A stretch of DNA of 64,000 bases, taken from the NCBI GenBank assembly GCA_019745505.1, contig JAIETE010000011.1, positions 1 to 64,000 of the forward strand, read 5' to 3'. Positions within the stretch are counted from its first letter, which is position 1, and each line of letters opens with the position of its first letter. The notes below the pieces were generated by a model. The model made no database searches, was not told where the DNA came from, and saw only the letters and a list, made by a program, of their open reading frames with translations. Shown here one piece after another: positions 1-64,000 of this stretch. Origin of the DNA: Candidatus Obscuribacterales bacterium (GTDB taxonomy: Bacteria; Cyanobacteriota; Vampirovibrionia; Obscuribacterales; Obscuribacteraceae). A program made the translations under genes and the position numbers.

Positions 1-57
1 GGATAGAGCGCATGGCTACGAACCATGAGGTCGGGAGTTCGAATCTCTCCGGGCAGG
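1..57 (+). tRNA. tRNA-Arg(ACG), 3' part (5' end outside window)
   Basis: The 5' acceptor strand and most of the D arm lie before the window. What is present folds well: anticodon stem CATGG/CCATG around loop CTACGAA, giving anticodon ACG; T arm GGGAG-TTCGAAT-CTCTC at 33-49; 3' acceptor strand CGGGCAG at 50-56; discriminator G at 57. No CCA is encoded. It is followed directly by a terminator. Arg(ACG) would be read as ICG after deamination by TadA. Confidence 0.9.
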
Positions 58-64
58 TATATAG

Positions 65-108
65 AACGGCTTTCTCTGAGCGAATTCGCGAAGGTTAAGC
101 CGTTTTTT
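65..108 (+). terminator. Rho-independent terminator after tRNA-Arg
   Basis: AACGGCTT (65-72) pairs with AAGCCGTT (97-104), and a run of six T starts within the 3' arm (103-108). It lies eight bases after the tRNA discriminator base, as expected for a tRNA transcript end. Confidence 0.85.
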
Positions 109-131
109 ATTGGGGCGGGTGATCTGCAATT

Positions 132-151
132 ATGGCCCCTATATGGCCCCT
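132..151. repeat. Two 9-base direct repeats, 11-base period, beside the tRNA
   Basis: ATGGCCCCT occurs at 132-140 and 143-151. Short direct repeats with an 11-base period just downstream of a tRNA gene resemble arm-type binding sites of tyrosine integrases. The repeat differs from the pair beside the integrase near 9981, so if it is an arm site it belongs to another recombinase. Confidence 0.4.
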
Positions 152-218
152 TTGGCATCCAATCAAATAGAATCAGATGAAGAGTAGTTTGAGTTTTTTT
201 GTGATTGGTAAGTAAGAT

Positions 219-1022
219 TTGGCAAAGCGAAGACAGCCTATTCCTAGTGAACTAGCAGCCCATGTACTCTTTCAGAGTGACCACACGTGTTGCAAATGTC
301 GGGAGAGGGGCAAACCAGTACAGATTCATCACATTGATGAGAATCCTTCAAATGGGGATCCTAAAAACCTTTCTGTATTATGCTTCTTGTGCCACCATGA
401 AACGCAGATATCTGGTGGATTTGCGAGAAATTTACACGCAGAAGAAGTAATAGCTTACCGAGATGATTGGATTTCCCGCGTTAAGGCAAGGCGCGATAAG
501 GCTGATGAAATTGCAACAATGGCTATGTCAAATTCGTCCAAATCTTCAATGCGTAAAAGAGTTCTGTTTGTGGGCGAAGAGAATTTGATCGCATACGTTG
601 AGTCTCTTCCAATTGTCCTAAATGCTGCCTACACTTCGACCTCACCTAGAGTTTCAAGCGGTGTCACATGGGAAATGGTCGAAGGAATTTTTGAAATTGT
701 AGATGTGGTGGAACAAGTGCTCGTCAAATTAGCTAGCTGGTTTCCGGAGAATCATTTCGGCAACATGCCTGCAAATGAATACTTCAGTGATGCAATCTCA
801 CGGAGTGTTGTTTGGCAGCGCGCACTCGCAGAACCGGATGGTAGTGGAACTGCAGGTACTGATGCCCGCATACATATCGCATTTGGAGTTTTGGGCGATG
901 CAAAAGAAATGGTGCGGGAGCTTGTTGATAGTTTGCTGGTATCCGGAGATGGAACAAATGAAGAGGTCATGATTGAGTGGGGTGCGAAGTGGAGCAATGC
1001 TCGCAATCTGACAGAGATTTAG
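219..1022 (+). CDS. HNH-domain protein, unknown function
   Basis: The protein has 267 residues and starts at TTG; an in-frame stop sits at 213-215, so no earlier start exists. The N-terminal third holds an HNH/zinc signature: CCKC near residue 24, a central HHID motif near residue 37, then NLSVLCFLCHHE near residue 50. The paired CxxC elements around the HH core match the HNH endonuclease fold. The remaining 190 residues match no family I recognise. In an integrase-bounded region it could be a defence nuclease or the effector of a small unnamed cassette. Its partner, if any, would be the next gene. The nuclease-fold call is firm; the role is open. Confidence 0.75.
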   Translation: MAKRRQPIPSELAAHVLFQSDHTCCKCRERGKPVQIHHIDENPSNGDPKNLSVLCFLCHHETQISGGFARNLHAEEVIAYRDDWISRVKARRDKADEIATMAMSNSSKSSMRKRVLFVGEENLIAYVESLPIVLNAAYTSTSPRVSSGVTWEMVEGIFEIVDVVEQVLVKLASWFPENHFGNMPANEYFSDAISRSVVWQRALAEPDGSGTAGTDARIHIAFGVLGDAKEMVRELVDSLLVSGDGTNEEVMIEWGAKWSNARNLTEI

Positions 1023-1094
1023 TTTCTGTGCGTTTTTCAAATAGCTTTTGTCAAAGACAGAAGTTTGTGGAAAATGTATTCTTTGAGGTTTTCT

Positions 1095-1817
1095 ATGAGC
1101 GTTCTAAAAATGGACCAAAAAGCATTGCAGCTGATTTTTCGCGGTGATGGAACGATTGAAACAGGCATGGACTATGTTGAAGTAAATGCAATGGTCAGCT
1201 GCAGAGATCGTGGTTTCGAAGAACCGCTTCATTTAGTTGTAAGAAGCAGTGGCTATGCTGCTCCTTTGACGTTTGTGGATGGGTTAGAGGATGTCTTCAC
1301 CCTTGATCGCAAGAACATGTTTGCGTTGGAAAAACAACATATTAGATTTGAGAAGTCCGACGAAGATGCTGAAACCGAATTTCAGGAGTATTGGGACAGA
1401 AGTTGGAGAATAAACACTCTTTCCGCGACCTTGCCTCAGAATTACGTGGCGGTGCCAGGCTCTCATTGTCTCATTGGCAGAATTAACCTGGCAAAAGCGA
1501 CTCGCTTCTACCGTTATACTTCCAATCCAACAGATAGTAGATTCTCTGTAAATACTTTGAGAGCTGATACATATCTGACGACCGAGAATGACCAAACGTT
1601 TGTAAATTCAGGATTTGGAGCGGTCGGCAGATATGCGCTACCTATGCCCGTTCCTGCATCCTTTCGGCGTGAATATGAGTTACCGGCATTCACATCACTG
1701 ATGGTTGGAACTGTAGGTCCTAACTATGGGCAGGCAGGTGGAGGTGTCGAAGTAAAAACTACAGCGAACGTGGCTGGAGTAATTCATATCAATACAGTGC
1801 TTATGAGCGATGCATAA
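1095..1817 (+). CDS. Hypothetical protein after the HNH gene
   Basis: I placed the start at ATG 1095 because GAGG (1085-1088) sits six bases upstream. TTG 1065 and ATG 1074 are in-frame alternatives without a good ribosome site. The product of about 240 residues is soluble, with no signal peptide or membrane segment, and mixed alpha/beta in look. The C-terminal 60 residues are rich in Gly, Ala, Val and Thr, as in a beta-sandwich. I do not recognise a family. It follows the HNH gene by about 70 bases on the same strand, so the two may be co-transcribed. Confidence 0.6.
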   Translation: MSVLKMDQKALQLIFRGDGTIETGMDYVEVNAMVSCRDRGFEEPLHLVVRSSGYAAPLTFVDGLEDVFTLDRKNMFALEKQHIRFEKSDEDAETEFQEYWDRSWRINTLSATLPQNYVAVPGSHCLIGRINLAKATRFYRYTSNPTDSRFSVNTLRADTYLTTENDQTFVNSGFGAVGRYALPMPVPASFRREYELPAFTSLMVGTVGPNYGQAGGGVEVKTTANVAGVIHINTVLMSDA

Positions 1818-1846
1818 ATGACCCGAAATAGTGAACTGAAAGTAAA

Positions 1847-3514
1847 ATGCAGACAGCCTTAATCATCGTATTGATTACTATGCTTTTGTGTATTTCTGCA
1901 ACTGCAGTGCAGGCTGAAGTTCTGGAAGTTAATCCGTCGACCGGTTTGCGAATTAGTCTGCCTGGTACAAATGAGCGTTCCTCGAATTTCGAAATGCATG
2001 CTTGCGGTTACAAGTTCGTGAACCGCTTAGATGGTAGCAAAATTCCGAATATAGTTGTTATTCGCATCGGCTGCCGGTTTGATGAGTTTAAGGTGACGAA
2101 ATTTCGACCCAAAGAGAAAGGAAAGATTCTCGGACAAAAGATAGTTTGGTATCAAGAACCAGATGTGGAATTTGGTAGAAAGGCACTTTTGCACCTTCCG
2201 AAAAGGCCAGATATTTTGATCAACATAAATCTTGAATGTGCAGACGCAGCAAATCTCAGCAACATTGAAAAATCAATCGAGACCCTTGTAATTGCAAATC
2301 CAAATGCTCAGGAGTTTCAGCCCAAGGCTCGAGCATCAATGTTTTTCATGAGAGGCGATTCGCAGAGGCAGATTTCGGAGTTGAACAAGCATCTTGTAAA
2401 ATATCCTGACGATGATGAAGCACTTGGCACTCGTGCTTGGGCATATCAGGGATCAAGGCGATACAAAGAGAGTTTAGCCGATTACACTCAATTGATTGAA
2501 AAGCACCACAAGCGCTGTTTCAGAGAGCGAGCAGAGGTGTATTTTGAGTTGCGTGAGTTTCAAAAGTGCATTGATGATTGCGAACGAGCTATTTCCAACT
2601 ATGCAAATGATTGGCAGGCATACGGATTGAGTGGTCGTGCGCATCTCGCGTTGAAGCAAAATGAACTCGCAATTTCAGCATTGAGCAAAGCGATTGAGTA
2701 TGATTCAAACCATCCAGGTCCTTGGTTTCTGTTGCGAGCGAAGATTTATAGGAAGGAATCAAAGTATCAGTTAGCGCTAAAAGATCTGACGAAAATAATT
2801 GAATCCGATTTTGATACCGAGCTCGCACGGAAAGAGCGAATTCAAATCTATGAATTGCTAGGGGAACACGATTTGGCAGCCGACGAGAGGGAGGAGCTGC
2901 GTATCACCAAGGCCAATAGTTTGAGCTTTTGGAGTAATGGTGGGCGAAGGCACATAACTAACCGTCCCAGCAGAAGAGCTCTAAAAACGACAGATTCAGT
3001 CCAAACTGATCGAACTCAGGTGGAGTACTATCACTTGGCTCGAATGTATGGTGGCGCTCAGCCAAAGCAATGCCTTCAGTGTATTGAGTATGCGGTGACA
3101 ATGAATCCCAAAAGGCCAGTGGCAGCGAAGGCCTCCAAGCTGCGTCAGTTCCTGCTACCTAAACAAGTTCCACCCGATGAGGCTATCGCTCTAAATCTCA
3201 AAGCCTACAGAGAACTCAGGAACAAAGAGCAGTGCAGGAAAGATATCACTGAGTGTATTAGCAAGTTCCCGAACCATGAATATGCGTACATAACGCTTGC
3301 CAGGCTGGAACATGATCAAAATAATGACGCTGCTGCGCTAGCGGCTTATCAAAAGACCTTAGAGATTAATCCGAACAATCTAACTGCGTTGGAAAGTTAT
3401 GGGGATCTTCTTCGTGGAAACAACAAAGAGGAAGCGAAGAAGGTACTTCAAAGGGTAATTGAACTGGACCCAGAGAATTCGAGTTATCGCTTTTCTCTGA
3501 AGCTGTGTAATTAG
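1847..3514 (+). CDS. Exported TPR-repeat protein
   Basis: The product has 555 residues and a classical signal peptide at 1-23 (hydrophobic LIIVLITMLLCIS core, then VQAEV as a likely cleavage site). Residues 24-165 form an unrecognised N-terminal domain. TPR units follow at about 180-360, with repeated A-W-Y/E-R-A patterns and NP or DP turns, and again at about 400-550, where 'EINPNN' and 'ELDPEN' mark helix-pair boundaries. TPR proteins scaffold protein complexes. This one acts outside the cytoplasmic membrane. Exported TPR proteins recur through this window, so this may be host-lineage rather than phage cargo. Confidence 0.75.
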   Translation: MQTALIIVLITMLLCISATAVQAEVLEVNPSTGLRISLPGTNERSSNFEMHACGYKFVNRLDGSKIPNIVVIRIGCRFDEFKVTKFRPKEKGKILGQKIVWYQEPDVEFGRKALLHLPKRPDILININLECADAANLSNIEKSIETLVIANPNAQEFQPKARASMFFMRGDSQRQISELNKHLVKYPDDDEALGTRAWAYQGSRRYKESLADYTQLIEKHHKRCFRERAEVYFELREFQKCIDDCERAISNYANDWQAYGLSGRAHLALKQNELAISALSKAIEYDSNHPGPWFLLRAKIYRKESKYQLALKDLTKIIESDFDTELARKERIQIYELLGEHDLAADEREELRITKANSLSFWSNGGRRHITNRPSRRALKTTDSVQTDRTQVEYYHLARMYGGAQPKQCLQCIEYAVTMNPKRPVAAKASKLRQFLLPKQVPPDEAIALNLKAYRELRNKEQCRKDITECISKFPNHEYAYITLARLEHDQNNDAAALAAYQKTLEINPNNLTALESYGDLLRGNNKEEAKKVLQRVIELDPENSSYRFSLKLCN

Positions 3515-3538
3515 CAGTTGACTGTGCTTGTTGAGTAG

Positions 3539-3805
3539 CCAACTTCGTTCTATTGTTGCTATCAGCCATGGTGCAGAAAAGACGAAAATACCTTCGATTT
3601 CGGCAAAAATCAGGAGCGTAGCGAAAACGCGCATTCGTTCATTGCAATCAAGATCAATCAACATTTGGCAAAGGCGCTCCGTGAAATTCTTGCCGGACAT
3701 AAGATTAGGGAAAACGGGCGCCGCCAAAATGCGATAGTTGCATATGCGGTTCGGGCTCGGGATGCGGATCTTCATAATGATTTTTGCTGGGCACGCCTCA
3801 AATGA
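3539..3805 (+). pseudogene. Possible start-less coding remnant
   Basis: From the stop at 3536-3538 to the stop at 3803-3805 one frame reads as 88 hydrophilic, helix-like codons with no ATG/GTG/TTG in its first half. The composition looks protein-like, whereas the other frames here are broken or low complexity. I read it as the tail of a gene whose front has been lost. No family is recognised. It could also be chance. Confidence 0.25.
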
Positions 3806-3919
3806 ATCAGCAGTTGCGCTCCTTGAAACTTGGGCACCACGGCTTCCGAAAATGGGCACACCGCAAAGGTCAGCAATGACCGCACGTTCAAGCGTTGGGC
3901 GCCTGGCCCGCTTATCCTG

Positions 3920-3942
3920 CTATCTTGCTAATCACAAGATAG
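3920..3942 (+). other. Perfect 8-bp hairpin in the gap before the transposase
   Basis: CTATCTTG (3920-3927) pairs with CAAGATAG (3935-3942) over a 7-base loop. It sits in the roughly 350-base non-coding stretch 3806-4157 upstream of the IS110-type transposase. IS110-group elements carry their guide RNA on this side, so this could be part of it. It could also be ordinary non-coding structure. I see no gene in 3806-4157. Confidence 0.35.
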
Positions 3943-4175
3943 CCTTCGTGTTACCTTGTTCCAAGCTGATTAGGGACGCCGAGTCAGTGGGCGCGGGAGA
4001 GGCAGAGCTTATCCATAGGACTTGATCCTGCGAGGCAGATGTGTCCTCCCGCTGTCCTGGATCGAAGAGGTCGGACGATATCTAAGGCCCAGTTTTACTG
4101 AGAGCTTGAATTTAGCAGGTAGACCAAAAGATCTGGAATCCGTACTTACTCACTCAAATGGAAAGGTTGGACAGA

Positions 4176-5141
4176 ATGTCGGTGTCGTATGTTGGAGTTG
4201 ATGTTTCCAAGCTTACGCTGGATATTTTTGTTGAAGTAAACGGGCAAGGAAAGCATCAGACGTTTCTGAATTGTCCCGCAGGTTTCAAGGACATGAACAA
4301 ATGGTTTCAAAGGCAGAAGGTTAAGGATGTACATGTCTGCATGGAAGCGACCGGTTCTTACTGGGAGAAGTTTGCAGCATACTCCTTTGAGGAAGATTGG
4401 AAAGTTAGCGTTCTAAATCCTTCCTGCATCAAACGTTTTGCGCAAAGTGAATTGAAGCGAACCAAAACAGACAAGGTTGATGCCGGCGTCATCTGTCGTT
4501 TTGCAAAGGCTATGCAACCTGGACTTTGGACACCACCACCAAAAGAGGTGCAGGTACTGCAGGCTTTGTCCAGGCGGCTTCACAGCTTGATGAAAATGCG
4601 CAGACAGGAACTCAATCGCAAAGAAGCTGAATACGAAAAAGTAGTAAAGACTTCGATTGGAAACGTGGTCAAAATGCTTGATGCAGAAATTGCAAAAGTG
4701 CGAAAGAGAATTAAGCAAGTGTTGATGCGCCATGACCACTTGAAGAAGAAGCATGACTTGCTGATTAGTATTCCAGGAGTGGGAGAAGAAACCGCGCACT
4801 TGGTCTTAGCTGAAATACCAAACCTGGATTTTTTTGAAGAAGCCAAACAACTTGTTGCGTTCGCAGGATTGGCCCCCAGGGAAATTCGATCTGGAACATC
4901 TGTAAGAGGACGTTCAAGCCTGTCAAAAATGGGGAATGCCAGGCTACGGCAGGGGCTTTATATGTGTGCCCTTGTAGCCATGAAGTGGAATCCGATCATT
5001 TCGGCTTTTAGCGAACGACTCTTGCAGCGAGGCAAGCCTCCAATGAAGGTCCTTGGCGCAGCGATGAGAAAAATGCTGCACATCATTTACGGGGTCCTAA
5101 AATCCGGAAAACCCTTCCGTGCGGATCTTGCCAGCGCTTGA
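4176..5141 (+). CDS. IS110-family transposase (DEDD recombinase)
   Basis: The N-terminal DEDD RuvC-like domain shows GVDVSK, CMEATGSYWE and KTKTDKVDA. The C-terminal Transposase_20 domain has SIPGVGEETA followed by GLAPREIRSGTSV and GNARLRQ, with the conserved serine region. ATG 4176 is preferred over ATG 4158 because AAAGG lies upstream of it and family members begin just before the VGxDVSK strand. The product of 321 residues is full length and close to the size of IS1111-group enzymes. IS110 recombinases are programmed by a bridge RNA from a non-coding end of the element: upstream in the IS110 group, downstream in the IS1111 group. The gene appears functional. Confidence 0.93.
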   Translation: MSVSYVGVDVSKLTLDIFVEVNGQGKHQTFLNCPAGFKDMNKWFQRQKVKDVHVCMEATGSYWEKFAAYSFEEDWKVSVLNPSCIKRFAQSELKRTKTDKVDAGVICRFAKAMQPGLWTPPPKEVQVLQALSRRLHSLMKMRRQELNRKEAEYEKVVKTSIGNVVKMLDAEIAKVRKRIKQVLMRHDHLKKKHDLLISIPGVGEETAHLVLAEIPNLDFFEEAKQLVAFAGLAPREIRSGTSVRGRSSLSKMGNARLRQGLYMCALVAMKWNPIISAFSERLLQRGKPPMKVLGAAMRKMLHIIYGVLKSGKPFRADLASA

Positions 5142-5234
5142 CGGTCGAGACGATATCTGCCTCCGGACCTTTGGGCAATGGACTGTGAATGAGTTTGTTT
5201 TGCCCCGTTCATTTTGGGTGCAGAGGCGTAAAAA

Positions 5235-5390
5235 AGACCCCCGCGCACATCTGACCTTCTGCCCGAATACCGTCGAACTAGGGTCCTGGCGCGAAGGCTG
5301 CCGAAGGCACCCGTAGGGCTTGGTCTTCGCGGCGGGTTTTCGATGGTAGGCTGTTTTGCCGGGCAGATTGAAGCGGGGCTACCTTGTTTC
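5235..5390 (+). ncRNA. Structured non-coding element, copy 1 (next to IS110 transposase)
   Basis: Three nested perfect stems are visible: 5258-5265 with 5360-5367 (TCTGCCCG/CGGGCAGA), 5270-5277 with 5339-5346 (CCGTCGAA/TTCGATGG), and 5290-5296 with 5325-5331 (CGCGAAG/CTTCGCG). The whole stretch is homologous to 12559-12690, where most unpaired segments and the middle stem are kept. It has no coding frame. It begins 94 bases after the transposase stop, where IS1111-group elements carry their bridge RNA. The other reading is a conserved structured sequence used as an insertion target. The transcribed strand is inferred. Confidence 0.5.
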
Positions 5391-5492
5391 TTTGCGCAAC
5401 TTCAGTTTGGCGGATATTCGGTAAGATGTAGACATGCGGTCAATAGTACTAGGCGATAAGTGTGCGAGGCCATAGGGTGATGGGTAGCTAGA

Positions 5493-6332
5493 TTGGAAGT
5501 TTGGACGGTCGTCTTATTAACCTCTGTGGTTGCAGGTATCACAGGTATGTCCATTTTTGCGTTGCGCCCGACGCAGAGAAAGTCACCCGATCCGATGATT
5601 GTTAGCCTCTCGCGGGAGGAGGCGTTTACAAAGTTCTATGCCTATGTATCGAAGAAGCAATTGGACTTTCTTGTGTGGACGATTAGGGAAAGAGAAATGG
5701 GTAGGTTTGTAGTCGCAGACTTGCAGTATAGCGAAGAGTTTGAAAACAAATCGATTCGTTGCGATGCTGTAGTCAATTTTGATTTCTCGTCAGTGAGCCA
5801 AGACAAAACGAAACTTCGTTGGTCTTGCGAATATAAGCACTGGTGCGACGCAAAGACTGCCAGGCGGATGGAAGGACATATCACAAGCTGGCTTCAGGCC
5901 CTCTTCGAAAAGACTGTCAATCCTATTCGTGATGCGAAAGTTAAAGAGGGCGTCGGCCAATTGCAGGATTCTCCGCCAGAAGCGAGTCCACCACTGGAAT
6001 TGGAATGTCAGTTCCATTGTAGGCGACCCATAGACTTAACATTTGAGCGTATTCATGCAAGACTGTTGAATGCTGTCGAAACGAGCCAGAGTTGGAAGAT
6101 AGTTTTGATGAAAGCCGCGCCACCAAATTTGATGAACTGTGAGTTTCAAGTGATGGACGAAAGCAAGGGCTTAATGACCATAGCCATCCTAGCAATCGGA
6201 TTTGCTACAGAAAATGGAAAACAAACTGTAGTGACTTGGACTTACTTTCCTAACGATGTTCTGGCTTTTAACGATCATAAACAGGCAAAAGAAAGAGCCG
6301 ATGATTGGATTCGACTGGTCCTAACTGCGTGA
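5493..6332 (+). CDS. Membrane-anchored hypothetical protein with internal duplication
   Basis: The start is TTG 5493. Residues 1-25 form one membrane segment (VVLLTSVVAGITGMSIFAL), placing a soluble region of about 250 residues on one face of the membrane. That region looks like two copies of one fold. Residues 40-145 and 175-275 each run F..../K helix, then strands ending in a T.W.Y/C.Y segment, then a helix with A.R.....I..WL/I. I do not recognise the family. It stands alone between the insertion sequence and the convergent toxin-antitoxin genes. Confidence 0.6.
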   Translation: MEVWTVVLLTSVVAGITGMSIFALRPTQRKSPDPMIVSLSREEAFTKFYAYVSKKQLDFLVWTIREREMGRFVVADLQYSEEFENKSIRCDAVVNFDFSSVSQDKTKLRWSCEYKHWCDAKTARRMEGHITSWLQALFEKTVNPIRDAKVKEGVGQLQDSPPEASPPLELECQFHCRRPIDLTFERIHARLLNAVETSQSWKIVLMKAAPPNLMNCEFQVMDESKGLMTIAILAIGFATENGKQTVVTWTYFPNDVLAFNDHKQAKERADDWIRLVLTA

Positions 6333-6370
6333 GTCGAATTGACTTCGTCGACACAAAAAGGATGTGCGCA

Positions 6371-6844
6371 TTATTTTGGCGTCTTCCCAAACAGCCGCCG
6401 CTCGCAATCGGCAGCAAAAGCTATGCATGCACGAATGTCCTCGATGGTCAGATCTGGGAAGTCGGATAGGACGTCTTCATACGACATTCCCGCCGCGAGG
6501 CACTCAAGAACATCGGCGACGGTAATGCGCATGCCACGGATACAGGGCTTTCCGCTTCGTTTGCCAGGCTCAATCGTAATGATGTCTTTGTAGTTCATCT
6601 TTTGATTTCTTTGTTTCTTTGACGATTCGGCTGCGCTTTCTACACGATCCCGTTCGTTCAGTTCTTTTACCTCTTCAAATTCGCTCAGCTTTGGATATTC
6701 GTGAATCAATTTGCCGTCGCGCACGACGACAATTGCCGTGCCCGTTTGTGCAGCTAGCTTTCTGGCGCTCCTTGCGGCTCTGATTAGAGCCGCGGTTGCA
6801 CCTTGCATGTCTGGATCGTCAAGATTAGATTGCTCTTTGGTCAT
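6371..6844 (-). CDS. DUF433 antitoxin-like protein with N-terminal extension
   Basis: Residues 83-157 are a typical DUF433 domain: PGKRSGKPCIRGMRITV, then VLECLAAGMSYEDVLSDFPDLT and DIRACIAFAA. DUF433 proteins are small winged-helix antitoxins, usually of about 75 residues and paired with PIN-like DUF5615 toxins. Here 82 extra residues precede it. The first 50, around AALIRAARSARKLA and TAIVVVRDGKLIHEYP, look like a separate small alpha/beta module. The internal ATG at 6598 lacks a clear ribosome site, so I read a true fusion. It lies 17 bases after the PIN gene on the same strand and is probably the third gene of that operon. Confidence 0.8.
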   Translation of the reverse strand: MTKEQSNLDDPDMQGATAALIRAARSARKLAAQTGTAIVVVRDGKLIHEYPKLSEFEEVKELNERDRVESAAESSKKQRNQKMNYKDIITIEPGKRSGKPCIRGMRITVADVLECLAAGMSYEDVLSDFPDLTIEDIRACIAFAADCERRLFGKTPK

Positions 6845-6860
6845 TTCTTCTAAGCTCTAC

Positions 6861-7310
6861 TCAATTTATATCGTTCCAGAGTTGAGCCGCTGTAAAAAGC
6901 TCAAGATGTTTTACATTGCAAGTCGCAATCACCGTTTCTCGTCCTTCGGTCTGTGCAGTGATTGCTTGAGCCGCTAGTATTGCATCGGCATCAAGCTCGG
7001 TGTCGCCAGCTGTCGGTTTACCTTTTTTGCGCACGGCAGCCCAAAGTTCTGCTGCTTTTAGCATTGCCGTAGAATTGATAGGCAGAAATCCAAGTTCTTG
7101 CTTTAGCGAGTCCAGCCGGCGTAGACCAAGTGTTCTGTCACTACGGAATAGCTCCCGTCGAATCTCATAGTCCGCAATTTCAGGAACCACAATTTGGTGA
7201 CCCTGATGCAATGCGTGAGTTACCCATTCCAATATTTCTCTGTTTTTGTCAGCGCGTGGGTGGCTGATCATTCCCAGCGGTCCAGCGTCGAGCAGAATGA
7301 GCTTACTCAT
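6861..7310 (-). CDS. PIN-domain toxin (VapC-like ribonuclease)
   Basis: A 149-residue PIN fold. LLDAGPLG holds the first acidic residue (D8), VPEIADYE the conserved Glu (E44), and GDTELDADAILAAQA the next Asp cluster (D103-D109), followed by TCNVKHLELF. PIN toxins cleave tRNA or rRNA in a metal-dependent way and are held inactive by the upstream antitoxin. Its start overlaps the end of the 68-residue gene by eight bases, the usual antitoxin-toxin coupling. All expected acidic residues are present, so it should be active. Confidence 0.85.
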   Translation of the reverse strand: MSKLILLDAGPLGMISHPRADKNREILEWVTHALHQGHQIVVPEIADYEIRRELFRSDRTLGLRRLDSLKQELGFLPINSTAMLKAAELWAAVRKKGKPTAGDTELDADAILAAQAITAQTEGRETVIATCNVKHLELFTAAQLWNDIN

Positions 7311-7509
7311 TGAATAAGTTGTGTGACTTTGAATGATTTTCGTTCAAAGCCTGTTTGATTTGCGGCCACGCTTCCTCGTCATAACCGGAAGAATCCTGCA
7401 ACCATTCTTTAAACAGCTTTTGGACCTTTGCTACGCGCACACTATTAGTCTTGGTCTGTCCTGAGGACGAACCTTTCTTTGTAGGCTGTTTCTTGCTTGC
7501 GGCATCCAT
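7303..7509 (-). CDS. Putative antitoxin of the PIN toxin
   Basis: A 68-residue protein with a basic, Lys/Ser-rich first 25 residues and an acidic, amphipathic second half (KVQKLFKEWLQDSSGYDEE, then IKQALNE). That layout fits an antitoxin with a flexible DNA- or RNA-binding tail and a toxin-wrapping helix. The call rests mainly on position: it overlaps the PIN gene by eight bases and leads the operon. I do not recognise a named antitoxin family. Confidence 0.65.
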   Translation of the reverse strand: MDAASKKQPTKKGSSSGQTKTNSVRVAKVQKLFKEWLQDSSGYDEEAWPQIKQALNENHSKSHNLFNE

Positions 7510-7622
7510 CCTGGAAGCTACCTTACACTTGAGTTGATTACTATTTTACCAAAGAACGATTGATTACTGCCAAACTCCGCCTCTGTTTGCTGGATAGCCT
7601 GCCAGATGCGAATACTAAAGAG

Positions 7623-8708
7623 TCATTTTGAACTGCCGGGACTGACAATTGGCTGCTTCTTTGCTTGTTTGCGAGCCTCTTGGATCCGCTGTTTTATGCT
7701 CTTGGCTCTGCGCTGAGCGTATTTGTTTGGTGATGCAACAACAAAGTCGATAGTTTTCTCAGCTTCGTCGAATCTTTCGAGACCATTTAAGCATGATGCT
7801 TTGATGCACAAAGCATCCAAATAATCGTCGGAGTAATGAGGTACTTTGGCTGAGTCAAAGCAACTGAGCGCAATCGTGCATTCATTCAATCCTTTTGTTG
7901 CCCTTCCGAGCATTGCGAAGCAAATGGACTTTGTCATATGTGGTTTTGGTGTGGATGGAAACAGCTGCTCTGCTTCTTCTGCGAGCTTTATTGAAAGCAT
8001 GTACTTTCGTTGTTTGAAAGCCAGAGATGATTTCATCGACAGCCGATTGTAGTCGTCATATTCTTGTGGTCCGTCGAGTAGTTTTGGAAGAAACTGTTTT
8101 GCAAACTCGGCCGAGTCGTAGAGTTTGTTTTTCTCTTCGAAGAATTCCATTGCCCATGCTAGGAGTTCATTGAGATCGACTGGATATTGAGGAGGGTTAC
8201 CAACTTTCAATTTAGAGCTGTACTTAACCCATTCAGCTGAGTTCGATATCAAATTACCCCAATCGGCGGAGTGTGTAATTTCATGCAAAATCGTTCCAAA
8301 TCTTACAGTCTCTCTTTCCTCGTGAAAAAAGCGATCTGGGATAAACACAGCGCCCGCAAACGTCATTGCGCATGGGTTGTAGCCGGGTTCTTTTTGTGTA
8401 ATTCGGACAAGAGTCAGGCTGCCAGCTCTTTTGAGAAGGCGACCATATTTTACCTGTAGTCGCTTCATGTAGCCGTCGACTGTTTTTCTTTCTGAGGTTG
8501 TCCAAGTTTTGACAGTTTTCTTGTTTCTCCATGGATCAAAATGAAGCCCTTCTTCGACTGTCGCGAAAACCCAAGCTGGTTTCTTGGCTGTTTCCGCCTT
8601 TAAAGTCGTTACATCAATTTTCGCCAGCTCGCTGCTCAAGCTGGTTTGTGCGCTTGAGATTATTGTCGCGATGCATATTATCGGTAGTACTACGAATTTT
8701 TTCGACAT
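7623..8708 (-). CDS. Exported HExxH putative metallopeptidase with TPR-like C-terminus
   Basis: The product has 361 residues with a signal peptide at 1-26. Residues 140-170 contain LHEITHSADWG followed by SAEW, an HExxH zinc motif. A glutamate in NELLAWAMEFF about 35 residues on could be the third ligand. The last 150 residues are helical and TPR-like (ALSC, ALCIKASCLNGLERFDEAEK). The same motif arrangement occurs in the protein at 21990-23645 (HELIHMADLG...SIEW), so the two are paralogues, one inside the mobile region and one outside. The start overlaps the end of the integrase gene by 19 bases. Activity is inferred from the motif only. Confidence 0.7.
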   Translation of the reverse strand: MSKKFVVLPIICIATIISSAQTSLSSELAKIDVTTLKAETAKKPAWVFATVEEGLHFDPWRNKKTVKTWTTSERKTVDGYMKRLQVKYGRLLKRAGSLTLVRITQKEPGYNPCAMTFAGAVFIPDRFFHEERETVRFGTILHEITHSADWGNLISNSAEWVKYSSKLKVGNPPQYPVDLNELLAWAMEFFEEKNKLYDSAEFAKQFLPKLLDGPQEYDDYNRLSMKSSLAFKQRKYMLSIKLAEEAEQLFPSTPKPHMTKSICFAMLGRATKGLNECTIALSCFDSAKVPHYSDDYLDALCIKASCLNGLERFDEAEKTIDFVVASPNKYAQRRAKSIKQRIQEARKQAKKQPIVSPGSSK

Positions 8709-9931
8709 TGGAAAGTGTCCTTATCAATCTCGGCACTCTGCAAAATGGCGTCTGTAATTTGCTGCATGGCGGCGCGCAAACGTTCAGCGGTGATGACGAG
8801 ATAGCCGGAAGTAACATCGCCAGTGACCTTGTGGTTTAACAGTTTCTTGAGTGTGTAAGGCGAGATGTCTAGCCCTTCGGCGCAGGTTATGAATGACCGC
8901 CTGAGATCGTGGACTGTGAATGAAAGTTCGGACTTGTCTCTTACCTTCTTTACCGAATCGCGCACATCAACAAGATGTCCTTTCTTGCCTTCTCCGCGAA
9001 AGACATATTGTTCCTCCCCGGTGTCGTCGTGCCGTTGCAAGAACAGCGCATGAATGACATCGCTCATCGGCAGCATGTGATCGGTGCCATTTTTTGTGTC
9101 TTCAACTTTGAATGTTTTTGCATCCAGATCTACATTCTTCCACTCTAGCGTGGCTGCCTCATTGTGGCGCAAGCCGGTGAGCATAACCAGAATGAGGAAA
9201 TCCCTAGCTGTGGGATTTGGTAACTTCTGCACCGCCTCGAACCAGCCAGCAAGCTGATGTCGATGCACAGCGGTTTGTCTTCGGGGCACGCGATTCCACT
9301 GGCGCTTGAGACTTTTCACCGGATTGTCTTTAAGAAGTGGGCTGCCGTCCGGATTCTTGAATTCTTCAATGGCATATGAGTAGAGTGCTCGCAGTATGCG
9401 CATTGTGTAGTCCGCTTGGGCGGGGTGGTCCTCGCTCATCTTCTTATGGCGGTCTTTGACCATCCGCTCGGTAATTTCGGTCAGTGGTAACTTGAGCCAA
9501 TCATGGAGTGGTCTGCGCGTATGCCCGTTGTAGTCCTTGGCGGTCTTTTCGGTCAGGCGGCGGTCACTGAGGTAGATTTCGAGTACTCTCTCAAGCGTCA
9601 GGTCTTCTATTGTCTCTTTGTGTTTTCGAGCAACTGCGACCAGTTTTAGATGCTCTCGCTTCTCCTCGTTGGGATCTCTGCCTTCCGACAGGTCTCCAAG
9701 AATCTGCTTCGCTTTAACTCGTGCCTGCTCCGCGCTGATAATTCCATGCTTGCCAATTGTGACTGTGAGTTGTTTCCGGCTCTGACGGGGCTTGGTGATT
9801 ACCAGAAATGTCTTTGTAACCGTTCCATCTTTGGCTTTGTGAACGCGCAGCCAAAATCCTTTCAGCTCGGTGTCCTTGTAATAACCGGGCTCGTTGCTTT
9901 CAATTACGATGGATTTGGTCAGCTTTGGCAT
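8690..9931 (-). CDS. Tyrosine integrase (P4-type, DUF4102 arm-binding domain)
   Basis: A 413-residue site-specific recombinase. The N-terminal DUF4102-type arm-binding domain has FWLRVHKAKDGT and the KQLTVTIGKHGIISAEQAR block. A SAM-like core-binding domain follows, then the catalytic domain with all expected residues: Arg in TGLRHNE, Lys in DTKNG, HDLRR, LLNH and the Tyr of SGYLV. It integrates and excises the element. Its start faces the tRNA-Leu(CAA) fragment about 180 bases away, with arm-type repeats between them, the usual int-att layout. Transcription runs into the element. It appears intact. Confidence 0.95.
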   Translation of the reverse strand: MPKLTKSIVIESNEPGYYKDTELKGFWLRVHKAKDGTVTKTFLVITKPRQSRKQLTVTIGKHGIISAEQARVKAKQILGDLSEGRDPNEEKREHLKLVAVARKHKETIEDLTLERVLEIYLSDRRLTEKTAKDYNGHTRRPLHDWLKLPLTEITERMVKDRHKKMSEDHPAQADYTMRILRALYSYAIEEFKNPDGSPLLKDNPVKSLKRQWNRVPRRQTAVHRHQLAGWFEAVQKLPNPTARDFLILVMLTGLRHNEAATLEWKNVDLDAKTFKVEDTKNGTDHMLPMSDVIHALFLQRHDDTGEEQYVFRGEGKKGHLVDVRDSVKKVRDKSELSFTVHDLRRSFITCAEGLDISPYTLKKLLNHKVTGDVTSGYLVITAERLRAAMQQITDAILQSAEIDKDTFQCRKNS

Positions 9932-9980
9932 ATACTTTTTGTTCGGAATGGACTCGGATGATTAATGGTCATTTGGGCCG

Positions 9981-10001
9981 TGTGAAGCCAATGTGAAGCC
10001 A
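9981..10001. repeat. Arm-type direct repeats beside attR
   Basis: TGTGAAGCCA occurs twice, at 9981-9990 and 9992-10001, with an 11-base period. It lies between the integrase start and the tRNA-Leu fragment, where DUF4102 integrases bind short direct repeats through their N-terminal domain. Confidence 0.6.
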
Positions 10002-10111
10002 TCTGGATCACACCTTATCAAAAAGATTCCAAGGTGGTCAAGCTGGAAAGCCAGAACTGGCTGGGGTTTTTAAAAGTGGTCGAATTTAATCAATCCCCAA
10101 TTAAGCTGGCT

Positions 10112-10173
10112 CGGATGACTCAAAATCATCCGCCTTCACGGGCGTGTCGGTTCGACTCCGACCTTCGGCACCA
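10112..10173 (+). pseudogene. tRNA-Leu(CAA) 3' fragment, likely attR
   Basis: The right part of a class II tRNA is perfect: anticodon stem CGGATGA/TCATCCG around CTCAAAA (anticodon CAA), a variable arm, T arm GTCGG-TTCGACT-CCGAC at 10146-10162, acceptor strand CTTCGGC, discriminator A and an encoded CCA at 10171-10173. No D arm with GG in the loop precedes it. A possible upstream acceptor partner near 10079 mismatches and is preceded by nothing tRNA-like. This is what remains at the right end when an element integrates into the 3' half of a tRNA gene. The intact gene should lie left of the window. Confidence 0.75.
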
Positions 10174-10312
10174 ATTATTTTTTCAGACTCTACCAGAAGA
10201 TTTTTGGCGTATGCATAGCGCTCCTTTGTAGCCAATGCGAGGCGAAATAATCTCGTTATTGATCTGCATTAACCATTTGAAGCCAGGTTGTTTCCTTTAG
10301 GTTAGAGTGCGC

Positions 10313-10402
10313 ATGTATGTGGTCAAACTAAAAATCCGCATCTTCGCATGGGCAGCAATTAGTCTACTAGTATTGAATACGGTGCGCTTAATTTGTTGCT
10401 GA
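10313..10402 (+). pseudogene. Orphan signal-peptide-like reading frame
   Basis: A 29-codon frame from ATG encodes a basic start (MYVVKLKIRIF) and a hydrophobic core (AWAAISLLVLNTV), then stops. It looks like a detached export signal. The next gene on this strand resembles a LolA-fold protein, a family normally exported, yet its own start carries no signal. A frameshift or small deletion between 10400 and 10505 would explain both. Confidence 0.35.
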
Positions 10403-10504
10403 CTGCCGAAGTGCATATGGGGTGTCATGTACGACTTTCTTGTTGCAGATCCGGGTGATCCTGAATTCATCCGTGGCTGAGGCAAAAGCTGAAGAGTAAA
10501 GACC

Positions 10505-11239
10505 TTGAACTCAGAATCCATAGTCGCGAAACTTATAGAGCGATATCAGGGTTTGAAAACCTATCAGAACTCGGGCTTTGTACAAGTTACTTGCGACCAG
10601 TCCGTGTCGAAGTCCCGCTTTCGTACTTACTTCCAGCGACCGAGTAATTATCGCTTTGATTGGTGGAGTGAATTTGAGCATAACTCGTATCCATTAAGCG
10701 AGCCATTGCATGGTCAGCTATGGTCAAATCCTAAAGGGGCATTTATTCGCTATGGAAATGATGCCTATAAGAAGCGGACCAATCTGAAAGCAGCTTTGTC
10801 TTCAGGATTTCCGCATAGTGAAGCAGCTATTCTGCCGATGAGTTTGCTGCTTCCAGAGGTCGTTCAGTTTGACAGTTGCATTTCACTAATGAAAGATGGT
10901 GTCCTAAAGCCAAAGCCAAGCTTTATGCCTTTTCACCAGGTCTTCTTTCAGAAATCTGTGAACGAGACTTTGGATTTGTATATTCACGAAGACGATTTCT
11001 CCTTGAGGCGAGTGCGCAGAGTAACAAGTTATCAGTTTACTCAAGAGTCTCTCGATTCTATCGAGAATGCCCCTGATTCCGATGCAGTCGTAGTTCCTAA
11101 AGCTACACTTCTTGCTGATATGAAGCTTCTCTTGAACCAGGTCCATCGGAGCACCGAGGATTTTGTGTTTGAAGAACAGTTTTTTGATCAGAGAATCTTT
11201 GGTAACCCATTTAGCAGTTTGCCTATTGAGCGCAAGTAG
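10505..11239 (+). CDS. LolA/RseB-fold-like protein, probably missing its signal peptide
   Basis: A 244-residue protein from TTG 10505. The first 45 residues, ERYQGLKTYQNSGFVQV then FRTYFQRPSNYRFDW, match the opening strand pattern of LolA/LppX/RseB-like or DUF2092 proteins, which bind lipid tails or lipoproteins in the periplasm. The rest is beta-rich with a VFFQKSVNETLDLYI segment. No signal peptide is encoded at this start; the frame at 10313-10402 could be its lost one. It lies just outside the attR site. The fold call is tentative. Confidence 0.55.
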   Translation: MNSESIVAKLIERYQGLKTYQNSGFVQVTCDQSVSKSRFRTYFQRPSNYRFDWWSEFEHNSYPLSEPLHGQLWSNPKGAFIRYGNDAYKKRTNLKAALSSGFPHSEAAILPMSLLLPEVVQFDSCISLMKDGVLKPKPSFMPFHQVFFQKSVNETLDLYIHEDDFSLRRVRRVTSYQFTQESLDSIENAPDSDAVVVPKATLLADMKLLLNQVHRSTEDFVFEEQFFDQRIFGNPFSSLPIERK

Positions 11240-11360
11240 CGAAACCATATTGCATGCATGCTTGTTTTCTGTAGCGAGCTGCATTTTCGATTTGCCCTCT
11301 GTAAAACTCCAGGGGTATGAGCTTGTCGAGATATCCTTGCATATCATCCACGTTTCATGC

Positions 11361-12515
11361 TCAGCTTAATTTGCGTCTCCATTGCATTCCAGAACAAGCG
11401 TAAAAGGACGGAACAAAGATGCGGTACAAGAGAAAACAGCCGAACAGAACTGAAGCGATCTGAGCAGTCGTTGGGCAGAATTTCTTATGAATCGTTTGTA
11501 GATAAGCAATTTCTGCACGTTTCTTATATAGAGCTTCGGAAGCTCTTTGATGTCCCAATAAGCTTTCAGTTAGAGCGAGGCGATCGATAGTACTGAAATG
11601 AACGAGATACTCGTCGCTGTTTCCAATCGCTAGAAGTGTCTTAGAAATACTTTCTTGGCTAGCATCTCGTTGTTCCAGTTTTGCTTGACAGTACGCGATG
11701 TTGCTAAGAGCCTCCGCTTGCTCTGCGAAGTCTCTATGGATTTTGAAAAGACCGACTGCCCTTTCAAAATACTGAATTGATAAACCAAACTCTTCCTTCG
11801 ATTCAGTAAACTGCTTTTTCCAAGACTTTTGCAATGCACTTGCCCGAAAGTTTTCTCCGATGAGAATAAATCGATGTGCCATTTGAGTACTTTCTGGACC
11901 GTAAACGCTGGATATGACGTCGTTTAGTTTTAGCATCGTCTTGTCTTCAGCATTGAGTTTGGGCTGGTAATCCCAAATGGCTGCAAGAGACATGTCATCT
12001 TTCTGATGCAGTGGATCCGGAATCAATTGAAATATGCGCTCTCCTATCACATATTGCTGAAGAGCATTTGCTGCATAGGCGAGTGTGATGCCACCGAACC
12101 AAAGGATGGTAAAGCACGCAACCACCGTTGCAATGCAGCAAATTGTTCCGCTTAATAGAGCGGCTGGCCCAAACACCAGCTGGACCTTTGGAAAGGAAAG
12201 GCAGATGCATTGCCTAAGTGCTTCGCGCAGTTGTTGATTCCACTTTTGTCGCCGGAGAGCTTTTCGTTGGAAGAACTGAATCGCCAGCATGATGCCTAGC
12301 ATCGTCGCTGGAAAGATTGCTGGTACTAGGTATTTCGCTTGCCCGTACTGCCACGCGATAGCAACTTCGCCGGCACAAACGCAGGCCAGAGCAAACATCC
12401 AAACGCTTATACAGTGCTCTGTCGGTAGGAAGTCAATTTTCATGGCAGTTACTTGGCTAAAGGCAATAAGCATCAAAATATGCCATATATGGATATTTGT
12501 CACTCGTATAAGCAC
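11361..12515 (-). CDS. Multi-pass membrane protein with cytosolic TPR-like region
   Basis: The product has 384 residues. Membrane segments are visible at about 8-25, 35-55, 62-82 and 118-150, with another near 345-365. Between them residues 215-335 are helical and TPR-like (YFERAVGLFKIHRDFAEQAEALSNIAYCQAKL, a classic helix pair, shown in part). The architecture matches the protein at 13956-15068. No enzyme motif is seen. Upstream of its start lies the structured element at 12559-12690. Confidence 0.65.
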   Translation of the reverse strand: MLIRVTNIHIWHILMLIAFSQVTAMKIDFLPTEHCISVWMFALACVCAGEVAIAWQYGQAKYLVPAIFPATMLGIMLAIQFFQRKALRRQKWNQQLREALRQCICLSFPKVQLVFGPAALLSGTICCIATVVACFTILWFGGITLAYAANALQQYVIGERIFQLIPDPLHQKDDMSLAAIWDYQPKLNAEDKTMLKLNDVISSVYGPESTQMAHRFILIGENFRASALQKSWKKQFTESKEEFGLSIQYFERAVGLFKIHRDFAEQAEALSNIAYCQAKLEQRDASQESISKTLLAIGNSDEYLVHFSTIDRLALTESLLGHQRASEALYKKRAEIAYLQTIHKKFCPTTAQIASVLFGCFLLYRIFVPSFYACSGMQWRRKLS

Positions 12516-12558
12516 TAATGAAGTAAGGGAAACTGCTAGTTGGCGTCAGCGGCATAGA

Positions 12559-12690
12559 TGAGACCCTCGCGCATCTTACTTGCTGACCGAATACCGTCGA
12601 ACTGGGGATCTGGCGCAAAGGCACCCGGAGAGTATGGGCTTCGCTGCGGGCGTTCGATGGTTGACTGTTTGCCGGGCGGATTAATGGGGA
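12559..12690 (+). ncRNA. Structured non-coding element, copy 2 (no transposase)
   Basis: Homologous to 5235-5390 over its whole length: both contain CCGAATACCGTCGAACT, TGGCGC(A/G)AAGGC, TTCGATGG and TTTGCCGGGC. The middle stem is a perfect 9 bp (12594-12602 with 12652-12660, one G-T pair). Relative to copy 1 there is a 10-base internal deletion that shortens the inner arm. No open frame spans it. It fills the gap between the pyrC stop and the start of the membrane/TPR gene. The transcribed strand is unknown; the homologous strand is given. It may be an insertion-sequence remnant or an independent RNA. Confidence 0.5.
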
Positions 12691-12718
12691 CCACCGCTGC
12701 TTTTAGCGGCTGGCTGAG

Positions 12719-13774
12719 CTATTGGTTGTGCAGCGCAGCTTCGATTTTTGGTTCTGGTGATATTTCGGTCGCCACTCTCCATCGCAAATTCGTACCCGAC
12801 AGAAAGGGTTTAACACCGCCATATTCCTGCGGCACAGACCAGTTTTCCTTCAACAGGGTGACGAAGTTTTGATTGACCGGCAGACCGTAGAATTGCGCGC
12901 CAAAGAGAGAAGTAAATGCCTCGAGATTATCTAGTTTGTCTTCCTTTTCAAAGAGCTCGAACAAAGCAGGCAACAAGACCGGTGCGGAGTAAACTCCAGC
13001 AGCACCGCAGGCGCATTCTTTGTCAGCGATCGCATGGGGCGCGCTGTCTGAGCCAAGAAAGAACTTCGGGTTGCTTTTCAGCACGACTTCGCGCAAGGCC
13101 TCGCGATCTTCCGGTCGTTTTGCGACCGGTTTGCAGAAGGCATGTGGATTCAATTTGTCGCCGATTATGTCGTCGAGCGTCAAGTACAGGTGATGCACTG
13201 TCACCGTTGCAGCTACGTTTTCTGGAAGATCCATTACGCATTTTACGGCATCGGCAGTGGTGGCATGTTCGAGCACTATTTTCAGTTTTGGAAAATTCTG
13301 CGCAATCTGTTTGAGCACAATGAGAAACTTTGTTTCTCGATCGAGTGAAAATTCGCCAGGCATTTCACCATGCAAGCACAGCACGAGACCCTCATTTTGC
13401 ATTGCTTCATAAAGGGGATAGAGAGATTGAAAATCGGTAACTCCCCCCTCGGAATTAGTGGTCACTCCGTCAGGATACAGCTTGCCAGCGAGGACGCCGG
13501 CTTGCTTGAGTCCTGCGATCTGCTCCGGTTTTGCCGCCGGCGTAATCTTGAATGTCATTAGCGGCTGAAAAGTGCTGTGCTGTGGAAGCGCTTCGATGAT
13601 TGATTTCTTGTATTCGATTACATCGGTGTTCGAGAGGATGGCGGGTGTCGTATTTGGCATCACCAGAGCGCGATCGCACTGCGAAATCGTATGAGGCAGC
13701 ACTTTGCGCAGCATCTCGCCTTGTCGAACGTGCAAATGCATATCATCGATTTTACGGATCCGCGTTTGTTCCAT
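12719..13774 (-). CDS. pyrC: Dihydroorotase, PyrC type
   Basis: Catalyses reversible cyclisation of carbamoyl-aspartate to dihydroorotate in pyrimidine synthesis. Metal ligands are visible in order: DMHLHVR near the start, the carbamylated-lysine motif AGKLYPDG, LCLHGE, VLEHATT, and the catalytic Asp in FLGSDSAPH. The length of about 351 residues fits the E. coli-type enzyme (348) rather than the longer PyrC/allantoinase branch. I chose ATG 13774 because GAGGAG (13783-13788) lies eight bases upstream. GTG 13783 overlaps that site. It has no pyrimidine neighbours. A pair of 15-base repeats lies about 105 bases upstream. Confidence 0.93.
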   Translation of the reverse strand: MEQTRIRKIDDMHLHVRQGEMLRKVLPHTISQCDRALVMPNTTPAILSNTDVIEYKKSIIEALPQHSTFQPLMTFKITPAAKPEQIAGLKQAGVLAGKLYPDGVTTNSEGGVTDFQSLYPLYEAMQNEGLVLCLHGEMPGEFSLDRETKFLIVLKQIAQNFPKLKIVLEHATTADAVKCVMDLPENVAATVTVHHLYLTLDDIIGDKLNPHAFCKPVAKRPEDREALREVVLKSNPKFFLGSDSAPHAIADKECACGAAGVYSAPVLLPALFELFEKEDKLDNLEAFTSLFGAQFYGLPVNQNFVTLLKENWSVPQEYGGVKPFLSGTNLRWRVATEISPEPKIEAALHNQ

Positions 13775-13878
13775 TTGCACCACTCCTCGTCAATAACTGA
13801 TTGTGTTCAACTCTCTTCCGTAACGCACCTGTCTCCAATTTTCTCGCTAAGAATAACACACGTCCTTGATAAGACTGG

Positions 13879-13913
13879 TCGCTGAGAACTCGGACCGATC
13901 GCTGAGCACTCGG
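13879..13913. repeat. Two 15-base near-identical repeats upstream of pyrC
   Basis: TCGCTGAGAACTCGG at 13879-13893 and TCGCTGAGCACTCGG at 13899-13913 differ at one base and have a 20-base period, close to two helical turns. They lie about 105-140 bases before the pyrC start. They could be a regulator binding pair or a small tandem duplication. Confidence 0.45.
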
Positions 13914-13955
13914 CCCAGCCCCGGGAGCACTTATCAGAGGAAAAGATTCAGCGTT

Positions 13956-15068
13956 TCAATCATTTTTTTGCATCGTAGCTATTTGTGGAATTGGAAGCAG
14001 CCAGCTACGCATGTCAGCAATCTCCGATTGGCGATTCGTCGCCACCAATAACTTCTCATACGCTGCAAGTGTTTCTCGCGAATCTGGGTGAAATGGAGCA
14101 GAGGCGCTTAATTCGTATGCGATGTTTATTAGGTCTTCTGCATGCTTGTAATCACCGATTTTTAGTAACTCCTGCGCCAAATAATTTATTGCTCTAATGT
14201 GCGTAATTGCTGCAACCGCTATTGATCCTTGTAGCAGTTCAAAAAACTTGTTGTAGTAAACATAACTATCCGGAATGGTGTCTTGCTTTATCTTCAAAAG
14301 TGAGAGATACAGATAGCAAGAGATTTTCGCGGTCTGAATGCTCAGGAGGGGCATTTCAGGAGACGGGTTCATTTTTTCAAGTGAGTCAAGCGCTGACTGA
14401 AGAAGTTCTTCCGCACCGTCTAATTCATTCAATCGAAACCTGTTGATTCCCATAAGCAACAAGCAGTGAGGTTCAAATCTCTTTGCTAATGGAGAGTTCG
14501 ATTTCTGCAATATCTCTAGTGATTTTTCCGTTTCGATTTCCGATTCTACGAACTTTCCCTGCCAGGCATACGCACTCGCTAAATTCAGAGTGTACATGGC
14601 CATGTTTGCTGACTTTTGACCGCCAGGAATAGCTGCCGTGCATGTCATCGCCTCTTTGAAAAGATTTTCTGCACTTTCGAAATTGCCTTGAAGTATCCTT
14701 GTCTGACCCAATCTCGTGAGCAGACTTGCAACGGCAAGGGACTTTTGCATACGCAACAATCGGAACATGCTTAGCGTCGTGGATACAATTGCATCCACCT
14801 TCGCATATTTCTGTTGTTGCCTTGTTGCATTGACATAAACCTCGATACAGTTAAATGCAACGTATGGGAGGAAAGTCCACAGGAGACCTATAGATAGAAC
14901 AGAATAGGCTGCGGCCGCCGCCCATAGCCCAGTCATCGCAGCTGAATAGGCGCACATGAGAATGTATCCAAGAGTACCCAGCCAAAGGAGGCTTGCAATG
15001 ACACCAAGAGCAGCGTTTTTCTGAATATCCTTTTTGACAGTCAATGGCAGCTTCTTGTTTTGCGTCAC
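13956..15068 (-). CDS. Membrane protein with C-terminal TPR array
   Basis: The product has 370 residues. Two closely spaced membrane segments at about 20-42 and 46-75 are followed by a cytosolic helical array from about 100 to 350, with clear TPR helix pairs (LLTRLGQTRILQGNFESAENLF; YTLNLASAYAWQGKFVESEIE, both shown in part). The layout resembles the protein at 11361-12515, so the two may be distant paralogues flanking pyrC. No catalytic motif is present. A role as a membrane-tethered scaffold is inferred from architecture. Confidence 0.65.
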   Translation of the reverse strand: MTQNKKLPLTVKKDIQKNAALGVIASLLWLGTLGYILMCAYSAAMTGLWAAAAAYSVLSIGLLWTFLPYVAFNCIEVYVNATRQQQKYAKVDAIVSTTLSMFRLLRMQKSLAVASLLTRLGQTRILQGNFESAENLFKEAMTCTAAIPGGQKSANMAMYTLNLASAYAWQGKFVESEIETEKSLEILQKSNSPLAKRFEPHCLLLMGINRFRLNELDGAEELLQSALDSLEKMNPSPEMPLLSIQTAKISCYLYLSLLKIKQDTIPDSYVYYNKFFELLQGSIAVAAITHIRAINYLAQELLKIGDYKHAEDLINIAYELSASAPFHPDSRETLAAYEKLLVATNRQSEIADMRSWLLPIPQIATMQKND

Positions 15069-15236
15069 TATTGATCAACCTTAGTAAGCGAAACCTTCAT
15101 AGCGATTAACATACCCACGCGCCTTCAGCCATACACATAGAGCAGTCGCTCGTAGACTGAAATTAGTCACAATTGGACTTCTTTTGGCATTAACCTGAGA
15201 GAATGCAGAATGGAACCTCTTGCACTGGATTAAGAG

Positions 15237-15821
15237 ATGAAAATCGACGCATTACTATTTGATGGCTTTGACGAATTGGACTTCTTTGGTGTGTTTGAAA
15301 CCTTGCGCATGGCGGGGCTATCCGTCGAAACACACTCTCTCTATCAGCAGGAGTTTGTAACTGCGGCTTATGGGTCGAAGCTTGTGCCGGATGCTTTTGT
15401 CACTGCGCAGCTCAAATCTGACCTGTTGTTGGTGCCTGGTGGCGGTTGGATCTCCCGTGCGCCGAAAGGTGCTTGGGCCGAAGTTCAGAAAGGGACGATT
15501 TTAGATGTAGTGAAGTCAGCTCATGCTGCAGGAACGGTCATCGCGACTGTATGCACCGGGTCGCTTGTGCTCGGCAATGCGGGTATTCTTCGAGACCGAA
15601 AGGCTACGACCAATCATGGCGCGGTTAAAGAACTGTTAAACTGCGGGGCAAAGTATATTGATGCGCGAGTTGTAGATGACGGCGACATTATCACCGCTGG
15701 TGGTATCACTGCGAGCCTCGATCTTGGCCTTTGGTTGGTAGAAAGATTTGTCTCCAGGCAGGCGGCGCAGGATGTTTCTGATGGACTCGAGTTTGAGCGA
15801 CGAGGAATTATACATAGATGA
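15237..15821 (+). CDS. DJ-1/PfpI family protein
   Basis: The product has 194 residues. The flavodoxin-like core is marked by LLFDGFDELDFFG, LLVPGGGW and the nucleophile elbow ATVCTGSLVLGNAGIL with Cys106, then RKATTNHGA. An acidic residue at D15 and His after the elbow complete the usual site. The closest well-known relatives by pattern are isonitrile hydratase-like proteins and the amidase-like domain of GATase1 AraC regulators, here without the AraC part. Substrate unknown. It is a single gene with divergent neighbours. Confidence 0.88.
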   Translation: MKIDALLFDGFDELDFFGVFETLRMAGLSVETHSLYQQEFVTAAYGSKLVPDAFVTAQLKSDLLLVPGGGWISRAPKGAWAEVQKGTILDVVKSAHAAGTVIATVCTGSLVLGNAGILRDRKATTNHGAVKELLNCGAKYIDARVVDDGDIITAGGITASLDLGLWLVERFVSRQAAQDVSDGLEFERRGIIHR

Positions 15822-15994
15822 GTGATTTCTTGAGCATGCCTGAAGGCGTAGATGAGTGTTTGTACTAAGAGAAGAGCCGGTTGAAAGAGTGAATTTTGGT
15901 GCGATTTGAGCCTTTTGTATGGGGCTGCCCCTATGCAAATATACGGTAGGGTATAACCGCGCTTGCATTCACCGCCCTATGATGGCAATAACTG

Positions 15995-16053
15995 AATTTG
16001 TGCGTTGTAGAGCTTACTGGCGAACGGCTCTCCTTTTGTACTGGAGTCACCAA
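15995..16053 (+). promoter_or_regulatory. Conserved leader hairpin, copy 1
   Basis: AGAGC (16009-16013) pairs with GCTCT (16027-16031). The loop contains CTGGCGAAC. The same GAATTTG...GTAGAG...CTGGCG(G)AAC...GGAG order recurs before the paralogous gene at 16663, where the stem sequence differs but still pairs. GGAG at 16043-16046 is the ribosome site. Confidence 0.5.
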
Positions 16054-16488
16054 ATGAATAACACACATGCAGCGGGCACTCACCTGCTAGTTCGTGATCA
16101 ATACTCGAACTCGAAGGTGGCGCCAACAGCGGCAAATACCGATTGGAAAGTTACAGTCGATCGTTTGCTTGTACTTTTGTCTATCACAATAATTGGTGTT
16201 TTTCTTGCGTCCGTACTTCATCCTAATCACTTCATGCTGACTGCGTGTTGGGGATGGGCCGGTCTTTGGGTTACGGATCGCTTGTCTGAGAAAAATGCCT
16301 ATCGTGTTGCTCCAATACTCATATTTCTCAACCTTATATGTTTTCCCGAGGCTTTTATTGCATTGCCGTTGGCTGCGCTAACCGTGGCATTGGCCCAGGA
16401 TTTCCAAGTTGATGACAGCGTGCGAGAGGCTATGCGTTTATCAGGTTTGACTGGCGCTGCGCTTACTTTGCTTTGCATCTTGGCGTAA
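16054..16488 (+). CDS. Small membrane protein, first of a tandem pair
   Basis: I set the start at ATG 16054 with GGAG seven bases upstream. The earlier in-frame ATG at 15919 would add 45 residues with no ribosome site. The product has 144 residues: a polar N-terminal 30, then four hydrophobic segments (about 35-52, 55-70, 85-105 and 128-143). The stretch LPLAALTVALAQ with a following acidic VDDS is shared with the next gene, as is the SGLTGAALTLL end. No family recognised. Confidence 0.6.
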   Translation: MNNTHAAGTHLLVRDQYSNSKVAPTAANTDWKVTVDRLLVLLSITIIGVFLASVLHPNHFMLTACWGWAGLWVTDRLSEKNAYRVAPILIFLNLICFPEAFIALPLAALTVALAQDFQVDDSVREAMRLSGLTGAALTLLCILA

Positions 16489-16593
16489 TCAGAGAAAGTG
16501 ATGAGCGCCGAAGTAACCCGAATGGGCTATGGATTCTGCATAACGCATTTATCCCGACATCGGTATTCTCACTTGCTCGATTGTCTATAAGAT

Positions 16594-16655
16594 GGAATTA
16601 GCGGAATTTGACCGGCGTAGAGTTCTCTGGCGGAACTCGGAGTCCTCATTGGGAG
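16594..16655 (+). promoter_or_regulatory. Conserved leader hairpin, copy 2
   Basis: GAGTTC (16620-16625) pairs with GAACTC (16633-16638) around loop TCTGGCG. Compared with copy 1 the stem bases changed on both sides while the loop core CTGGCG stayed. GGGAG at 16651-16655 is the ribosome site and selects ATG 16663 over ATG 16657. Confidence 0.5.
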
Positions 16656-16662
16656 AATGCGT

Positions 16663-17127
16663 ATGAACGGTATACATGCACAATACAGTCCGAAATTTTC
16701 GAATGATTCAGAAATTGCTTTGAGCTTGAAGGTGCGGGCCGGAAGGCTCTCTCAAACTGTTGACTTGAAGCGCGTGCTGAACGCGACCTACCTTTTCTGC
16801 TCCGGAGTGCTCCTTGTTATGGCGATAGATATTCATATTACGTTGCTCACTATTTGCTTCGCTGTCTGTGGCTATTGGGCATCAAATCGACTTTCAAGTA
16901 ATAGCTGCAGAATGGTGACTCCCGTCCTTGTACTGCTCAATCTCATCGTCTGGAGAGAGATGTACCTAGCGCTTCCTTTTGCTGCGTTGACACTTGCTCT
17001 TGCTCAACGATTTGCTATCAAGGACAGCTGGCGAAATTTGTTGAGAACATCTGGAATTCTCGGCGCCTCGCTATCCATACTTTATGTGTTCGGAAATGGA
17101 ATTCTATCCAGCGTCGGAATTTTCTAA
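16663..17127 (+). CDS. Small membrane protein, second of a tandem pair
   Basis: The product has 154 residues from ATG 16663. It has a polar N-terminal 35, then hydrophobic segments at about 42-60, 63-75, 86-105 and 130-150. LPFAALTLALAQRF...DSW and RTSGILGASLSILY align with the preceding protein, so this is a tandem duplication that has diverged strongly. The two genes are about 170 bases apart, each with its own conserved leader hairpin. That suggests separate but parallel control. Function unknown. Confidence 0.6.
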   Translation: MNGIHAQYSPKFSNDSEIALSLKVRAGRLSQTVDLKRVLNATYLFCSGVLLVMAIDIHITLLTICFAVCGYWASNRLSSNSCRMVTPVLVLLNLIVWREMYLALPFAALTLALAQRFAIKDSWRNLLRTSGILGASLSILYVFGNGILSSVGIF

Positions 17128-17152
17128 ATTCTAGATGTTTCTCTTTCCAACG

Positions 17153-18316
17153 TCAGCTTGCGACAAAACCAAGCAACATCATGTCATTGCCATGGCTGGC
17201 AAGAAGCGACAAACCTGTAGTTGTCTTGTCTGTTACAGCAACAGGAACGCAGACTTCAGGCACCGTAGATAATGGTGCGAGCGCAGTGTGATTCATGTTT
17301 TGAATTCTGTTTTTCAATAGGTCTGCTTCACTTGCGTCTATCATTGGCGGCAAATTGACTGTAGTCGGCATGCACAAGATTGCATCGCCTGCGAGTAATT
17401 CTGCCATGTCACCGACTACTTTGTCTCTTGATTCTTTGGCCGTTTGCCAGTCATTCTCTGTGACGGTGCTCGTAAATTCAAAGCGTTCTTTGATTGCAGG
17501 ACACATATGCGGATTGTTTTCTTTTAGCCAGGCACCATAAATTCCCCACGCTTGTCTTGCCTGGAAAACCTTATAGAGGGCTGCAAGGCTCCCCCAGCCA
17601 AAGCGCTCCAGTCTCACTTCTTCGACATCGACAAACCGCTTTGATAACGCGTTGACCGCTTTCTCAAGAGCGGGATGGAGTTCTTGCGAAGCATCGTCGA
17701 ATGAATCAACTGCGACTAGAAGTTTTCTTGGGCATTTCTCCTTGGGCTTTTCATTCAAAAGAACTGCACCGCATCTTTCAAGAAGCGAGGCGGTTTTCGC
17801 CATCCAGCCGACCGCGTCCATTAATGGTGCTAGTGGTGCAACGCCTTCGAGTGAAACTCGTCCGTGCGAAGGTCGAAAGCCATAGCAACCACAGTAGCTA
17901 GCGGGCACGCGAATGGAGCCGCCTGTATCTGTTCCGAGCGCCAGGTCAACCAGACCAGCGGCAACGGCTGAGCCGGAGCCGCTGGAAGAACCACCAGGAA
18001 TGCGATCGGGATATTGAGGATTTTCGGGGGCACCAAAATGAACATTGATACCATCGACGCTGAATGCGAACTCGTCGGTGCAGGCCTTTCCTACTAGAGT
18101 TGCTCCGGCGGCGAGTAGCGCTTCCACTGCTTGCGCGTGTTTGATCGCTGGCGCGTGTGTTTGCGCAAAGGTTGGATTTCCGATTCCGGTGACTTCGCCC
18201 TTAACATCAAAAAGGTCTTTGGCGAGAAACTTCAAACCTGCCAGTGGACCTTGACTTGCGCCGGGAATATTCAGTTCTTGAATGATGCCGTTGAATCGCT
18301 TGATGACGGTCGTCAT
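17153..18316 (-). CDS. Amidase signature family amidohydrolase
   Basis: The product has 387 residues. The Ser-cisSer-Lys triad is visible: Lys33 in FLAKDLFDVKG, cis-Ser near 110 in PGGSSSGSGSA, and nucleophile Ser134 in GTDTGGSIRVPAS. The length and the short N-terminus match the AMI1-like/plant amidase 1 subgroup rather than GatA, and no gat neighbours are present. Such enzymes hydrolyse small amides such as indole-3-acetamide; the substrate here is unknown. Its start lies one base after the stop of the exported protein gene upstream, so translation is probably coupled. Confidence 0.88.
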   Translation of the reverse strand: MTTVIKRFNGIIQELNIPGASQGPLAGLKFLAKDLFDVKGEVTGIGNPTFAQTHAPAIKHAQAVEALLAAGATLVGKACTDEFAFSVDGINVHFGAPENPQYPDRIPGGSSSGSGSAVAAGLVDLALGTDTGGSIRVPASYCGCYGFRPSHGRVSLEGVAPLAPLMDAVGWMAKTASLLERCGAVLLNEKPKEKCPRKLLVAVDSFDDASQELHPALEKAVNALSKRFVDVEEVRLERFGWGSLAALYKVFQARQAWGIYGAWLKENNPHMCPAIKERFEFTSTVTENDWQTAKESRDKVVGDMAELLAGDAILCMPTTVNLPPMIDASEADLLKNRIQNMNHTALAPLSTVPEVCVPVAVTDKTTTGLSLLASHGNDMMLLGFVAS

Positions 18317-18317
18317 A

Positions 18318-19217
18318 TCAGTTGCTTAATCCTTGCGCCGGTACACTTTGCGCTGGGTAACCTTGCTGCGGAGCGCCTTGCATTTGTTGTGCGCCTTGCA
18401 TCTGCGGAGCGCCTTGCTGCTGCATCTGCTTTCTTGCTTCGCGTTGAGCTTGTCTCTTTGCCATAAAGGCTGCAAAGCTGTCAGCTGTAGTCGCGTCCGG
18501 CGAAAATGGCTCCAGTCGATAAGCTTGTTCTACGCGCACAATCAAGTCTTCGGGCATGCCTGCAAAATTGAATCCCTTGATGGAGGTCGTTTTACGAATG
18601 CCTTGACCAAAGGGCTCAAAGCGACCGAATGTCTCAATCGTGGTCGAGCGTGCGATTACTCCAGTCTCTTTGGAGACAACTAACGCAGGTCCAGTAGCTG
18701 TTTCCACCACGGAGTCATTGCCGGAGTGCAGAAACTTCGATTGCCGGATCAGATTGTATTGAATACTGCCCTCCGATTGAATCGAATTGCGGTATGGGCA
18801 ACGGTTCAGGTGCCAAACTCTTCCCGTCGAATCGAGCTGGTGCCCGTAATGAAAAGTCCTGTATATCTTTTCCAGCTTGTTGGGCGCCAGGTGAGTCTGT
18901 GTGCGGTAGTCAATGAAATCAACTACCAAAGAGCGGTCCACGTAGAAGGTTCCGGCAAACCAGGGCGGAATGCAAATCCAGTCGTCAACGGGGGTGCCCA
19001 ATATCGCGGCGTTAGGGTCAAATCGCTGACCGGGCCTAAGTTCCGATTCTAAGGGTTGAACAGTTTCAGAGTGTTCGACTCCTGCCTTGAGCATGTTTGA
19101 AGTGCCGCCACCGCTCGATTGCGTTTGCGTCGTACCATACTGCCCGCTTGCCGGTAGCCCTGAAACCAGTGCGCTCAGTGCAAAAATTGCCGCCAATCGA
19201 GGAAGAAGATGTTTCAT
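18318..19217 (-). CDS. Exported hypothetical protein with Gln-rich tail
   Basis: The product has 299 residues with a signal peptide at 1-25 (LAAIFALSALVSGLPASGQ). Residues 60-235 form an unrecognised folded domain with several Trp, Tyr and Cys. The last 45 residues are low-complexity repeats of QQQGAPQMQGAQQMQGAPQ type after a charged KRQAQREARKQ segment. It is the first gene of a two-gene unit with the amidase. Function unknown. Confidence 0.65.
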   Translation of the reverse strand: MKHLLPRLAAIFALSALVSGLPASGQYGTTQTQSSGGGTSNMLKAGVEHSETVQPLESELRPGQRFDPNAAILGTPVDDWICIPPWFAGTFYVDRSLVVDFIDYRTQTHLAPNKLEKIYRTFHYGHQLDSTGRVWHLNRCPYRNSIQSEGSIQYNLIRQSKFLHSGNDSVVETATGPALVVSKETGVIARSTTIETFGRFEPFGQGIRKTTSIKGFNFAGMPEDLIVRVEQAYRLEPFSPDATTADSFAAFMAKRQAQREARKQMQQQGAPQMQGAQQMQGAPQQGYPAQSVPAQGLSN

Positions 19218-19383
19218 ATCGGTGAAGATTATTGCATCGCCGATGGATTTAATCTATTGGAACGGCGTAACCTGAGGCTCTATGGAATTTTGGGGGGTGT
19301 AAAACCTTGCGGGGCACCGATTTGCGCTAAGTTTGCGAGCCTGGATGTCCGGAAAGCCTCTCAGGTGCGAGAAAAGTGGCAAG

Positions 19384-19413
19384 TTGGCTATTTTTAGGGC
19401 ATATAAGTATAAA
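19384..19413 (+). promoter_or_regulatory. Putative sigma-70 promoter for the TPR gene
   Basis: TTGGCT (19384-19389) and TATAAA (19408-19413) are 18 bases apart, about 50 bases before the ATG at 19461. A second -10-like TATAAG overlaps at 19402-19407. The rest of 19218-19460 shows no gene. Confidence 0.4.
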
Positions 19414-19460
19414 GGGAGTTATGTGCTGACGAATCTCGTCCGCCGCTGTGTGGGTCTTCC

Positions 19461-20738
19461 ATGGGTTCTAGCAAGAAATCTCGAAAAGCTGCTACACCTG
19501 CTCAGTCCTCTGAGTGTTTGGCGATTGGCGACGTTGAGTTGAAAGTTTTTGAATCTGATTGTGGTGATGAGCAGCTTTTGCCTGGCGTCGGTGCGCCCGC
19601 TGAACTTGAAACGCCTGCAACAACCGAACCGGTAAATTCTTCGGAAATTTCAATTCCGCCAGAGGTTCCGCTGAAAGCGGAACATACGGAGCCTCCGGCT
19701 TCGAATAGCGGAGAAGTTTCAGCTGAAGCCCAGAAGTCACTGGACGCGAAGGATTCTAGCGCTTCAGTCGCTTTGTTCAATCACGAGAAGTCGATTGCAA
19801 GTTCGTCGTCTCTGCCCCCGTCCGGAATTCCGCTCAGTCTTAAGCCTGAGATGTCTACGGAGTGGCCGTTCACCAGGAAGAGGCAGGTTTTCAATGTCGT
19901 CTACTTCGGTTTGATTTCGTTCCAGCTTTTGACGCTCACTCGGGCTGGTGTAGCACCGTGGGCTGCATATTTCTGTCTTGCGCTCGTTGGTTTTCTAACT
20001 GCTGCATCGCTTTTCTATCTTTTCAATCATCGAAAGCATCAAACGTCACATGATGAGTTCAGTCCGCGTGTACGCAGAAGCTTGCGTGCCGTCGGTTTGC
20101 TTGTACCGGCCTTCTTGATGTTTGCAATCGCTCGGACTGATTCACCGATACCTGATGCGAAAAATGTTTTAGAGGAAAACGGCATTCCCAGCTCAGTTCT
20201 TTCCCCGATTGCCGGAAATTTTGCCGGCGAAATGGCGTGGGGAAAGAGAGATTTCAAACGTCACCGGTTTGAAAGTGCGCTGAATCACTTTGAAAATGCA
20301 GCAAATATTGATCCGTCTTCTGATGTTGCGTTAGCCTGGATAGCTGAATCGAACGACAGCATGATGCGCCTCACGCCTGCCTTGTCGGCTGCGATGCGGG
20401 CCATGGATATCAATCCAAATAATGAGCAGGCTCATGTCGTTGCTGCTCATTACTACAATATCGCTCAGCAATTCGATAAGGCTCGAGACTATGCAGAACG
20501 AGCTATATCGTTGAATCCGGAAGATGGCGAGGCATATGGTTATGCCTCTACAGCATACAAAGGACTCGGTAATATCGAACAAGCACTGACATATGCCAAT
20601 GGGCATGTTAAGTGGCATTACTATGAAGCGAAAGCGTTTGAGCAGCGAGCCCAAATACTTGAACAGCTTGGTCGTCACAGCGAAGCAGAATATACGCGCG
20701 AGTTGGCAAGAAAAGTCAGAGAAGTAGGTGTGCGATAG
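19461..20738 (+). CDS. Membrane protein with C-terminal TPR domain
   Basis: The product has 425 residues. The first 135 are low-complexity, Ser/Pro/Glu-rich and probably disordered. Two adjacent membrane segments follow at about 145-190 and a third at about 208-225. From 255 to the end there are four TPR units (FESALNHFENAANIDPSSDVALAW and ARDYAERAISLNPEDGEAYGY, both in part), with canonical NP/DP turns. It stops two bases before the convergent operon end at 20741. A scaffold role is inferred from the repeats only. Confidence 0.7.
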   Translation: MGSSKKSRKAATPAQSSECLAIGDVELKVFESDCGDEQLLPGVGAPAELETPATTEPVNSSEISIPPEVPLKAEHTEPPASNSGEVSAEAQKSLDAKDSSASVALFNHEKSIASSSSLPPSGIPLSLKPEMSTEWPFTRKRQVFNVVYFGLISFQLLTLTRAGVAPWAAYFCLALVGFLTAASLFYLFNHRKHQTSHDEFSPRVRRSLRAVGLLVPAFLMFAIARTDSPIPDAKNVLEENGIPSSVLSPIAGNFAGEMAWGKRDFKRHRFESALNHFENAANIDPSSDVALAWIAESNDSMMRLTPALSAAMRAMDINPNNEQAHVVAAHYYNIAQQFDKARDYAERAISLNPEDGEAYGYASTAYKGLGNIEQALTYANGHVKWHYYEAKAFEQRAQILEQLGRHSEAEYTRELARKVREVGVR

Positions 20739-20740
20739 GA

Positions 20741-21289
20741 CTAATCAGCACCAAGGTCCCAGGTGAATGAGGCGTCCATGGTTACCGCGTCTCTGTTGAC
20801 GTTTAGTTGCTTCACTGTTGCATCCACTACACGCTGGAAAATTTCCTCTTCTTCTGGATCCGAATATCCCAGTTTTTCTTTGTTGAGTGAAATGAGTCGA
20901 TAGATTATTTCTTCGATAGTTAGCACTTCGATGTTGAACTCACGTCCGAAGAATTCTCTGGCTCGTTTGAAGCTTGGTGTTTCCAATTCCAGAAACATCG
21001 GAAGATACGGCCAACCTTCCTCGATTTCTTGAAGCGAGATAAGATCGCTGAGAACAGTTCTTCTTGTTATTTGATGACGCTGTAGTCCGTAGTTTTCTAT
21101 TAAGGATCTGCGGAGTTTGTAAAAGACTTTTTGGCTGAAGCACTCTTCTGGTGCTGTGACCGCGAGTTTCTTCTTCATGAACATGACCACATCTCTTACG
21201 GTGGTCATGCGCTCCGCTTCTTCATCCGGAATTTCTACTCCGAATTCTTCTTCGAAGCCAAGAAACAGCTCAACTGTATCAAGTCCCAT
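20741..21289 (-). CDS. Circularly permuted acyl-carrier-protein-like protein
   Basis: The product has 182 residues. It begins with the second half of an [30 protein letters not shown]. It ends with the first half: [16 protein letters not shown], then [10 protein letters not shown] and stop. The cut falls exactly at the DSL phosphopantetheine site. The serine is absent at both ends: Gly2 at the start, stop codon at the end. Residues 50-145 form a degenerate ACP-like middle domain ([31 protein letters not shown]). The start is real, because GAGG lies eight bases before the ATG and two bases separate it from the dioxygenase stop. It is the last gene of a four-gene operon. Confidence 0.8.
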
Positions 21290-21291
21290 GG

Positions 21292-22002
21292 TTATGCCTC
21301 AGTCCAACTCAGTCCATTCGGCAGATCGATTGATGCGAATTCCAGATGCAGAACGCGACGATGATCTGGTTGAGTTGATTTTGAAGAGCTGTGCAAGATC
21401 AATGGTCGCATGAGGATAATGTCGCCTACCCCTGCTGCACAAGCAATCGGCGTGCCGGCTTCGGCGCGACTTGCGGCTTCGGCTGGATTGATTATTCCGT
21501 TGCGATGAGAGCCGGCAATAAATTTGATGGCGCCATTTTCGATGGGGCATGCATCAAGATGAATTCTCAAAGAGATAATGTGTTCCAAAATTTCACGTGG
21601 CGGTTGGGTGTGAATGGTCCCATCCTTGACGGACCAGGGACCATAACCTTCCGTATCTATGCGCTTTTCGACCGCAATGGAAAGATCCTGGTGCCAAGTG
21701 ACGTACCAATTAGAGGCAGGTGTTTTGTCGAAGAATATTGAACGAACTGGTTTTGAGTTTTGTCCTTGCAGCGCTTCTACAATTTCACGAATTTCTTTTG
21801 ACTTTGCAAATTCTTTGACTCCTTCGCACTGTCTCAGGAGATTTCGAAAGCCCGCAGATAGTGCTGAATTTTGCGCATTGCGGAATCCCTCGATAGCTTG
21901 GGTGAGAGAGTCGATTTGCTCTGCAGAAAATGGGTTGCGGACAATGGCGAATCCATTTCGCTCGAAATCGGTCATGATTTCAGGTTGACTCAAAACAGCC
22001 AT
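21292..22002 (-). CDS. PhyH-family Fe(II)/2-oxoglutarate dioxygenase
   Basis: The product has 236 residues of the double-stranded beta-helix fold. Iron ligands are seen as His104 and Asp106 in TWHQDL and His204 in LILHSSSKS. Arg215 or Arg216 would bind 2-oxoglutarate. [19 protein letters not shown] at the start is typical of phytanoyl-CoA dioxygenase relatives, which hydroxylate small molecules or carrier-bound acyl/aminoacyl groups. It overlaps the upstream metallopeptidase gene by 13 bases and precedes the ACP-like gene by two. That suggests a carrier-linked substrate, although the carrier lacks its serine. Confidence 0.87.
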
Positions 22003-23645
22003 TTCGTATCCTTCGGGTCCGTTGGTCGTGTTCCCCTCTGCAGCATCGCGAATTCCTCGCTGCCCTTCGGCGGCAGCGGCTTGCCTGCGAGGTATCTGAG
22101 TAGTTCAAACTCTTGCCACAACTTCTTATTGCTTTCTTTCAATTTTTCGAAATCGTTTTCTCTGGTGCCTTTCAGATAACCCAAGTATCGCTTGCGAATG
22201 AATTCCTCGTCTTTCGAATAATATCCGGTGGAAGATGCCTTGTTTACTTCGGCTAATGCGCTATCGATGAATCGATTTCGCTCCTCTCCTTTTGTCGCTT
22301 GCGCCAAGCGTTCCCAGCAGATTGAAAAAGCGTGTGAGCGCCTGCCGTCGGCGTTTGAGAATGATTTTGACAGAAAATTTTGAAGAAACTCTTTGTCCTC
22401 TACGAAATCAAAATAGTGAGCAGGTTCCAGTGAGTGATTAACAAGGTATTCATAAGTGTAGAAGTCGAGTAGCGAACGTTGAAGATTGTCGAGCTTTTCA
22501 TCGCATAGTGCCAGGCGTGAAAACATTGACGCATCGTATTGAACTCTAGAAGAAGCGAGTCGCTCGAGAATTGCTCTCGCCTCGTTGAATTTTTCATCCA
22601 ATGTCAAAGAATTCGCCAGCATGGAAAGGGTTCTCCAGTGGAGCGATTCGGTTAGTGTAATCTGTGCTTTCTCAAAAAGAGCGTTGGCTTGTTTTAGCTC
22701 TTCGCGTGCTTTACTCAAGTCCTTCTTCTCATACCAGCACTGGGCGAGAAACACATGGGGAGATGGCGCAAGGGAATCAGCTTTGGCAGCAAGTTCGAAC
22801 TCCTTAATCGCTTCGTCGGCTTTGTCGTTTCTAAAGAGAAGGCGTCCGGCCATAAAATGTTTGGCAAAATCAATATCCTTTGCATTTGGATTTAGCAAAG
22901 GTTGAATCGCAACTGCTGCTTTCTTGTGTTCTTTCTTGAATTTTTCATCGAGTATGTATCGCGATCCAAACTCGCAGAGCGATTCTTTGAAGCTGGTGCA
23001 TGACTCCGTGGAAGGCCAGCGAGGATCAGCGAAATCTTCGGCCTTGGAGTCCAGTAGAAATTGGCAACTCACTTGCCTGCGCGCGCGCTGCAGTGCTGGT
23101 CTGGCAAAGTTGGACCATTCAATTGAGTATGCGACGTGGCGACCGAGGTCGGCCATATGAATCAATTCATGCAGGAGGATGCGTTTCAGATCCTTTTGGG
23201 TTTCTGCGCCATCGGCGATAAACATCGCACCGTCCACAGCAAGGACATGCGCGTTTGTTGTTTTGCCCAATATGTTTTTATATGGAATATACGGACTTTT
23301 CAGCAGTGGAATCGGTCCATGTTGTGAAGCGAGTGATACTACGCCTGGTGCATCTTTCTTTATTTCATTCATCAATTTTGCAACGAGCGCCCTGTCTTCG
23401 TCCTTCCAGGGATGGCTGTCATAATCGAAATATTTGATGCCGGATGGAAATGTAGAGCGGTCTGCGCAGTAGTAGAATTCGGCCTTGGTTTCGTTTGCGC
23501 CCGCAGTCTTTGTTTCGCCGGAGCCTCCGGTCTTGGTTTTGCTTGCACCTGCAGCGTCTGAGTTGGTTGCACAAAAACCCGTCGATATAATCGCCGCCAA
23601 AAGTGCGATCGTAATTTTATTGGTGACTGTTTTCGCAGTGTTCAA
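21990..23645 (-). CDS. Exported HExxH putative metallopeptidase with TPR array
   Basis: I start it at TTG 23645, which overlaps the DUF2239 stop as TTGA and has GAGGAG nine bases upstream; earlier in-frame ATGs lack that. The product of 551 residues has a signal peptide (ITIALLAAIISTGFCATNSDAA). ILLHELIHMADLG with SIEW nearby gives an HExxH zinc site, and a Glu in FKESLCEFGSRYI is a candidate third ligand. Residues 240-420 hold TPR units (AIKEFELAAKADSLAPSPHV). It is a paralogue of the protein at 7623-8708. Peptidase activity is a motif-based inference. Confidence 0.72.
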   Translation of the reverse strand: MNTAKTVTNKITIALLAAIISTGFCATNSDAAGASKTKTGGSGETKTAGANETKAEFYYCADRSTFPSGIKYFDYDSHPWKDEDRALVAKLMNEIKKDAPGVVSLASQHGPIPLLKSPYIPYKNILGKTTNAHVLAVDGAMFIADGAETQKDLKRILLHELIHMADLGRHVAYSIEWSNFARPALQRARRQVSCQFLLDSKAEDFADPRWPSTESCTSFKESLCEFGSRYILDEKFKKEHKKAAVAIQPLLNPNAKDIDFAKHFMAGRLLFRNDKADEAIKEFELAAKADSLAPSPHVFLAQCWYEKKDLSKAREELKQANALFEKAQITLTESLHWRTLSMLANSLTLDEKFNEARAILERLASSRVQYDASMFSRLALCDEKLDNLQRSLLDFYTYEYLVNHSLEPAHYFDFVEDKEFLQNFLSKSFSNADGRRSHAFSICWERLAQATKGEERNRFIDSALAEVNKASSTGYYSKDEEFIRKRYLGYLKGTRENDFEKLKESNKKLWQEFELLRYLAGKPLPPKGSEEFAMLQRGTRPTDPKDTKWLF

Positions 23646-24262
23646 AGCGATTGGCTCCTCTGCCCTAGCGCCGCGCCGGCGAGTCTTTGCGCATAGCGGC
23701 GAATATCGACAGGCCAAGCTTCAGTAAGTTCGTTGAACTTCTTTTCGTTGCCTGCGAATAAGGCGCGCGTGGATTCTTCGAAGCCAGGCAAATTTCCCGC
23801 CATTGCAGACATAAATCTGTACGCCGCCTCCTGTGACTGTCGAATTGTATCCTTGTCGGCATTTGCGTGTCTTGCTTCGTCAACTAATTTTCGCAGCGCC
23901 ACAGATGCTCCTCCTGGCTGGCTGCTCAGCCAATCCCAGTGCCTGGGAAGCAAAGTCACTTCACGTGCCACCACGCCTAGCTTTGGTCGCCCCGGTCCGC
24001 GAGTTTGTTCTTCGCTCTTTAAACCTTGTGGAGATGTTTTTGCTGTTTCATTCAAACGGGACAGAACGTCTTTGGCTGTGCCGCGGAAATCAATTTCAAT
24101 TGGTTGTGCCGTGGTGTCGTCGAAGATCAACACGAAGTCTTTTTCTCCACCATCAAGTGCTTTTTTCGTCGCTTGTGCTACGTGCATGAGATCGCCTGAC
24201 GCGATCATTTTTATGCCTGCGAATGACGTGCAGGTTTTTTCTTTGGTTTGCGCAATGCTCAT
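23642..24262 (-). CDS. DUF2239 family protein
   Basis: The product has 206 residues. The family signature RGPGRPKLGVVAREVTLLPR, then HWDWL, QPGGASVALRKLVDEAR and YRFMSAMAGNLPGFEE, is complete. The basic GRPK-like element and the helical C-terminus suggest nucleic-acid contact, but no function is established that I can name. It is the first gene of the operon, directly downstream of a promoter with two palindromic operators, so autoregulation is a reasonable guess. AGGA lies eight bases before the ATG. Confidence 0.85.
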   Translation of the reverse strand: MSIAQTKEKTCTSFAGIKMIASGDLMHVAQATKKALDGGEKDFVLIFDDTTAQPIEIDFRGTAKDVLSRLNETAKTSPQGLKSEEQTRGPGRPKLGVVAREVTLLPRHWDWLSSQPGGASVALRKLVDEARHANADKDTIRQSQEAAYRFMSAMAGNLPGFEESTRALFAGNEKKFNELTEAWPVDIRRYAQRLAGAALGQRSQSL

Positions 24263-24291
24263 GGCTCTATTCCTGGACTTGTCTTCCGGTA

Positions 24292-24337
24292 ATTTTACCC
24301 GGGTAAAAATTTGCTGTCAATATTATCCGGGTAAAAA
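24292..24337 (-). promoter_or_regulatory. Promoter with two palindromic operators for the DUF2239 operon
   Basis: On the minus strand TTGACA (24320-24315) and TAAAAT (24297-24292) are exactly 17 bases apart. The perfect palindrome TTTTACCCGGGTAAAA (24293-24308) covers the spacer end and the -10. A second, imperfect copy (about 24321-24336, TCCGGGTAAAA side intact) lies just upstream of the -35. Centres are 28 bases apart. The start codon is about 30 bases downstream of the -10. This is a classic layout for a dimeric repressor. The regulator is not identified. Confidence 0.8.
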
Positions 24338-24451
24338 GACGGCGGGAGGATTTATTCGCACATTCGTAGAGCAGAACGAAATGAATTGCACCCTTGTGAA
24401 TAGGTGTCTTATAAATGAATTTCGAGCTTAACCTGATTTGGTCTTGTGTGC

Positions 24452-25270
24452 TCAGTGAGCAGGATAGTTGCTGAGCGCTTTGCTGATTTCCTTGTAAAGC
24501 GTCGGCAGCCAGACAGGATCATCTGGTGAGGGCGGCGGCGGTTTAAACGTGCGCAAGTCTACGGGGCAAATAATGATGGCGATGTTGCGGTCCTTTGTGT
24601 CGTTGGCCATGACGAAAAGGTCTTCCGCAGCCAGGTCTCCCATCGCCAGGCAACCTACAGAGCCCTTCGAACCGTGTATGAGAATGTCGCTGCCGGGCTT
24701 GGTTCTGCCATCAATTCGTGCGTGCTCCAGGTCGAATTCGTTGGGGTAATTGAGGCGAAGAGCCAGGTGGTATGGGGTGTTTGGTTCAAGGGACTCGAGC
24801 CGGTAAACGCCTTCCGGAACTTGAAAATCTCCTTCGCGCAGCTTGGGACCTAGCTTTCCGCTCGCACCCAATATTGGGTACGTGTGTAAATGCTGAAAGT
24901 TGCCGTCTGCTTCGGCTGAATACACTTCAAGAATGCGCTTGTCCTTGAATGCCAGCATTGCCAGTCTTGCCGGTGGGTAATTAAAGCCCCGCTCTTTGAA
25001 CATCGCATTGAGCCTGACTCGTGTAACGTCGCCGTACGTCTGGATTTGCTCTTCCACTGTCTTCTTGCCGAGCAGTGGACGCAATGCCGGAACCTGCATG
25101 ATGGCTTCCTTGATGGGTCCGCGCAAAAATACAGCCAAGCAGCCAAGTATCGCAACGGCGGTAATCCCAATAATCAGGCGTTTTTTCAAAGAGCCTCGAA
25201 CAAAAACAAGAATCGAGCCAAAGGACGTTGCGGCGGCAGCACCAAAAATTAGGAGGTTCCTGTACCGCAT
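24452..25270 (-). CDS. Membrane-anchored L,D-transpeptidase (YkuD/YafK type)
   Basis: The product has 272 residues. Two hydrophobic segments at about 5-25 and 32-50 anchor it. The catalytic domain covers about 95-240 and ends with the YkuD signature ILIHGSKGSVGCLAMGD, including the HG pair and the nucleophile Cys. The long insert and the position of the motif resemble the YafK/DpaA branch. Members form or remove 3-3 cross-links or protein links on peptidoglycan. The tail is Pro-rich. It lies 26 bases after the sigma factor stop on the same strand. Confidence 0.88.
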   Translation of the reverse strand: MRYRNLLIFGAAAATSFGSILVFVRGSLKKRLIIGITAVAILGCLAVFLRGPIKEAIMQVPALRPLLGKKTVEEQIQTYGDVTRVRLNAMFKERGFNYPPARLAMLAFKDKRILEVYSAEADGNFQHLHTYPILGASGKLGPKLREGDFQVPEGVYRLESLEPNTPYHLALRLNYPNEFDLEHARIDGRTKPGSDILIHGSKGSVGCLAMGDLAAEDLFVMANDTKDRNIAIIICPVDLRTFKPPPPSPDDPVWLPTLYKEISKALSNYPAH

Positions 25271-25296
25271 CTAGAAAGCCGCTCTGGTCTGAACGC

Positions 25297-26613
25297 TTAG
25301 TCTAAGTACTCTCTGAGTTTGCGGGAACGGTTGGGGTGACGCAGTTTTCTCAGAGCCTTGGCTTCGATTTGTCTTATGCGTTCGCGCGTAACACCGAACA
25401 GCTGCCCCACTTCCTCGAGTGTTCGCTGGCGACCATCGTCCAAGCCGAAGCGTAAGCGCAATACGTCGCGTTCTCGCGGCGCCAGACCAGCCATGACTTC
25501 AATGATGTCTTCGCGCAACAGCTCTTGTGTAATGCTGGACGCCGGCGTTGCGGCATCAGTGTCTTCGACGAAGTCGCCAAGTTTGCTGTCGTCTTCTTTG
25601 CCTACGGGCGTTTCCAGAGAAACAGGCTCTGCAGACATTTTGATGATTTCGCGTAATTTGCTGACGCTGATTTCCATTACCTGGGCGATTTCTTCTTCGG
25701 TTGGCTTCCTGCCCTTGTCTTGCGCCAGTTGCCGTGTGGCTTTCTTGATTTTATTGATGGTCTCAACCATGTGTACTGGAATGCGGATAGTTCGCGCCTG
25801 GTCCGCGATTGCGCGCGTGATAGCCTGGCGAATCCACCATGTGGCATAGGTACTGAATTTATAACCGCGCTCGTAGTCAAACTTCTCGGCTGCGCGAATC
25901 AAGCCCAAATTGCCTTCTTGAATCAAATCAAGAAGTTGCATGCCACGCCCAGCGTAGCGTTTGGCTATGGACACGACTAGACGCAAGTTGGCTTGAACGA
26001 GCTGACGTTTTGCTACGGCACCCTCGGCGCCGCCCTGCTCAATCTTTCTAGCTAGTTCGATTTCCTGGTCGGCTTTCAAAAGAGGGATGGTCCCGATTTC
26101 ACGCAAATACATGCGAATAGGGTCACCGTCGGTCAATCCGCCCTGTAGGGTCTGGATATTGACGTCTTCCTCCGAAACTTCATCATCTTCGATAGCAAAG
26201 GCAGCATCTTCCTCTGCTTCCTCGAATTGCTCCTCATCCCCCTGTGCGGGCTTTTGCTCAAAAGTTGAAGAAGCTGACGATGAATCTCGTTTTTGTGGCT
26301 TTTTCGCCATTTTTTCCTTCCTGCCGCCGCCGGCCTTGGTCTCCGCTTTAATGTGCCCCGAATCAACAGTAGCAAATTTCCGCTCGGTTACGGTTTGGGA
26401 CAGTATATCCCGTAAACGTTCCTTAAATCCTCCCGGAATCGGGATGTCATTGCGAAAATCCCGAAGCTGCTGACGCACCTTAAGACTGTCTGCCCATGAC
26501 CCCTGGCAGGTTAAACATTGGTCTGGATGTTTGATCGCCCCGGCGGTCGTTTCTGTCCCTGCTTCATCGTCCAGCATCGGCTCCGGCAGTGGGTTTACGT
26601 CCTGGCAATTCAT
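25297..26613 (-). CDS. rpoD: Primary sigma-70 factor with N-terminal zinc anti-sigma-like domain
   Basis: From ATG 26613 (GAGG six bases upstream) the product has 438 residues. Regions 1.2 ([16 protein letters not shown]), 2 ([34 protein letters not shown]), 3 and 4 ([22 protein letters not shown]) are all complete, as in group 1 factors. Unusually, the first 75 residues read as a zf-HC2/ZAS anti-sigma module: MNCQDV, then HPDQCLTC (HX3CX2C), then a helical FKERLRDIL. An acidic linker follows. A strong internal start exists at ATG 26310. RNA polymerase promoter recognition is certain; zinc binding is inferred. Confidence 0.93.
26308..26322 (-). promoter_or_regulatory. Internal ribosome site and start inside the sigma gene
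   Basis: AGGAAGG (26322-26316) sits five bases before ATG (26310-26308), in frame with the sigma factor. Starting here gives a protein that begins MAKKPQKRD and keeps regions 1.2 to 4 while losing the zinc domain. Two products from one gene are therefore possible. Confidence 0.55.
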
Positions 26614-26793
26614 TTTTCGCCTCATTCACAATCGGGTTTGGAATCAATGCCTTTCGGCGCTGGTGTGTCTTCAGGGTTGCAAAGTTTTCTCGAAACCGGC
26701 TTCGGGTTCGAAACAGTCTGGACACTACGGTTTCTTCTGGCACATCCGGAATTTGTGCGATTTCTTCATGATTGAATTGACTGGGGCAAACGA

Positions 26794-26822
26794 TTGGAAG
26801 CACCGCTGCTGGGGTTTATACA
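26794..26822 (+). promoter_or_regulatory. Putative promoter for the retropepsin-like gene
   Basis: TTGGAA (26794-26799) and TATACA (26817-26822) are 17 bases apart. The GTG start at 26843 follows by 20 bases, with AGAGGA five bases before it. The short leader fits the selected start. Confidence 0.5.
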
Positions 26823-26842
26823 ATGAAGATGAGAGGACTGAA

Positions 26843-28102
26843 GTGCTGAAACTTTGTCGGTTGGCTGTTCTGACGTTTGTGCTTGCGCTGCTTCACTCAG
26901 CGCCCGCTTCAGCTCAGGCGGGCATGGAGGAGTTTCAGAAAGGGACGGCTGCATATGCGCAAAAGAATTATGCGGTTGCGGTTGGGCACTTCACGCAAGC
27001 GGCGCAGAAAGGCAATGTTACTGCGACCTATTACCTGGCGCTCAGTCATCTCGGACTGAAGCAGGAAGCCAAAGCAGTCGAGTTGTTTAAGCATATAAGC
27101 AAAAACTTTCCAAATACTTCAGAAGCCGACAATGCGAATACTTATTTGGCCCGCCTGCAGCAGTTCGCTCCGGCTGCCTCAACCAGCACTGCTGCTGTGG
27201 CTGCTAAAAAGCACGATAGTCCGGTTGAGGCGATCATCAATCGGGACAAACTGACGGAAGAGCAGTGGAAAGCTCTGCCGCCAACGGCTCGCATTCCTTT
27301 TCAGATGAAAAACGGGCACATGTACGTTCAAGCCAAAGTGCGAGGAAGATACATAAATATCATTTTTGATACCGGTGCCAGCATGTGCGGCATCAGTCGT
27401 CCGGATTTTCCCGAGCTTTTCACGCAAGCAGAAATCGAGAAAGGACCTGTTATTCCCGTTTCACGACCTCATGGCGTGGAATACATGCCGCTGGTTAATG
27501 GTGAAGTGTCGGTAGATCGCATAACTAGAAACTGCACCATCATGGTCACCAATGAGCCTGGAATTTCGGTCATCGGACAGAATTTCTTCAAAGACTATAC
27601 TTATGAGATAGATGGCTTCTACATCCGCATGACTAAAGCGCCCTACGTTGGTCCGACAATCGCTTCGGATAGAGGGGGCGGCGCGAGCAAATTGAATGAA
27701 GTCAAAAATGACGTTTCTAAGGGCGCAAGACCCTCTGAGAGGACTTCTACTCATGTCGCTTCGACCAAGTCGAACGATAAGTACACTGTGCCGTTTTTGC
27801 GTGAAGGCAATTGCATGATCGTTGAGGTCATGGTCAATGGAAAGCCGACTAAAGCGACTTTTGATACTGGCTGCGCGCCCGATGGGCTTGTAATGCCTAT
27901 GTGGTTTGTTCAGAAATTGGGAATTCAGCGTAACTCGGATGGTTATTTTGCTGAACGTGCTGAGATTGGACCGATCATAAGAAAATATGCGCAAGTGCAT
28001 TTCGCCAACGGTTTGGACTGTCTTTTGATCGGTCCGAAGTTTTTCGGAGACCGCCCATATGTTGTCGATCCAGTCAACAGCGTAATTAAGTTTCAGTACT
28101 GA
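26843..28102 (+). CDS. Exported TPR protein with two retropepsin-like aspartic protease domains
   Basis: GTG 26843 is chosen because AGAGGA precedes it and a signal peptide follows at once (LAVLTFVLALLHSAPASAQA). In-frame codons further upstream run antisense to the sigma gene. The product has 419 residues. TPR-like helices cover 25-105. Two domains follow, each with a retropepsin-type active-site triad: IIFDTGASMCGIS near 175 and ATFDTGCAPDGLV near 340, each with the flap/psi-loop pattern after it (SVIGQNFF; LLIGPKFF). Retropepsins work as dimers, so the two halves could pair within one chain. Exported, substrate unknown. Confidence 0.85.
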   Translation: MLKLCRLAVLTFVLALLHSAPASAQAGMEEFQKGTAAYAQKNYAVAVGHFTQAAQKGNVTATYYLALSHLGLKQEAKAVELFKHISKNFPNTSEADNANTYLARLQQFAPAASTSTAAVAAKKHDSPVEAIINRDKLTEEQWKALPPTARIPFQMKNGHMYVQAKVRGRYINIIFDTGASMCGISRPDFPELFTQAEIEKGPVIPVSRPHGVEYMPLVNGEVSVDRITRNCTIMVTNEPGISVIGQNFFKDYTYEIDGFYIRMTKAPYVGPTIASDRGGGASKLNEVKNDVSKGARPSERTSTHVASTKSNDKYTVPFLREGNCMIVEVMVNGKPTKATFDTGCAPDGLVMPMWFVQKLGIQRNSDGYFAERAEIGPIIRKYAQVHFANGLDCLLIGPKFFGDRPYVVDPVNSVIKFQY

Positions 28103-28180
28103 CTACACGCAAGGGTTGAGGGCGGATTTCCGAATTGCGAATCGAGTAAGCCGATCCCAATTTATTTTGCTGAATAAGAG

Positions 28181-28273
28181 TGGGAGATTCCTTTTTTGTG
28201 CCGTTTCAGGGTGAAGTGTTCGAGATGCAAAACGCAAAAGGAGGACGTCTTGCGAGAAGGCAGGAATCTCCCA
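28181..28273. other. 93-base element bounded by an 11-base perfect inverted repeat
   Basis: TGGGAGATTCC (28181-28191) and GGAATCTCCCA (28263-28273) are exact inverses. Inside, CGCAA and TTGCG form a smaller hairpin around AAGGAGGACGTC, and a T-run follows the left arm. It occupies the gap between two convergent genes (28103-28309), where no gene is seen. It could be a structured RNA, a bidirectional terminator or a small transposon-derived element. Confidence 0.5.
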
Positions 28274-28309
28274 GGTCAGTATCTCACTGATTGGCTTGCA
28301 AAATGCTTG

Positions 28310-29704
28310 CTATCGACTCTTGCCGTTTGTGCCGGTGGTTTGAGGAAACTCGACGGCGAATATCGTCCCTCGGTCGCCAATGGAGTTTTCAATGGAAATC
28401 TTGGCCTTGTGTGCGTTGGCGACCTCTTTTACGATTGAAAGACCTAATCCACTGCCACTGCCCGTAGTGCCATCAATTCGGTAGAAGCGTTCGAAAATTT
28501 TTGCTTTCTCAGCCTCTGGAATTCCTGCTCCTGTGTCAACGACGCGCAGCGTGATGTGATCTCCTGTTTTTACTTGTACCTTCACTTTTCCGCCATTGGG
28601 TGTGTACAGCAGAGCATTTTCAACGAGGTTGCTGACCAAATTTCTTATCCCCGTTTGTTCGCCGTAGATAAGTGCGGGCTCTTGAGATGATTCATAGACT
28701 AATTCAAGATCCTTCAAAACAGCTCGTTCCACTAATTCTGCTGTAACATCCGAAACGATGAAATTTAGATCGATTTGAGATTTTTGACTGGCATTCTGGT
28801 CGCTGCCATTTGTGCGAGCGAGAGCCAGCATTTGACCTACTAATCGCGAAGCACGATCGATGCCTGTGTCTATTTCTTTGACCACATGCTTCAGATCTTC
28901 TTTGTCATTCATTTCCGTGCCTATGCTGGAGTAGGTCTTAAGACCAGCCAGAGGAGTGCGCAATTGATGCGCTGCATTGGCTATGAATCTTTGGTGAGCT
29001 TCTAGGTCTTCGCGCAGTCGTGATAACAGTTGATTGATTGCTGCGACCAGCGGCAGGACTTCTTCGGGCACATCAGAATCCGATACCGCGCTCAGATCTG
29101 ATTGAGATCTGCTGCGAATTTGGGCTTGCAAGAGACCCAGCGGGGTTAGGATTTTGGTGACGCCATACCAGACGGCAATTAATCCTGCGGTCAGTACCAG
29201 TAGCTGAGGGACGGCAATGCTGGCCAGCAACTTCTGTTGAAACAGGGTTCGCACTTTGGTAGTTTCCGCTACTTGGACAATCACTGTGTCGCCGCCGGGT
29301 TCGTCGACATCTACTTTGATTTCTGCAATGCGGACTTCCTTGCCATCGAGTTCAACTGTCGCAAGATGCGGTTTGCCCAGTTCCAAATTGTCTGGTGGTT
29401 TTGGCATATCCGCATCGCCGGTTATGCATTCGCCCTTACTGCCCAGAACCCGATAATAAAATCTGTCCGAAACGTCATGCTTCAAGATTGCAATGGCGGC
29501 GGGAGGCAGGTCGGCAGTTACTTTGCCGTTCTTGACACGCAATCTGCCGACAACCGAGTCGGCTGAACTCATCAAGTCTTTGTCGAATGACTCGCTTGAA
29601 TATGCTGAAACCAACCAGTAGCTAACTATTGCGCTTGCGATGAAGAGTCCTATGAGGACCGGCATGAACAAGATCAATAACTGCTTGCGAATCGAAACTC
29701 TCAT
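28310..29704 (-). CDS. Two-component sensor histidine kinase
   Basis: The product has 464 residues. It runs membrane segment (10-32), extracytoplasmic domain of about 130 residues, second membrane segment near 165-185, HAMP, then HisKA with phosphoacceptor in FIANAAHQLRTPLAGL, N box NLVSNLVENALLYTPNGG, DTGAGIPEAEK and GSGLGLSIVKEV. All catalytic boxes are intact. The layout is of the QseC/TctE type. The start overlaps the stop of the response regulator gene by four bases (ATGA), so they form a translationally coupled pair. The signal is unknown. Confidence 0.93.
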   Translation of the reverse strand: MRVSIRKQLLILFMPVLIGLFIASAIVSYWLVSAYSSESFDKDLMSSADSVVGRLRVKNGKVTADLPPAAIAILKHDVSDRFYYRVLGSKGECITGDADMPKPPDNLELGKPHLATVELDGKEVRIAEIKVDVDEPGGDTVIVQVAETTKVRTLFQQKLLASIAVPQLLVLTAGLIAVWYGVTKILTPLGLLQAQIRSRSQSDLSAVSDSDVPEEVLPLVAAINQLLSRLREDLEAHQRFIANAAHQLRTPLAGLKTYSSIGTEMNDKEDLKHVVKEIDTGIDRASRLVGQMLALARTNGSDQNASQKSQIDLNFIVSDVTAELVERAVLKDLELVYESSQEPALIYGEQTGIRNLVSNLVENALLYTPNGGKVKVQVKTGDHITLRVVDTGAGIPEAEKAKIFERFYRIDGTTGSGSGLGLSIVKEVANAHKAKISIENSIGDRGTIFAVEFPQTTGTNGKSR

Positions 29705-30369
29705 TTCTTTTCTTCGAGCACGTACCCAAATCCGCGCACGGTGTTGATGGCAACGTCAGCGGCTTCGAGTTTTTTTCGCAGTCTGTGGATTACTATCTCA
29801 ACGGCGTTTTCGCTCGATTCGTCTTTCCAATCTGAGACTTGCTCTACGAGTTGTCGCTTGTTTACGACTTGTCCTGCTTTTGACATGAGGGCGTGAAGGA
29901 TGCACGATTCTTTAGGAGTCAGATCCAACTCTTGCTCTCTCAAGTGAAGGCGCCCACTGTTCGTATTCAATTTGAGCGAACCGAATTCCAGTTCGATCTG
30001 GTTGCGCCAGTGACTCTTTCTCAGCACGGCGCGCATCCGTGCCTCCAATTCTCTAAAATCGAATGGCTTGACGAGATAGTCATTGGCACCGATATCGAGT
30101 CCGTTGATTCGGTCTTCGACGCGATCTCTGGCTGTGATTACAATTACCGGCATGTCCTCTCCGCGCTTGCGCAGCTCGGTAAGCACATTGGTTCCGTCCA
30201 TGCCGGGCAGCCCGAGATCAAGAAGCACCAGGTCGTAAGGTGCGCTCATCAGCGCAGCGTTTGCTTCTAAGCCGCTTCGGACGCCGTCTACAGTGTAGTC
30301 CTTGTGCTTGAGTGCATGTGTGAGCGCAGACAGCAAATACTCATCGTCTTCGGCCAAAAGTACTCGCAT
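29701..30369 (-). CDS. OmpR-family response regulator
   Basis: The product has 222 residues. The receiver domain has EDDEY at the start, phospho-Asp51 in LLDLGLPGMDG, ITAR and VKPFDFREL. The C-terminal winged helix shows LDLTPKESCILHALM and VIHRLRKKL, then VRGFGYVLE. It is a DNA-binding partner of the kinase encoded immediately downstream with a four-base overlap. GGAGGAG lies before its ATG. Confidence 0.94.
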   Translation of the reverse strand: MRVLLAEDDEYLLSALTHALKHKDYTVDGVRSGLEANAALMSAPYDLVLLDLGLPGMDGTNVLTELRKRGEDMPVIVITARDRVEDRINGLDIGANDYLVKPFDFRELEARMRAVLRKSHWRNQIELEFGSLKLNTNSGRLHLREQELDLTPKESCILHALMSKAGQVVNKRQLVEQVSDWKDESSENAVEIVIHRLRKKLEAADVAINTVRGFGYVLEEKK

Positions 30370-30825
30370 GATGAACTCCTCCGTAACCTGGATGCCCGAG
30401 CGCCCTGAGCGTAAATCAGAGCCTGCTGGTGAAATTACCTAAAACACAGGTCTGAAAAGGATTGTAGAAGTTTGACGTGCCTCGAAAGGCCGTCAAGCGC
30501 TCAGTTTAATAATAACTGATCTTTCTATGTGTTTTCTTGCGAAGAGCTTGCAGGCACGCCACCCCTTGGGCGAAAAGAGATTAATTCTCTACGACGCGCG
30601 GCGGGATTTTCTCTGCGCTTTTGCTGTAATCACTCTGTGTAATTGCACCTTTTCTAGCGACTTTGCCTGCGTTAGTATGACCTCACCCTAGTACCGGCGA
30701 GTGTCAGGCGCGCCGGTGCGAATCGAATCAACCCCATTTCGCAATCATCACAACGTATTGATTCGTTTTGTCTCGTCTTGTTGCAGCAAGCGACGAGCTG
30801 AGCGATCAGTTACTCGGAGGCGTTT
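30370..30825. other. Intergenic stretch with one hairpin
   Basis: No convincing gene is seen between the divergent response regulator and the zinc-ribbon gene. ACCGGCG (30693-30699) and CGCCGGT (30711-30717) form a 7-bp hairpin with an 11-base loop. GGAGG just before 30826 is the ribosome site of the next gene. Promoters for both directions must lie here, but I cannot single out a convincing pair of boxes. Confidence 0.4.
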
Positions 30826-31248
30826 ATGAGAGAAGAGCTTATTTGGGCGTTGGTATTCGACTATCCGCGTGTGTTCATAGGGGCACGCCGGAAGTATATG
30901 ACCGCCAGCTTTCAAGGCATAACCTGCGGCGATGGCTGGGAGCCGGTAATCCGATGGCTGTCTGCCGGCATCGAGCGGCTGATTGAGCAAGAGCCGGAGG
31001 ATGAAAGAGAGATTTATCGCTGCATCGAAGTAAGAGAGCGATTCGGCGGACTGGAATTTTACATGAACGATGCCACGACTGAAATGGCAAAGCTTGTCAG
31101 AATGGCGATTTCACAGAGTTTTACTCTTTGCGAATTCTGCGGAAACCCAGGCTCTCTGAGGCAGGACGGAAAGCGCGGCGCCAAGACTCTTTGTGATGCC
31201 TGCCGGGGAAAAGTGGTGGTGCTGCCTCTGGTTGTACAAACGCGATAG
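30826..31248 (+). CDS. Small protein with C-terminal zinc ribbon
   Basis: The product has 140 residues. A conserved N-terminal block (CGDGWEPVIRWL, then VRERFGGLEFYM) is followed by a treble-clef or ribbon with CEFCGNPG and TLCDAC. This combination recurs in a family of uncharacterised bacterial and phage proteins I recognise by pattern but cannot name. Four cysteines in two CxxC pairs predict zinc binding. ATG with GGAGG upstream. Confidence 0.75.
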   Translation: MREELIWALVFDYPRVFIGARRKYMTASFQGITCGDGWEPVIRWLSAGIERLIEQEPEDEREIYRCIEVRERFGGLEFYMNDATTEMAKLVRMAISQSFTLCEFCGNPGSLRQDGKRGAKTLCDACRGKVVVLPLVVQTR

Positions 31249-31315
31249 AATATTTTTGCCGGCGATCAAACGTCCAGGCAATTCAGAAAAACTGCAAAAA
31301 GAGAAGCATATTCGA

Positions 31316-32047
31316 TTGGATTTCTTGAACGAGATTACGCATCGTCCGTATCTGTTGCCGAAAGCACCATATGCGATGTCACAGGTGTGGCGCAATTTGC
31401 TGTTCGCGCATTGGCGGGTCGATGCTGAAGAATTGCAAAAGCATATTCCCTCACCGCTCGAGGTCGACACCTTCGACGGCTCGGCGTGGCTGGGAGTAGT
31501 TCCTTTTCGAATGTGCGAGGTTAAAGGGCGGTTCATGCCGTTTCACATCGATTTTCTCGAACTCAATGTCCGCAGTTACGTAAAGTACGGAAACAAGCGG
31601 GGAGTCTATTTCTTCAGTCTCGATGCCGACCATTACCCCTCGGTTTGGGGCGCGAGAGTTGTTTTCGGACTGCCGTATTACAGAGCCAAAATGAGCTATG
31701 AAAACAAAGACGGCGTCATTCGATACACATCCAAGCGGCTGGGTTCTGGTCCTTCGGTGGAATTTTCCGCAGAGTACGAGCCTACCGGCGCACCGGAGAT
31801 GTCTTCGCCTGGAACTTTGCAGCACTTTCTTACCGAGCGCTATTGCTTGATGATTTCACATCTTGGGCGAGTCCTTCGCACTGACATTCATCATGGACCT
31901 TGGCTTTTGGCTCCGGCTCGTGCGGACATTGGCACTAATTCGATGCTCCAGCCGCTCGGTTTCAATTTCGATACCCCTGCTGATTCTCTTCTCTATGCCG
32001 GAGAAATGAAAATGGTCAACTGGTTTCCTTCTCGCGAGATTCTTTAG
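31316..32047 (+). CDS. DUF2071 (YqjF-like) protein
   Basis: The family's opening LNEITHRPYLLP and the AHWRVDAEELQKHIPSPLEVDTFDG block (in part) are followed by AWLGVVPFRM and the ELNVRSYV and GVYFFSLDAD strands. The fold resembles acetoacetate decarboxylase. Family function is not established. I start it at TTG 31316, which has GAGAAG nine bases upstream and retains the full family N-terminus. An in-frame ATG at 31193 would overlap the zinc-ribbon gene. About 243 residues. Confidence 0.8.
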   Translation: MDFLNEITHRPYLLPKAPYAMSQVWRNLLFAHWRVDAEELQKHIPSPLEVDTFDGSAWLGVVPFRMCEVKGRFMPFHIDFLELNVRSYVKYGNKRGVYFFSLDADHYPSVWGARVVFGLPYYRAKMSYENKDGVIRYTSKRLGSGPSVEFSAEYEPTGAPEMSSPGTLQHFLTERYCLMISHLGRVLRTDIHHGPWLLAPARADIGTNSMLQPLGFNFDTPADSLLYAGEMKMVNWFPSREIL

Positions 32048-32061
32048 TCCAAAGAAAATGT

Positions 32062-33618
32062 TTGTCAGAGTGGTACATAGATACAGACCCATGTATTAGA
32101 AGCATTATCTTTGCTGTGGATCCGAAACTCCCTGCCACTGGAAAGTCGAGAAGCTCAACCATAGATTCTTGGATGAGCGATCCAGGAACAGGCATTCATG
32201 AGATTGAGTATACTCACCAGACGGAAGAAGGGTTTCTATCTGCGCTGCTGAAGTTTCTCGATAAGACTGTCGACCAGAAGAGTTTCGATCCTCGCAGTGC
32301 AATTCTTTTCTGCTTCGCTTTTCTCGTGCTTCTCGTTCTCCATCCTGTCCAGACTGTGTGCTGGACTGCTGGAGTAATGGCGTTATTAGGTTTGTTATTG
32401 CTGAGCTCAGGGCTCTTCTCCAACTATCCGATTATTACTACTCAGGAGGGGATTACCTGGTCTCCCCTCCATGCGCTGAGCTTGAACTGTAAATTTTCGC
32501 GGCCTTGGAGTGATATTAAAGCAGTCGAATTCACGTACGGCCGCCAGATTTCTAATACGCCGGATAGTCTTTGCATTGCTTACAAAGACGGTTGTGATGT
32601 GCAATTGCGTTTGGCCGGCTTTACGAAGAAAAACTTGGAATTGCTCCTGCTGATGATTCGCAACCGCTGTCCTGAGGCTCGTTGGCTGCCCGATGATGAA
32701 CGTGTGAGAATGAATGTGGCCTTGACTGCAGCACCGACCAGTCAAATTTCTTTCACCGGCTTATGGCTTGACGAAATAGGGTCGCGTCTGGGAAGCACTG
32801 CCTTCGTCCCACTCGATCCAGGGACCATTCTGCAAGACGGCCGCATTAAAGTTATCGGGCAGATCGCGCTTGGCGGTTTGTCTGCAATCTATCTGGCGCA
32901 AACTGATGACAAGAAAGCATGCGTATTGAAGGAATCAGTGGTTCCTTTTTCTTCAGAAGACCAGGCTCGCAAGGTTGCGCTCGACTTGTTCAAACGTGAG
33001 GCGCAGTTGCTCGCGCGCATCGATCATCCTCGGATCGCCAGAATCTACGATTTCTTTATCGAAGACGATCATCACTTTTTGCTTATGGAGTTTCTCGAAG
33101 GAAGAAACCTGCGCCAGTATGTTCAAGAGCATGGTCCGCAGAAGGAAAATATGTCGCTTGTTTGGGCTAAGCAGATTGCCGAGATTCTGGCGTATCTTCA
33201 TGAGATGCAGCCCCCTATTTTGCATCGAGATTTGACACCCGACAATTTGATTGTTGAAGATGACGGTGCTATCAGTTTGATTGACTTCGGTGCTGCAAAC
33301 CAATTTCTTAGCACCGCAACCGGTACTATTATCGGCAAAACTTCTTACATGTCTTTGGAGCAGTTTCGCGGCAAATCAAGCCCGCCTTGCGATATCTATT
33401 CCTTTGGCTGCACGTTGCAATTTCTGCTTCTTGGCATAGATCCCGAGCCGTTTTCTTACTCTTCCACTGCTACCGGCCGTAATGATTGGAATACTTTGCA
33501 AGAGTTGATTCGCGAATGCAAGCACGAAGATCCGACCGCGCGCCCATCGGCGCGAATGATTGCCGAGCGGCTCGAGCTGATTATCAAAGAACGTGCTTCG
33601 AGGACCGCATCTACATGA
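32062..33618 (+). CDS. Membrane Ser/Thr protein kinase (first of a pair)
   Basis: The product has 518 residues from TTG 32062; ATG 32173 is an alternative and the exact start is uncertain. Two membrane segments at about 80-117 precede a PH-like or unknown domain (about 125-215). The kinase domain spans about 262-510: glycine loop IALGGLSAIYLA, Lys in CVLKES, HRDLTPDNL, DFGAAN and SLEQF. All catalytic residues are present. The HRDLTPDN form replaces the usual HRDLKPEN. It phosphorylates Ser/Thr on unknown targets. The next gene starts inside its stop codon (ATGA). Confidence 0.88.
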   Translation: MSEWYIDTDPCIRSIIFAVDPKLPATGKSRSSTIDSWMSDPGTGIHEIEYTHQTEEGFLSALLKFLDKTVDQKSFDPRSAILFCFAFLVLLVLHPVQTVCWTAGVMALLGLLLLSSGLFSNYPIITTQEGITWSPLHALSLNCKFSRPWSDIKAVEFTYGRQISNTPDSLCIAYKDGCDVQLRLAGFTKKNLELLLLMIRNRCPEARWLPDDERVRMNVALTAAPTSQISFTGLWLDEIGSRLGSTAFVPLDPGTILQDGRIKVIGQIALGGLSAIYLAQTDDKKACVLKESVVPFSSEDQARKVALDLFKREAQLLARIDHPRIARIYDFFIEDDHHFLLMEFLEGRNLRQYVQEHGPQKENMSLVWAKQIAEILAYLHEMQPPILHRDLTPDNLIVEDDGAISLIDFGAANQFLSTATGTIIGKTSYMSLEQFRGKSSPPCDIYSFGCTLQFLLLGIDPEPFSYSSTATGRNDWNTLQELIRECKHEDPTARPSARMIAERLELIIKERASRTAST

Positions 33619-35102
33619 CTGCCTCTAACTCCAGTGACAAGAAGAAAACAGGCCTGCGGTGTATTGTCGTCGAGACTGTGAACAACAAGCAGCCTGACGA
33701 CTATAAGCATGTTTACCTGAAGCTGGCGATTGGATTTGCGGTCGCCTTCTTTTTCATTTTCTATTCGCATCAGGGGGCTTTGGTCGGTCTTTGGAAGTTG
33801 CTTGTACTTCACTTCGCGCGTGATTGGTGGTTGCTCATGGCGGCTGCTTCGCTCTTTGTTGTAGGTATTGCCGTGGACGAGAAGAACCGAGGAACAAGAG
33901 GTCTCTTGCGTGTCACGAGAGTCGATACGAAGGGTATTGTGATGGGGCGCCCTGGTCAAAAAAAGACGGAGGCAACTTACTTCATTCCGTGGAATATGCT
34001 CACGTGTGTCGAAAGTGGCATTGATGATTCGGGTAAGCAGCCCTATGAGTTTATCCTGCTTCGCATGGGTAATTATCTAGCCTACAAGCTTCGCCGAGAC
34101 ATCGGTTTTAACTGGGTTGATGAGCAAACGCTTCTGACCAAGGCCAGGCAACATGCTCCCAATGCAAAGTATCAGATTGAGCGAAGTTTCACGGATGTGA
34201 AAAGCAATGATGCTCGTTATACGAATATATGGCTGCAGTATCTGGCTCCCTCCGGTCAGAGAGAGCGAAAGGGGCATCTGCAGCCCGGTGATACGCTCAA
34301 TCGTGGCAGATTCGAAGTGATTCGCGTTCTCGGTGCGGGCGGTCAAGGAACAGCTTATCTCGCGAAGGTTGTAGATGGGCCGAGCGTTGACATCGCCGAC
34401 CGGCTGGAAGAAGGCAAATTGGTGGCAGTCAAAGAATATATTCTTCCGATGCATGCTAATGAAGGCTTGTCTTCGCGTCTAAAAGATTCACTCGACAATG
34501 AAGCGAAGATTTTGTCGGGCATCGATCATCCGAATATTGTCAAACTCTATGATTGCTTTGTCGAAGATCATCGCGGTTATATGGTTCTCGAATACATTGA
34601 TGGTCCATCATTGCGCGCGCATATCAAATCAACAGGTCCGGCAAAGAGTTTGCTTGTTGTCTGGTGGGCGCTCGAGATTTGCTCTATTTTGCGTTACTTG
34701 CAGAGTTTGAAACCACCGATTGTTCATCGGGATTTGACGCCGGACAATCTGATCTGGAAAAGCGATCGACATATCAAGCTCTTCGATTTTACAGTGGCGC
34801 ATAAGTTCGAGGCCCAGAGATTGGCAACAGTCGTCGGCAAGCAATCATACATGGCGCCTGAGCAAGTTAAGGGTTTGCCCTGCCCTCAGAGCGACATCTA
34901 CTCTTTAGGCGCGACAATGTATTTCCTTTTGACAGGTGAAGATCCTGAACCGCTATCGGTAGCCAGCCCGCGCGCGCTGAATCCTGATGTGGATGAGAAG
35001 CTCGATCGGATTGTTCAGCGTTGCATGCAGTTCGATTTAAAGAAGAGATATGCAGATCCCAGGGAGATAGAAAAGGAGCTTTCTGAAATAGGTGCCAGCT
35101 AG
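33615..35102 (+). CDS. Membrane Ser/Thr protein kinase with altered DFG motif (second of a pair)
   Basis: The product has 495 residues from ATG 33615, overlapping the preceding stop by four bases. Two membrane segments (about 33-50 and 70-88) are followed by an unrecognised domain and a kinase domain from about 225: GAGGQGTAYLA, VAVKEY, HRDLTPDNL and APEQVKG. The metal-binding motif reads LFDFTVAHK, so DFG has become DFT: the Asp is kept, the Gly is Thr. Layout and the HRDLTPDN loop match the upstream kinase, so they arose by duplication and may act together. Activity may be altered. Confidence 0.87.
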   Translation: MTASNSSDKKKTGLRCIVVETVNNKQPDDYKHVYLKLAIGFAVAFFFIFYSHQGALVGLWKLLVLHFARDWWLLMAAASLFVVGIAVDEKNRGTRGLLRVTRVDTKGIVMGRPGQKKTEATYFIPWNMLTCVESGIDDSGKQPYEFILLRMGNYLAYKLRRDIGFNWVDEQTLLTKARQHAPNAKYQIERSFTDVKSNDARYTNIWLQYLAPSGQRERKGHLQPGDTLNRGRFEVIRVLGAGGQGTAYLAKVVDGPSVDIADRLEEGKLVAVKEYILPMHANEGLSSRLKDSLDNEAKILSGIDHPNIVKLYDCFVEDHRGYMVLEYIDGPSLRAHIKSTGPAKSLLVVWWALEICSILRYLQSLKPPIVHRDLTPDNLIWKSDRHIKLFDFTVAHKFEAQRLATVVGKQSYMAPEQVKGLPCPQSDIYSLGATMYFLLTGEDPEPLSVASPRALNPDVDEKLDRIVQRCMQFDLKKRYADPREIEKELSEIGAS

Positions 35103-35270
35103 AAATCAGGCCGCCCATACAGCCTCCTCGCCCCCGTAACTTTGCGCTCCGGTACCCGTAACGGTTACTGGAGAAGGATTTTCGGGGTTTTCGTAATTTC
35201 CCCACTTACAATGCCCGCCCGAACCTTTACGATGGATGTTATCCCGAGCACAAAATAGGTTTATACAAAG

Positions 35271-36062
35271 ATGGGCAACGACGTTCCCCGTGAAATGAGC
35301 GCACTCGCTCAGAACGAAGTCACTTTTGCTGTACTTCGTGACGCTGTAGTCGACGACATGCTGGTTAACGGCAAAGAAGCCGTTCTGCGCAGCAAAGTCA
35401 CGCCGATTGCCGGCGGCGGCATGCGCGTAGAAACTTCCGGTCCGATCGACGCGATGTTGAAGGACTTCACGATTCAAGGCAATGTCACCGGTGAGAGTGT
35501 AGCCTTTAATCCCTTCCAATCCGGTTTTCGTCTTCCGAGCCTCGGAACGCACGTCGTTGGCGAGTTCACCGTCGGCAACATGAAGGGGCAAGTTCTGGAA
35601 CGTGATAAATTCGAGTTTTTTGGTTCTGAAAAGAATTATCAATTTGACCGGGCTGATTTAGCGACAGTAGGCATAACCCGCACGGATGCGAGCGGCAAAG
35701 TGATTCAAAAGTTGAATCCGGCGATTTCCGAGGAGAAAATCGTAGGTGGGCGTTATGCATATGACGCAAACAATCAACCGATACGCGTGGCTCGTCTTAG
35801 TGAAGGCGAGGCAAATTGCGGAAAAGAGAATATCGCTAATCCCGGCAACCGACGCACGGAATGCAACTGGCTGGTCGACGATAGTTCTACCAAGATGACC
35901 TACTCATACAATCAAACTTACGATCGTGGAGACTTGCGCAGTGTGATTCGTGTCGGCGAAACACCGCGGGCGATTGTTCATCAACTCCCCGAATATGACA
36001 AACAGGGCAATTTGATTGCCGTGACCACCAGCATAAGGCCGGTCATCGTCAAGAAAAACTAG
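35271..36062 (+). CDS. Hypothetical beta-rich protein
   Basis: The product has 263 residues. No signal peptide or membrane segment. The sequence alternates Val/Ile/Thr with Gly, consistent with a beta-structure, and includes two Cys at about 185-200. TATACA lies about ten bases before the ATG and there is no clear ribosome site, so translation may be leaderless or the start misplaced. I do not recognise a family. Confidence 0.55.
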   Translation: MGNDVPREMSALAQNEVTFAVLRDAVVDDMLVNGKEAVLRSKVTPIAGGGMRVETSGPIDAMLKDFTIQGNVTGESVAFNPFQSGFRLPSLGTHVVGEFTVGNMKGQVLERDKFEFFGSEKNYQFDRADLATVGITRTDASGKVIQKLNPAISEEKIVGGRYAYDANNQPIRVARLSEGEANCGKENIANPGNRRTECNWLVDDSSTKMTYSYNQTYDRGDLRSVIRVGETPRAIVHQLPEYDKQGNLIAVTTSIRPVIVKKN

Positions 36063-36144
36063 CGACCTGTGGGTTAATGTGGGATGTCCGTATTGCACCG
36101 GACACCATACAGCCGGCGCCAACAAAAGTGTGTGGATACAAAGG

Positions 36145-36178
36145 CAGAGGCGGAACGCGACCACTCGTTCCGCCTCTG
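36145..36178 (+). terminator. Strong hairpin after the hypothetical gene (no clear U-tract)
   Basis: CAGAGGCGGAACG (36145-36157) pairs perfectly with CGTTCCGCCTCTG (36166-36178), 13 bp with an 8-base loop. It lies about 85 bases after the stop at 36062 and before the convergent kinase end at 36313. No T-run follows on either strand, so it may end transcription with Rho or stabilise 3' ends. Confidence 0.45.
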
Positions 36179-36312
36179 ACTTGGATATAAAGGTTGGTTC
36201 GAAGGCCCCATCTGCTGTCCGGGCTGCGCTTGCGAACAAGTTGATATTATTCGTCCAATGTTGCCGGAAGGTTGCCAAACTTCCGGCGGCGAAATTTCAT
36301 ATTGGGCAAAGA

Positions 36313-39237
36313 TTAGACAGACTGGTCCGGCAAAGTGACCGAAAATGTGGCGCCTTTCCCGCTTGCCGAGACGACGCCAATGGTACCTCCATGGGCTTCC
36401 ACGAGCATGGTACAGATGTGCAGTCCAAGTCCTGCGCCGGCAATAGGGGCGGTAGTCGAGCCGGTAGGCTCGCTGCCTGAATCGACACGCTCGCTGGCCT
36501 TGCCGGTCGCCTGTTCGAATTTCTGGAAGATCTTTGCCTGGTCGGACTCGGATATGCCGGGACCTTCGTCTTTCACGTTAATCCTGACCCCTCTGTTGAC
36601 TCTATTGGCTGATAGTGTGACCTGACTGCCATTGGGCGAGAACTTGATGGCATTGCTGACCAGATTGACCATAATCTGAAGGACGCGCTCTCGATCTCCG
36701 TGAGCTTTGAGGTCGGAAGGTTCGCAGATGAGTTTTATGGATTTGATATCTGCCAGTAACTGCAGCGCTGTTATAGTCGCTGCGAATACTTCATTGACAG
36801 AGAATTCCGACATATTCAGTTGGAGCGCATTTTTGTCCAGCATCTCGATATTGGTGAGGTCGTCGACGAGAGCACCAAGGCGGCTCAGCTCACTGACAGC
36901 ATTGCGAATATTAGTGGCTGCTTTGTCCGGTAAAGGCTGCTCTGAAACTTCGAGCACCCTGGCTATATCTGCGCTTGCTTCCAAAATTGGTTTTTTCAGC
37001 TCTTCGCGAAGCAGCGAAAGCAGTTCCAACCTCTGATTTTCCAGCTGTCTAAGTTCGAGCGCGGAATCATAGATGTATTTGTCGAGCACGGCGATTTCGT
37101 CTGAGCCCTTGGTCGGTGCCTGAAGCGGCTCCGCGCTGTTCAGGCGCTTGGCGTTGCCGATGGCATTGTAGAGGTGCAGAGTCAGCAATTTGCTCAATAA
37201 GCGATTGGCAAGTACAGTGCTGACCGTGACAAGCAAGATTCCCAAAAGAAGTATCGAAATAGCCTTTTTTCGATCGCGAAGTTCCGACGACCTGTCGTCC
37301 AGAAGCAGCTTTTCGCGCTCACGCACGAGGCGCGTGCGGTAGAAATACATCTCCTCGGGCAATCCCTTCTCGATGGACGGGAGTGCATTGAACCTGTCTT
37401 TTAGCTGATTCGACTCGGAGTTGAGAAATTCCTGCTCGGTAATTTGTATGTCCTTCATTTGCTTTTTCAAGCGCCTGAGCGTCTCTCTTTCTTCTTGGTC
37501 AGAGCTTTTTTGAAAAATAGATTCGAGCTTGCTCAGGCTCGCATCGGTCACGCCTACGTATTGAATCCTGCGTTCAGCGAATTCGGCGCTCTTTGTCAGA
37601 TTGAACATCATCGTGCAAATGCCGGAATACATATGCCCTGAATGGATGCTGTTGAGGCACTGGAGAATTTGATACGAGCGGTATTCTCTTTGGATTTCAT
37701 TTTGCGATCGATCAATCATTTGGCTAAGCATCCAGAGCATGGTGCAGCAAATGATGGCCGGAACAATGATGAGCGCAAGCCCCGCTTCAGCGATTCTGGA
37801 GCGTTTGACGGAGAATTCCGAATGGGACGGCTCGTCTGGGCTGTCCGGCGCTGATATTTTGTTACTGTGAGCAATTGCAGCCGGCGTTGTTTTCGGAAAG
37901 ATGAGAGTTGTTTGCTCTGTTTCAACACTGACTGTGATGCCGCAGAAATCCGCTAAGATCGCCGCCAATGAAAATCGAACGCTTGCATTGTATCCACCCT
38001 CTCTGTCGAGCGCCGGTGCGATGGTAACAGCGATTTGTTCGTGCTTGTCTGCTGTCAGAGCAATGGAACTTTTTTCAGGATCGGCAAGACTGGCGATGAT
38101 GCGCGCCGACGCTTCCAAGTCACCACCAAACTCAAGGTCCAGGTCGTCATTTGAAAAATGGAGAGAACACTTGTTCAGCTGGGGTTTTTCTTGCAGCAAT
38201 TCTATTAGTTCGGCAAGTGTGTATTTTTGAAAGAAAAGGTTGAATTTGCCGGCTTTTGCACGTTCTAGATCCAGGACGTCGTTTACGAGTGCTCCCAGTG
38301 TCTTGCACCTAGCAACCGGTTGGGCGAGCAATTCTCTGGCTCTGTCACTAATCTCCCCATAGGCGCCGTTTCTAGCCAGGGTGAGGATGCCGCCGATTGA
38401 TGTCAGCGGTGCGCGTAAGTCGTGGCTGACCGCCCCAATCAAATCTTCTTTGAAGCTGCGGAGGCTGAGCAGTTTTTCGGCTGAAAGTACAATCGCTTGA
38501 TCCAGCTCGCTGAGCTCATCCTCACCAGCCAGAGGGGATTGCGGTTTTTTTCCGGCCTTTACCTGATTGACATGCGCATATATTTTCGAGAGACGAAAGA
38601 TCAAAACTCTTGAGCCCCACAGCGCCGTCACACCCGTCAGGGCGACGCAGCAAGCGAAGAATATCGAGATCAGCTTGCGTATTTTTGCGGAGTTGCCCAC
38701 GAATGACTCTTGTGTAACCGGCTCCGTCCTTAACTTCTCGAAGCAAGTACCCATCGGATTAAGCCACTGGTTAATCGATGCATATATTTGTGCTTTCAAA
38801 ATCGGGTTTAGATCAGTATTGAAGTAACTGACTGCGTCTTTGCGCATGAGCAAGTACACGCCGTGATTGCACTGGTCGATGCGCCTCAGCAATAGCTCAG
38901 TGTCACGTGCATATTCCGGGTGATTGCGTGTCAATTCCGTGAGCGCCTGCTTCTTCTGAAATACTTGCTGCATCGTCGAGTTGTATCTCTCAGAGAGCTC
39001 CGGGCGTTTGGTTATGCTGTAGAAGAACGACGTGTAGGCGCTCTCGATATGAACGCGCTGCAGGTCGTCCAGGACGGCGAGAATACGACGTCTGTACACC
39101 AGATCGGCAAGATTGTTATTGACTTTGCTGACTTCTTGATAGAGAAACAGGCTGATGCCAATCTGAAAAATCAGCGGGGCAACGATCAGAATCAGCAGTT
39201 GGTCGCGGATCTTCAGTTTGGGAAGCTTTAGATTCAC
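36313..39237 (-). CDS. Tandem double histidine kinase with complementary defects
   Basis: The product has 974 residues made of two homologous kinases in series. Half 1 (1-470): membrane segment 14-32, extracytoplasmic helical sensor, membrane segment 188-208, HAMP, intact HisKA (AVSHDLRAPL, His272), but an ATPase domain lacking the N and G boxes. Half 2 (480-974): membrane segments 483-506 and 659-678, a similar sensor, HisKA in which the His is Glu745 (LREELKKPI), then a complete ATPase (VNLVSNAIKFSPNG, DEGPGI, GAGLGLHI). The ATPase of half 2 probably phosphorylates His272 of half 1. The response regulator gene ends four bases upstream. Confidence 0.9.
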   Translation of the reverse strand: MNLKLPKLKIRDQLLILIVAPLIFQIGISLFLYQEVSKVNNNLADLVYRRRILAVLDDLQRVHIESAYTSFFYSITKRPELSERYNSTMQQVFQKKQALTELTRNHPEYARDTELLLRRIDQCNHGVYLLMRKDAVSYFNTDLNPILKAQIYASINQWLNPMGTCFEKLRTEPVTQESFVGNSAKIRKLISIFFACCVALTGVTALWGSRVLIFRLSKIYAHVNQVKAGKKPQSPLAGEDELSELDQAIVLSAEKLLSLRSFKEDLIGAVSHDLRAPLTSIGGILTLARNGAYGEISDRARELLAQPVARCKTLGALVNDVLDLERAKAGKFNLFFQKYTLAELIELLQEKPQLNKCSLHFSNDDLDLEFGGDLEASARIIASLADPEKSSIALTADKHEQIAVTIAPALDREGGYNASVRFSLAAILADFCGITVSVETEQTTLIFPKTTPAAIAHSNKISAPDSPDEPSHSEFSVKRSRIAEAGLALIIVPAIICCTMLWMLSQMIDRSQNEIQREYRSYQILQCLNSIHSGHMYSGICTMMFNLTKSAEFAERRIQYVGVTDASLSKLESIFQKSSDQEERETLRRLKKQMKDIQITEQEFLNSESNQLKDRFNALPSIEKGLPEEMYFYRTRLVREREKLLLDDRSSELRDRKKAISILLLGILLVTVSTVLANRLLSKLLTLHLYNAIGNAKRLNSAEPLQAPTKGSDEIAVLDKYIYDSALELRQLENQRLELLSLLREELKKPILEASADIARVLEVSEQPLPDKAATNIRNAVSELSRLGALVDDLTNIEMLDKNALQLNMSEFSVNEVFAATITALQLLADIKSIKLICEPSDLKAHGDRERVLQIMVNLVSNAIKFSPNGSQVTLSANRVNRGVRINVKDEGPGISESDQAKIFQKFEQATGKASERVDSGSEPTGSTTAPIAGAGLGLHICTMLVEAHGGTIGVVSASGKGATFSVTLPDQSV

Positions 39238-39241
39238 AAGA

Positions 39242-39919
39242 CTAACTCTTGGAGTTGATTCGATAGCCTAAGCCCTTGGATGTTTCAATGAAAGACGGCT
39301 GGCCTTCGACGTCCATTTTTCTGCGCATTTTCGTGATGCAACTGCGTAATGCAACTTCGGTCGCCTCTGAGTCCGTATCCCAGACTCTAGCCATTAGCGC
39401 TTCTGCCGTGAAGTAAGTGTCGGGGTGGCGCATGAGAAATTCGAGCAGAGCCAGTTCGCGTGGTTGCAGTCGCACCAGGGCATCTCCACGCTTAACTACT
39501 CCAGCGTTCGTGTCCAGCTGCATTCCTGCGACATGCAAAACATCCTTGGTTATTTGCTGCGGTCGTTTCAGCAAAGCCTTGACTCGTATGACCAATTCGC
39601 GCACATCGAACGGTTTGGTCAGATAATCATCCGCCCCTACGGCAAATCCTTTCTCTTTGTCGTCCATAGAGGCTCTTGCCGTTAGAAAGAGCACAGGGGC
39701 CTGTTCTCCCTGATTGCGAAAATGGCTGCAAAGTTCGATGCCTGACTTGTGTGGCAGCTCCCAGTCCAGAACCAATAGTTCGTAGCTGCCGGCATCAATG
39801 AAAGCCATACCGCTGCGCCCATCGGCACAATCATCAACGGTGTGGCGCTCCGCTTCCAGAGTGTCTCGCACCAACTGCCGCAACATCGGGTCGTCTTCAA
39901 CTATTAGTATCTTAGCCAT
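39242..39919 (-). CDS. OmpR-family response regulator
   Basis: The product has 225 residues. The receiver has VEDDP, phospho-Asp52 in LVLDWELPHKSG, LTAR and TKPFDVRELV. The winged-helix domain has LQPRELALLEFLM and a recognition-helix region (VALRSCITKMRRKMD), ending in TSKGLGYRI. It is the partner of the double kinase encoded four bases downstream in the same operon. Confidence 0.93.
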   Translation of the reverse strand: MAKILIVEDDPMLRQLVRDTLEAERHTVDDCADGRSGMAFIDAGSYELLVLDWELPHKSGIELCSHFRNQGEQAPVLFLTARASMDDKEKGFAVGADDYLTKPFDVRELVIRVKALLKRPQQITKDVLHVAGMQLDTNAGVVKRGDALVRLQPRELALLEFLMRHPDTYFTAEALMARVWDTDSEATEVALRSCITKMRRKMDVEGQPSFIETSKGLGYRINSKS

Positions 39920-40047
39920 AGAATATGTTTAGCACAGATTCTCGTTCTGATAATTGAATTTCTCATGTTTCTATAACTGCAGGCTTTCTGAATTCAAAGT
40001 CCCGATCCGCGGCGTATGCCCGCCGCTAACGAAACAATGGAACGCGG

Positions 40048-42048
40048 CTATTCAGGGCGCTCACGAGGCCATATCTTGGTAATTTCTTGATTAATCTCCT
40101 CGCCGAGCCTGTTTCCTAGGCGTGGGCGGTATGGCAGTCTCATAGCTTTGAATGCATCGATGGCTGCTCTGCCTGTGATGCTGCATTCTTCAATCGAGAT
40201 GAATTGAAGACTTGGCAATCTGGTTAAGTATTTCAATCCCTTGTCTGTAATTTTAGGGTTGTAGCCTATATTCAGATGCGTGAGGTTCGGCATCGTGTCT
40301 AGATCTTTGAGGTCTTCATCAGACAGATCACTGGCGGTAAGAGCCAGTTCACGAATTGCTCTGGAACCTTTCAATGCTTTGATGATCTTGCCGCCCTCTC
40401 TCAAGTGGCATGCCCGCAGATATTCCAGATGCATAAAAGAGTTCAGGCTGCTGAGTCCTTTCCATGTGACATCGGTTCCATCGACATTGAGTATTCTCAA
40501 AGGCAAATCTCTAATGTACTGCAGTCCCGCGTCCGAGATTTCGCAGTTCTTCAAACACAGAGATTTCAGCGATTTCAGGTGGTCTACATAAACCATTTCA
40601 CTGTCCGAGAGCGGTGATTGCGCTGTGATTTTGTAGCTCGAAAAGGCGGTCTCGGTGAGCCCCGCTTCCTTGAAATCCAATAAAGTGATGTCATCTTCCG
40701 CGAAATTATTCATGAATTGCGGGTGCGAGAGGAATAGAGAATTCGGCATGAACATCACTTCGGCTGCCGCTGGAACAGTTACGGTGCCGCGTGCTTCTTT
40801 TCTGTATCTTGTCCCTCTTGCATAACCAATTTGACCAATTGAAAAGTTGTCCGGGAAAGTGAAGATTCTGAATCTTCCATCTTCTGAAATCTTCGACCAC
40901 GGCCGTCTTGGCAGATCAGGCGCCTGTTCGATTGGCTTTTGAGTTTGCTGTTGGTTGTAGAAAATCAATCCCAGCATGCCTAGGACGCCGGTCAGCAGAA
41001 TGCATGCGCTGATAAGGAGATACTTGGTCTGCGGATTCGATTGCTTCTTTTGCGGGACACTGAAGGACTTCTGGAGTATGGCTGTACTGCTCAATCCCTT
41101 TTGTATACCGATGAGCATTTGCGCGACATCCAGCAAACTCTGAACGCGTTTGTCTGGATCCTTTTCCAGCATGCTCGCCACGAGTATCTCAATCTCCTCT
41201 GGAAACTCTCGCCCCATCGAAGCTTCCTTGAGCGTAGTGGGCTTTTCGGACTGATGCTTCATGATCGTCGCGAGCGAGGTTTCGCCTGAAAATGGAGGAG
41301 CACCTGTGAGCACCTCGAACATTACACAGCCCATAGAGTAAATGTCGGAGCGGTGGTCGACCGGTTTTCCGAGGCATTGCTCCGGACTCATGTAGAAAGG
41401 ACTTCCAATGATTTCTCCGGTGCGTGTCAGTGAATCGGTTTCATTGAGACCTCGATGCAAGAGCTTTGCGATGCCGAAGTCGAGCACTTTAACGTGCTCA
41501 TTCTCCGAGTCGATACCCGGGGTCGTGAGCATGATGTTGGACGGTTTGATGTCTCGGTGAACGATATTGTGGCTGTGTGCATAACCAAGCGCAAAGCACA
41601 GTTCAACGAAAATCTTAATGGCCACGTCCAGCGGCACGACTCCCGATGTCTTCAACACGGAGGAGAGAGTGCGTCCTTGAACGAAATCCATCACCAGAAA
41701 TGGCTTTACGTTATCGATGAAGCCAAAATCCCTGACCTTGACCAGGCCCGGGTGGTCCAGCTTGGCCAATAATTTTGCCTCGGCATGAAAACGTTTGATC
41801 GAGGATTCTGAAAATTCATTGCCGGTAAGCGTTTTGAGGGCCATCTGGCGATTGAGCAGCACCTGTTCGACTTTGTAGACAATGCCCATTCCGCCTTCGC
41901 CGATGCTGTCGACGAGGCGATATTTCCCCTCGACCATCGTGCCGATTGAAAGGAATGACTCGGGAATTTTGCCTGGCTGAAGAGTCACTTCGAGCGTGCG
42001 CTCGTCGCGTTCATCCTCCGTATCGTTCGTGTGGTCGTTCGGCGTCAT
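40048..42048 (-). CDS. PknB-type Ser/Thr kinase with leucine-rich repeats outside the membrane
   Basis: The product has 666 residues. The kinase domain (about 42-305) is canonical: IGEGGMGIVYKV, ALKTL, HRDIKPSN, DFGIAK and SPEQCLGK. One membrane segment lies at about 343-362. The C-terminal part (about 440-650) is leucine-rich repeats of the L..L.L..C.ISD.GL..I type. LRR protein at 42185 is a divergent neighbour with the same repeat style, so the pair may share a ligand or complex. The extracytoplasmic LRR is likely the sensor and the kinase its cytosolic output. Confidence 0.92.
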   Translation of the reverse strand: MTPNDHTNDTEDERDERTLEVTLQPGKIPESFLSIGTMVEGKYRLVDSIGEGGMGIVYKVEQVLLNRQMALKTLTGNEFSESSIKRFHAEAKLLAKLDHPGLVKVRDFGFIDNVKPFLVMDFVQGRTLSSVLKTSGVVPLDVAIKIFVELCFALGYAHSHNIVHRDIKPSNIMLTTPGIDSENEHVKVLDFGIAKLLHRGLNETDSLTRTGEIIGSPFYMSPEQCLGKPVDHRSDIYSMGCVMFEVLTGAPPFSGETSLATIMKHQSEKPTTLKEASMGREFPEEIEILVASMLEKDPDKRVQSLLDVAQMLIGIQKGLSSTAILQKSFSVPQKKQSNPQTKYLLISACILLTGVLGMLGLIFYNQQQTQKPIEQAPDLPRRPWSKISEDGRFRIFTFPDNFSIGQIGYARGTRYRKEARGTVTVPAAAEVMFMPNSLFLSHPQFMNNFAEDDITLLDFKEAGLTETAFSSYKITAQSPLSDSEMVYVDHLKSLKSLCLKNCEISDAGLQYIRDLPLRILNVDGTDVTWKGLSSLNSFMHLEYLRACHLREGGKIIKALKGSRAIRELALTASDLSDEDLKDLDTMPNLTHLNIGYNPKITDKGLKYLTRLPSLQFISIEECSITGRAAIDAFKAMRLPYRPRLGNRLGEEINQEITKIWPRERPE

Positions 42049-42184
42049 AGGGCTCCGAGTTCAGAACCAAGCCTTCGCGGGGCTAAGGCTTCGAGCATAC
42101 TCTTTATACCCGCCTCTATCCTGATTGGCATGTTTTTTGTTGTATGGTAGGTGCATGAGGCTCATAGCGTGCTTGATACAGGAA

Positions 42185-43132
42185 ATGAAGCTGTCATTCA
42201 AGACTAAATTTGCAACTTGCGCCGCTTTTTCGCTGATTTTGCTGTCGGCTTTTCTCAGTTCAGCCGATTGTGCGGAAAAATCGACCCTGATTCGCTTCCC
42301 TCAGCAGCCTATCGGGCACTACGGCTTGGTCCGGGTCGCGAAAAATCCCTCCGACGATGTCGTTCTCCGCGGCAATAAATGGGCTGCAGGCGTTGTAAGT
42401 GTGCCGGCCGGCTGTGCGATTAACCTGACTTTGAACTACCAGGGCAGTCAAAGTACGAATTTCATTCGCACCTTGCCTGCAAAAATACTTCGGGGTCTGA
42501 CTTGCAGGGATCTGGAAATTGACGACAGAGCCGTTGGCGATCTATGTAGTCAAAAAGGTCTGGTGCAGCTCAATTTGCAAGGAGTTGATCTTTCCGACCA
42601 GGGCATTAAGCAGATTAGCTCGCTGAAAGAGTTGCGTAAGTTGAGTCTCTCCGATACTTTAGTCACTCCGAAGGGGCTGGCTGTTTTGCGAGATTTGCCT
42701 TTTCTGGAAAACCTAAACCTTTCGCGTCTCCCGCTTGGAGAGCGGGTTGATGAACCTTTGCAGCCGTTGAAAAATCTCTACAGTCTCGATCTGACAGGAA
42801 CGCAGCTTACCGACAGGGCCGTCATCAATTTGCCTGCATTTCCGCATCTGCGAACCCTGATCCTGCGGCGCAACAACCTGACGGACAAATGCATCGACTC
42901 GCTGCTCAGGTTCAAAAAAATGCAAAACCTCGATTTTACCGATACTCGTGTGACGGGTGAAGGCTTGAAGAGGTTGAAAGGGCTGCCGCGTTTGCAGATG
43001 ATTATTATTCGAACTGCCAGTTTGAAGTTCAATGATAAGTCTCAGCTCAAGAAGTTGATTCCGGGCATCCTGATCGAGGAAGGTTCGCACGAAAAGGTCG
43101 TTCCGCGAGAGATATTCGCGCCTTTGCACTGA
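42185..43132 (+). CDS. Exported leucine-rich repeat protein
   Basis: I start it at ATG 42185, which gives a textbook signal peptide (FATCAAFSLILLSAFLSSADCA); ATG 42155 is in frame and possible. About 315 residues. After 75 residues of unknown domain come six or more LRR units (LVQLNLQGVDLSDQGIKQI; LRKLSLSDTLVTPKGLAVL). They resemble the repeats of the LRR-kinase encoded divergently about 140 bases away. Protein-protein recognition at the surface or in the periplasm is inferred. Confidence 0.8.
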   Translation: MKLSFKTKFATCAAFSLILLSAFLSSADCAEKSTLIRFPQQPIGHYGLVRVAKNPSDDVVLRGNKWAAGVVSVPAGCAINLTLNYQGSQSTNFIRTLPAKILRGLTCRDLEIDDRAVGDLCSQKGLVQLNLQGVDLSDQGIKQISSLKELRKLSLSDTLVTPKGLAVLRDLPFLENLNLSRLPLGERVDEPLQPLKNLYSLDLTGTQLTDRAVINLPAFPHLRTLILRRNNLTDKCIDSLLRFKKMQNLDFTDTRVTGEGLKRLKGLPRLQMIIIRTASLKFNDKSQLKKLIPGILIEEGSHEKVVPREIFAPLH

Positions 43133-43209
43133 TCTGGCAAATTGTATGCCAAGTGTGCAACAATCAACCCGGTTTGGGCGCAATGTCTTTGTTTGGAATA
43201 AGTGCAGTT

Positions 43210-44157
43210 ATGAGAAGATTCGTGTTGAGCTCGTGTTTGGTTGCCTATGCCTTCGCCGGTTTATCCGCGTTGGCGAAAGATTCCGCCGCCGTTGATGCAC
43301 CCGGCACCGTGGATGGTGTCAAAGTCAAGATGCAGCCGCAGCTTCAGTCCGTCAACGACAAGTTCCGCGAGTTCTATTCAGAAGCTCGCACACGCACCAT
43401 AAAGAAGTCTCAGCCGATTATTGTTGCCGTCAACGATGTGATTTCCTTGCATGATGGCGCTGCCAAGGAAACCACTCAAATTATTTCTGACAAGTACACC
43501 TTGCTGAAGTCAGTGGATCACATCGTGCTTGCAACTTTTGTCGTGCTCGAACTGGACACGGATCAAATGTTGTCGGAAATGAAGCTGAAACAGATACAAG
43601 AACTTCATTCTCTGTCTAAGAAAGCCTTGAGTTCTTTAGATAACTCGGGATTGAAAGGAGCGGTGCTAGAACGGCAGAAACAGTTGATTGAATTGGCGCT
43701 CAAGCTGCAAGCCTCCGTGATTGCGGAAAAGAGAATATCTTCTGCTTCTCTAACCCAATTTTGCCGTGATTCCGAAAAGATGGTTATGCAGAATGTTGAC
43801 GATGCCGTAGCCGACCAACTTCTTGCTATCGATACGCAAGTGCGTTTATGGCGCAAACAGCTTGGTCCGGAGCGATGGGACGAGCTTAGCGTGGTAGTGG
43901 TGAGTGGCCACATGCCGCGCGAGCGCAACACGACCATGCAATATTTCAGCAAAGCTCTTCGAGTGAAACGTGAGGGCGCACGCTTGTACTATTGCGAAGG
44001 TCTTTCGGAAGAATCTGATGGATTGAACCTAGTGGGCACACATATTCTCGACAGGAAAATTGCTGTTGCCTTTTTCAAGGATGAGTGGCGTATGCACCGC
44101 GACCTGCTCAGTGACGGCGCGGCGAAGTATTTGAGCAAGCACCCGCCTTTGAAGTAA
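43210..44157 (+). CDS. Exported hypothetical protein
   Basis: From ATG 43210 the product has about 315 residues with a signal peptide (FVLSSCLVAYAFAGLSALA). Upstream in-frame starts at 43153 and 43183 would bury that signal. The mature part is helical, with a long amphipathic region at about 90-190. A conserved-looking stretch follows (WDELSVVVVSGHMPRERNTT), then a C-terminal D.LSDGAAKYL. I do not recognise the family. It follows the LRR gene on the same strand by about 80 bases. Confidence 0.6.
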   Translation: MRRFVLSSCLVAYAFAGLSALAKDSAAVDAPGTVDGVKVKMQPQLQSVNDKFREFYSEARTRTIKKSQPIIVAVNDVISLHDGAAKETTQIISDKYTLLKSVDHIVLATFVVLELDTDQMLSEMKLKQIQELHSLSKKALSSLDNSGLKGAVLERQKQLIELALKLQASVIAEKRISSASLTQFCRDSEKMVMQNVDDAVADQLLAIDTQVRLWRKQLGPERWDELSVVVVSGHMPRERNTTMQYFSKALRVKREGARLYYCEGLSEESDGLNLVGTHILDRKIAVAFFKDEWRMHRDLLSDGAAKYLSKHPPLK

Positions 44158-44180
44158 AGGCTATTGGCGCTTTGGCTCGC

Positions 44181-45167
44181 TTAGCGATTTCGGAATCCGC
44201 CGCCGCCGCCGCGCCGGCCGCCACGACTTTCAGCTCCACCGCCCCGTCTTCCGCCGCCTTCTATGCCGCCGCCGAAGCGACCGTTGTTTTGGTTTAAAGC
44301 CGCCCCTTGATGGTTGCCGTCACGATTGCCGAATCTGCCACCGAGACGTCCGCCGCCGGCCCCTTCATTGACTTGTCCGCTATCGCCACGACCAAATCTG
44401 CCGTTTAAACGTTCACCACCATCATTTTCATTGCTGGCGCCCCGATTGCGGAAACGTCCGGTGGCTTCCTTGGCGTTTTTCGCCTGTTGCGCATTGGCTT
44501 GTTTGGCCCACTGATTGCGGTTGTCCCAATTGCCCTGTTGATTCCACTGATTCATTACCGTAGAGTTGTTTACGCTGTTGTTGACATAAACCTGGTTGCC
44601 GCCTGCGTTGACATAATACGGCTGATTGTTTGCTGCGCGGTAGAGCGGCACTCCGTAAGGCACGCCATGGTAGTAGTCATTGTTGTTGTAGATCGAGTTT
44701 GTGATCGCTGCGCCGGCAGCCGCGCCACCTGCTGCCGCTAAGCCAGTGCCGAGTGCACCCAGTCCTCTGCTGCTGCCGGAATTGCTGTTGCTGCTCGAAT
44801 TGTTGTTGCTGCTCGCCTGACCCTGGCTGGATGCGTATAGCTTGTTGAGGTAAGACTGCAGTTGTTGCGCGGTGACTTCAACCGGATTGCCGTTGCGATC
44901 CGTATACCAGTAATTGTTGGCCTGGTCGCGGTAGATTGCCACTTGTTGCGTCCCCGGCGCAAGTCCTGCACCGGGCAGAGGCAGCTTAGGACCGGCCTTG
45001 GTGACAATATACTGCTGGCCTGAATTATCCGTGACGACCTGGTACAAGGTCATGCTGGTCTGTCCAACCGGTTGGCTACCCTGAGCGAGCACTTCGCTGG
45101 CGAATGTCATTGAGAGCGAGACTGCAAGGCTGATTGCCAGAATGGATTTTTTGCTGATTCTTTGCAT
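44181..45167 (-). CDS. Exported Gly/Asn-rich protein with RGG-like tail
   Basis: ATG 45167 is chosen because GAGAAAG precedes it and a signal peptide follows (ILAISLAVSLSMTFASEVLAQ); the open frame runs up to 45272. About 328 residues. A short domain at 30-115 has YQVVTDNSGQQYIVT and NNYWYTDRNGNPVEVT. A Ser/Asn linker, a Gly/Ala hydrophobic stretch and Asn/Gln-rich segments follow. The last 80 residues are GRFGxR and RRGGGG repeats, very basic. It may bind polyanions at the surface. No family recognised. Confidence 0.65.
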   Translation of the reverse strand: MQRISKKSILAISLAVSLSMTFASEVLAQGSQPVGQTSMTLYQVVTDNSGQQYIVTKAGPKLPLPGAGLAPGTQQVAIYRDQANNYWYTDRNGNPVEVTAQQLQSYLNKLYASSQGQASSNNNSSSNSNSGSSRGLGALGTGLAAAGGAAAGAAITNSIYNNNDYYHGVPYGVPLYRAANNQPYYVNAGGNQVYVNNSVNNSTVMNQWNQQGNWDNRNQWAKQANAQQAKNAKEATGRFRNRGASNENDGGERLNGRFGRGDSGQVNEGAGGGRLGGRFGNRDGNHQGAALNQNNGRFGGGIEGGGRRGGGAESRGGRRGGGGGFRNR

Positions 45168-45303
45168 GGCTTTCTCGTTTGATTGGGGAGCGCTGGGACT
45201 CGATGGTTTATCGGTTGTGCCGATTGCAGGGCTCGGCTGCGTACTATGAATGAAACGCTTCAATCGCGCCATTATATCTTATGTGTATGTGGTGTTCGCC
45301 CGC

Positions 45304-47028
45304 CTATGAGCGCCCCGAAATCTTCTCTTTGAGGTGCTTGACCACATTCCGGAGTTCTACGTCTTCATTGCCGCCTGTCGCTCGCTCCACCAGCTCGACG
45401 ACGCCATCCTTCAGTTTCTTGCCGATATTGATCCGCAGCGGAACACCAATCAGATCGTTGTCGGCAAACTTAAATCCTGGCCGCTCTGCGCGGTCGTCCA
45501 GCAATACATCGATTCCTTCTGTGGAAAGTTGGCTGTAGAGTTGCTCTCCGGCTTTAAGGGCGTCCTCATCGGCGCCATTGATGACATTGACGATTACATC
45601 GTAAGGCGACAGAGCTTGCGGCCAGATAATGCCCTTTTTGTCGTGGCTCAATTCTACGGCCGCAGCCAGCATCCGCTCGACTCCAATGCCATAGCTGCCC
45701 ATTACAATCGGCACTTTCTCGCCGGATGAGATGAGCACGCTCGCGTCCATGGTTGTTGAATAACGCGTGCCCAGCTTGAAGATGTGTCCTATCTCCAATG
45801 ATTTTTCGACAGCCAGATTTCCACCGCATTTGCTGCAGGCATCTCCTGTTTTCACACCTCGAAAGTCGCCCCATGCACTTGCTTCTATGTCTCTTTCCAC
45901 ATCAACTCCCTTGTAGTGGAAGTCGTCATGGTTGGCGCCGGTGACCATATTGGTGCGACCTTTGAGGGCGTTGTCGAGAAACACTTTCTTGATCTTGCCG
46001 GCCGATGTTTTTACACCGACTCCACCGAGAGAACCGGCATGCGCACCCATCGCCGCGAAAATCTCCTGATCTTCGGCGGCGCGAACATTTTCCGCTCCCA
46101 GAAAGTCTGTGAGCTTGGTTGTGTTCAATTCATGGTCGCCACGCAGCAAGACCAGAATCAAATCGCCGTCAGCCGAGTAGACGAGCGTCTTGATCTGGTT
46201 TTTCGCCGCACCATAGTCTGCAAAATTCGCCAGTTGCTCTACTGTTCTCAATCCCGGTGTCGGAAATTTTTCCAGCGCGCTCTGGCCATTTCCATATTCG
46301 TACTTGTCCACTGCAGCCACTGCCTTCTCGACATTTGCCGCGTAGTCGCACTTATCGCAGAGCACAACCAGGTCTTCGCCTGCATCGGTGAGTACCATGA
46401 ATTCGGTCGAAGCGCTGCCGCCCATCGCCCCGGAACTTGCTTCTACGGCGACGAATTTCAAGCCGGCACGAGTGAAGATTTTCTCGTAAGCGGTTTTGTG
46501 CAAGTCGAAACTTTTGTCCAGTGCCGCTGCATCAACATCGAAAGAATACGAATCTTTCATCGTGAATTCTCTTACTCTAAGCAAACCTGATTTCGGACGC
46601 AGTTCGTCGCGGAATTTCGTCTGAAATTGATACCAGATTTGCGGTAGCTGGCGGTAAGAGTTGAGCGCGTTTCTGGCTATGGAAGTAAACACCTCTTCGT
46701 GAGTAACTCCCAGAACATGATCGGAGCCCTTTCTGTCTTTGAGTCGAAACATGATATCGCCCATGGTGCTGAGCCGGCCCGACTCTTCCCAGAGTTCGGT
46801 CGGGTGCAGTGCCGGCAAGACGAACTCCTGTCCGCCAATCGCGTTCATTTCTTCTCTAATGATGTTTATGATTTTGAGCCTGACTCTCTGGGCGAGCGGT
46901 AGCAGGCTGTAGATGCCGGAACCAAGCGGGCGTATGTAGCCGGCTCGCATGAGCAGCTTGTGACTGGCTGTTTCAGCCGCAGCCGGATCTTCTTTCAGTG
47001 TCGGTATAAAAAGCTGTGACCATCGCAT
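45304..47028 (-). CDS. proS: Prolyl-tRNA synthetase, bacterial type with editing domain
   Basis: Charges tRNA-Pro. From ATG 47028 (GAGG nine bases upstream) the product has 574 residues. Class II motifs are seen: GIYSLLPLAQRV and the motif 2 region FRDELRPKSGLLRVREFTMKDSYS, shown in part, and motif 3 GSYGIGVERMLAA. The inserted YbaK-type editing domain covers about 225-390 (LLRGDHELN, TSAGKIKKVFLDN). The C-terminal anticodon-binding domain has VLLDDRAERPGFKFADNDLIG. Full length for ProS type 1. A structured leader precedes the start. Confidence 0.97.
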   Translation of the reverse strand: MRWSQLFIPTLKEDPAAAETASHKLLMRAGYIRPLGSGIYSLLPLAQRVRLKIINIIREEMNAIGGQEFVLPALHPTELWEESGRLSTMGDIMFRLKDRKGSDHVLGVTHEEVFTSIARNALNSYRQLPQIWYQFQTKFRDELRPKSGLLRVREFTMKDSYSFDVDAAALDKSFDLHKTAYEKIFTRAGLKFVAVEASSGAMGGSASTEFMVLTDAGEDLVVLCDKCDYAANVEKAVAAVDKYEYGNGQSALEKFPTPGLRTVEQLANFADYGAAKNQIKTLVYSADGDLILVLLRGDHELNTTKLTDFLGAENVRAAEDQEIFAAMGAHAGSLGGVGVKTSAGKIKKVFLDNALKGRTNMVTGANHDDFHYKGVDVERDIEASAWGDFRGVKTGDACSKCGGNLAVEKSLEIGHIFKLGTRYSTTMDASVLISSGEKVPIVMGSYGIGVERMLAAAVELSHDKKGIIWPQALSPYDVIVNVINGADEDALKAGEQLYSQLSTEGIDVLLDDRAERPGFKFADNDLIGVPLRINIGKKLKDGVVELVERATGGNEDVELRNVVKHLKEKISGRS

Positions 47029-47069
47029 AATGTGTGACCTCTGCGCGAAATGTTTGTTGTGATGAAAAT

Positions 47070-47155
47070 GTCTTTGCAAAAGCGACCCCGTAATCCACGA
47101 GGTCGTACCTTGCCGCAATCGGAACGCAAAGACTAACCCGTGATGCGAGGTCGCG
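47070..47155 (-). promoter_or_regulatory. Structured 5' leader of proS
   Basis: On the minus strand GTCTTTGC (47133-47126) pairs with GCAAAGAC (47077-47070), enclosing a 9-bp hairpin CGACCTCGT/ACGGGGTCG (47105-47097 with 47091-47083) followed at once by CTTTT. A second CGACCTCG at about 47154-47147 can pair with the same CGGGGTCG, so two folds exclude each other. TTGACA at 47227-47222 with a weak AAAACT 17 bases on is a possible promoter. The T-box UGGN bulge and core sequence are not present. Confidence 0.5.
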
Positions 47156-47269
47156 GGGTAGGGGGTGGTCCGAAAGTGACGTGTATATGCATACATTCAG
47201 TTTTGAACGGCGCGGCGCTTATGTCAATATATTTTCGCGCTCTGCAAAGGTTAGTTGTTACAAATGCAA

Positions 47270-47310
47270 AAAGGAAAGCCCCGCAAAATCAAAATGATTG
47301 CGGGGCTTCC
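47270..47310 (-). terminator. Rho-independent terminator of the acyltransferase operon
   Basis: An 11-bp stem, 47298-47308 with 47276-47286 (AAGCCCCGCAA and its inverse), with an 11-base loop. On the minus strand it runs into TTTCCTTTTT. It follows the stop at 47371 by about 60 bases. Confidence 0.88.
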
Positions 47311-47370
47311 TTCTAAACCAGGCACATCGACCGCCGAAGCAATTGAAGTGACCTGAGACCTTAAACTCAA

Positions 47371-48657
47371 TTACCTCCAGCTGTTATCCACTGCGCTTGT
47401 TTGAACGTTGGTGCGCAGTTCTGCCGGGAGCTGTTGCGGAAGCGCTGCAGCGGAGAGGGAGGCAGACGAGCCGATTTTGGCTGCGATGATGTTGAACAGT
47501 CTGGTGCCGCCGGACGAATTGAGGTGCACCGTGTCCAGATAGTCCGTGATGATGAATCTGAAATCGTCGGACAAGTCGATGTAGTCCGCACCATATTTGG
47601 TGCAGGTGGAGCTCAGGTATGTTTTAAAATCGTGCCAAAACGCATCGGGAAGAATGGAGCGATTTGGATAAGTGGCAGGCATGTTGACTACGAGAACTTT
47701 GATGTTTTCGTCCTTCAGCTTGGACAGAAATGCGTTGAAAAAGCGTTTTTCCCTCGGGTAGAGCGCAGTTTTGGGATTTTTGTAGCGATTGATGTATTCA
47801 GGCATGTTGTCCTGAAAGCCGTAAGGCATCGGATAGGGAATCAGCCATTCGCCTTTGCGAATATCTTTGCCGCCACCCAGGAAGACCTGCATTATCGAGC
47901 GTTTTACGTTCAAGTGCGATACGAGTGTGCGCGGTTTTTCGCCGGGCTTCTGCCCGATCCGGGAAATCTGCCCGGCTATTTCAGCCAGTTTTGCATTCAG
48001 ACGCTTGAGTGGAAGATATTGATGAACTGTCCAATCGAGGTAGGCAAAAGGGTCCGAAAAGGATGATTTGGCCAGATTGTCCAGGTTGACGTAGCGAGAG
48101 AAAAACTGGAAAGGTTCCGTGTCGGCAGGCGCGGTCACCGTATTGTCGATGAAGTCGCGCGGGTTGACGCCGATTATGACCAGTTGAGGTTTGTTGTCCG
48201 GCTTGAAGAGTGCGCTGGAAATCAGATAGGCATCTGAGGCCATCGAGCCGGGAATTGAAGCGTTGTAGACTTCGGTGCCGGCGCCCAGGTTCTGTTTCAA
48301 ATCCTTTTCCAGGGTGGCGGCGCGACGGTCGATGACGCAATCTCGAAAGTTCTTGACCGTCAATGTATCGGCGGAAAAGGTCGCTGAACCGATGAGCGAA
48401 CTGCCGAACATGACGATGGGCGGCGCTTTCTCTCTCATCAAATAATTGCGAGCCACCCAGAATGACCACGAACCTTCCTGGCTGGATTCTTCCGAGCACT
48501 TGCTCAGCGCTTCTCTGGTGAGACCGTTGGCTCGTTGCGAAAGGGAGCCGACAGACAGCAGGTTGATCACGGCAAATGCGGCTAAAGCAGCCACAAAACC
48601 GCATGCGACAACTTTCTTCTTTGAGGATGTCTCTTTTTTTTCCGGCAATTCAGTCAT
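47371..48657 (-). CDS. SGNH-like (DUF1574/AlgJ-like) membrane-anchored protein, third copy
   Basis: The product has 428 residues with one N-terminal membrane segment (about 16-37). SGNH-type blocks: VMFGSSLIGSA (Ser), SIPGSMASDAY, VIIGVNPRDFIDN and a late DTVHLNSSGG giving the Asp-His pair. Relatives of AlgJ, AlgX, DltD and leptospiral/cyanobacterial DUF1574 act outside the membrane with an MBOAT partner to place acyl groups on polymers. Homologous to the two preceding genes. It is the last gene before the terminator. Confidence 0.82.
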   Translation of the reverse strand: MTELPEKKETSSKKKVVACGFVAALAAFAVINLLSVGSLSQRANGLTREALSKCSEESSQEGSWSFWVARNYLMREKAPPIVMFGSSLIGSATFSADTLTVKNFRDCVIDRRAATLEKDLKQNLGAGTEVYNASIPGSMASDAYLISSALFKPDNKPQLVIIGVNPRDFIDNTVTAPADTEPFQFFSRYVNLDNLAKSSFSDPFAYLDWTVHQYLPLKRLNAKLAEIAGQISRIGQKPGEKPRTLVSHLNVKRSIMQVFLGGGKDIRKGEWLIPYPMPYGFQDNMPEYINRYKNPKTALYPREKRFFNAFLSKLKDENIKVLVVNMPATYPNRSILPDAFWHDFKTYLSSTCTKYGADYIDLSDDFRFIITDYLDTVHLNSSGGTRLFNIIAAKIGSSASLSAAALPQQLPAELRTNVQTSAVDNSWR

Positions 48658-48675
48658 GGGATATCTGTGCCCCCA

Positions 48676-50019
48676 TCACTGTACGCTCGGTGACTTGGAA
48701 TTAGCGACGGCTTGGTGCCTTTCCAGGTCCTGTCCGGAAAGAGCAAACGCCTGGCGTGTGCGACCGGACAGCGAGACGATGTTGACGAGTTGGTCGAAGA
48801 ATTTCTTGCCGCCGTAGGCGTTCAGGTGCACTGAATCATGGAAATCTTGCTGCGAATAGTTGGATGGCGTGCACATGTCATAGAAAGCTACGTTGTTTTT
48901 CATCGAGAAGACATGCAGGTCTCCGACATAAGACATATAGCGCGACGGTCCCAGCAAGTTGATGTTGTAGGTTGTAATCGGCATGTTGACGAGTACAAGT
49001 TCGATTCGCTCCTTCTTGCAGAATTTGGCAATTTCCTGGAGGAAGTAGAACTGCGTTTGATAGACGTATTTGTCCGGGTGCTTGTAGCGCTCGACATATT
49101 CAGGTGCGTTATTGATCCAGCGTTTGCGCGCCTCTGATTCACTGATCGGTCCCGTCATTACGGCGAGCGGACGAATCTCGCCCGGCAGATAGTTGGGCAG
49201 AAGTTTGATGCGGTTCCACCAGGTGAAGGGGGTGTCTGATTTCGGGCAGGCAACCACCTTGTTGACCAGGTCTTCTGAAGCTTCTTTGAACTTCAGCTGG
49301 AAGTCCGCGGCGTGTTCGCTTACATAGAACGTCCGGTTGATAAACCATTCCAGTCGAGTGTATGGAGTCCTGAACACGTGACTGGCGACATCATCAATAT
49401 GTACGATGCGGCGCAGAAAGCGAAATGCTTCCGTATCCGCGGCGCTGGACATGGTGCTGTCGATGAAGTCTCTGGGCGCAACGCCATAGACAACGATGTC
49501 CGGGCGGTTAGAGGTTGCTACCATCGCCTTCAGAGTCATGTAAGCGTCAGAAGGCATTTGCCCGGGAATGGAGAGATTCAAGCAATTGAACGTGCCACCA
49601 AATCTGGTGATGAGGTTGTCTGAAAGATATTTGGCTTTGTGATACTGCGAAAGGTCCAGCGTCTTGTTCAAGTAGTTTGCATCGACGCCGGCAACCGCGC
49701 TGACCATCAGAGAGGAGCCGAGCAATGCCACATTGTGCACGTGAGTCGACTTCTTCATGTCGTTGAAGCCCCACCAGGTCCAACCTCTGTAGAGGAAGTT
49801 GTATGGGTCAAAGTCGATCGGGTTATAGAAAGAGAGTGCGAAATTGCCCAGGCAGAACAAGAGAATAGCCCAGGTTGTGGCAGCTCTCATGCCGCTGGCA
49901 CGAGGCTTTTCTGGAGGCAGTTTGTCGGTGGCGCGGCGACGGTAGTGAGTCTGGTTTTCGCCGCCTGTTCTTTCGTCTTTGACGAGGCGTTCTGCCGTTT
50001 CTTGAGGCGCAGCGGTCAT
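48676..50019 (-). CDS. SGNH-like (DUF1574/AlgJ-like) membrane-anchored protein, second copy
   Basis: The product has 447 residues. A polar basic start precedes one membrane segment (about 47-65). ALLGSSLMVSAV carries the Ser, followed by VVYGVAPRDFIDSTMSS, ELVLVNMPIT and HDSVHLNAYGG with Asp and His. Same domain order as its neighbours. It overlaps the first copy by four bases and is followed by the third copy 18 bases on. Probable extracytoplasmic O-acyl transfer or esterase role on a surface polymer. Confidence 0.82.
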   Translation of the reverse strand: MTAAPQETAERLVKDERTGGENQTHYRRRATDKLPPEKPRASGMRAATTWAILLFCLGNFALSFYNPIDFDPYNFLYRGWTWWGFNDMKKSTHVHNVALLGSSLMVSAVAGVDANYLNKTLDLSQYHKAKYLSDNLITRFGGTFNCLNLSIPGQMPSDAYMTLKAMVATSNRPDIVVYGVAPRDFIDSTMSSAADTEAFRFLRRIVHIDDVASHVFRTPYTRLEWFINRTFYVSEHAADFQLKFKEASEDLVNKVVACPKSDTPFTWWNRIKLLPNYLPGEIRPLAVMTGPISESEARKRWINNAPEYVERYKHPDKYVYQTQFYFLQEIAKFCKKERIELVLVNMPITTYNINLLGPSRYMSYVGDLHVFSMKNNVAFYDMCTPSNYSQQDFHDSVHLNAYGGKKFFDQLVNIVSLSGRTRQAFALSGQDLERHQAVANSKSPSVQ

Positions 50020-51218
50020 AGCTGTCCTCCTTTCAGTCCGGCAATATGACTGTTGGTCGGGTCCAGCGCCGACATTACTTTTCTGTCTTTGGCTGCGCGC
50101 TCGGCGACGATGTCCAGCAGTTTCATGCCGCCGCCGGAGTGCAGGTGGACCGTGTCCATGAAATCACTGGTGGCAAATTGTTTGGAATCGCCGAGATCGA
50201 TAAAGGTTGCATCTTTCGATTGTGCCAGAACCTTGAGGCTCTTCTTGTAAGAATCCCAGGTGCCTTTTTCAAGCAGGTCGCGGTTGATGTCGGTAATGGG
50301 CATCGAAATCAGAATGACCTGGGTGCCGCGTTCGCGCGCGGAATTCATCAGATCGGCGAGAAACTTCATCTGATGGCAGTAGGTGCGCCAGTTAAGACGT
50401 GCGTAGCGCTTCTTGTATTCATTCAAATTGGCGTTGTCGAAGGTTCGTGTTTCCGGGGTGGTCGGACGGAAGAACGCTTCGTTGGAGGTAATCTCCATCT
50501 GTTTGTAATACGGGAAGAGAGTGCGGCGGTCTTGAATCGTGAACGGTTTGTCAGTTTTGGGCTTGGGAAGCCATTCATTGATGGCTTGGGTGACGGCGCG
50601 CTCCGTGGAGACGCTCATGTCGTATTTGTGCCCGTAAGGATAAACCAGTTGAGCGAGTTCGAAATTGAGGCGCTGATCCCATTCGGGGGCGATCAAGTGG
50701 CGATGCGACGTGACATCTCCAAAGCGGCTCAGATATTGATATGGATCGGTAGCTGCCGGGCTTGGCAGAAGGCTGTCCATGAAATCGCGAGGACCGACGC
50801 CATAGACAATCACATCAGGACGCTTTTCGCCTTTGAGGAGAAACTTCGTGATGAGGAAGGCATCCGACGGCATTTCGCCGGGCAATCCGAAATTGAAGGT
50901 TTTCACCTTCATGCCTGTGTGGCGCTTGAACTGATCTTCGAAGTACTGCGAATTATGGTGGTGAGAACCATCGATCGGATGATTCAAATAGTCCGCATCT
51001 ACACCGGCAACCGGAACGAGGACAAGCGAGGAGCCCATGAATACGAATTGAGGGCGCCCTTGTTTGTCCGAGAGGAAGTCCTCCACAGCCCAACCAGTCC
51101 AAGTCTTAATTGGAAAGTCGGTGGGAGCAATGTTGCCGAGCTTGGTCATCGCCAGAAGCGATGAGACCGCTGCAAACAGCGCTACCGATATGAAGAATTT
51201 GCTTCTCAAGATACCCAT
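50016..51218 (-). CDS. SGNH-like (DUF1574/AlgJ-like) membrane-anchored protein, first copy
   Basis: The product has 400 residues with an N-terminal membrane segment (about 8-26). FVFMGSSLVLVPVAG carries the Ser, then FGLPGEMPSDAF, VIVYGVGPRDFMDS, QVILISMPIT and MDTVHLHSGGG with Asp and His. It follows the MBOAT gene by about 65 bases and overlaps the next copy by four. Three copies in tandem may modify different positions or different polymers. Confidence 0.83.
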   Translation of the reverse strand: MGILRSKFFISVALFAAVSSLLAMTKLGNIAPTDFPIKTWTGWAVEDFLSDKQGRPQFVFMGSSLVLVPVAGVDADYLNHPIDGSHHHNSQYFEDQFKRHTGMKVKTFNFGLPGEMPSDAFLITKFLLKGEKRPDVIVYGVGPRDFMDSLLPSPAATDPYQYLSRFGDVTSHRHLIAPEWDQRLNFELAQLVYPYGHKYDMSVSTERAVTQAINEWLPKPKTDKPFTIQDRRTLFPYYKQMEITSNEAFFRPTTPETRTFDNANLNEYKKRYARLNWRTYCHQMKFLADLMNSARERGTQVILISMPITDINRDLLEKGTWDSYKKSLKVLAQSKDATFIDLGDSKQFATSDFMDTVHLHSGGGMKLLDIVAERAAKDRKVMSALDPTNSHIAGLKGGQL

Positions 51219-51283
51219 TAAACCATTCCGTTTGCCGGTTTCCGGCTTTGCTCTAAGCGCAAGCTGTAGAACTCAACTAGCTC

Positions 51284-52741
51284 TTAGAATTGGAAATAGA
51301 TGAATCTGGGCGAACTGTCCGGTGTGAAGATTGTGAGCAAGCACATCAATGCCACCATGACAGTGACCTGCACTGCCCAAGGCGGGCTCTGATAGAACTT
51401 CTTATCGTTCATCCAGTTGATGATGAATGTCGAGGCCAGAAGCACCGGCAAGATCAGCACGAGAGCCGGGAAGATGATCGGATCTCGGATTTGCAGAATT
51501 GCCAATTGCGATGCACTGAAGTGAAGCAGCGCAGCGGGAGCTTCGAACAATTTGCCGAGCACTGAGCCGGCGATCTTCATATCGTCGGCGCGGAAGAATA
51601 CCCAACCGATACAGACGACATGGAAGGTGAAGATCACTGATGCCCAGTGATAGAGCTTCGATTTGAGCAGCTTTTCGTGGACACCGATCTTCTGCATGAC
51701 GCCTTCGTACTCGCGGTGCAGAATCAAGACGATGCCTTGATAAGCACCCCAGGCGAGGAAGTGGAATGCAGCGCCGTGCCACAGACCGCCCAGTGCCATG
51801 GTGATGAACAAGTTGCGGTATGTCAGCCATTTGCCGCCTCTAGATCCGCCCAGCGGAATGAAGAGGTAGTCGCGCAGCCATGAGGAAAGGCTGATGTGCC
51901 AACGGCGCCAGAAATCGGAAACGTTGGATGCAATGTAGGGCAAATTGAAGTTGATCGGCACTTTGTAGCCGAAGAGCAGTGACGAACCTCTGGCGATATC
52001 CGTGTAGCCGGCAAAATCGAAGAAGATTTGGAAGGCGAACGCGTAAGTGATCATCCACATATCTAAGGATGAGAATTGCTCGGGGTGAGCAAATCCGGCT
52101 TGGACGACCAGTGCCAGGTTGTCGGCAATCAGAACTTTCTTTGCCAAACCCATCAATATAAGTTGCATGCCTTCATCGACATATTCCCATTTGAATTTGA
52201 CGGGAATGTGCAGTTGCGGCACGAAATCTTGATAGCGCTTGATCGGACCAGCAATCTGGGTTGGGAAGAAGGAAGGGAAAAGTGCGAAATCGAGGAAGTT
52301 TTTCACTACCGGCTTGCCACGGTAGACCTCGATTGCATAGTGAATGAATTCGAAAACGAAGAAGGAAATACCGAGAGGAAGGATGATGTGCAGGTGGGGC
52401 TCTTTCCAATCAACGCCCACCACTCCCAATGTCGCTTTGACGGCGTCCATCGTGAAGTAGGCATATTTGAAGATGCCCAGCACGATCAAGTTGAGGGCGA
52501 CGGTAACGCCCAGAACAATCTTCTTGTTCTTCTGCTCTACCGCTTTCTCAATAAATGGAACGAGAAGGAAGTTGGCCAACGTCAAACCGAAAATCAGTAT
52601 GCCGTAGATTGGACGCCACGACATATAAAAGACGTAGCTAGCCACCAGTAGTAGTGGCACGCGGAATCTGTGGGGCGTCAACCAGAACAGTAGAAATACT
52701 GTAGGCAAAAACACCAGGTATTGCAGACTGTTGAATAGCAA
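51284..52741 (-). CDS. MBOAT-family O-acyltransferase (AlgI-like)
   Basis: The product has 485 residues and about ten or more membrane segments. Family marks are LFNSLQYLVFLP at the start, FPTQIAGPIKRY, FFDFAGYTDIARGSS, FWRRWHISLSSWLRDY and the active-site His in GGLWHGAAFHF. AlgI/PatA/DltB-like proteins carry acyl groups, usually acetyl, across the membrane to an SGNH-type partner. The three downstream genes supply such partners, so this is the translocating part of a polymer acylation operon. The acceptor polymer is not encoded here. Confidence 0.93.
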   Translation of the reverse strand: MLFNSLQYLVFLPTVFLLFWLTPHRFRVPLLLVASYVFYMSWRPIYGILIFGLTLANFLLVPFIEKAVEQKNKKIVLGVTVALNLIVLGIFKYAYFTMDAVKATLGVVGVDWKEPHLHIILPLGISFFVFEFIHYAIEVYRGKPVVKNFLDFALFPSFFPTQIAGPIKRYQDFVPQLHIPVKFKWEYVDEGMQLILMGLAKKVLIADNLALVVQAGFAHPEQFSSLDMWMITYAFAFQIFFDFAGYTDIARGSSLLFGYKVPINFNLPYIASNVSDFWRRWHISLSSWLRDYLFIPLGGSRGGKWLTYRNLFITMALGGLWHGAAFHFLAWGAYQGIVLILHREYEGVMQKIGVHEKLLKSKLYHWASVIFTFHVVCIGWVFFRADDMKIAGSVLGKLFEAPAALLHFSASQLAILQIRDPIIFPALVLILPVLLASTFIINWMNDKKFYQSPPWAVQVTVMVALMCLLTIFTPDSSPRFIYFQF

Positions 52742-53307
52742 GCTACTTCTCCTTCGTTCCCAGGTTTACCGAATTGTTGTGTCGGTGTTAACTGCCAATT
52801 GAAATTCAGTTTTCGAACTCGCCGAACTTTTTTGTCGTAATTGCAAATCCCAATATCAATGAGAGTTTTGCAAAGTTATCAATGGCACACGCCATTGTAA
52901 AAGCTGGATTTCAAGAATGTCTACCCGACTCGTATTGTCTTAACCTAAAAAGGTTATAGGAACCACTGCGAAGGGAGCAATCTCGAACTTCTAAAACCGC
53001 CACTGGCGGGAAAAACGAGCGCCTGACATCGTTGCGGTTTGCTGGTTGCCAGGCGGTTGGATGTAATGAGCATGGTTGCAATGTGGTGCCTGCGTCTCAT
53101 AATGCATTTATCAAGCATCTAACATATACTGCGCGATCTGCAGGCGCGCTCAGTACCATCACCGGTGATACCATTCGATTTACTCGTTTGCCTTAAGTAA
53201 TTTGAATGTCGTTGTTTTTGCGTGACGACGTGTTTTTTTTACAGACGCAATTACTCGCGAACCAGGAAGGCTTCGCCAGTCGAATTTCGATAGGGCAGAG
53301 GGCGTTT
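52742..53307. other. Intergenic stretch, no gene seen
   Basis: This roughly 565-base gap lies between the MBOAT operon start and the end of the orphan response regulator gene. It contains a 12-base perfect palindrome ATCACCGGTGAT (53158-53169) and short hairpins (for example AACCT/AGGTT near 52943). The MBOAT operon promoter must be here, but no convincing box pair stands out. A small open frame at 53206-53400 is antisense to the regulator's end and looks non-coding. Confidence 0.4.
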
Positions 53308-54024
53308 CTAGTCGCCCTGGCCTTTCGCAAAGCCGTCCGGTATCAATTGATAGCCGCCGCCGTAAACAGTCTTGATGTACTTGCGATCTGTTGTTTCTAA
53401 ACGTGTTCTAAGGTGGCGGATGTGCACGCGAATGGTGTCGACGTCATCGTCGGGTGCATAGCCCCAGACTTCCTCCAGCAGCTTGCCTGTGGAGACGGTC
53501 TGACCGTGATGCTGCATGAGGCAGTGGAGGATTTCGAACTCGGTGGGAGTCAATTTCACCATCCGCTCTTTAACCTTCGCCTGAAGGTTCTCGGGGATGA
53601 GAGTGATTTCACCTGCGTGCAAAATTTCCGGCAGAGTCGCTGATTGGGGGACGCCGCCCGAACGTCTGAGCAGAGCTCGAATGCGAACTTGCAGTTCCGG
53701 AATCTCGAAAGGTTTGACCAGATAGTCGTCGGCGCCGGAATCGAAGCCCGACACTTTGTCCTTGGTCATGCCAAGTGCGGTCAGCATGAGAATCGGAATC
53801 GGATGGGTCTGAGGGTTTTGACGCAGGCGCTGGCAGACCGTAAAGCCGTCCAGGTCGGGCATCATGACGTCAAGAACAACAAGATCGGGACGATTTTGTT
53901 GCGCCAGCGCCAGTCCTTTGTGACCGTCGCTTGCTGTCGTAACTTGGTGTCCCAAGAGTTCTAGGTTGATTTTGACGAGTTCCGCGATTGCGGCGTCGTC
54001 GTCAATAACGAGTATTCTTGACAA
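53308..54024 (-). CDS. Orphan OmpR-family response regulator (RpaA/RpaB-like)
   Basis: The product has 238 residues. Receiver: [12 protein letters not shown], phospho-Asp in [23 protein letters not shown] and VKPFEIPEL. Winged helix: [35 protein letters not shown] and YGGGYQL. The VWGY...[10 protein letters not shown] region and the MLTALG loop resemble cyanobacterial RpaA/RpaB more than generic OmpR. No kinase gene is adjacent, so the partner is encoded elsewhere. Confidence 0.9.
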
Positions 54025-54052
54025 CTTGTTCTCCTCAAGAGGTCTTAGTAGA

Positions 54053-55159
54053 TCAGGCTTGACCTACGACCGACAATTTTACTGGAATTTTCATCGGACG
54101 CCCGCCCCGCAAAATGTGTAATGTCACTTCCTGCCCAGGCTTTTTCGTCTCGATTGCCGTCCATAATTCGTCGACAGAGCGGACTACACGGTTATCTATG
54201 GCTTGGATGACGTCGGCGAGATTTACGTCAAGAGCACGGAAAGTAAATGGACCTTGCTGATAGACGACCACTTTGGGACCGGAGAGGCCAGCCTGCGCGG
54301 CCGGACCTCTTGGATCCAGTTTGATGATGCGCAATCCGCTGTCGACCGGGGCAACCACAAGGATGCCTAAATCCGGGCGGATAATGCGGTGATTGGCGAT
54401 CAGCTCCGGCACTATACGTTTCGCCACATTTACGGGGATGGCCAGTCCGATGCCTGCAGACTGCCCGGTGCGCGAAAGTATTGCTGTGTTGATTCCTATC
54501 AATTTGCCGCTGGTGTCCAGGAGCGGTCCGCCCGAATTGCCCGGATTAATTGCCGCGTCCGTTTGAATAATTCCTTTGATCAGTCGACCGCTTTCAGTGC
54601 GCATTGTTCGCCCGAGGCTGGACACAATTCCTTGTGTGAGAGTTCTCTCAAGTCCGAAAGGGTTTCCAATCGCGAATACACGACGACCGACTTCCAGTGT
54701 CGACGAATCGCCGTAAGGAATCGGCGAGAGTGTTTTTCCGGCAGGAACTGTAACTTTGAGTACAGCCAGATCGCTGTCCGGATCCACGCCGACCACGGCA
54801 GCAGGCAGAACAGTGCTGTCCCACAAGGTGGCGCGAATGTTTTTAAAACCTTCAACGACGTGATTGTTGGTGACGATAAAGCCGTCTTCGCTTACGATGA
54901 TTCCGGAACCTGCCCCTTCCTTGGGGGCGAAGTTGTAATAAATGTCTTCGGAAGATGCGGAAGAAGCGATGTTCACAACGCCCTTGTTGCAACTTCTGTA
55001 GACGCGGATATTTACTTGCTCGTCGGGAGTCAAGTTTTGATGGACGGGAACGGACTTCTTAACTTCAGCCGCGTTACCGGGCTCAGCTGTGTTCAGACCT
55101 GCCATCGCGAGCAAGGACAGAGTTGCGGCTGCGATCATTTTTTTCGACACTTCGATCAT
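54053..55159 (-). CDS. HtrA-like serine protease with one PDZ domain
   Basis: The product has 368 residues with a signal peptide at 1-30. The trypsin-like domain has the triad in order: His in [10 protein letters not shown], Asp in DSDLAVLKV, Ser in [12 protein letters not shown] single PDZ domain follows (about 265-355). It acts in the periplasm or at the surface in protein quality control. One PDZ, as in cyanobacterial HhoA/HhoB/HtrA and DegS, rather than two as in DegP. It follows plsY on the same strand by about 45 bases. Confidence 0.93.
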
Positions 55160-55203
55160 TTCGGTATTTGTCCTTGAGTTCTTTGCCGGCTTGGGAGTTG
55201 CGC

Positions 55204-55896
55204 TTATGCCGGTGAGCCGGTTTCACTGCCCTTGCCGGTTTCGGGAGGTTCGCCGGCGCCTGCTACCGGTTCTTTTGGTTTTTGGCCGATTTTCGGCTCA
55301 GTTCCTTCCATGAGGCGCTTGATATTGGCTTTGTGTCTCCAGGTCACGTAGACGAGCGCGGTGAATCCGTAGGCGATATGTGCCGCCGGGTCGTGGAAAA
55401 GCCAGAAGTATACGGGCAGCATCCAGACCGCGCCGATAGACGCGACAGAGACGATCTTCGTCAGCCCTAAGATGAGCAGCCATGTTGCAAATAAAACCGC
55501 GCCTACCATGGGGTTGAGCGCTATTACCGTTCCCAGCCCGGTTGCTGCGCTCTTGCCGCCCTGAAAGCCGAGGAAGATTGATTTGCTGTGACCGACCAGG
55601 GCCGCCACAGCGCAGAGCGGTGCGCAGGTGTGTGCCAAACCCAGAATCGTCCATTCCGGCTTGCCGCCGTCTAAATAGACTGCTGCTGCAACCGGTGCCC
55701 AACCTTTGAAGATGTCGAAAAGAAAGACGAAAAGAGCGGGGCCTTTGCCGACGCAGCGCAGCACGTTGGTTGCACCGGTTGATTTGCTGCCATGCTCGCG
55801 AATGTCGATGCCCTTAACTGCTTTGGCTACCCAATAGCCGGTGGGAATCGAGCCGGCGACAAAGGCAATCGCAATCATCAGAATGAAGGTCGCCAA
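55204..55896 (-). CDS. plsY: Glycerol-3-phosphate acyltransferase PlsY
   Basis: Transfers acyl from acyl-phosphate to glycerol-3-phosphate, the first step of phospholipid synthesis. Motifs: GSIPTGYW near 15, [15 protein letters not shown] near 35, and [13 protein letters not shown] near 105. Five membrane segments. The product of 230 residues has a Gly/Pro-rich C-terminal tail of about 30 beyond the usual end. The start is TTG 55896, four bases after the der stop, with AAGGAG inside the last der codons. Confidence 0.95.
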
Positions 55897-55900
55897 GCCT

Positions 55901-57325
55901 CTATTTCTCCTTCTTATCGCGAGTGGCGATGCGAATCGGTGTGCCTACGAATCCAAACGATTCACGCAATTTTCTCTCCAGATACACTTTATAACTGTTG
56001 GTCAGAAGCTTGCTGTCGTTGACGAAAAGAATGAAGGTAGGCGGACCTACGGATACTTGCGTGCCGTAATAGACTTTCAGGCGCTTGCCTCTTTTGCCGG
56101 AAGGCGGCGGCACCAGAGCCACGGCTTCGGCAATGACCTGATTGAGAAGTCCGGTCGAGATGCGGCGTTGGGTTTCTGCGTAGGCTGATTCGGCCGCATC
56201 GAGGATCTTCGTCAATCTCTGCTTGGTTTCGGCACTTGTGAAAACAACGGGAGCGAAAGCGAGCATGCGCAGATCCGACTTTACCGTTTCGGTAAAATCG
56301 TTCATCAGCTTGGATGTTTTGTTTTCTATCAAATCCCATTTGTTGACGACAACCACGCAGGCGCGCCCTGCTTCGTCAATTTTGGCGCCAATCTTCTGGT
56401 CTTGATCCGAAATTTCCTGAGTGGCATCCATTACGAAGACCACCACTTCAGAGCGTGATATTGCTCTCAGCGAGCGCACCACGGAAAAGGCTTCGATACC
56501 GTAGTCAACTTTCGATTTGCGTCTAATTCCGGCGGTGTCGACAAGCGTGATTTCTCGACCTTTATAGATAATCGTCGAGTCGATGGCATCACGGGTGGTG
56601 CCGGGTACATTGGTGACAATCGATCTTTTTTCGCCGATCATGGCGTTGACGATTGATGATTTGCCGACGTTCGGCTTGCCGACTATAGCGATGGCAATCT
56701 TGCTCTGGATCTCGGCGAGCCTTGCTTCTTCCGCTTTTGCTTGCAGTTCGGCTGTTTCTGCATCAGCCAGTCGTGCGGTTTTCGATTTCTTGACCTTGCC
56801 GTTTTTCTTTTGCGTATCTCGATCGGGATTGATCAGACTGATGACTTTGTCCAGCACATCTCCCACGTCACCGGAGCCGCGCATGGCGGAAACCGGCATA
56901 GGATCGCCTAATCCGAGCTGGTAAAACTCGAGCACATTCGGTTCGTCTTTGGGATCGTCGATTTTATTTACCGCAACAATGATCGGTTTTTTCGACCGTC
57001 TCAAAAGATTTGCCACGTCTTCGTCGGCGCCGTTCAGTCCGGCTTTTCCGTCCACCATGAAAATGATCAAGTCGGCTTCGCTCACGGCCAGGCGCGCCTG
57101 ATCGTATACCTGGGTGGTGATTTCATCGGTTGATTCGGTGAGAATGCCGCCGGTGTCGACCAGAACGAATTCCTGACCGGACCATTCGGTTTCGCGGTAG
57201 ATGCGGTCGCGAGTAACGCCCGGCTGGTCGTCCACAATGGCGTGCTTGGCGCCGACGCAGCGATTGAAGAAAGTTGATTTACCGACGTTTGGCCGCCCTA
57301 CAATGGCGACCACATGCTTGGTCAT
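55901..57325 (-). CDS. der: GTPase Der (EngA)
   Basis: Assembly factor of the 50S ribosomal subunit. Two GTPase domains in tandem: GRPNVGKSTFFN, DTGG and NKID in the first; GKPNVGKSSIVN, DTAGIR and NKWD in the second. The C-terminal KH-like domain has PPSGKRGKRLKVYYGTQV. The product of 474 residues includes a Lys-rich linker between the G domains (KKNGKVKKSKTARLADAE), longer than in E. coli. It heads the der-plsY-htrA run. Confidence 0.97.
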   Translation of the reverse strand: MTKHVVAIVGRPNVGKSTFFNRCVGAKHAIVDDQPGVTRDRIYRETEWSGQEFVLVDTGGILTESTDEITTQVYDQARLAVSEADLIIFMVDGKAGLNGADEDVANLLRRSKKPIIVAVNKIDDPKDEPNVLEFYQLGLGDPMPVSAMRGSGDVGDVLDKVISLINPDRDTQKKNGKVKKSKTARLADAETAELQAKAEEARLAEIQSKIAIAIVGKPNVGKSSIVNAMIGEKRSIVTNVPGTTRDAIDSTIIYKGREITLVDTAGIRRKSKVDYGIEAFSVVRSLRAISRSEVVVFVMDATQEISDQDQKIGAKIDEAGRACVVVVNKWDLIENKTSKLMNDFTETVKSDLRMLAFAPVVFTSAETKQRLTKILDAAESAYAETQRRISTGLLNQVIAEAVALVPPPSGKRGKRLKVYYGTQVSVGPPTFILFVNDSKLLTNSYKVYLERKLRESFGFVGTPIRIATRDKKEK

Positions 57326-57346
57326 GGATGCCTCTATATTAAAGGA

Positions 57347-59338
57347 CTATTTCTCCGGTGTCGGACCCTTGCCCGGTTGGGGCTTGCCGCCGGGACCGCT
57401 CTTGGGACCACCAGGACCCCATTTTTTACCGAGCTTAGGCGCTTGATCATACAGCCATCTAAGGATGGTGTCCTTTGCAGTATTTAGGTAAATGGCCGAT
57501 TCTGTATCGCCACCTTGATCGGGGTGCACACCTGGACTGGTTATTTGCTTCTTCCAGGCGTCCGTAACAGATTCTATGGTCATCTCTTCGGGGCGAACGC
57601 CCAGCAGCATGCAAGCTTTGCGGATTTCAGGCGGAACCTGGCGGACAAAACCCTGCGTAGGTGCCGATTGCGCGGCCTGACTGGGCGGTGGCGGGGGCGG
57701 GCTGCCTGCTTGGGGCGCGCTGGCTGCCGGTGCTTCAGTCGGCGCCTGTCCTGTTTCGCCCGGTTTGGGTCGAGCCTTGCCGCCGATGAATTTGCTGCCC
57801 AGACCTTTAGGCTCAGCTTTCTCTGCTCCGGCGCCGCCGGCACCAATCTGGTGAGCTTCTCGGGGCTCGGAAGCCATCTCTTTGGCCTGGCGAATTCTGT
57901 TTTTGATCAAATCGCGCAATTCGTCATCGGACGGGGCATTGCCCTCTTGAGAAAGCTGCACATCCTGGATGATTTCAATGTCTTCGAGGTTGCTGTAGTC
58001 GTCAAGCCCTTCGAAGATGTCCATCGAGTCGAGGTCGAAACCGCCGCTCTGGGTCTCGGCATACTCAGGCTCCTGGGCCGTCCCGTAATCAGCAGCCTGA
58101 ACTTGCGAGTAATCGGGCTCTTGGACCATCCCGTAATCTTGGCTTGCTTGCTGACCGCCAGGCAGTGCATCCGGCTCCTGAGTGGACTCATCATGGGTCT
58201 GTATATATTGTTCGCCGGTGGGTTGATACTCCTGGGCAGGCTCTTCGAACTTATCCCAGTTATCGCCGGTCAGGGTCTCGGATGGCAGAGTCTGAATCTC
58301 ATCGATATGACGCTCGTCCATTTCCCCATTGGTTTCTACAGGAACGCGTACCCGCTCCTTTTTCGGCGCCGGAGGCGGTGGAGGCGGCGGGGGTTGGCTT
58401 TGCTGGATCTGCTTGGAAAAGTCTTTCAATGACTTGGCTCTGAAATGGTAGACGGTTTCGAGATCTTTCCAGGAAAGCTCGAGCATCGGATTGAATTCGC
58501 TTGCCACGAAAGGCCCGGATCTTGCGGCATTGAATACCTTTTGCGAATAGCTGTCGCCGAACGAGGCGCTCTGGTCTTCTACAGCGCTCAGAAATACCGC
58601 CGTCGGGATTCCCGATTCGAGCTCCTGAGGCGGCGCATTGGCTTCCGCTTCCGCTTCGCTCAGGTTGTCCATGATCTCGCTCGGTTCGTACCTTGCGGCG
58701 ATTTCATTCTGCTCCTGCATATCGCCGGCCAGCAGCTCTGCTTCGCCGACAACCTCAGGCGTGTCCCAGCCTTCATCTTCGCGAATTTCCCGGGCGGCCG
58801 CCGGTGGCTCCGGTGCTTGTCCTACGAGTTCAGGGACATATCCGGAATTGGAGATTTGAATGACATTGGACTCGCCTGTGACGGTCGAGGACCGCTTGCT
58901 CTTTGCTTTTCGCTCCATTTCCAGGTCGATGTCGCCATCGCCAGCCAGCGCTCTGGCTGCTTCTTGAGCGGCAATTTCTTGAGCTTTTTGCTTTTTGCCT
59001 TCGATGACACCCAGCTTGTGTCCCAGGTCGTACTGGGTCTGCTGTTGCATCGTCAAAACTTCATTTTGTATTTGGAGCTGGCGGATGCGGCTTTCCAGCT
59101 CTCTGACTTTCGCCTGGTATTCCGAGATAACATCGGTATTGACTACGAGCGGGCTGCCGCGCTCTTTGACAATCAAATCCATGTACTCGCTGACGCTGTA
59201 AACAGCCTGAGCACTTACTTTCGCCTCATCGGCGACCGTGAAGGGATTGACATCCAAGCCCTTTTCTTTGACTGCCTTCAGTGCAGCCAACACGGTTTCT
59301 TTGTCGACTTCAGGTCTGTTGCTCGTTTCGTTCACCAT
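57347..59338 (-). CDS. Large coiled-coil protein with C-terminal J-domain-like module
   Basis: The product has 663 residues. The first 55 look like a small helical DNA-binding or regulatory domain (LDVNPFTVADEAKVSAQAVY). A coiled coil follows at about 70-130 (VRELESRIRQLQIQNEVL). A long acidic, Pro/Gln/Glu-rich region fills 130-570, with a polyproline patch near 320. The last 90 residues contain VTDAWKKQ...GVHPDQGGDTESA, with an HPD at 605-607 as in J-domains that stimulate DnaK, although helix I is weak. It lies 21 bases after der. Function unknown. Confidence 0.7.
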   Translation of the reverse strand: MVNETSNRPEVDKETVLAALKAVKEKGLDVNPFTVADEAKVSAQAVYSVSEYMDLIVKERGSPLVVNTDVISEYQAKVRELESRIRQLQIQNEVLTMQQQTQYDLGHKLGVIEGKKQKAQEIAAQEAARALAGDGDIDLEMERKAKSKRSSTVTGESNVIQISNSGYVPELVGQAPEPPAAAREIREDEGWDTPEVVGEAELLAGDMQEQNEIAARYEPSEIMDNLSEAEAEANAPPQELESGIPTAVFLSAVEDQSASFGDSYSQKVFNAARSGPFVASEFNPMLELSWKDLETVYHFRAKSLKDFSKQIQQSQPPPPPPPPAPKKERVRVPVETNGEMDERHIDEIQTLPSETLTGDNWDKFEEPAQEYQPTGEQYIQTHDESTQEPDALPGGQQASQDYGMVQEPDYSQVQAADYGTAQEPEYAETQSGGFDLDSMDIFEGLDDYSNLEDIEIIQDVQLSQEGNAPSDDELRDLIKNRIRQAKEMASEPREAHQIGAGGAGAEKAEPKGLGSKFIGGKARPKPGETGQAPTEAPAASAPQAGSPPPPPPSQAAQSAPTQGFVRQVPPEIRKACMLLGVRPEEMTIESVTDAWKKQITSPGVHPDQGGDTESAIYLNTAKDTILRWLYDQAPKLGKKWGPGGPKSGPGGKPQPGKGPTPEK

Positions 59339-59544
59339 TTGTTGCCGGTTTTCCCGTCCGCCATCTCGGGCTAATACAAATTATCGTCAGCCCTAAAGCT
59401 TAGATACCCCATTTCAAGGGAATTCCAAAAGGTTCCAGAGGCCTTTCTCATATCTTAACTGCTTTTATTGACTGGTGAAAATTATTATTCTTGTGCAGCC
59501 GATAGATTTCCACTTGAGAAGGTGCGCTGGGGAGAGAATGCCGC

Positions 59545-59835
59545 ATGCAGGTTCTGGCCAAACTCAAAATTCATGGACGCGTTCAGGGGGTTTTCTTTCG
59601 CCAGTCGACACGCGAGAAAGCTCGCGAGCTCGGTCTTTCCGGTTGGGTCAAAAACATGCCTGACGGGACTGTCGAGGCTCTGGCGACCGGTCCGGAAAAT
59701 GTTGTAAACGAACTGATCGCCTGGTGTCAGCACGGACCGGCTTATGCGCGTGTCGAAAAGGTCGATGCCGTCGTTACTATGGTTGAAGATTCGCATCCGG
59801 AGCCGGTCCCAAGCGGACCCTTCCAGATTGCCTGA
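59545..59835 (+). CDS. acyP: Acylphosphatase
   Basis: Hydrolyses acyl phosphates. The product of 96 residues matches the family size. HGRVQGVFFRQSTREKA carries the catalytic Arg, and GLSGWVKNMPDGTVEALATG the catalytic Asn. The fold is complete. PlsY in the neighbouring operon uses acyl-phosphate, but no direct link is evident. It is a single gene, convergent with dnaX. Confidence 0.95.
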   Translation: MQVLAKLKIHGRVQGVFFRQSTREKARELGLSGWVKNMPDGTVEALATGPENVVNELIAWCQHGPAYARVEKVDAVVTMVEDSHPEPVPSGPFQIA

Positions 59836-59870
59836 GCTCGAGGCGCCTTGCCGCGCTGTTCCGGCCGGAC

Positions 59871-61844
59871 TTAGCTGTTGTCGGCAAACTCTCTGGAGCC
59901 TGGACCTTCGAAAAGCCGGTAAGCTTCTTTCACGAGGGTGTTTTTCTCGCCGGGCTCCGGAGGTGGAGCCTTAGGCGGGGCAGAGCTGAGAGGAGCGTGC
60001 TCGCGTGGTTTGGGCGGCGCGCTCGGAGCCGCCTGGCTGGAAGCCGGACCGGCAGGCGCGTGAGAGGGGGCGGATGCATGTTGGCGCTCCGCCGAATTTG
60101 CTTGAGTTTCAGGCTTTCCCGGCGAAGTACCGGCTGAAGGCGCTCTCGGCTTTGGTTTTGTCTCCGGCGCAATGGTCATCGGTTTGATCTTCACTTGCAG
60201 ATCTCTTCCGGTCGCCTGCGCGGCTGCTCTGATATGGTCGATTTTCGTTTCCAGAGTTTTGAGCAGCATTTCTTTTACGCCAATAACCAGCTCGTCTCGC
60301 GTCAGAGTGAGCGGTGCGCACATTGACTGCAAAAGGGAGTAAGTCGGCTTGTGGCGTTCTTGCAGCTGATCGAGAATCGCCGACCATACTTCATCGATTT
60401 CCGTAAATTCGGCGGCAACAGCGGGCGGCTCTGCGTACTCTTCTTCCGATTCTTCGTAAGTGACAATCGAGTCCGGAACTATGTCCTGCGATGGTGCGAC
60501 AGTGGCGACCGCCGAGCTGTCTTGATGAGTCGAATGATCGCCTGCTTCCATCGGTGCTGCTGCTACCGGCTGGGCGGCTGCGATTGGCGCTGGTGGAGCA
60601 GCCGCAGCAGTATGTGAAATCGGCGCCTGCAAAGGAGGCGGTGCCGCCGGTGGGCGCGCTGCCGGTCTTTGGCTGTGCATCGCCTGTGGTGGCGCACCCG
60701 ATGCCAGTCTCGATTCGAGATCCAGCACTTTGTCTTTCAGCTGTTTCAGCTCGGTGATTTCCAGCCTGTGGCACAGTGAAAGCAAGCCTATTTCTAGAGT
60801 CAAAGCCGATTGCGTGGAGCGGCGGCAGCTTTGCTCCAGTGCGGACAGCTGCTCGATCATTTGGGCAAGCTCCGTTCGGTCGAACAATTTCGACTGTTCG
60901 CTCAATGCTTGCAAGTATGATGGAGAGCCGAGCACAGGTATATTCAGCTGCGCCTTGGCCAGATTCAGAAAGTGTTTTGACAGTTCCAGCGCGATCAGCG
61001 CCGGCTCTCTTCCTTCTGCCAGCAAACTGATTGCTGCTTGCAGAACCGGCTCTGCGGCGCCATCTTTGATTGCCTTGCTGAAGTCCAGCAAAACATCTTC
61101 TTTGACCGAGCCCAACATCAAAAGCAAATCGTCCAGCTGCACTTGCTTTTCTTTTGTCGCTAAGAGCGAAGCCTGATCGAGCAGCCCGAGCGCATCTCTG
61201 AGACCGCCGCCGGAGCGGCGGGCGACAAGGTCGATGGCTGCATCGTCGATGTTGATGTCTTCTTTCGTTGCGACGTTGCGCAAGTGCACGGACAGCTCAT
61301 CATGATTGATGAGTTTGAACATCAACCGCTGGCAGCGGCTGATGATGGTGGGCGGAACCTTGTGCTCTTCGGTTGTGGCAAGAATGAATATGACGTTCGG
61401 CGGCGGCTCTTCGATTGTCTTGAGAAGCGCATTGAATGCTTCTTTCGTGAGCATGTGGCATTCGTCGATAATGTAAATCTTGTAGTTGCCGCCGACTGTA
61501 ATCGGCGCGCGCTCGATGAGAAGCCTGGCGTCATCGACACTGTTGTGCGACGCGGCGTCGATTTCGATGACCGACGGCGAATTGACTTGCTTTACTTCCA
61601 GGCAGGAAGTGCATTCCAGGCAGGGAACAGGGGTTGGTCCATTGTGGCAGTTGAGCGATTTGGCCATGATACGGGCTGACGAGGTCTTGCCGCAGCCGCG
61701 CGGACCTGTGAACAGATAAGCGTGGGCGACGCGATCGTGTTCGATGGCATTGGTAAGTGTTCTGACAACAGACTGTTGGCCGACCAGATCGCCAAGAGAC
61801 TGTGGTCTATATTTAAGGTATAGCGGTTCGTATGTGCTTACCAC
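59871..61844 (-). CDS. dnaX: DNA polymerase III subunit tau/gamma
   Basis: Clamp-loader ATPase. Start GTG 61844. YLKYRPQSLGDLVGQ opens domain I; Walker A is GPRGCGKTSSA; zinc cysteines are in PCLECTSCL; Walker B is IIDECHML; sensor residues follow. Domain III ends near 370. A Pro/Ala-rich linker leads to a tau-like C-terminal domain (YSLLQSMCAPLTLTRDELV near 500), then another Pro-rich tail. The product of 657 residues is tau-sized. I did not find a slippery site by eye, so gamma production by frameshift is undecided. Confidence 0.96.
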   Translation of the reverse strand: MVSTYEPLYLKYRPQSLGDLVGQQSVVRTLTNAIEHDRVAHAYLFTGPRGCGKTSSARIMAKSLNCHNGPTPVPCLECTSCLEVKQVNSPSVIEIDAASHNSVDDARLLIERAPITVGGNYKIYIIDECHMLTKEAFNALLKTIEEPPPNVIFILATTEEHKVPPTIISRCQRLMFKLINHDELSVHLRNVATKEDINIDDAAIDLVARRSGGGLRDALGLLDQASLLATKEKQVQLDDLLLMLGSVKEDVLLDFSKAIKDGAAEPVLQAAISLLAEGREPALIALELSKHFLNLAKAQLNIPVLGSPSYLQALSEQSKLFDRTELAQMIEQLSALEQSCRRSTQSALTLEIGLLSLCHRLEITELKQLKDKVLDLESRLASGAPPQAMHSQRPAARPPAAPPPLQAPISHTAAAAPPAPIAAAQPVAAAPMEAGDHSTHQDSSAVATVAPSQDIVPDSIVTYEESEEEYAEPPAVAAEFTEIDEVWSAILDQLQERHKPTYSLLQSMCAPLTLTRDELVIGVKEMLLKTLETKIDHIRAAAQATGRDLQVKIKPMTIAPETKPKPRAPSAGTSPGKPETQANSAERQHASAPSHAPAGPASSQAAPSAPPKPREHAPLSSAPPKAPPPEPGEKNTLVKEAYRLFEGPGSREFADNS

Positions 61845-61972
61845 AAGAATTGGACCGTACGCGACCAGCCAGGGGAGCGCCGTTTGGAAATGACACTTTA
61901 CCCATGGATCCTAACCGATCACGGGCTGTGATTTAAACAGATATATGAGACCTTAGCTAAAAAAAGTGGGAT

Positions 61973-62767
61973 TTACTTCTTGGGGTCGGTCTTCTGTCCG
62001 GCCGATTTCTGCTCCCCGCCGCCCTCCGGTTTTGCCGGTGATGGTGACCCGGATGCGGCATTATTGCTTAATCCTGACTCCATGCGCATTCTTTCTTCCA
62101 TGACGATTTGGGCGACAATCGACTTGACTTTCGGCGTCACTACTTCGCCTGTCATTTGGGCCGATTCCTGCATTACTTGAGGCAGGACATCCAGTGCTTT
62201 TTTACCTGCTTCTGTCTGGTAGAAATCGGAAATATCGTTCAATTCTTTAGCTGTGAAATACTTGTCATAGACTTGCGTTGATATGGATTCCAGAACATCG
62301 GGCAAATTGATTTCTTTAGGAAGCAATTCTCTGTATCGGCTGAACATGCGACCCGACGAGGCAACAACCTGTTGCATCAGGTCATTTTTCTGCTGCTCGC
62401 TGTAGCGGGAATCTTCCTGTATAGAACGTGACAGATTGAGCTCGAAGCTCTTCTGTCCTTGAGCCAGAAGCATGTCATACATCTTATCGGCGACTTGCGG
62501 CAGCCGGGTGACATTCATCAACCTTCTTATCGCATCGCGTTTTTCCGGCACCAGTTTTGCCTGAGCTGCCGCGGTGGCCGGCATCGTAGCGGCGGTCGCT
62601 TCCGGCGCGTTTGCTTTGGCGGCAGCGGGTTGCGAGTCTTTTGCAGCATCTTCAGCCGTTACTTTCTTGCCCTTGTCTGCAGCCGAAACCGAATTTTGGC
62701 AGGTAATCGAAAGCGTTGTTGAAACCAGGGCTACCAAAGATATACGGCACAAATCTCTGTGACTCAT
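61973..62767 (-). CDS. Exported DUF2059-like protein
   Basis: ATG 62767 is chosen because GGAGGGG lies just upstream; the frame continues to 62815. About 264 residues. Signal peptide at 1-29 (ISLVALVSTTLSITCQNSVSAA). An Ala-rich linker is followed by a helical domain with VYDKYFTAKELNDISDFYQTEAGKKAL (in part), the DUF2059 hallmark. A Gly/Lys/Pro tail closes it. Family function is unknown; it is periplasmic by signal. It lies between dnaX and another exported-type gene. Confidence 0.8.
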   Translation of the reverse strand: MSHRDLCRISLVALVSTTLSITCQNSVSAADKGKKVTAEDAAKDSQPAAAKANAPEATAATMPATAAAQAKLVPEKRDAIRRLMNVTRLPQVADKMYDMLLAQGQKSFELNLSRSIQEDSRYSEQQKNDLMQQVVASSGRMFSRYRELLPKEINLPDVLESISTQVYDKYFTAKELNDISDFYQTEAGKKALDVLPQVMQESAQMTGEVVTPKVKSIVAQIVMEERMRMESGLSNNAASGSPSPAKPEGGGEQKSAGQKTDPKK

Positions 62768-62845
62768 TTTCCCCTCCGCAGAATTCAAACAAATCATACC
62801 TGATTTGCTTGTCATTGGCGGAATCGGTGTGCCGAAGCCCTATCT

Positions 62846-64000
62846 CTATTTCGCGTTGAAGATCAGTAAGCTGACTACTTTTGGCGCGGTGGTCTTGCTC
62901 GTGTATGCCAGCTGGAAGCTGACCTGACTGATCGGATAGACATAGTTTTGTCCGCCTCTGGATTGAGGTTCGGAAAGAATAAAAGCAGGCTCGCCGAATT
63001 TTTGTTTGACCGTTCCTAAATCATCACCCAATTTCACTCCAAAATCATGCGATATGAGTGATGAGTCGAAAATGCGGATTGCTTCGACCTGCCCGTTGCG
63101 AGAATAGATTTGCAACGAGACCTCGTCATTGCCGGGCTTTTGCAGTGACCAGACGGACCAATTGTTGATTTTGGTTTTGTTGAGCTGACCCTTTCCGGCC
63201 AAGGCTCTATTGGTTTCCGATTCGGAAGTGCCGAGGCGCACAAGCGGGATGCCTGTCACCACACTTGGTGGCAGAAGGGCGATCTCGATCGATTTGCTTT
63301 TCTCGGCGATTTCTCCCTGTTGTCTGCCGGGCGAAAGCGACAATATGCCGTTGGCGTTGTCTTTTCCACTGCTGAGAAACTCTCTGACATGCTTGAAAAG
63401 ACTCGGTTCTGCCGGTGGCTTTTGGGCAACGACGACATTGCCTTCGGTGACGGCACCGAATGGTGCGGACATCGGCGCCGCCGGAGCGGGGCGTGCGGCG
63501 GAAGCGGGCCTGTCGTTGGATCTTGCCGAGTCTGACGCCGGTGCGCCTTCTTCGTCGCCAAGCAGGGAAGTCTGGCCGGCATTGCCCTTGTCATATTCAG
63601 TAATCAGGGGATTTGTGGATATGATCTTCGATGCCTTTTGCTCGTTGCGGAATGCTCCGCCTTGTGCGTGGCGCTCGTCCGCCACTACCGGTCCACGTGC
63701 GGCGTTTGCATAGCTGCCGCCGCCGCCGGCTTGGGCTTTTCCGATGTTCTGTGCCAGTTGCTGCGCTTCTTCGAATTTCTTCGCCACATCGAAAAGTTTG
63801 CTGCTGGACGCCGCCAGCCGCTGACGCGCTTCCGGTGAAAGCCGGTTGGTGATTTCATTTGGATCGAAATTTTGAATGCCTTTGTTGGATGCTTGGTAAG
63901 CATTCGGTATATAGGCCCCCGCATTGGTGCTGGGCAAACCCAGACCGGTGCTGCGATTCGAGTACTTCGCCTGAAGTTGCGCTGCTCCCGGCGCGGAGTA
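62846..64000 (-). CDS. Hypothetical protein, 5' end outside window
   Basis: The frame is open to the window edge, so the N-terminus is missing; at least 384 residues are present. The first visible part is Ala/Gln/Ser-rich with helical character (LFDVAKKFEEAQQLAQ). A disordered middle (about 100-210) is rich in Ala, Pro, Ser and Asp. The C-terminal 150 residues form a beta-rich domain (GIPLVRLGTSESETNRALAG; LGDDLGTVKQKFGEPAFIL), which resembles SmpA/OmlA-like lipoprotein folds only in its 'GTVKQKFGEP' turn. I do not recognise a family with confidence. Confidence 0.6.
   Translation of the reverse strand, partial: YSAPGAAQLQAKYSNRSTGLGLPSTNAGAYIPNAYQASNKGIQNFDPNEITNRLSPEARQRLAASSSKLFDVAKKFEEAQQLAQNIGKAQAGGGGSYANAARGPVVADERHAQGGAFRNEQKASKIISTNPLITEYDKGNAGQTSLLGDEEGAPASDSARSNDRPASAARPAPAAPMSAPFGAVTEGNVVVAQKPPAEPSLFKHVREFLSSGKDNANGILSLSPGRQQGEIAEKSKSIEIALLPPSVVTGIPLVRLGTSESETNRALAGKGQLNKTKINNWSVWSLQKPGNDEVSLQIYSRNGQVEAIRIFDSSLISHDFGVKLGDDLGTVKQKFGEPAFILSEPQSRGGQNYVYPISQVSFQLAYTSKTTAPKVVSLLIFNAK

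What the first reader, a model, noticed from the sequence alone, without database searches (positions are those of the whole stretch)
5235..12690. Two copies of a previously unnamed structured non-coding element
5235-5390 and 12559-12690 are homologous over about 130 bases, share long identical blocks (CCGAATACCGTCGAACT; TTTGCCGGGC) and fold alike. The middle stem CCGTCGAA/TTCGATGG is kept in both, while an inner arm is 10 bases shorter in copy 2. Neither copy has a coding frame. One is next to an IS110 transposase, the other has none. I compared it by eye with common riboswitch, T-box, HEARO and group II patterns and none fits. It could be a mobile RNA element, a bridge RNA family, or a structured target.
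Basis: seen in the sequence. Interest (0 to 1): 0.8.

Follow-up and report, generated by a model that had tools for sequence, protein, structure and literature searches.

The report
Folded single-strand DNA start signal
The two repeats are copies of a folded DNA element that gene-transfer elements carry on the strand sent into the next cell, where it probably lets the recipient start making RNA before the DNA is double-stranded; the same core occurs in small rolling-circle plasmids and filamentous phages.

Summary
In detail: 5237-5383 and 12561-12695 are homologous and match no Rfam family. They belong to a structured family: 9 copies in this genome, about 130 in 36 of 117 related genomes, with compensatory changes in 37 of 39 pairs across 89 copies. 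It is not an IS110 bridge RNA: relatives have copy 1 without the IS110.

The neighbours show what it is. Relaxase, MobC-like, RadC, SSB and GP88 genes recur beside it, nearly always on the opposite strand and in one fixed order. A MOBP-type nic motif lies 5' of it on the same strand (27 of 35 sites). So the folding strand is the strand transferred in conjugation, and the element sits in the leading region. Its 3' arm carries TTGA(C/T)N - 15±1 nt - TAGGCT, resembling -35/-10 boxes. Its two-hairpin tip plus TTGAC recurs in rolling-circle plasmids (pZMO1A, pYQ39, pRE8424) on the rep strand and in an inovirus on the virion strand; several outside copies have canonical -10 boxes (TATAAT, TATACT) at the same spacing.

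Best explanation: a folded single-stranded-DNA promoter/priming site, working like Frpo or sso but not homologous to F-plasmid Frpo. In the window, IS110 interrupts the nic site; copy 2 is decayed. No function was tested experimentally.

The parts
5237..5383 (+). Copy 1 of the folded element; + is the folding (inferred transferred) strand
   Evidence: R1 154 bits; covariation; DNA fold z -2.99 on +, -0.6 on -
5299..5318 (+). Y-shaped tip of copy 1: hairpins TGCCGAAGGCA (5299-5309) and CCCGTAGGG (5310-5318)
   Evidence: Covarying helices 5 and 6; the part conserved outside the family
5326..5331 (+). -35-like position (TTCGCG here; TTGA(C/T)N in most copies)
5347..5352 (+). -10-like hexamer TAGGCT, 15 nt downstream, at the three-way junction
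12561..12695 (+). Copy 2, decayed (one tip hairpin missing, -10 position TTGACT)
   Evidence: R1 81 bits; fold z +1.7
3557..3919 (+). Conserved oriT-like block next to copy 1, ending in the nic motif TATCCTG (3913-3919)
   Evidence: 85-89% identical to L086/L087, where the nic lies 95-96 nt 5' of the element
3917..5156 (+). IS110-family insertion (transposase 4158-5141) between nic and element; CT repeated at both ends
   Evidence: Pfam DEDD_Tnp_IS110 and Transposase_20; sites without it in L086, L087, L096
8690..9931 (-). Tyrosine integrase of the island holding copy 1
   Evidence: Pfam Phage_integrase and Arm-DNA-bind_3; near-identical one beside two copies in L081
10105..10173 (+). 3' part of a tRNA-Leu-like gene, probable attachment site at the island's edge
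   Evidence: 97% identical over 69 bp to the tRNA end in L016; no complete tRNA called
11361..12515 (-). ORF whose start lies 46 nt from the left end of copy 2, on the opposite strand

Best explanation
The element is a folded single-stranded-DNA promoter/priming site of conjugative and mobilizable elements. SHOWN by sequence: it folds on one strand; that strand carries the MOBP-type nic motif 5' of the element; mobility and leading-region genes lie on the other strand in fixed order (GP88, SSB, element, RadC, oriT, MobC, relaxase). INFERRED: when the transferred strand enters a recipient, the element folds into a stem with a Y-shaped tip. The 3' arm supplies the non-template strand of a promoter (TTGAC-like box, 15-nt spacer, TAGGCT at the junction), the 5' arm is the template, and RNA polymerase transcribes towards the T-strand's 5' end, expressing leading genes and/or priming the complementary strand. 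Once the DNA is double-stranded the fold is lost and this promoter is off. In the window the system is out of order: IS110 interrupts oriT at nic, and copy 2 is a decayed solo copy.
For: Fold: 37/39 pairs with double changes, 93.7% of cells paired, covariation score 0.549 vs 0.153 in shuffles. Strand: G-U 254 vs A-C 31 at paired positions; DNA fold z -2.99 vs -0.6. Transferred strand: nic motif (C/T)ATC(C/T)TG|CCT same strand and 5' in 27 of 35 cases (MOBP consensus PMC3772185). Layout relative to the fold: relaxase 24/25 opposite and left, MobC-like 23/25, SSB 19/20 opposite and right, GP88 13/13, RadC 29/30 opposite; F has the same order. Promoter boxes: spacer exactly 15 in 68/97 copies, 14-16 in 96/97. 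Test on 14 outside groups found by the tip alone: TAnnnT at spacer 14-16 in 7, at 29 other offsets 2 in total, including TTTACA-15-TATAAT and TTGTAT-16-TATACT. Same strand logic elsewhere: Rep_1 plasmids pZMO1A, pYQ39, pRE8424; inovirus L187; Phaeobacter MOBP plasmid with SSB placed the same way. Opposite-strand gene starting within 250 nt on the left: 31 copies vs 14.3 expected.
Against: No transcription, ssDNA or conjugation data. The -35-like box is degenerate in part of the window's genus (TTCGCG in copy 1) and 16 of 97 copies have TTGGCT at -10. A 15-nt spacer is short for sigma-70 (general knowledge), although the template arm is about 5 nt longer. Only about a third of copies have an opposite-strand gene starting within 250 nt. 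pBBR1 and MobV plasmids do not have the strict -10 at 14-16, and one small Shigella plasmid has the core the other way round relative to rep and MobV. One copy in L097 is inverted. No homology to F Frpo.
Confidence: 0.75

Rival explanations
1. It folds on the transferred or displaced single strand but acts only as an origin for second-strand synthesis (sso/ssi), by RNA polymerase or primase, without driving genes.
For: Core found in rolling-circle plasmids on the rep strand and in an inovirus intergenic region; many conjugative copies have no gene start nearby.
Against: Promoter-like boxes at fixed spacing; several copies per leading region (L097, L101, L131); RadC and integrase starts directly beside it. 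F Frpo is reported to do both jobs, so the two are not exclusive (PMC4595007, PMC9849209).
Confidence: 0.35
2. It is a structured RNA transcribed from the + strand: trans-acting, or an antisense regulator of the operons it sits in.
For: Strong covariation and G-U tolerance on the + strand fit RNA equally well.
Against: It is antisense to its neighbours in conjugative elements but sense in rolling-circle plasmids and the inovirus; only 'strand that becomes single-stranded' is constant. Fixed position relative to nic. No Rfam match.
Confidence: 0.12
3. It is the bridge RNA, or another part, of IS110.
For: IS110 transposase ends about 95 nt from copy 1; another IS110 on contig C244 holds a copy inside.
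Against: Oriented in opposite ways relative to the two transposases; copy 1 is present without IS110 in L086/L087; IS110 near 4 of 97 copies.
Confidence: 0.02
4. It is a recombination site used in single-stranded form (attC-like or like the CTX phage attachment hairpin) by the adjacent tyrosine integrases.
For: In about 10 copies an integrase gene begins at or close to the left edge; such hairpins are of similar size (general knowledge).
Against: Most copies have no integrase next to them; several copies per element; conserved blocks look like promoter boxes, not core sites.
Confidence: 0.06

Closest known systems
Frpo/ssi single-stranded-DNA promoters of F and ColIb-P9 plasmid leading regions (PMC9849209, PMC11541004)
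   Same: Folded transferred strand with -10/-35 boxes in a stem, in the leading region near an SSB gene, leading genes on the complementary strand running towards oriT, more than one copy per plasmid
   Different: No match of model R2 to the F leading region; about 147 nt rather than a several-hundred-nt repeat; Y-shaped tip directly above the -35; 15-nt spacer; -10 mostly TAGGCT; GC-rich, no AT-rich UP element evident; different phylum
Single-strand origins (sso) of rolling-circle plasmids and ICEs, e.g. pBAA1/ICEBs1 sso1 (PMC4595007)
   Same: Orientation-specific folded ssDNA read by host RNA polymerase as a promoter; core found in Rep_1 plasmids on the rep strand
   Different: Sequence and stem layout not compared with the named Gram-positive sso classes; the tip was found here without a family name
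Complementary-strand origin of filamentous phages (general knowledge)
   Same: Core lies in an intergenic region of an inovirus-like genome on the virion strand
   Different: No match found in the deposited phage collection with the cores tried
IS110 bridge RNA
   Same: Structured, close to an IS110 transposase
   Different: Independent of IS110 in nearly all copies; sites without IS110 keep the element

Membership tests
Frpo-like ssDNA promoter (functional class) | Stable stem-loop formed by the transferred strand | tested here: met
Frpo-like ssDNA promoter (functional class) | -35 and -10 boxes reconstituted in the stem | tested here: inconclusive
   TTGA(C/T)N-15-TAGGCT in family copies, canonical boxes in several outside copies, but short spacer and degenerate in the window
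Frpo-like ssDNA promoter (functional class) | Leading-region position, genes on the complementary strand towards oriT | tested here: met
   F layout
Frpo-like ssDNA promoter (functional class) | Transcription by host RNA polymerase on ssDNA, before conversion to dsDNA | not testable with these tools
   needs experiment
Frpo of F plasmid (by homology) | Sequence/structure similarity to F Frpo | tested here: not met
   R2 gives no match up to E 10 in F 48000-67500
sso of rolling-circle plasmids | Present on the strand displaced during replication (rep strand) | tested here: met
   pZMO1A, pYQ39, pRE8424 carry the core on the strand of Rep_1
sso of rolling-circle plasmids | Orientation-dependent stabilisation and less ssDNA | not testable with these tools
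   needs experiment
MOBP oriT (adjacent part) | (C/T)ATCCTG(C/T) nic sequence near relaxase genes | tested here: met
   relaxase PF03432; half of the loci show the variant ATCTTG
IS110 bridge RNA | Part of the IS110 element, absent from sites without it | tested here: not met
Known Rfam RNA families (incl. HEARO, riboswitches, T-box, group II) | Match at gathering score | tested here: not met
   copy 1 also at relaxed threshold

The most novel reading that the evidence does not exclude
The Y-shaped tip plus -35, a 15-nt spacer and a -10 is one ancient class of single-stranded-DNA promoter/origin, shared by conjugative elements, rolling-circle plasmids and filamentous phages across several phyla, always on the strand that becomes single-stranded: a common start signal for ssDNA mobile elements that can be recognised by sequence.
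Probability: 0.5. Interest if true: 0.85.

Novelty: new variant of a known kind. Interest (0 to 1): 0.7.

Why it matters
Single-stranded-DNA promoters decide which genes a plasmid expresses first in a new host (SSB, anti-defence), but the well-studied examples are enterobacterial. This gives a searchable, covariance-supported family in an uncultured cyanobacterial-side lineage, marks which strand is transferred and where leading regions lie, and suggests a shared architecture with rolling-circle plasmids and inoviruses. It makes the spread and evolution of ssDNA promoters directly testable.

Tried and rejected
IS110 bridge RNA: rejected by sites without IS110. Rfam families: none. MITE-like or mobile RNA reading: solo copies with unrelated flanks exist (L006 vs L013/L082, 92.7% identical over just the element), so modular shuffling is likely, but the main context is conjugation genes. 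Leader RNA of the opposite-strand genes: rejected because G-U/A-C counts put the fold on the other strand. oriT itself: rejected as the main reading because several copies occur per element and the nic lies apart from it. Plasmid search with the full element and phage searches with two cores gave nothing; plasmid searches with the tip did. Direct plasmid search with the Treponema core: none. Wider phylum search with R2: 2 of 292 genomes (own and G178), so the full-length form is nearly confined to one family. A literature search for the core sequence found no relevant paper. F Frpo folded for comparison, but its box positions were not assigned here.

Full report
THE OBSERVATION. The two stretches are homologous (76% over about 130 bp, E 5e-20) and match nothing in Rfam. 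Refined limits are 5237-5383 and 12561-12695. The genome has 9 copies and a search of 117 relatives found about 130 matches in 36 genomes, nearly all in the same family.

STRUCTURE. Twenty copies gave a consensus of 39 pairs, 20 of them with double changes. Aligning 89 copies with the model gave 37 of 39 pairs with double changes and 93.7% of cells paired (the alignment was fitted to the model, but slid and shuffled controls are far lower). The shape is a long interrupted stem, a Y-shaped tip of two small hairpins, and a side hairpin at the base. DNA energy parameters agree: z -2.99 on this strand, -0.6 on the other.

NEIGHBOURS. Clustering ORFs around 97 copies showed recurrent relaxase, MobC-like, SSB, RadC, GP88, TraG-like and integrase genes (Pfam, except MobC-like and TraG-like, which are named from sequence). 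Relative to the folding strand, relaxase is on the opposite strand and to the left in 24 of 25 cases, MobC-like in 23 of 25, SSB opposite and to the right in 19 of 20, GP88 in 13 of 13, RadC opposite in 29 of 30. Some loci carry several copies, so these counts are not fully independent. Several loci hold two to five copies in the same orientation (L101, L126, L131, L097; one of the L097 copies is inverted). This is the order of the F plasmid: leading genes, oriT, relaxosome genes.

NIC SITE. The conserved block next to copy 1 ends in TATCCTG|C, the MOBP nick consensus (PMC3772185). Over all loci the motif (C/T)ATC(C/T)TGCCT occurs 35 times; about 5 were expected by chance in 645 kb (my estimate from base counts). 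Of these, 27 are on the folding strand and 5' of the element (p about 1e-10 against one quarter). The folding strand is therefore most likely the transferred strand and the element enters the recipient early: 71 to about 3,900 nt behind the nick in 26 loci, with one outlier at 6.8 kb.

PROMOTER-LIKE BOXES. The 3' arm carries TTGA(C/T)N, a spacer of exactly 15 nt in 68 of 97 copies (14-16 in 96 of 97), and TAGGCT (58 of 97), although the stem between them changes freely. In the folded strand this arm would be the non-template strand of a promoter firing towards the 5' end, i.e. into the opposite-strand genes. An opposite-strand gene starts within 250 nt on the left in 31 copies against 14.3 expected at random positions.

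OUTSIDE THE FAMILY. A pattern for the tip alone found 20 genome contigs, including MAGs labelled Treponema, Planctomycetota, Alphaproteobacteria, Acidobacteria and Desulfobia (labels of MAGs can be wrong, and the Simkania and Chloroflexi contigs carry near full-length copies and may be misbinned), and 8 viral contigs. Blast of the tip found small plasmids. In Rep_1 plasmids pZMO1A and pYQ39, and more weakly pRE8424, it lies on the rep strand. In the inovirus-like L187 it lies on the strand coding Zot, secretin and a G2P-like Rep. In a Phaeobacter MOBP/MPF_T plasmid the SSB gene is placed as in our family. Among 14 independent outside groups TAnnnT occurs at spacer 14-16 in 7 and at 29 other offsets only twice in total, with TATAAT at 15 (L177) and TATACT at 16 (L166). 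The search pattern did not include that region, so this is an independent test of the -10 reading.

THE WINDOW. Copy 1 lies in a probable integrated island: integrase at 8690-9931 and a tRNA-Leu-like 3' fragment at 10105-10173. IS110 (about 3917-5156) sits between TATCCT and GCC of the nic, with CT at both ends; L086, L087 and L096 show the site without it. Copy 2 lacks one tip hairpin, has weak boxes and lies 46 nt from the start of an opposite-strand ORF.

INTERPRETATION. The fold, its strand, its place behind nic and the neighbour layout are shown by sequence. That it acts as a ssDNA promoter or primer site is inferred by analogy with Frpo and sso (PMC9849209, PMC11541004, PMC4595007) and from the boxes. 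It is not homologous to F Frpo by this model. From memory, and not verified here, pRE8424 was published with a predicted single-strand origin; whether it coincides with the model match at 5267-5421 should be checked.

Noticed in passing
window 3917-5156: An IS110 element is inserted at the nic motif of the oriT-like block (TATCCT|G), which suggests that this IS110 may target oriT.
   Followed up: partly
L008 (G000:C244) 3411-4985: A second IS110 is inserted inside one copy of the element at GGTA|GGCT and carries another copy (3528-3681) within its own length, in the other orientation relative to its transposase.
   Followed up: partly
A4 alignment, 5' end of the element: A direct repeat (ATCTGCC..TTCTGCC, or CATGC..CATGCC) changes together with the same 3' partner (GGCAGAT/GGCATG), as if two alternative pairings or strand exchange were kept.
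   Followed up: no
L117 flank -713 to -675 and equivalents in L109, L133, L135, L136: A short block of about 28-39 nt (CTTTCATCTTGCCTTACGGCTC..) next to MobC-like genes is nearly invariant and is probably the nic region of this oriT class.
   Followed up: yes
window 12719-13783: Of 25 relatives searched, the dihydroorotase-like gene beside copy 2 found DNA matches only in three other genera and none in the seven sister genomes, so this region may be foreign too.
   Followed up: partly
L077, L078, L120-L124: Tyrosine integrase genes lie beside copies of the element, with RHS/YD-repeat protein genes on the other side: an island type of its own.
   Followed up: no
L193 (pBBR1) 1237-1360: The common cloning replicon pBBR1 carries the core in an unannotated region upstream of rep.
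   Followed up: partly

Follow-up and report, generated by a model that had tools for sequence, protein, structure and literature searches.

Ordinary histidine kinases are symmetric homodimers, and because of this symmetry it is hard to tell which subunit senses, which burns ATP and which accepts the phosphate. In the Rv0600c/Rv0601c pair of Mycobacterium tuberculosis, one protein carries the ATPase and the other carries the His. These two kinase genes, which unlike the case described here are separate, cooperate with a single regulator, TcrA (PMC9274095). In Rhodobacter sphaeroides, ATP-binding and phosphoacceptor functions are divided between CheA3 and CheA4, neither of which phosphorylates itself, whereas the mixture does (PMC3591291). 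CheA3 and CheA4 are two cytoplasmic CheA proteins that use a separate P1 domain, whereas the protein analyzed here consists of membrane HisKA-type kinases fused in one chain. FasB and FasC of group A Streptococcus are two sensor-kinase-like proteins that heterodimerize: the FasB kinase domain is proposed to phosphorylate H246 of FasC, FasC's own kinase domain is dispensable, and FasA is the response regulator (PMC12675982). FasB and FasC are, however, separate proteins and a single case, as opposed to a recurrent fused class, and FasB keeps candidate His residues, so that the loss is not strictly complementary. DivL and GacS-RetS are similar in being His-less kinases or heterotypic kinase pairs, but they modulate other kinases, and a composite active site within a single chain is not known for them. 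No report of a natural single-chain kinase with complementary halves was found in the open-access journal literature searched. Split kinases made of two proteins are already known; the fused, recurrent form appears to be new.

The gene considered here encodes a 974-aa tandem (double) sensor histidine kinase and occupies positions 36313–39237 on the (-) strand of a 64,000-nucleotide stretch of DNA (the window) from a Candidatus Obscuribacterales bacterium; all features of the kinase and its neighboring regulator given below are on this strand. Its start codon is GTG, located 4 bases past the stop codon of an OmpR/PhoB-type response regulator gene (39242–39919; PF00072 and PF00486), the likely partner. 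Pfam-A detected a single HisKA domain (aa 263–330, E 5e-11) and a single HATPase_c domain (aa 847–972, E 6e-25), which were in different halves of the protein. At E<=1, Pfam returned no HPt or CheW-like domain, the protein having HisKA instead. Hydrophobicity indicated four transmembrane (TM) segments starting at about residues 14, 189, 486 and 659. The order of domains was TM-sensor-TM-HAMP-like-DHp-relic, followed by TM-sensor-TM-HAMP-like-DHp-ATPase.

Half 1 begins with TM1 (aa 12–32) and a helical extracytoplasmic sensor (aa 33–187; together 38677–39204), as judged from hydrophobicity and AlphaFold helices, followed by TM2 (aa 188–208) and a HAMP-like linker (aa 209–257; together 38467–38676), and a DHp/HisKA domain (aa 258–330; 38248–38466) with the phosphoacceptor motif SHDLRAP. 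The Pfam match and motif alignment predict His272 (38422–38424) to be the phosphoacceptor. A relic ATPase domain (aa 331–455; 37873–38247) ends this half. Half 2 repeats the arrangement with TM3 (aa 484–504) and helical sensor 2 (aa 505–656; together 37270–37788), TM4 (aa 657–679) and a HAMP-like linker (aa 680–731; together 37045–37269), DHp helices without a His (aa 732–800; 36838–37044; motif REELKKP) and an intact ATPase (aa 807–972; 36322–36819), whose boxes are NLVSNAIKF (N box, 858–866), DEGPGI (G1, 890–895) and GAGLGL (G2, 934–939). The preliminary description had assigned a HAMP domain to both halves, but Pfam calls none in the 974-aa protein, and sub-threshold matches appeared only in relatives; the HAMP-like linkers are proposed from position and a conserved GxDE..LD motif. 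The HisKA helices that it had placed in half 2 were likewise invisible to Pfam, although they were recovered by a family DHp HMM (E about 0.02) and as AlphaFold helices (714–763 and 771–800). Two sensors are indeed present, but instead of being unrelated types they represent a single helical fold whose two copies have diverged: the regions around TM1 and TM3 share 25% identity across 76 aa, and the helix order in the AlphaFold model is similar.

The remainder of the window near the kinase contains a small ORF (35271–36062) that matches RHS repeats below threshold and lies on the opposite strand, directly downstream of the tandem kinase, and two consecutive Ser/Thr protein kinases (32062–35102), in which the kinase domain is C-terminal and is preceded by a hydrophobic region at the N terminus. 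At 40048–42048, a Ser/Thr kinase is joined to leucine-rich repeats, with a leucine-rich-repeat protein (42125–43132) divergently placed beside it.

The central claim of the preliminary description, that half 1 has lost its ATP-binding boxes and half 2 its phosphoacceptor, held up, and neither of the two findings that it named as refuting, an intact ATP site in half 1 or another His in half 2, turned up. The N-box Asn, DxGxG and GxGLG were all missing from half 1, and aa 335–455 gave no Pfam match to HATPase_c (PF02518) even at E<=1. His272 aligned with Glu745 (37003–37005), and no alternative His was found within the half-2 DHp (732–800). Among the features of a HisKA-type kinase, the DHp His was therefore present only in half 1 and the ATPase boxes only in half 2, with no unit carrying both. 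In the AlphaFold model, residues 337–446 showed an ATPase-like order of elements, E-H-E-E-H-E-E-H-E-E, as in the half-2 ATPase, with the lid missing. Profile–profile comparison of the relic (331–453) to the family ATPase profile gave P 0.009 and a probability of 4%, with the expected N-box helix aligned, whereas P was 0.066 and 0.25 for the two controls. Since this match is weak, the assignment as a relic rests on the order of the predicted structural elements and on relatives that preserve more of the relic, such as C107, where half 1 matched PF02518 with an E of 5e-5, below the cut-off.

Orthologs with the same architecture and 66–83% identity were found in five of seven congeneric genomes, the two without one being only 77% and 64% complete. 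His272 was kept in all orthologs, as was Glu745 (Glu in 6/6 orthologous proteins), and the half-2 ATP boxes were kept wherever the contig reached, two ortholog contigs ending before them. The genomes compared are draft metagenome-assembled genomes, and the orthologs come from Candidatus Melainabacteria, probably from the vicinity of Obscuribacter. A bacterial genome scan with the target returned orthologs in Melainabacteria only and ordinary single kinases elsewhere; at a strict cut-off, 385 further genomes sampled from the phylum yielded no close tandem relative. The source assembly consists of 340 contigs, which might raise the suspicion that two kinase genes were fused by misassembly. This explanation has a negligible probability and was ruled out, because the same fused frame occurs in full-length orthologs from three other assemblies, one of which (G006) has about 20 contigs. 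Another explanation would be that the gene is decaying, or encodes an inactive scaffold, and that the split pattern is a by-product. The relic does evolve faster than the rest of the protein (50–58% identity between orthologs, vs 63–92% for the sensors, DHps and half-2 ATPase; 69–92% for sensor 1), as decay would have it. However, domains other than the relic are about 54–100% identical between orthologs from separate assemblies, dN is well below a saturated dS (which makes per-domain dN/dS uninformative), and the catalytic residues are intact, so we regard decay as very improbable.

Structure prediction of the full chain, which the preliminary description had proposed as a check, placed the DHp of half 1 and the ATPase of half 2 next to each other, in the manner of one composite kinase. 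The single-chain AlphaFold model of the target (pLDDT 79, pTM 0.54) aligned with HK853 6rgy_B over 225 residues (Z 21.5, 4.8 A) spanning 257–972, which begins in the half-1 DHp and ends in the half-2 ATPase, and it also fitted an alignment restricted to half 2 (6azr_A, Z 21.4, 213 residues, 5.7 A). The single-chain model of the paralog C7 (pTM 0.59), which is about 21% identical to the target and lacks the relic, gave the same composite span more tightly. It aligned with DivL 4q20_B (223/225 residues, 3.0 A, model 288–894), HK853 5uht_A (226 residues, 3.0 A, 300–896), CusS 7zp0_A (214/217 residues, 3.2 A) and YycG 4u7n_A (206/211 residues, 2.5 A), and in the first-residue register of 5uht_A and 6rfv_B, His260 of HK853 fell opposite His312, the half-1 His of C7; these alignment ranges give the first and last residues only and do not fix which DHp donates the second helix. 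In two distant members, the half-1 DHp and the half-2 ATPase are thus predicted to be neighbors in the way seen within a single solved kinase protomer, although the HK853-like geometry of the models may reflect training bias.

Because half 2 lacks a phosphoacceptor and half 1 lacks ATP binding, neither would work alone, and the two halves most likely can work only as a pair. We consider it quite probable that the 974-aa protein is a single-chain split histidine kinase in which half 2 phosphorylates His272 of half 1, and His272 in turn serves the adjoining OmpR-type regulator. Two tandem, once complete HisKA-type kinases would now work as one membrane sensor kinase. Their two DHp hairpins would pack as an internal (pseudo)dimer, the half-2 ATPase would bind ATP and phosphorylate His272, and His272~P would hand its phosphate to the regulator encoded at 39242–39919. 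The two sensors, one on the acceptor and one on the catalyst, would act on a single output. We infer the phosphorylation of His272, the transfer to the adjoining regulator, the transfer within the chain and the joint control by two signals. The protein combines an acceptor unit without ATPase and an ATPase unit without acceptor, and with both halves on one chain it would work like a split kinase, though not in the strict two-protein sense, as it is one open frame that is also fused in the orthologs.

We surveyed 50 genomes of the family with two profiles and scored 58 tandem ORFs motif by motif. In class A, which comprised 28 of the 58, the His is in half 1 and the ATPase in half 2; two of these still had readable half-1 ATP boxes (G062_C171) or retained part of them (G011_C46). 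The mirror-image arrangement with the ATPase in half 1 and the His in half 2 (class B) was observed in 22, four of which (G020_C41, G060_C24a, G059_C66d and G059_C66e) were at an early stage, the changes being confined to some of the half-2 boxes. Both halves were intact in six tandems, and in the remaining two (L151 1795–5301 and L154 2825–6343) the half-1 ATPase was lost while both His were retained, which suggests that ATPase loss can precede His loss. The lost His was replaced by E, R, D, G, N or Q in class A and by Q, E, S, D, N, F or G in class B. Both losses occurred in one half in none of the 58 tandems from the 50 genomes; as these were gathered by similarity to tandem queries, this zero is exhaustive only for the long HATPase-bearing ORFs of the source genome (84% complete). 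That genome has 130 HATPase_c matches, and its five tandem kinases, namely the target and the four further ones (C7, C19, C109 and C107), all carried the His in half 1 and the ATPase in half 2, while the remaining long HATPase ORFs were ordinary, with one DHp and one ATPase each.

Some of the surveyed loci were unusual in themselves. At the early-stage loci L078, L165:2384–5461, L163 and L169:8187–11423, the half-1 His was gone and single half-2 ATP-box changes were seen (DHGAV, GLSL, GLAL). On G059:C66 (12000–43000; L168, L163 and L169), a stretch of about 30 kb carries an array of six split tandem kinases, every one of them a mirror image with the ATPase first and the His second, mostly without adjoining response regulators. 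L102 (G005:C190, 430 aa) encodes an ATPase half in which Arg takes the place of the His (MVARDIGKPL), is closest to the C107 tandem kinase and is possibly a cut tandem gene.

A careful maximum-likelihood tree was built from 146 ATPase domains of single and tandem kinases, its bootstrap being not fully settled. Class A required 10 label changes (bootstrap range 10–10), at least five of them forced by the starred branches, and class B required six (bootstrap range 5–6), at least two of them forced. Both arrangements were scattered among ordinary kinases, indicating that the losses recurred. The class A member G018_C133 shared a clade with the still-intact tandems G022_C683, G018_C103 and G054_C630, and three class B members shared a clade with the intact tandem G013_C11. 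If the decaying half simply died, both losses would coincide in one half. Under indifference, the chance of seven complementary outcomes in the seven forced changes is about 1 in 128, and that of all 16 label changes being complementary is about 1 in 65,000, figures to be read with the label changes as imperfectly independent and the sample as found by similarity to tandems. The complementary split in the 974-aa protein is confirmed as real and far above chance; as the preliminary description had asked of relatives, it is conserved in orthologs, and it recurs in dozens of relatives and in other lineages, also mirror-imaged.

These repeated losses bear on a further explanation, in which half 1 would receive its phosphate from a different kinase, or from the response regulator by back-transfer, and half 2 would be an ATP-gated regulator resembling DivL or RetS, not the kinase of half 1. 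The top Foldseek match is DivL, a kinase that lacks the His and has been repurposed, and the source genome has over 100 other HATPase ORFs. Complementary losses in both orders would, however, be expected if the halves depend on each other and not if half 2 merely regulates, and the ATP boxes of the catalytic half were intact wherever readable. We therefore judge this explanation improbable. On balance, we lean towards the view that in this family complementary losses, in both orders, have repeatedly made tandem-fused kinases into obligate heterodimers on a single chain, giving asymmetric sensor kinases with one sensor moving the acceptor, the other moving the catalyst, and a single output.

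In three adjoining gene pairs (L042 840–4486, L068 1492–4423 and L175 2301–5255), one protein has the acceptor His and the other has the intact ATPase, and both orders of the genes occur. In the G000:C191 pair, the first gene has His replaced by Glu and carries the ATPase, and the second has the His and a decayed ATPase. The G008:C23 pair has the His gene first, followed by a gene with His replaced by Tyr and an ATPase, and in the G013:C12 pair a gene with His replaced by Leu and an ATPase precedes a His gene with a decayed ATPase. Mutual dependence therefore does not require fusion, and fusion and complementary loss may have occurred in either order. Since the covalent link is dispensable in these pairs, transfer between chains is possible, and the same division of labor could operate in the 974-aa protein between chains, with like halves dimerizing and the ATPase of one chain phosphorylating His272 of the other. 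Ordinary histidine kinases do homodimerize through like DHps. We nevertheless consider this arrangement rather unlikely, because the single-chain models already join the half-1 DHp to the half-2 ATPase, and the retention of the fusion in several lineages would be more easily explained by intramolecular pairing.

With regard to the output of the proposed single-chain kinase, an OmpR-type regulator gene adjoins five of the six orthologous kinase genes; none was present beside the sixth (G004, same gene as L179; also L044), for which 6 kb upstream was readable. Such a regulator lies within 3 kb of 26 of the 28 class A genes, and for 24 of the 26 the distance is no more than about 250 bases or the frames overlap, whereas most class B genes have none. 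The residue at +4 from the acceptor His was S or A in 28/28 class A members and T in 21/22 class B members. The phosphatase-motif rule quoted by Amin et al. is H-E/D-x-x-N/T, and the class A acceptor motif is H-D/E-x-x-A or -S. By this rule, class B acceptors are predicted to keep the phosphatase residue and class A acceptors are not, so that class A members may act mainly as kinases, and a difference between kinase-only (class A) and bifunctional (class B) proteins is possible.

In these proteins the roles are fixed to the halves of one chain, so that cis/trans transfer, half-of-sites behavior and two-signal gating become testable by point mutation, and they provide a natural template for engineered two-input sensors. 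As a whole, the series from intact tandems through one-sided loss to complementary loss, together with the two-gene versions, documents how mutual dependence could arise.
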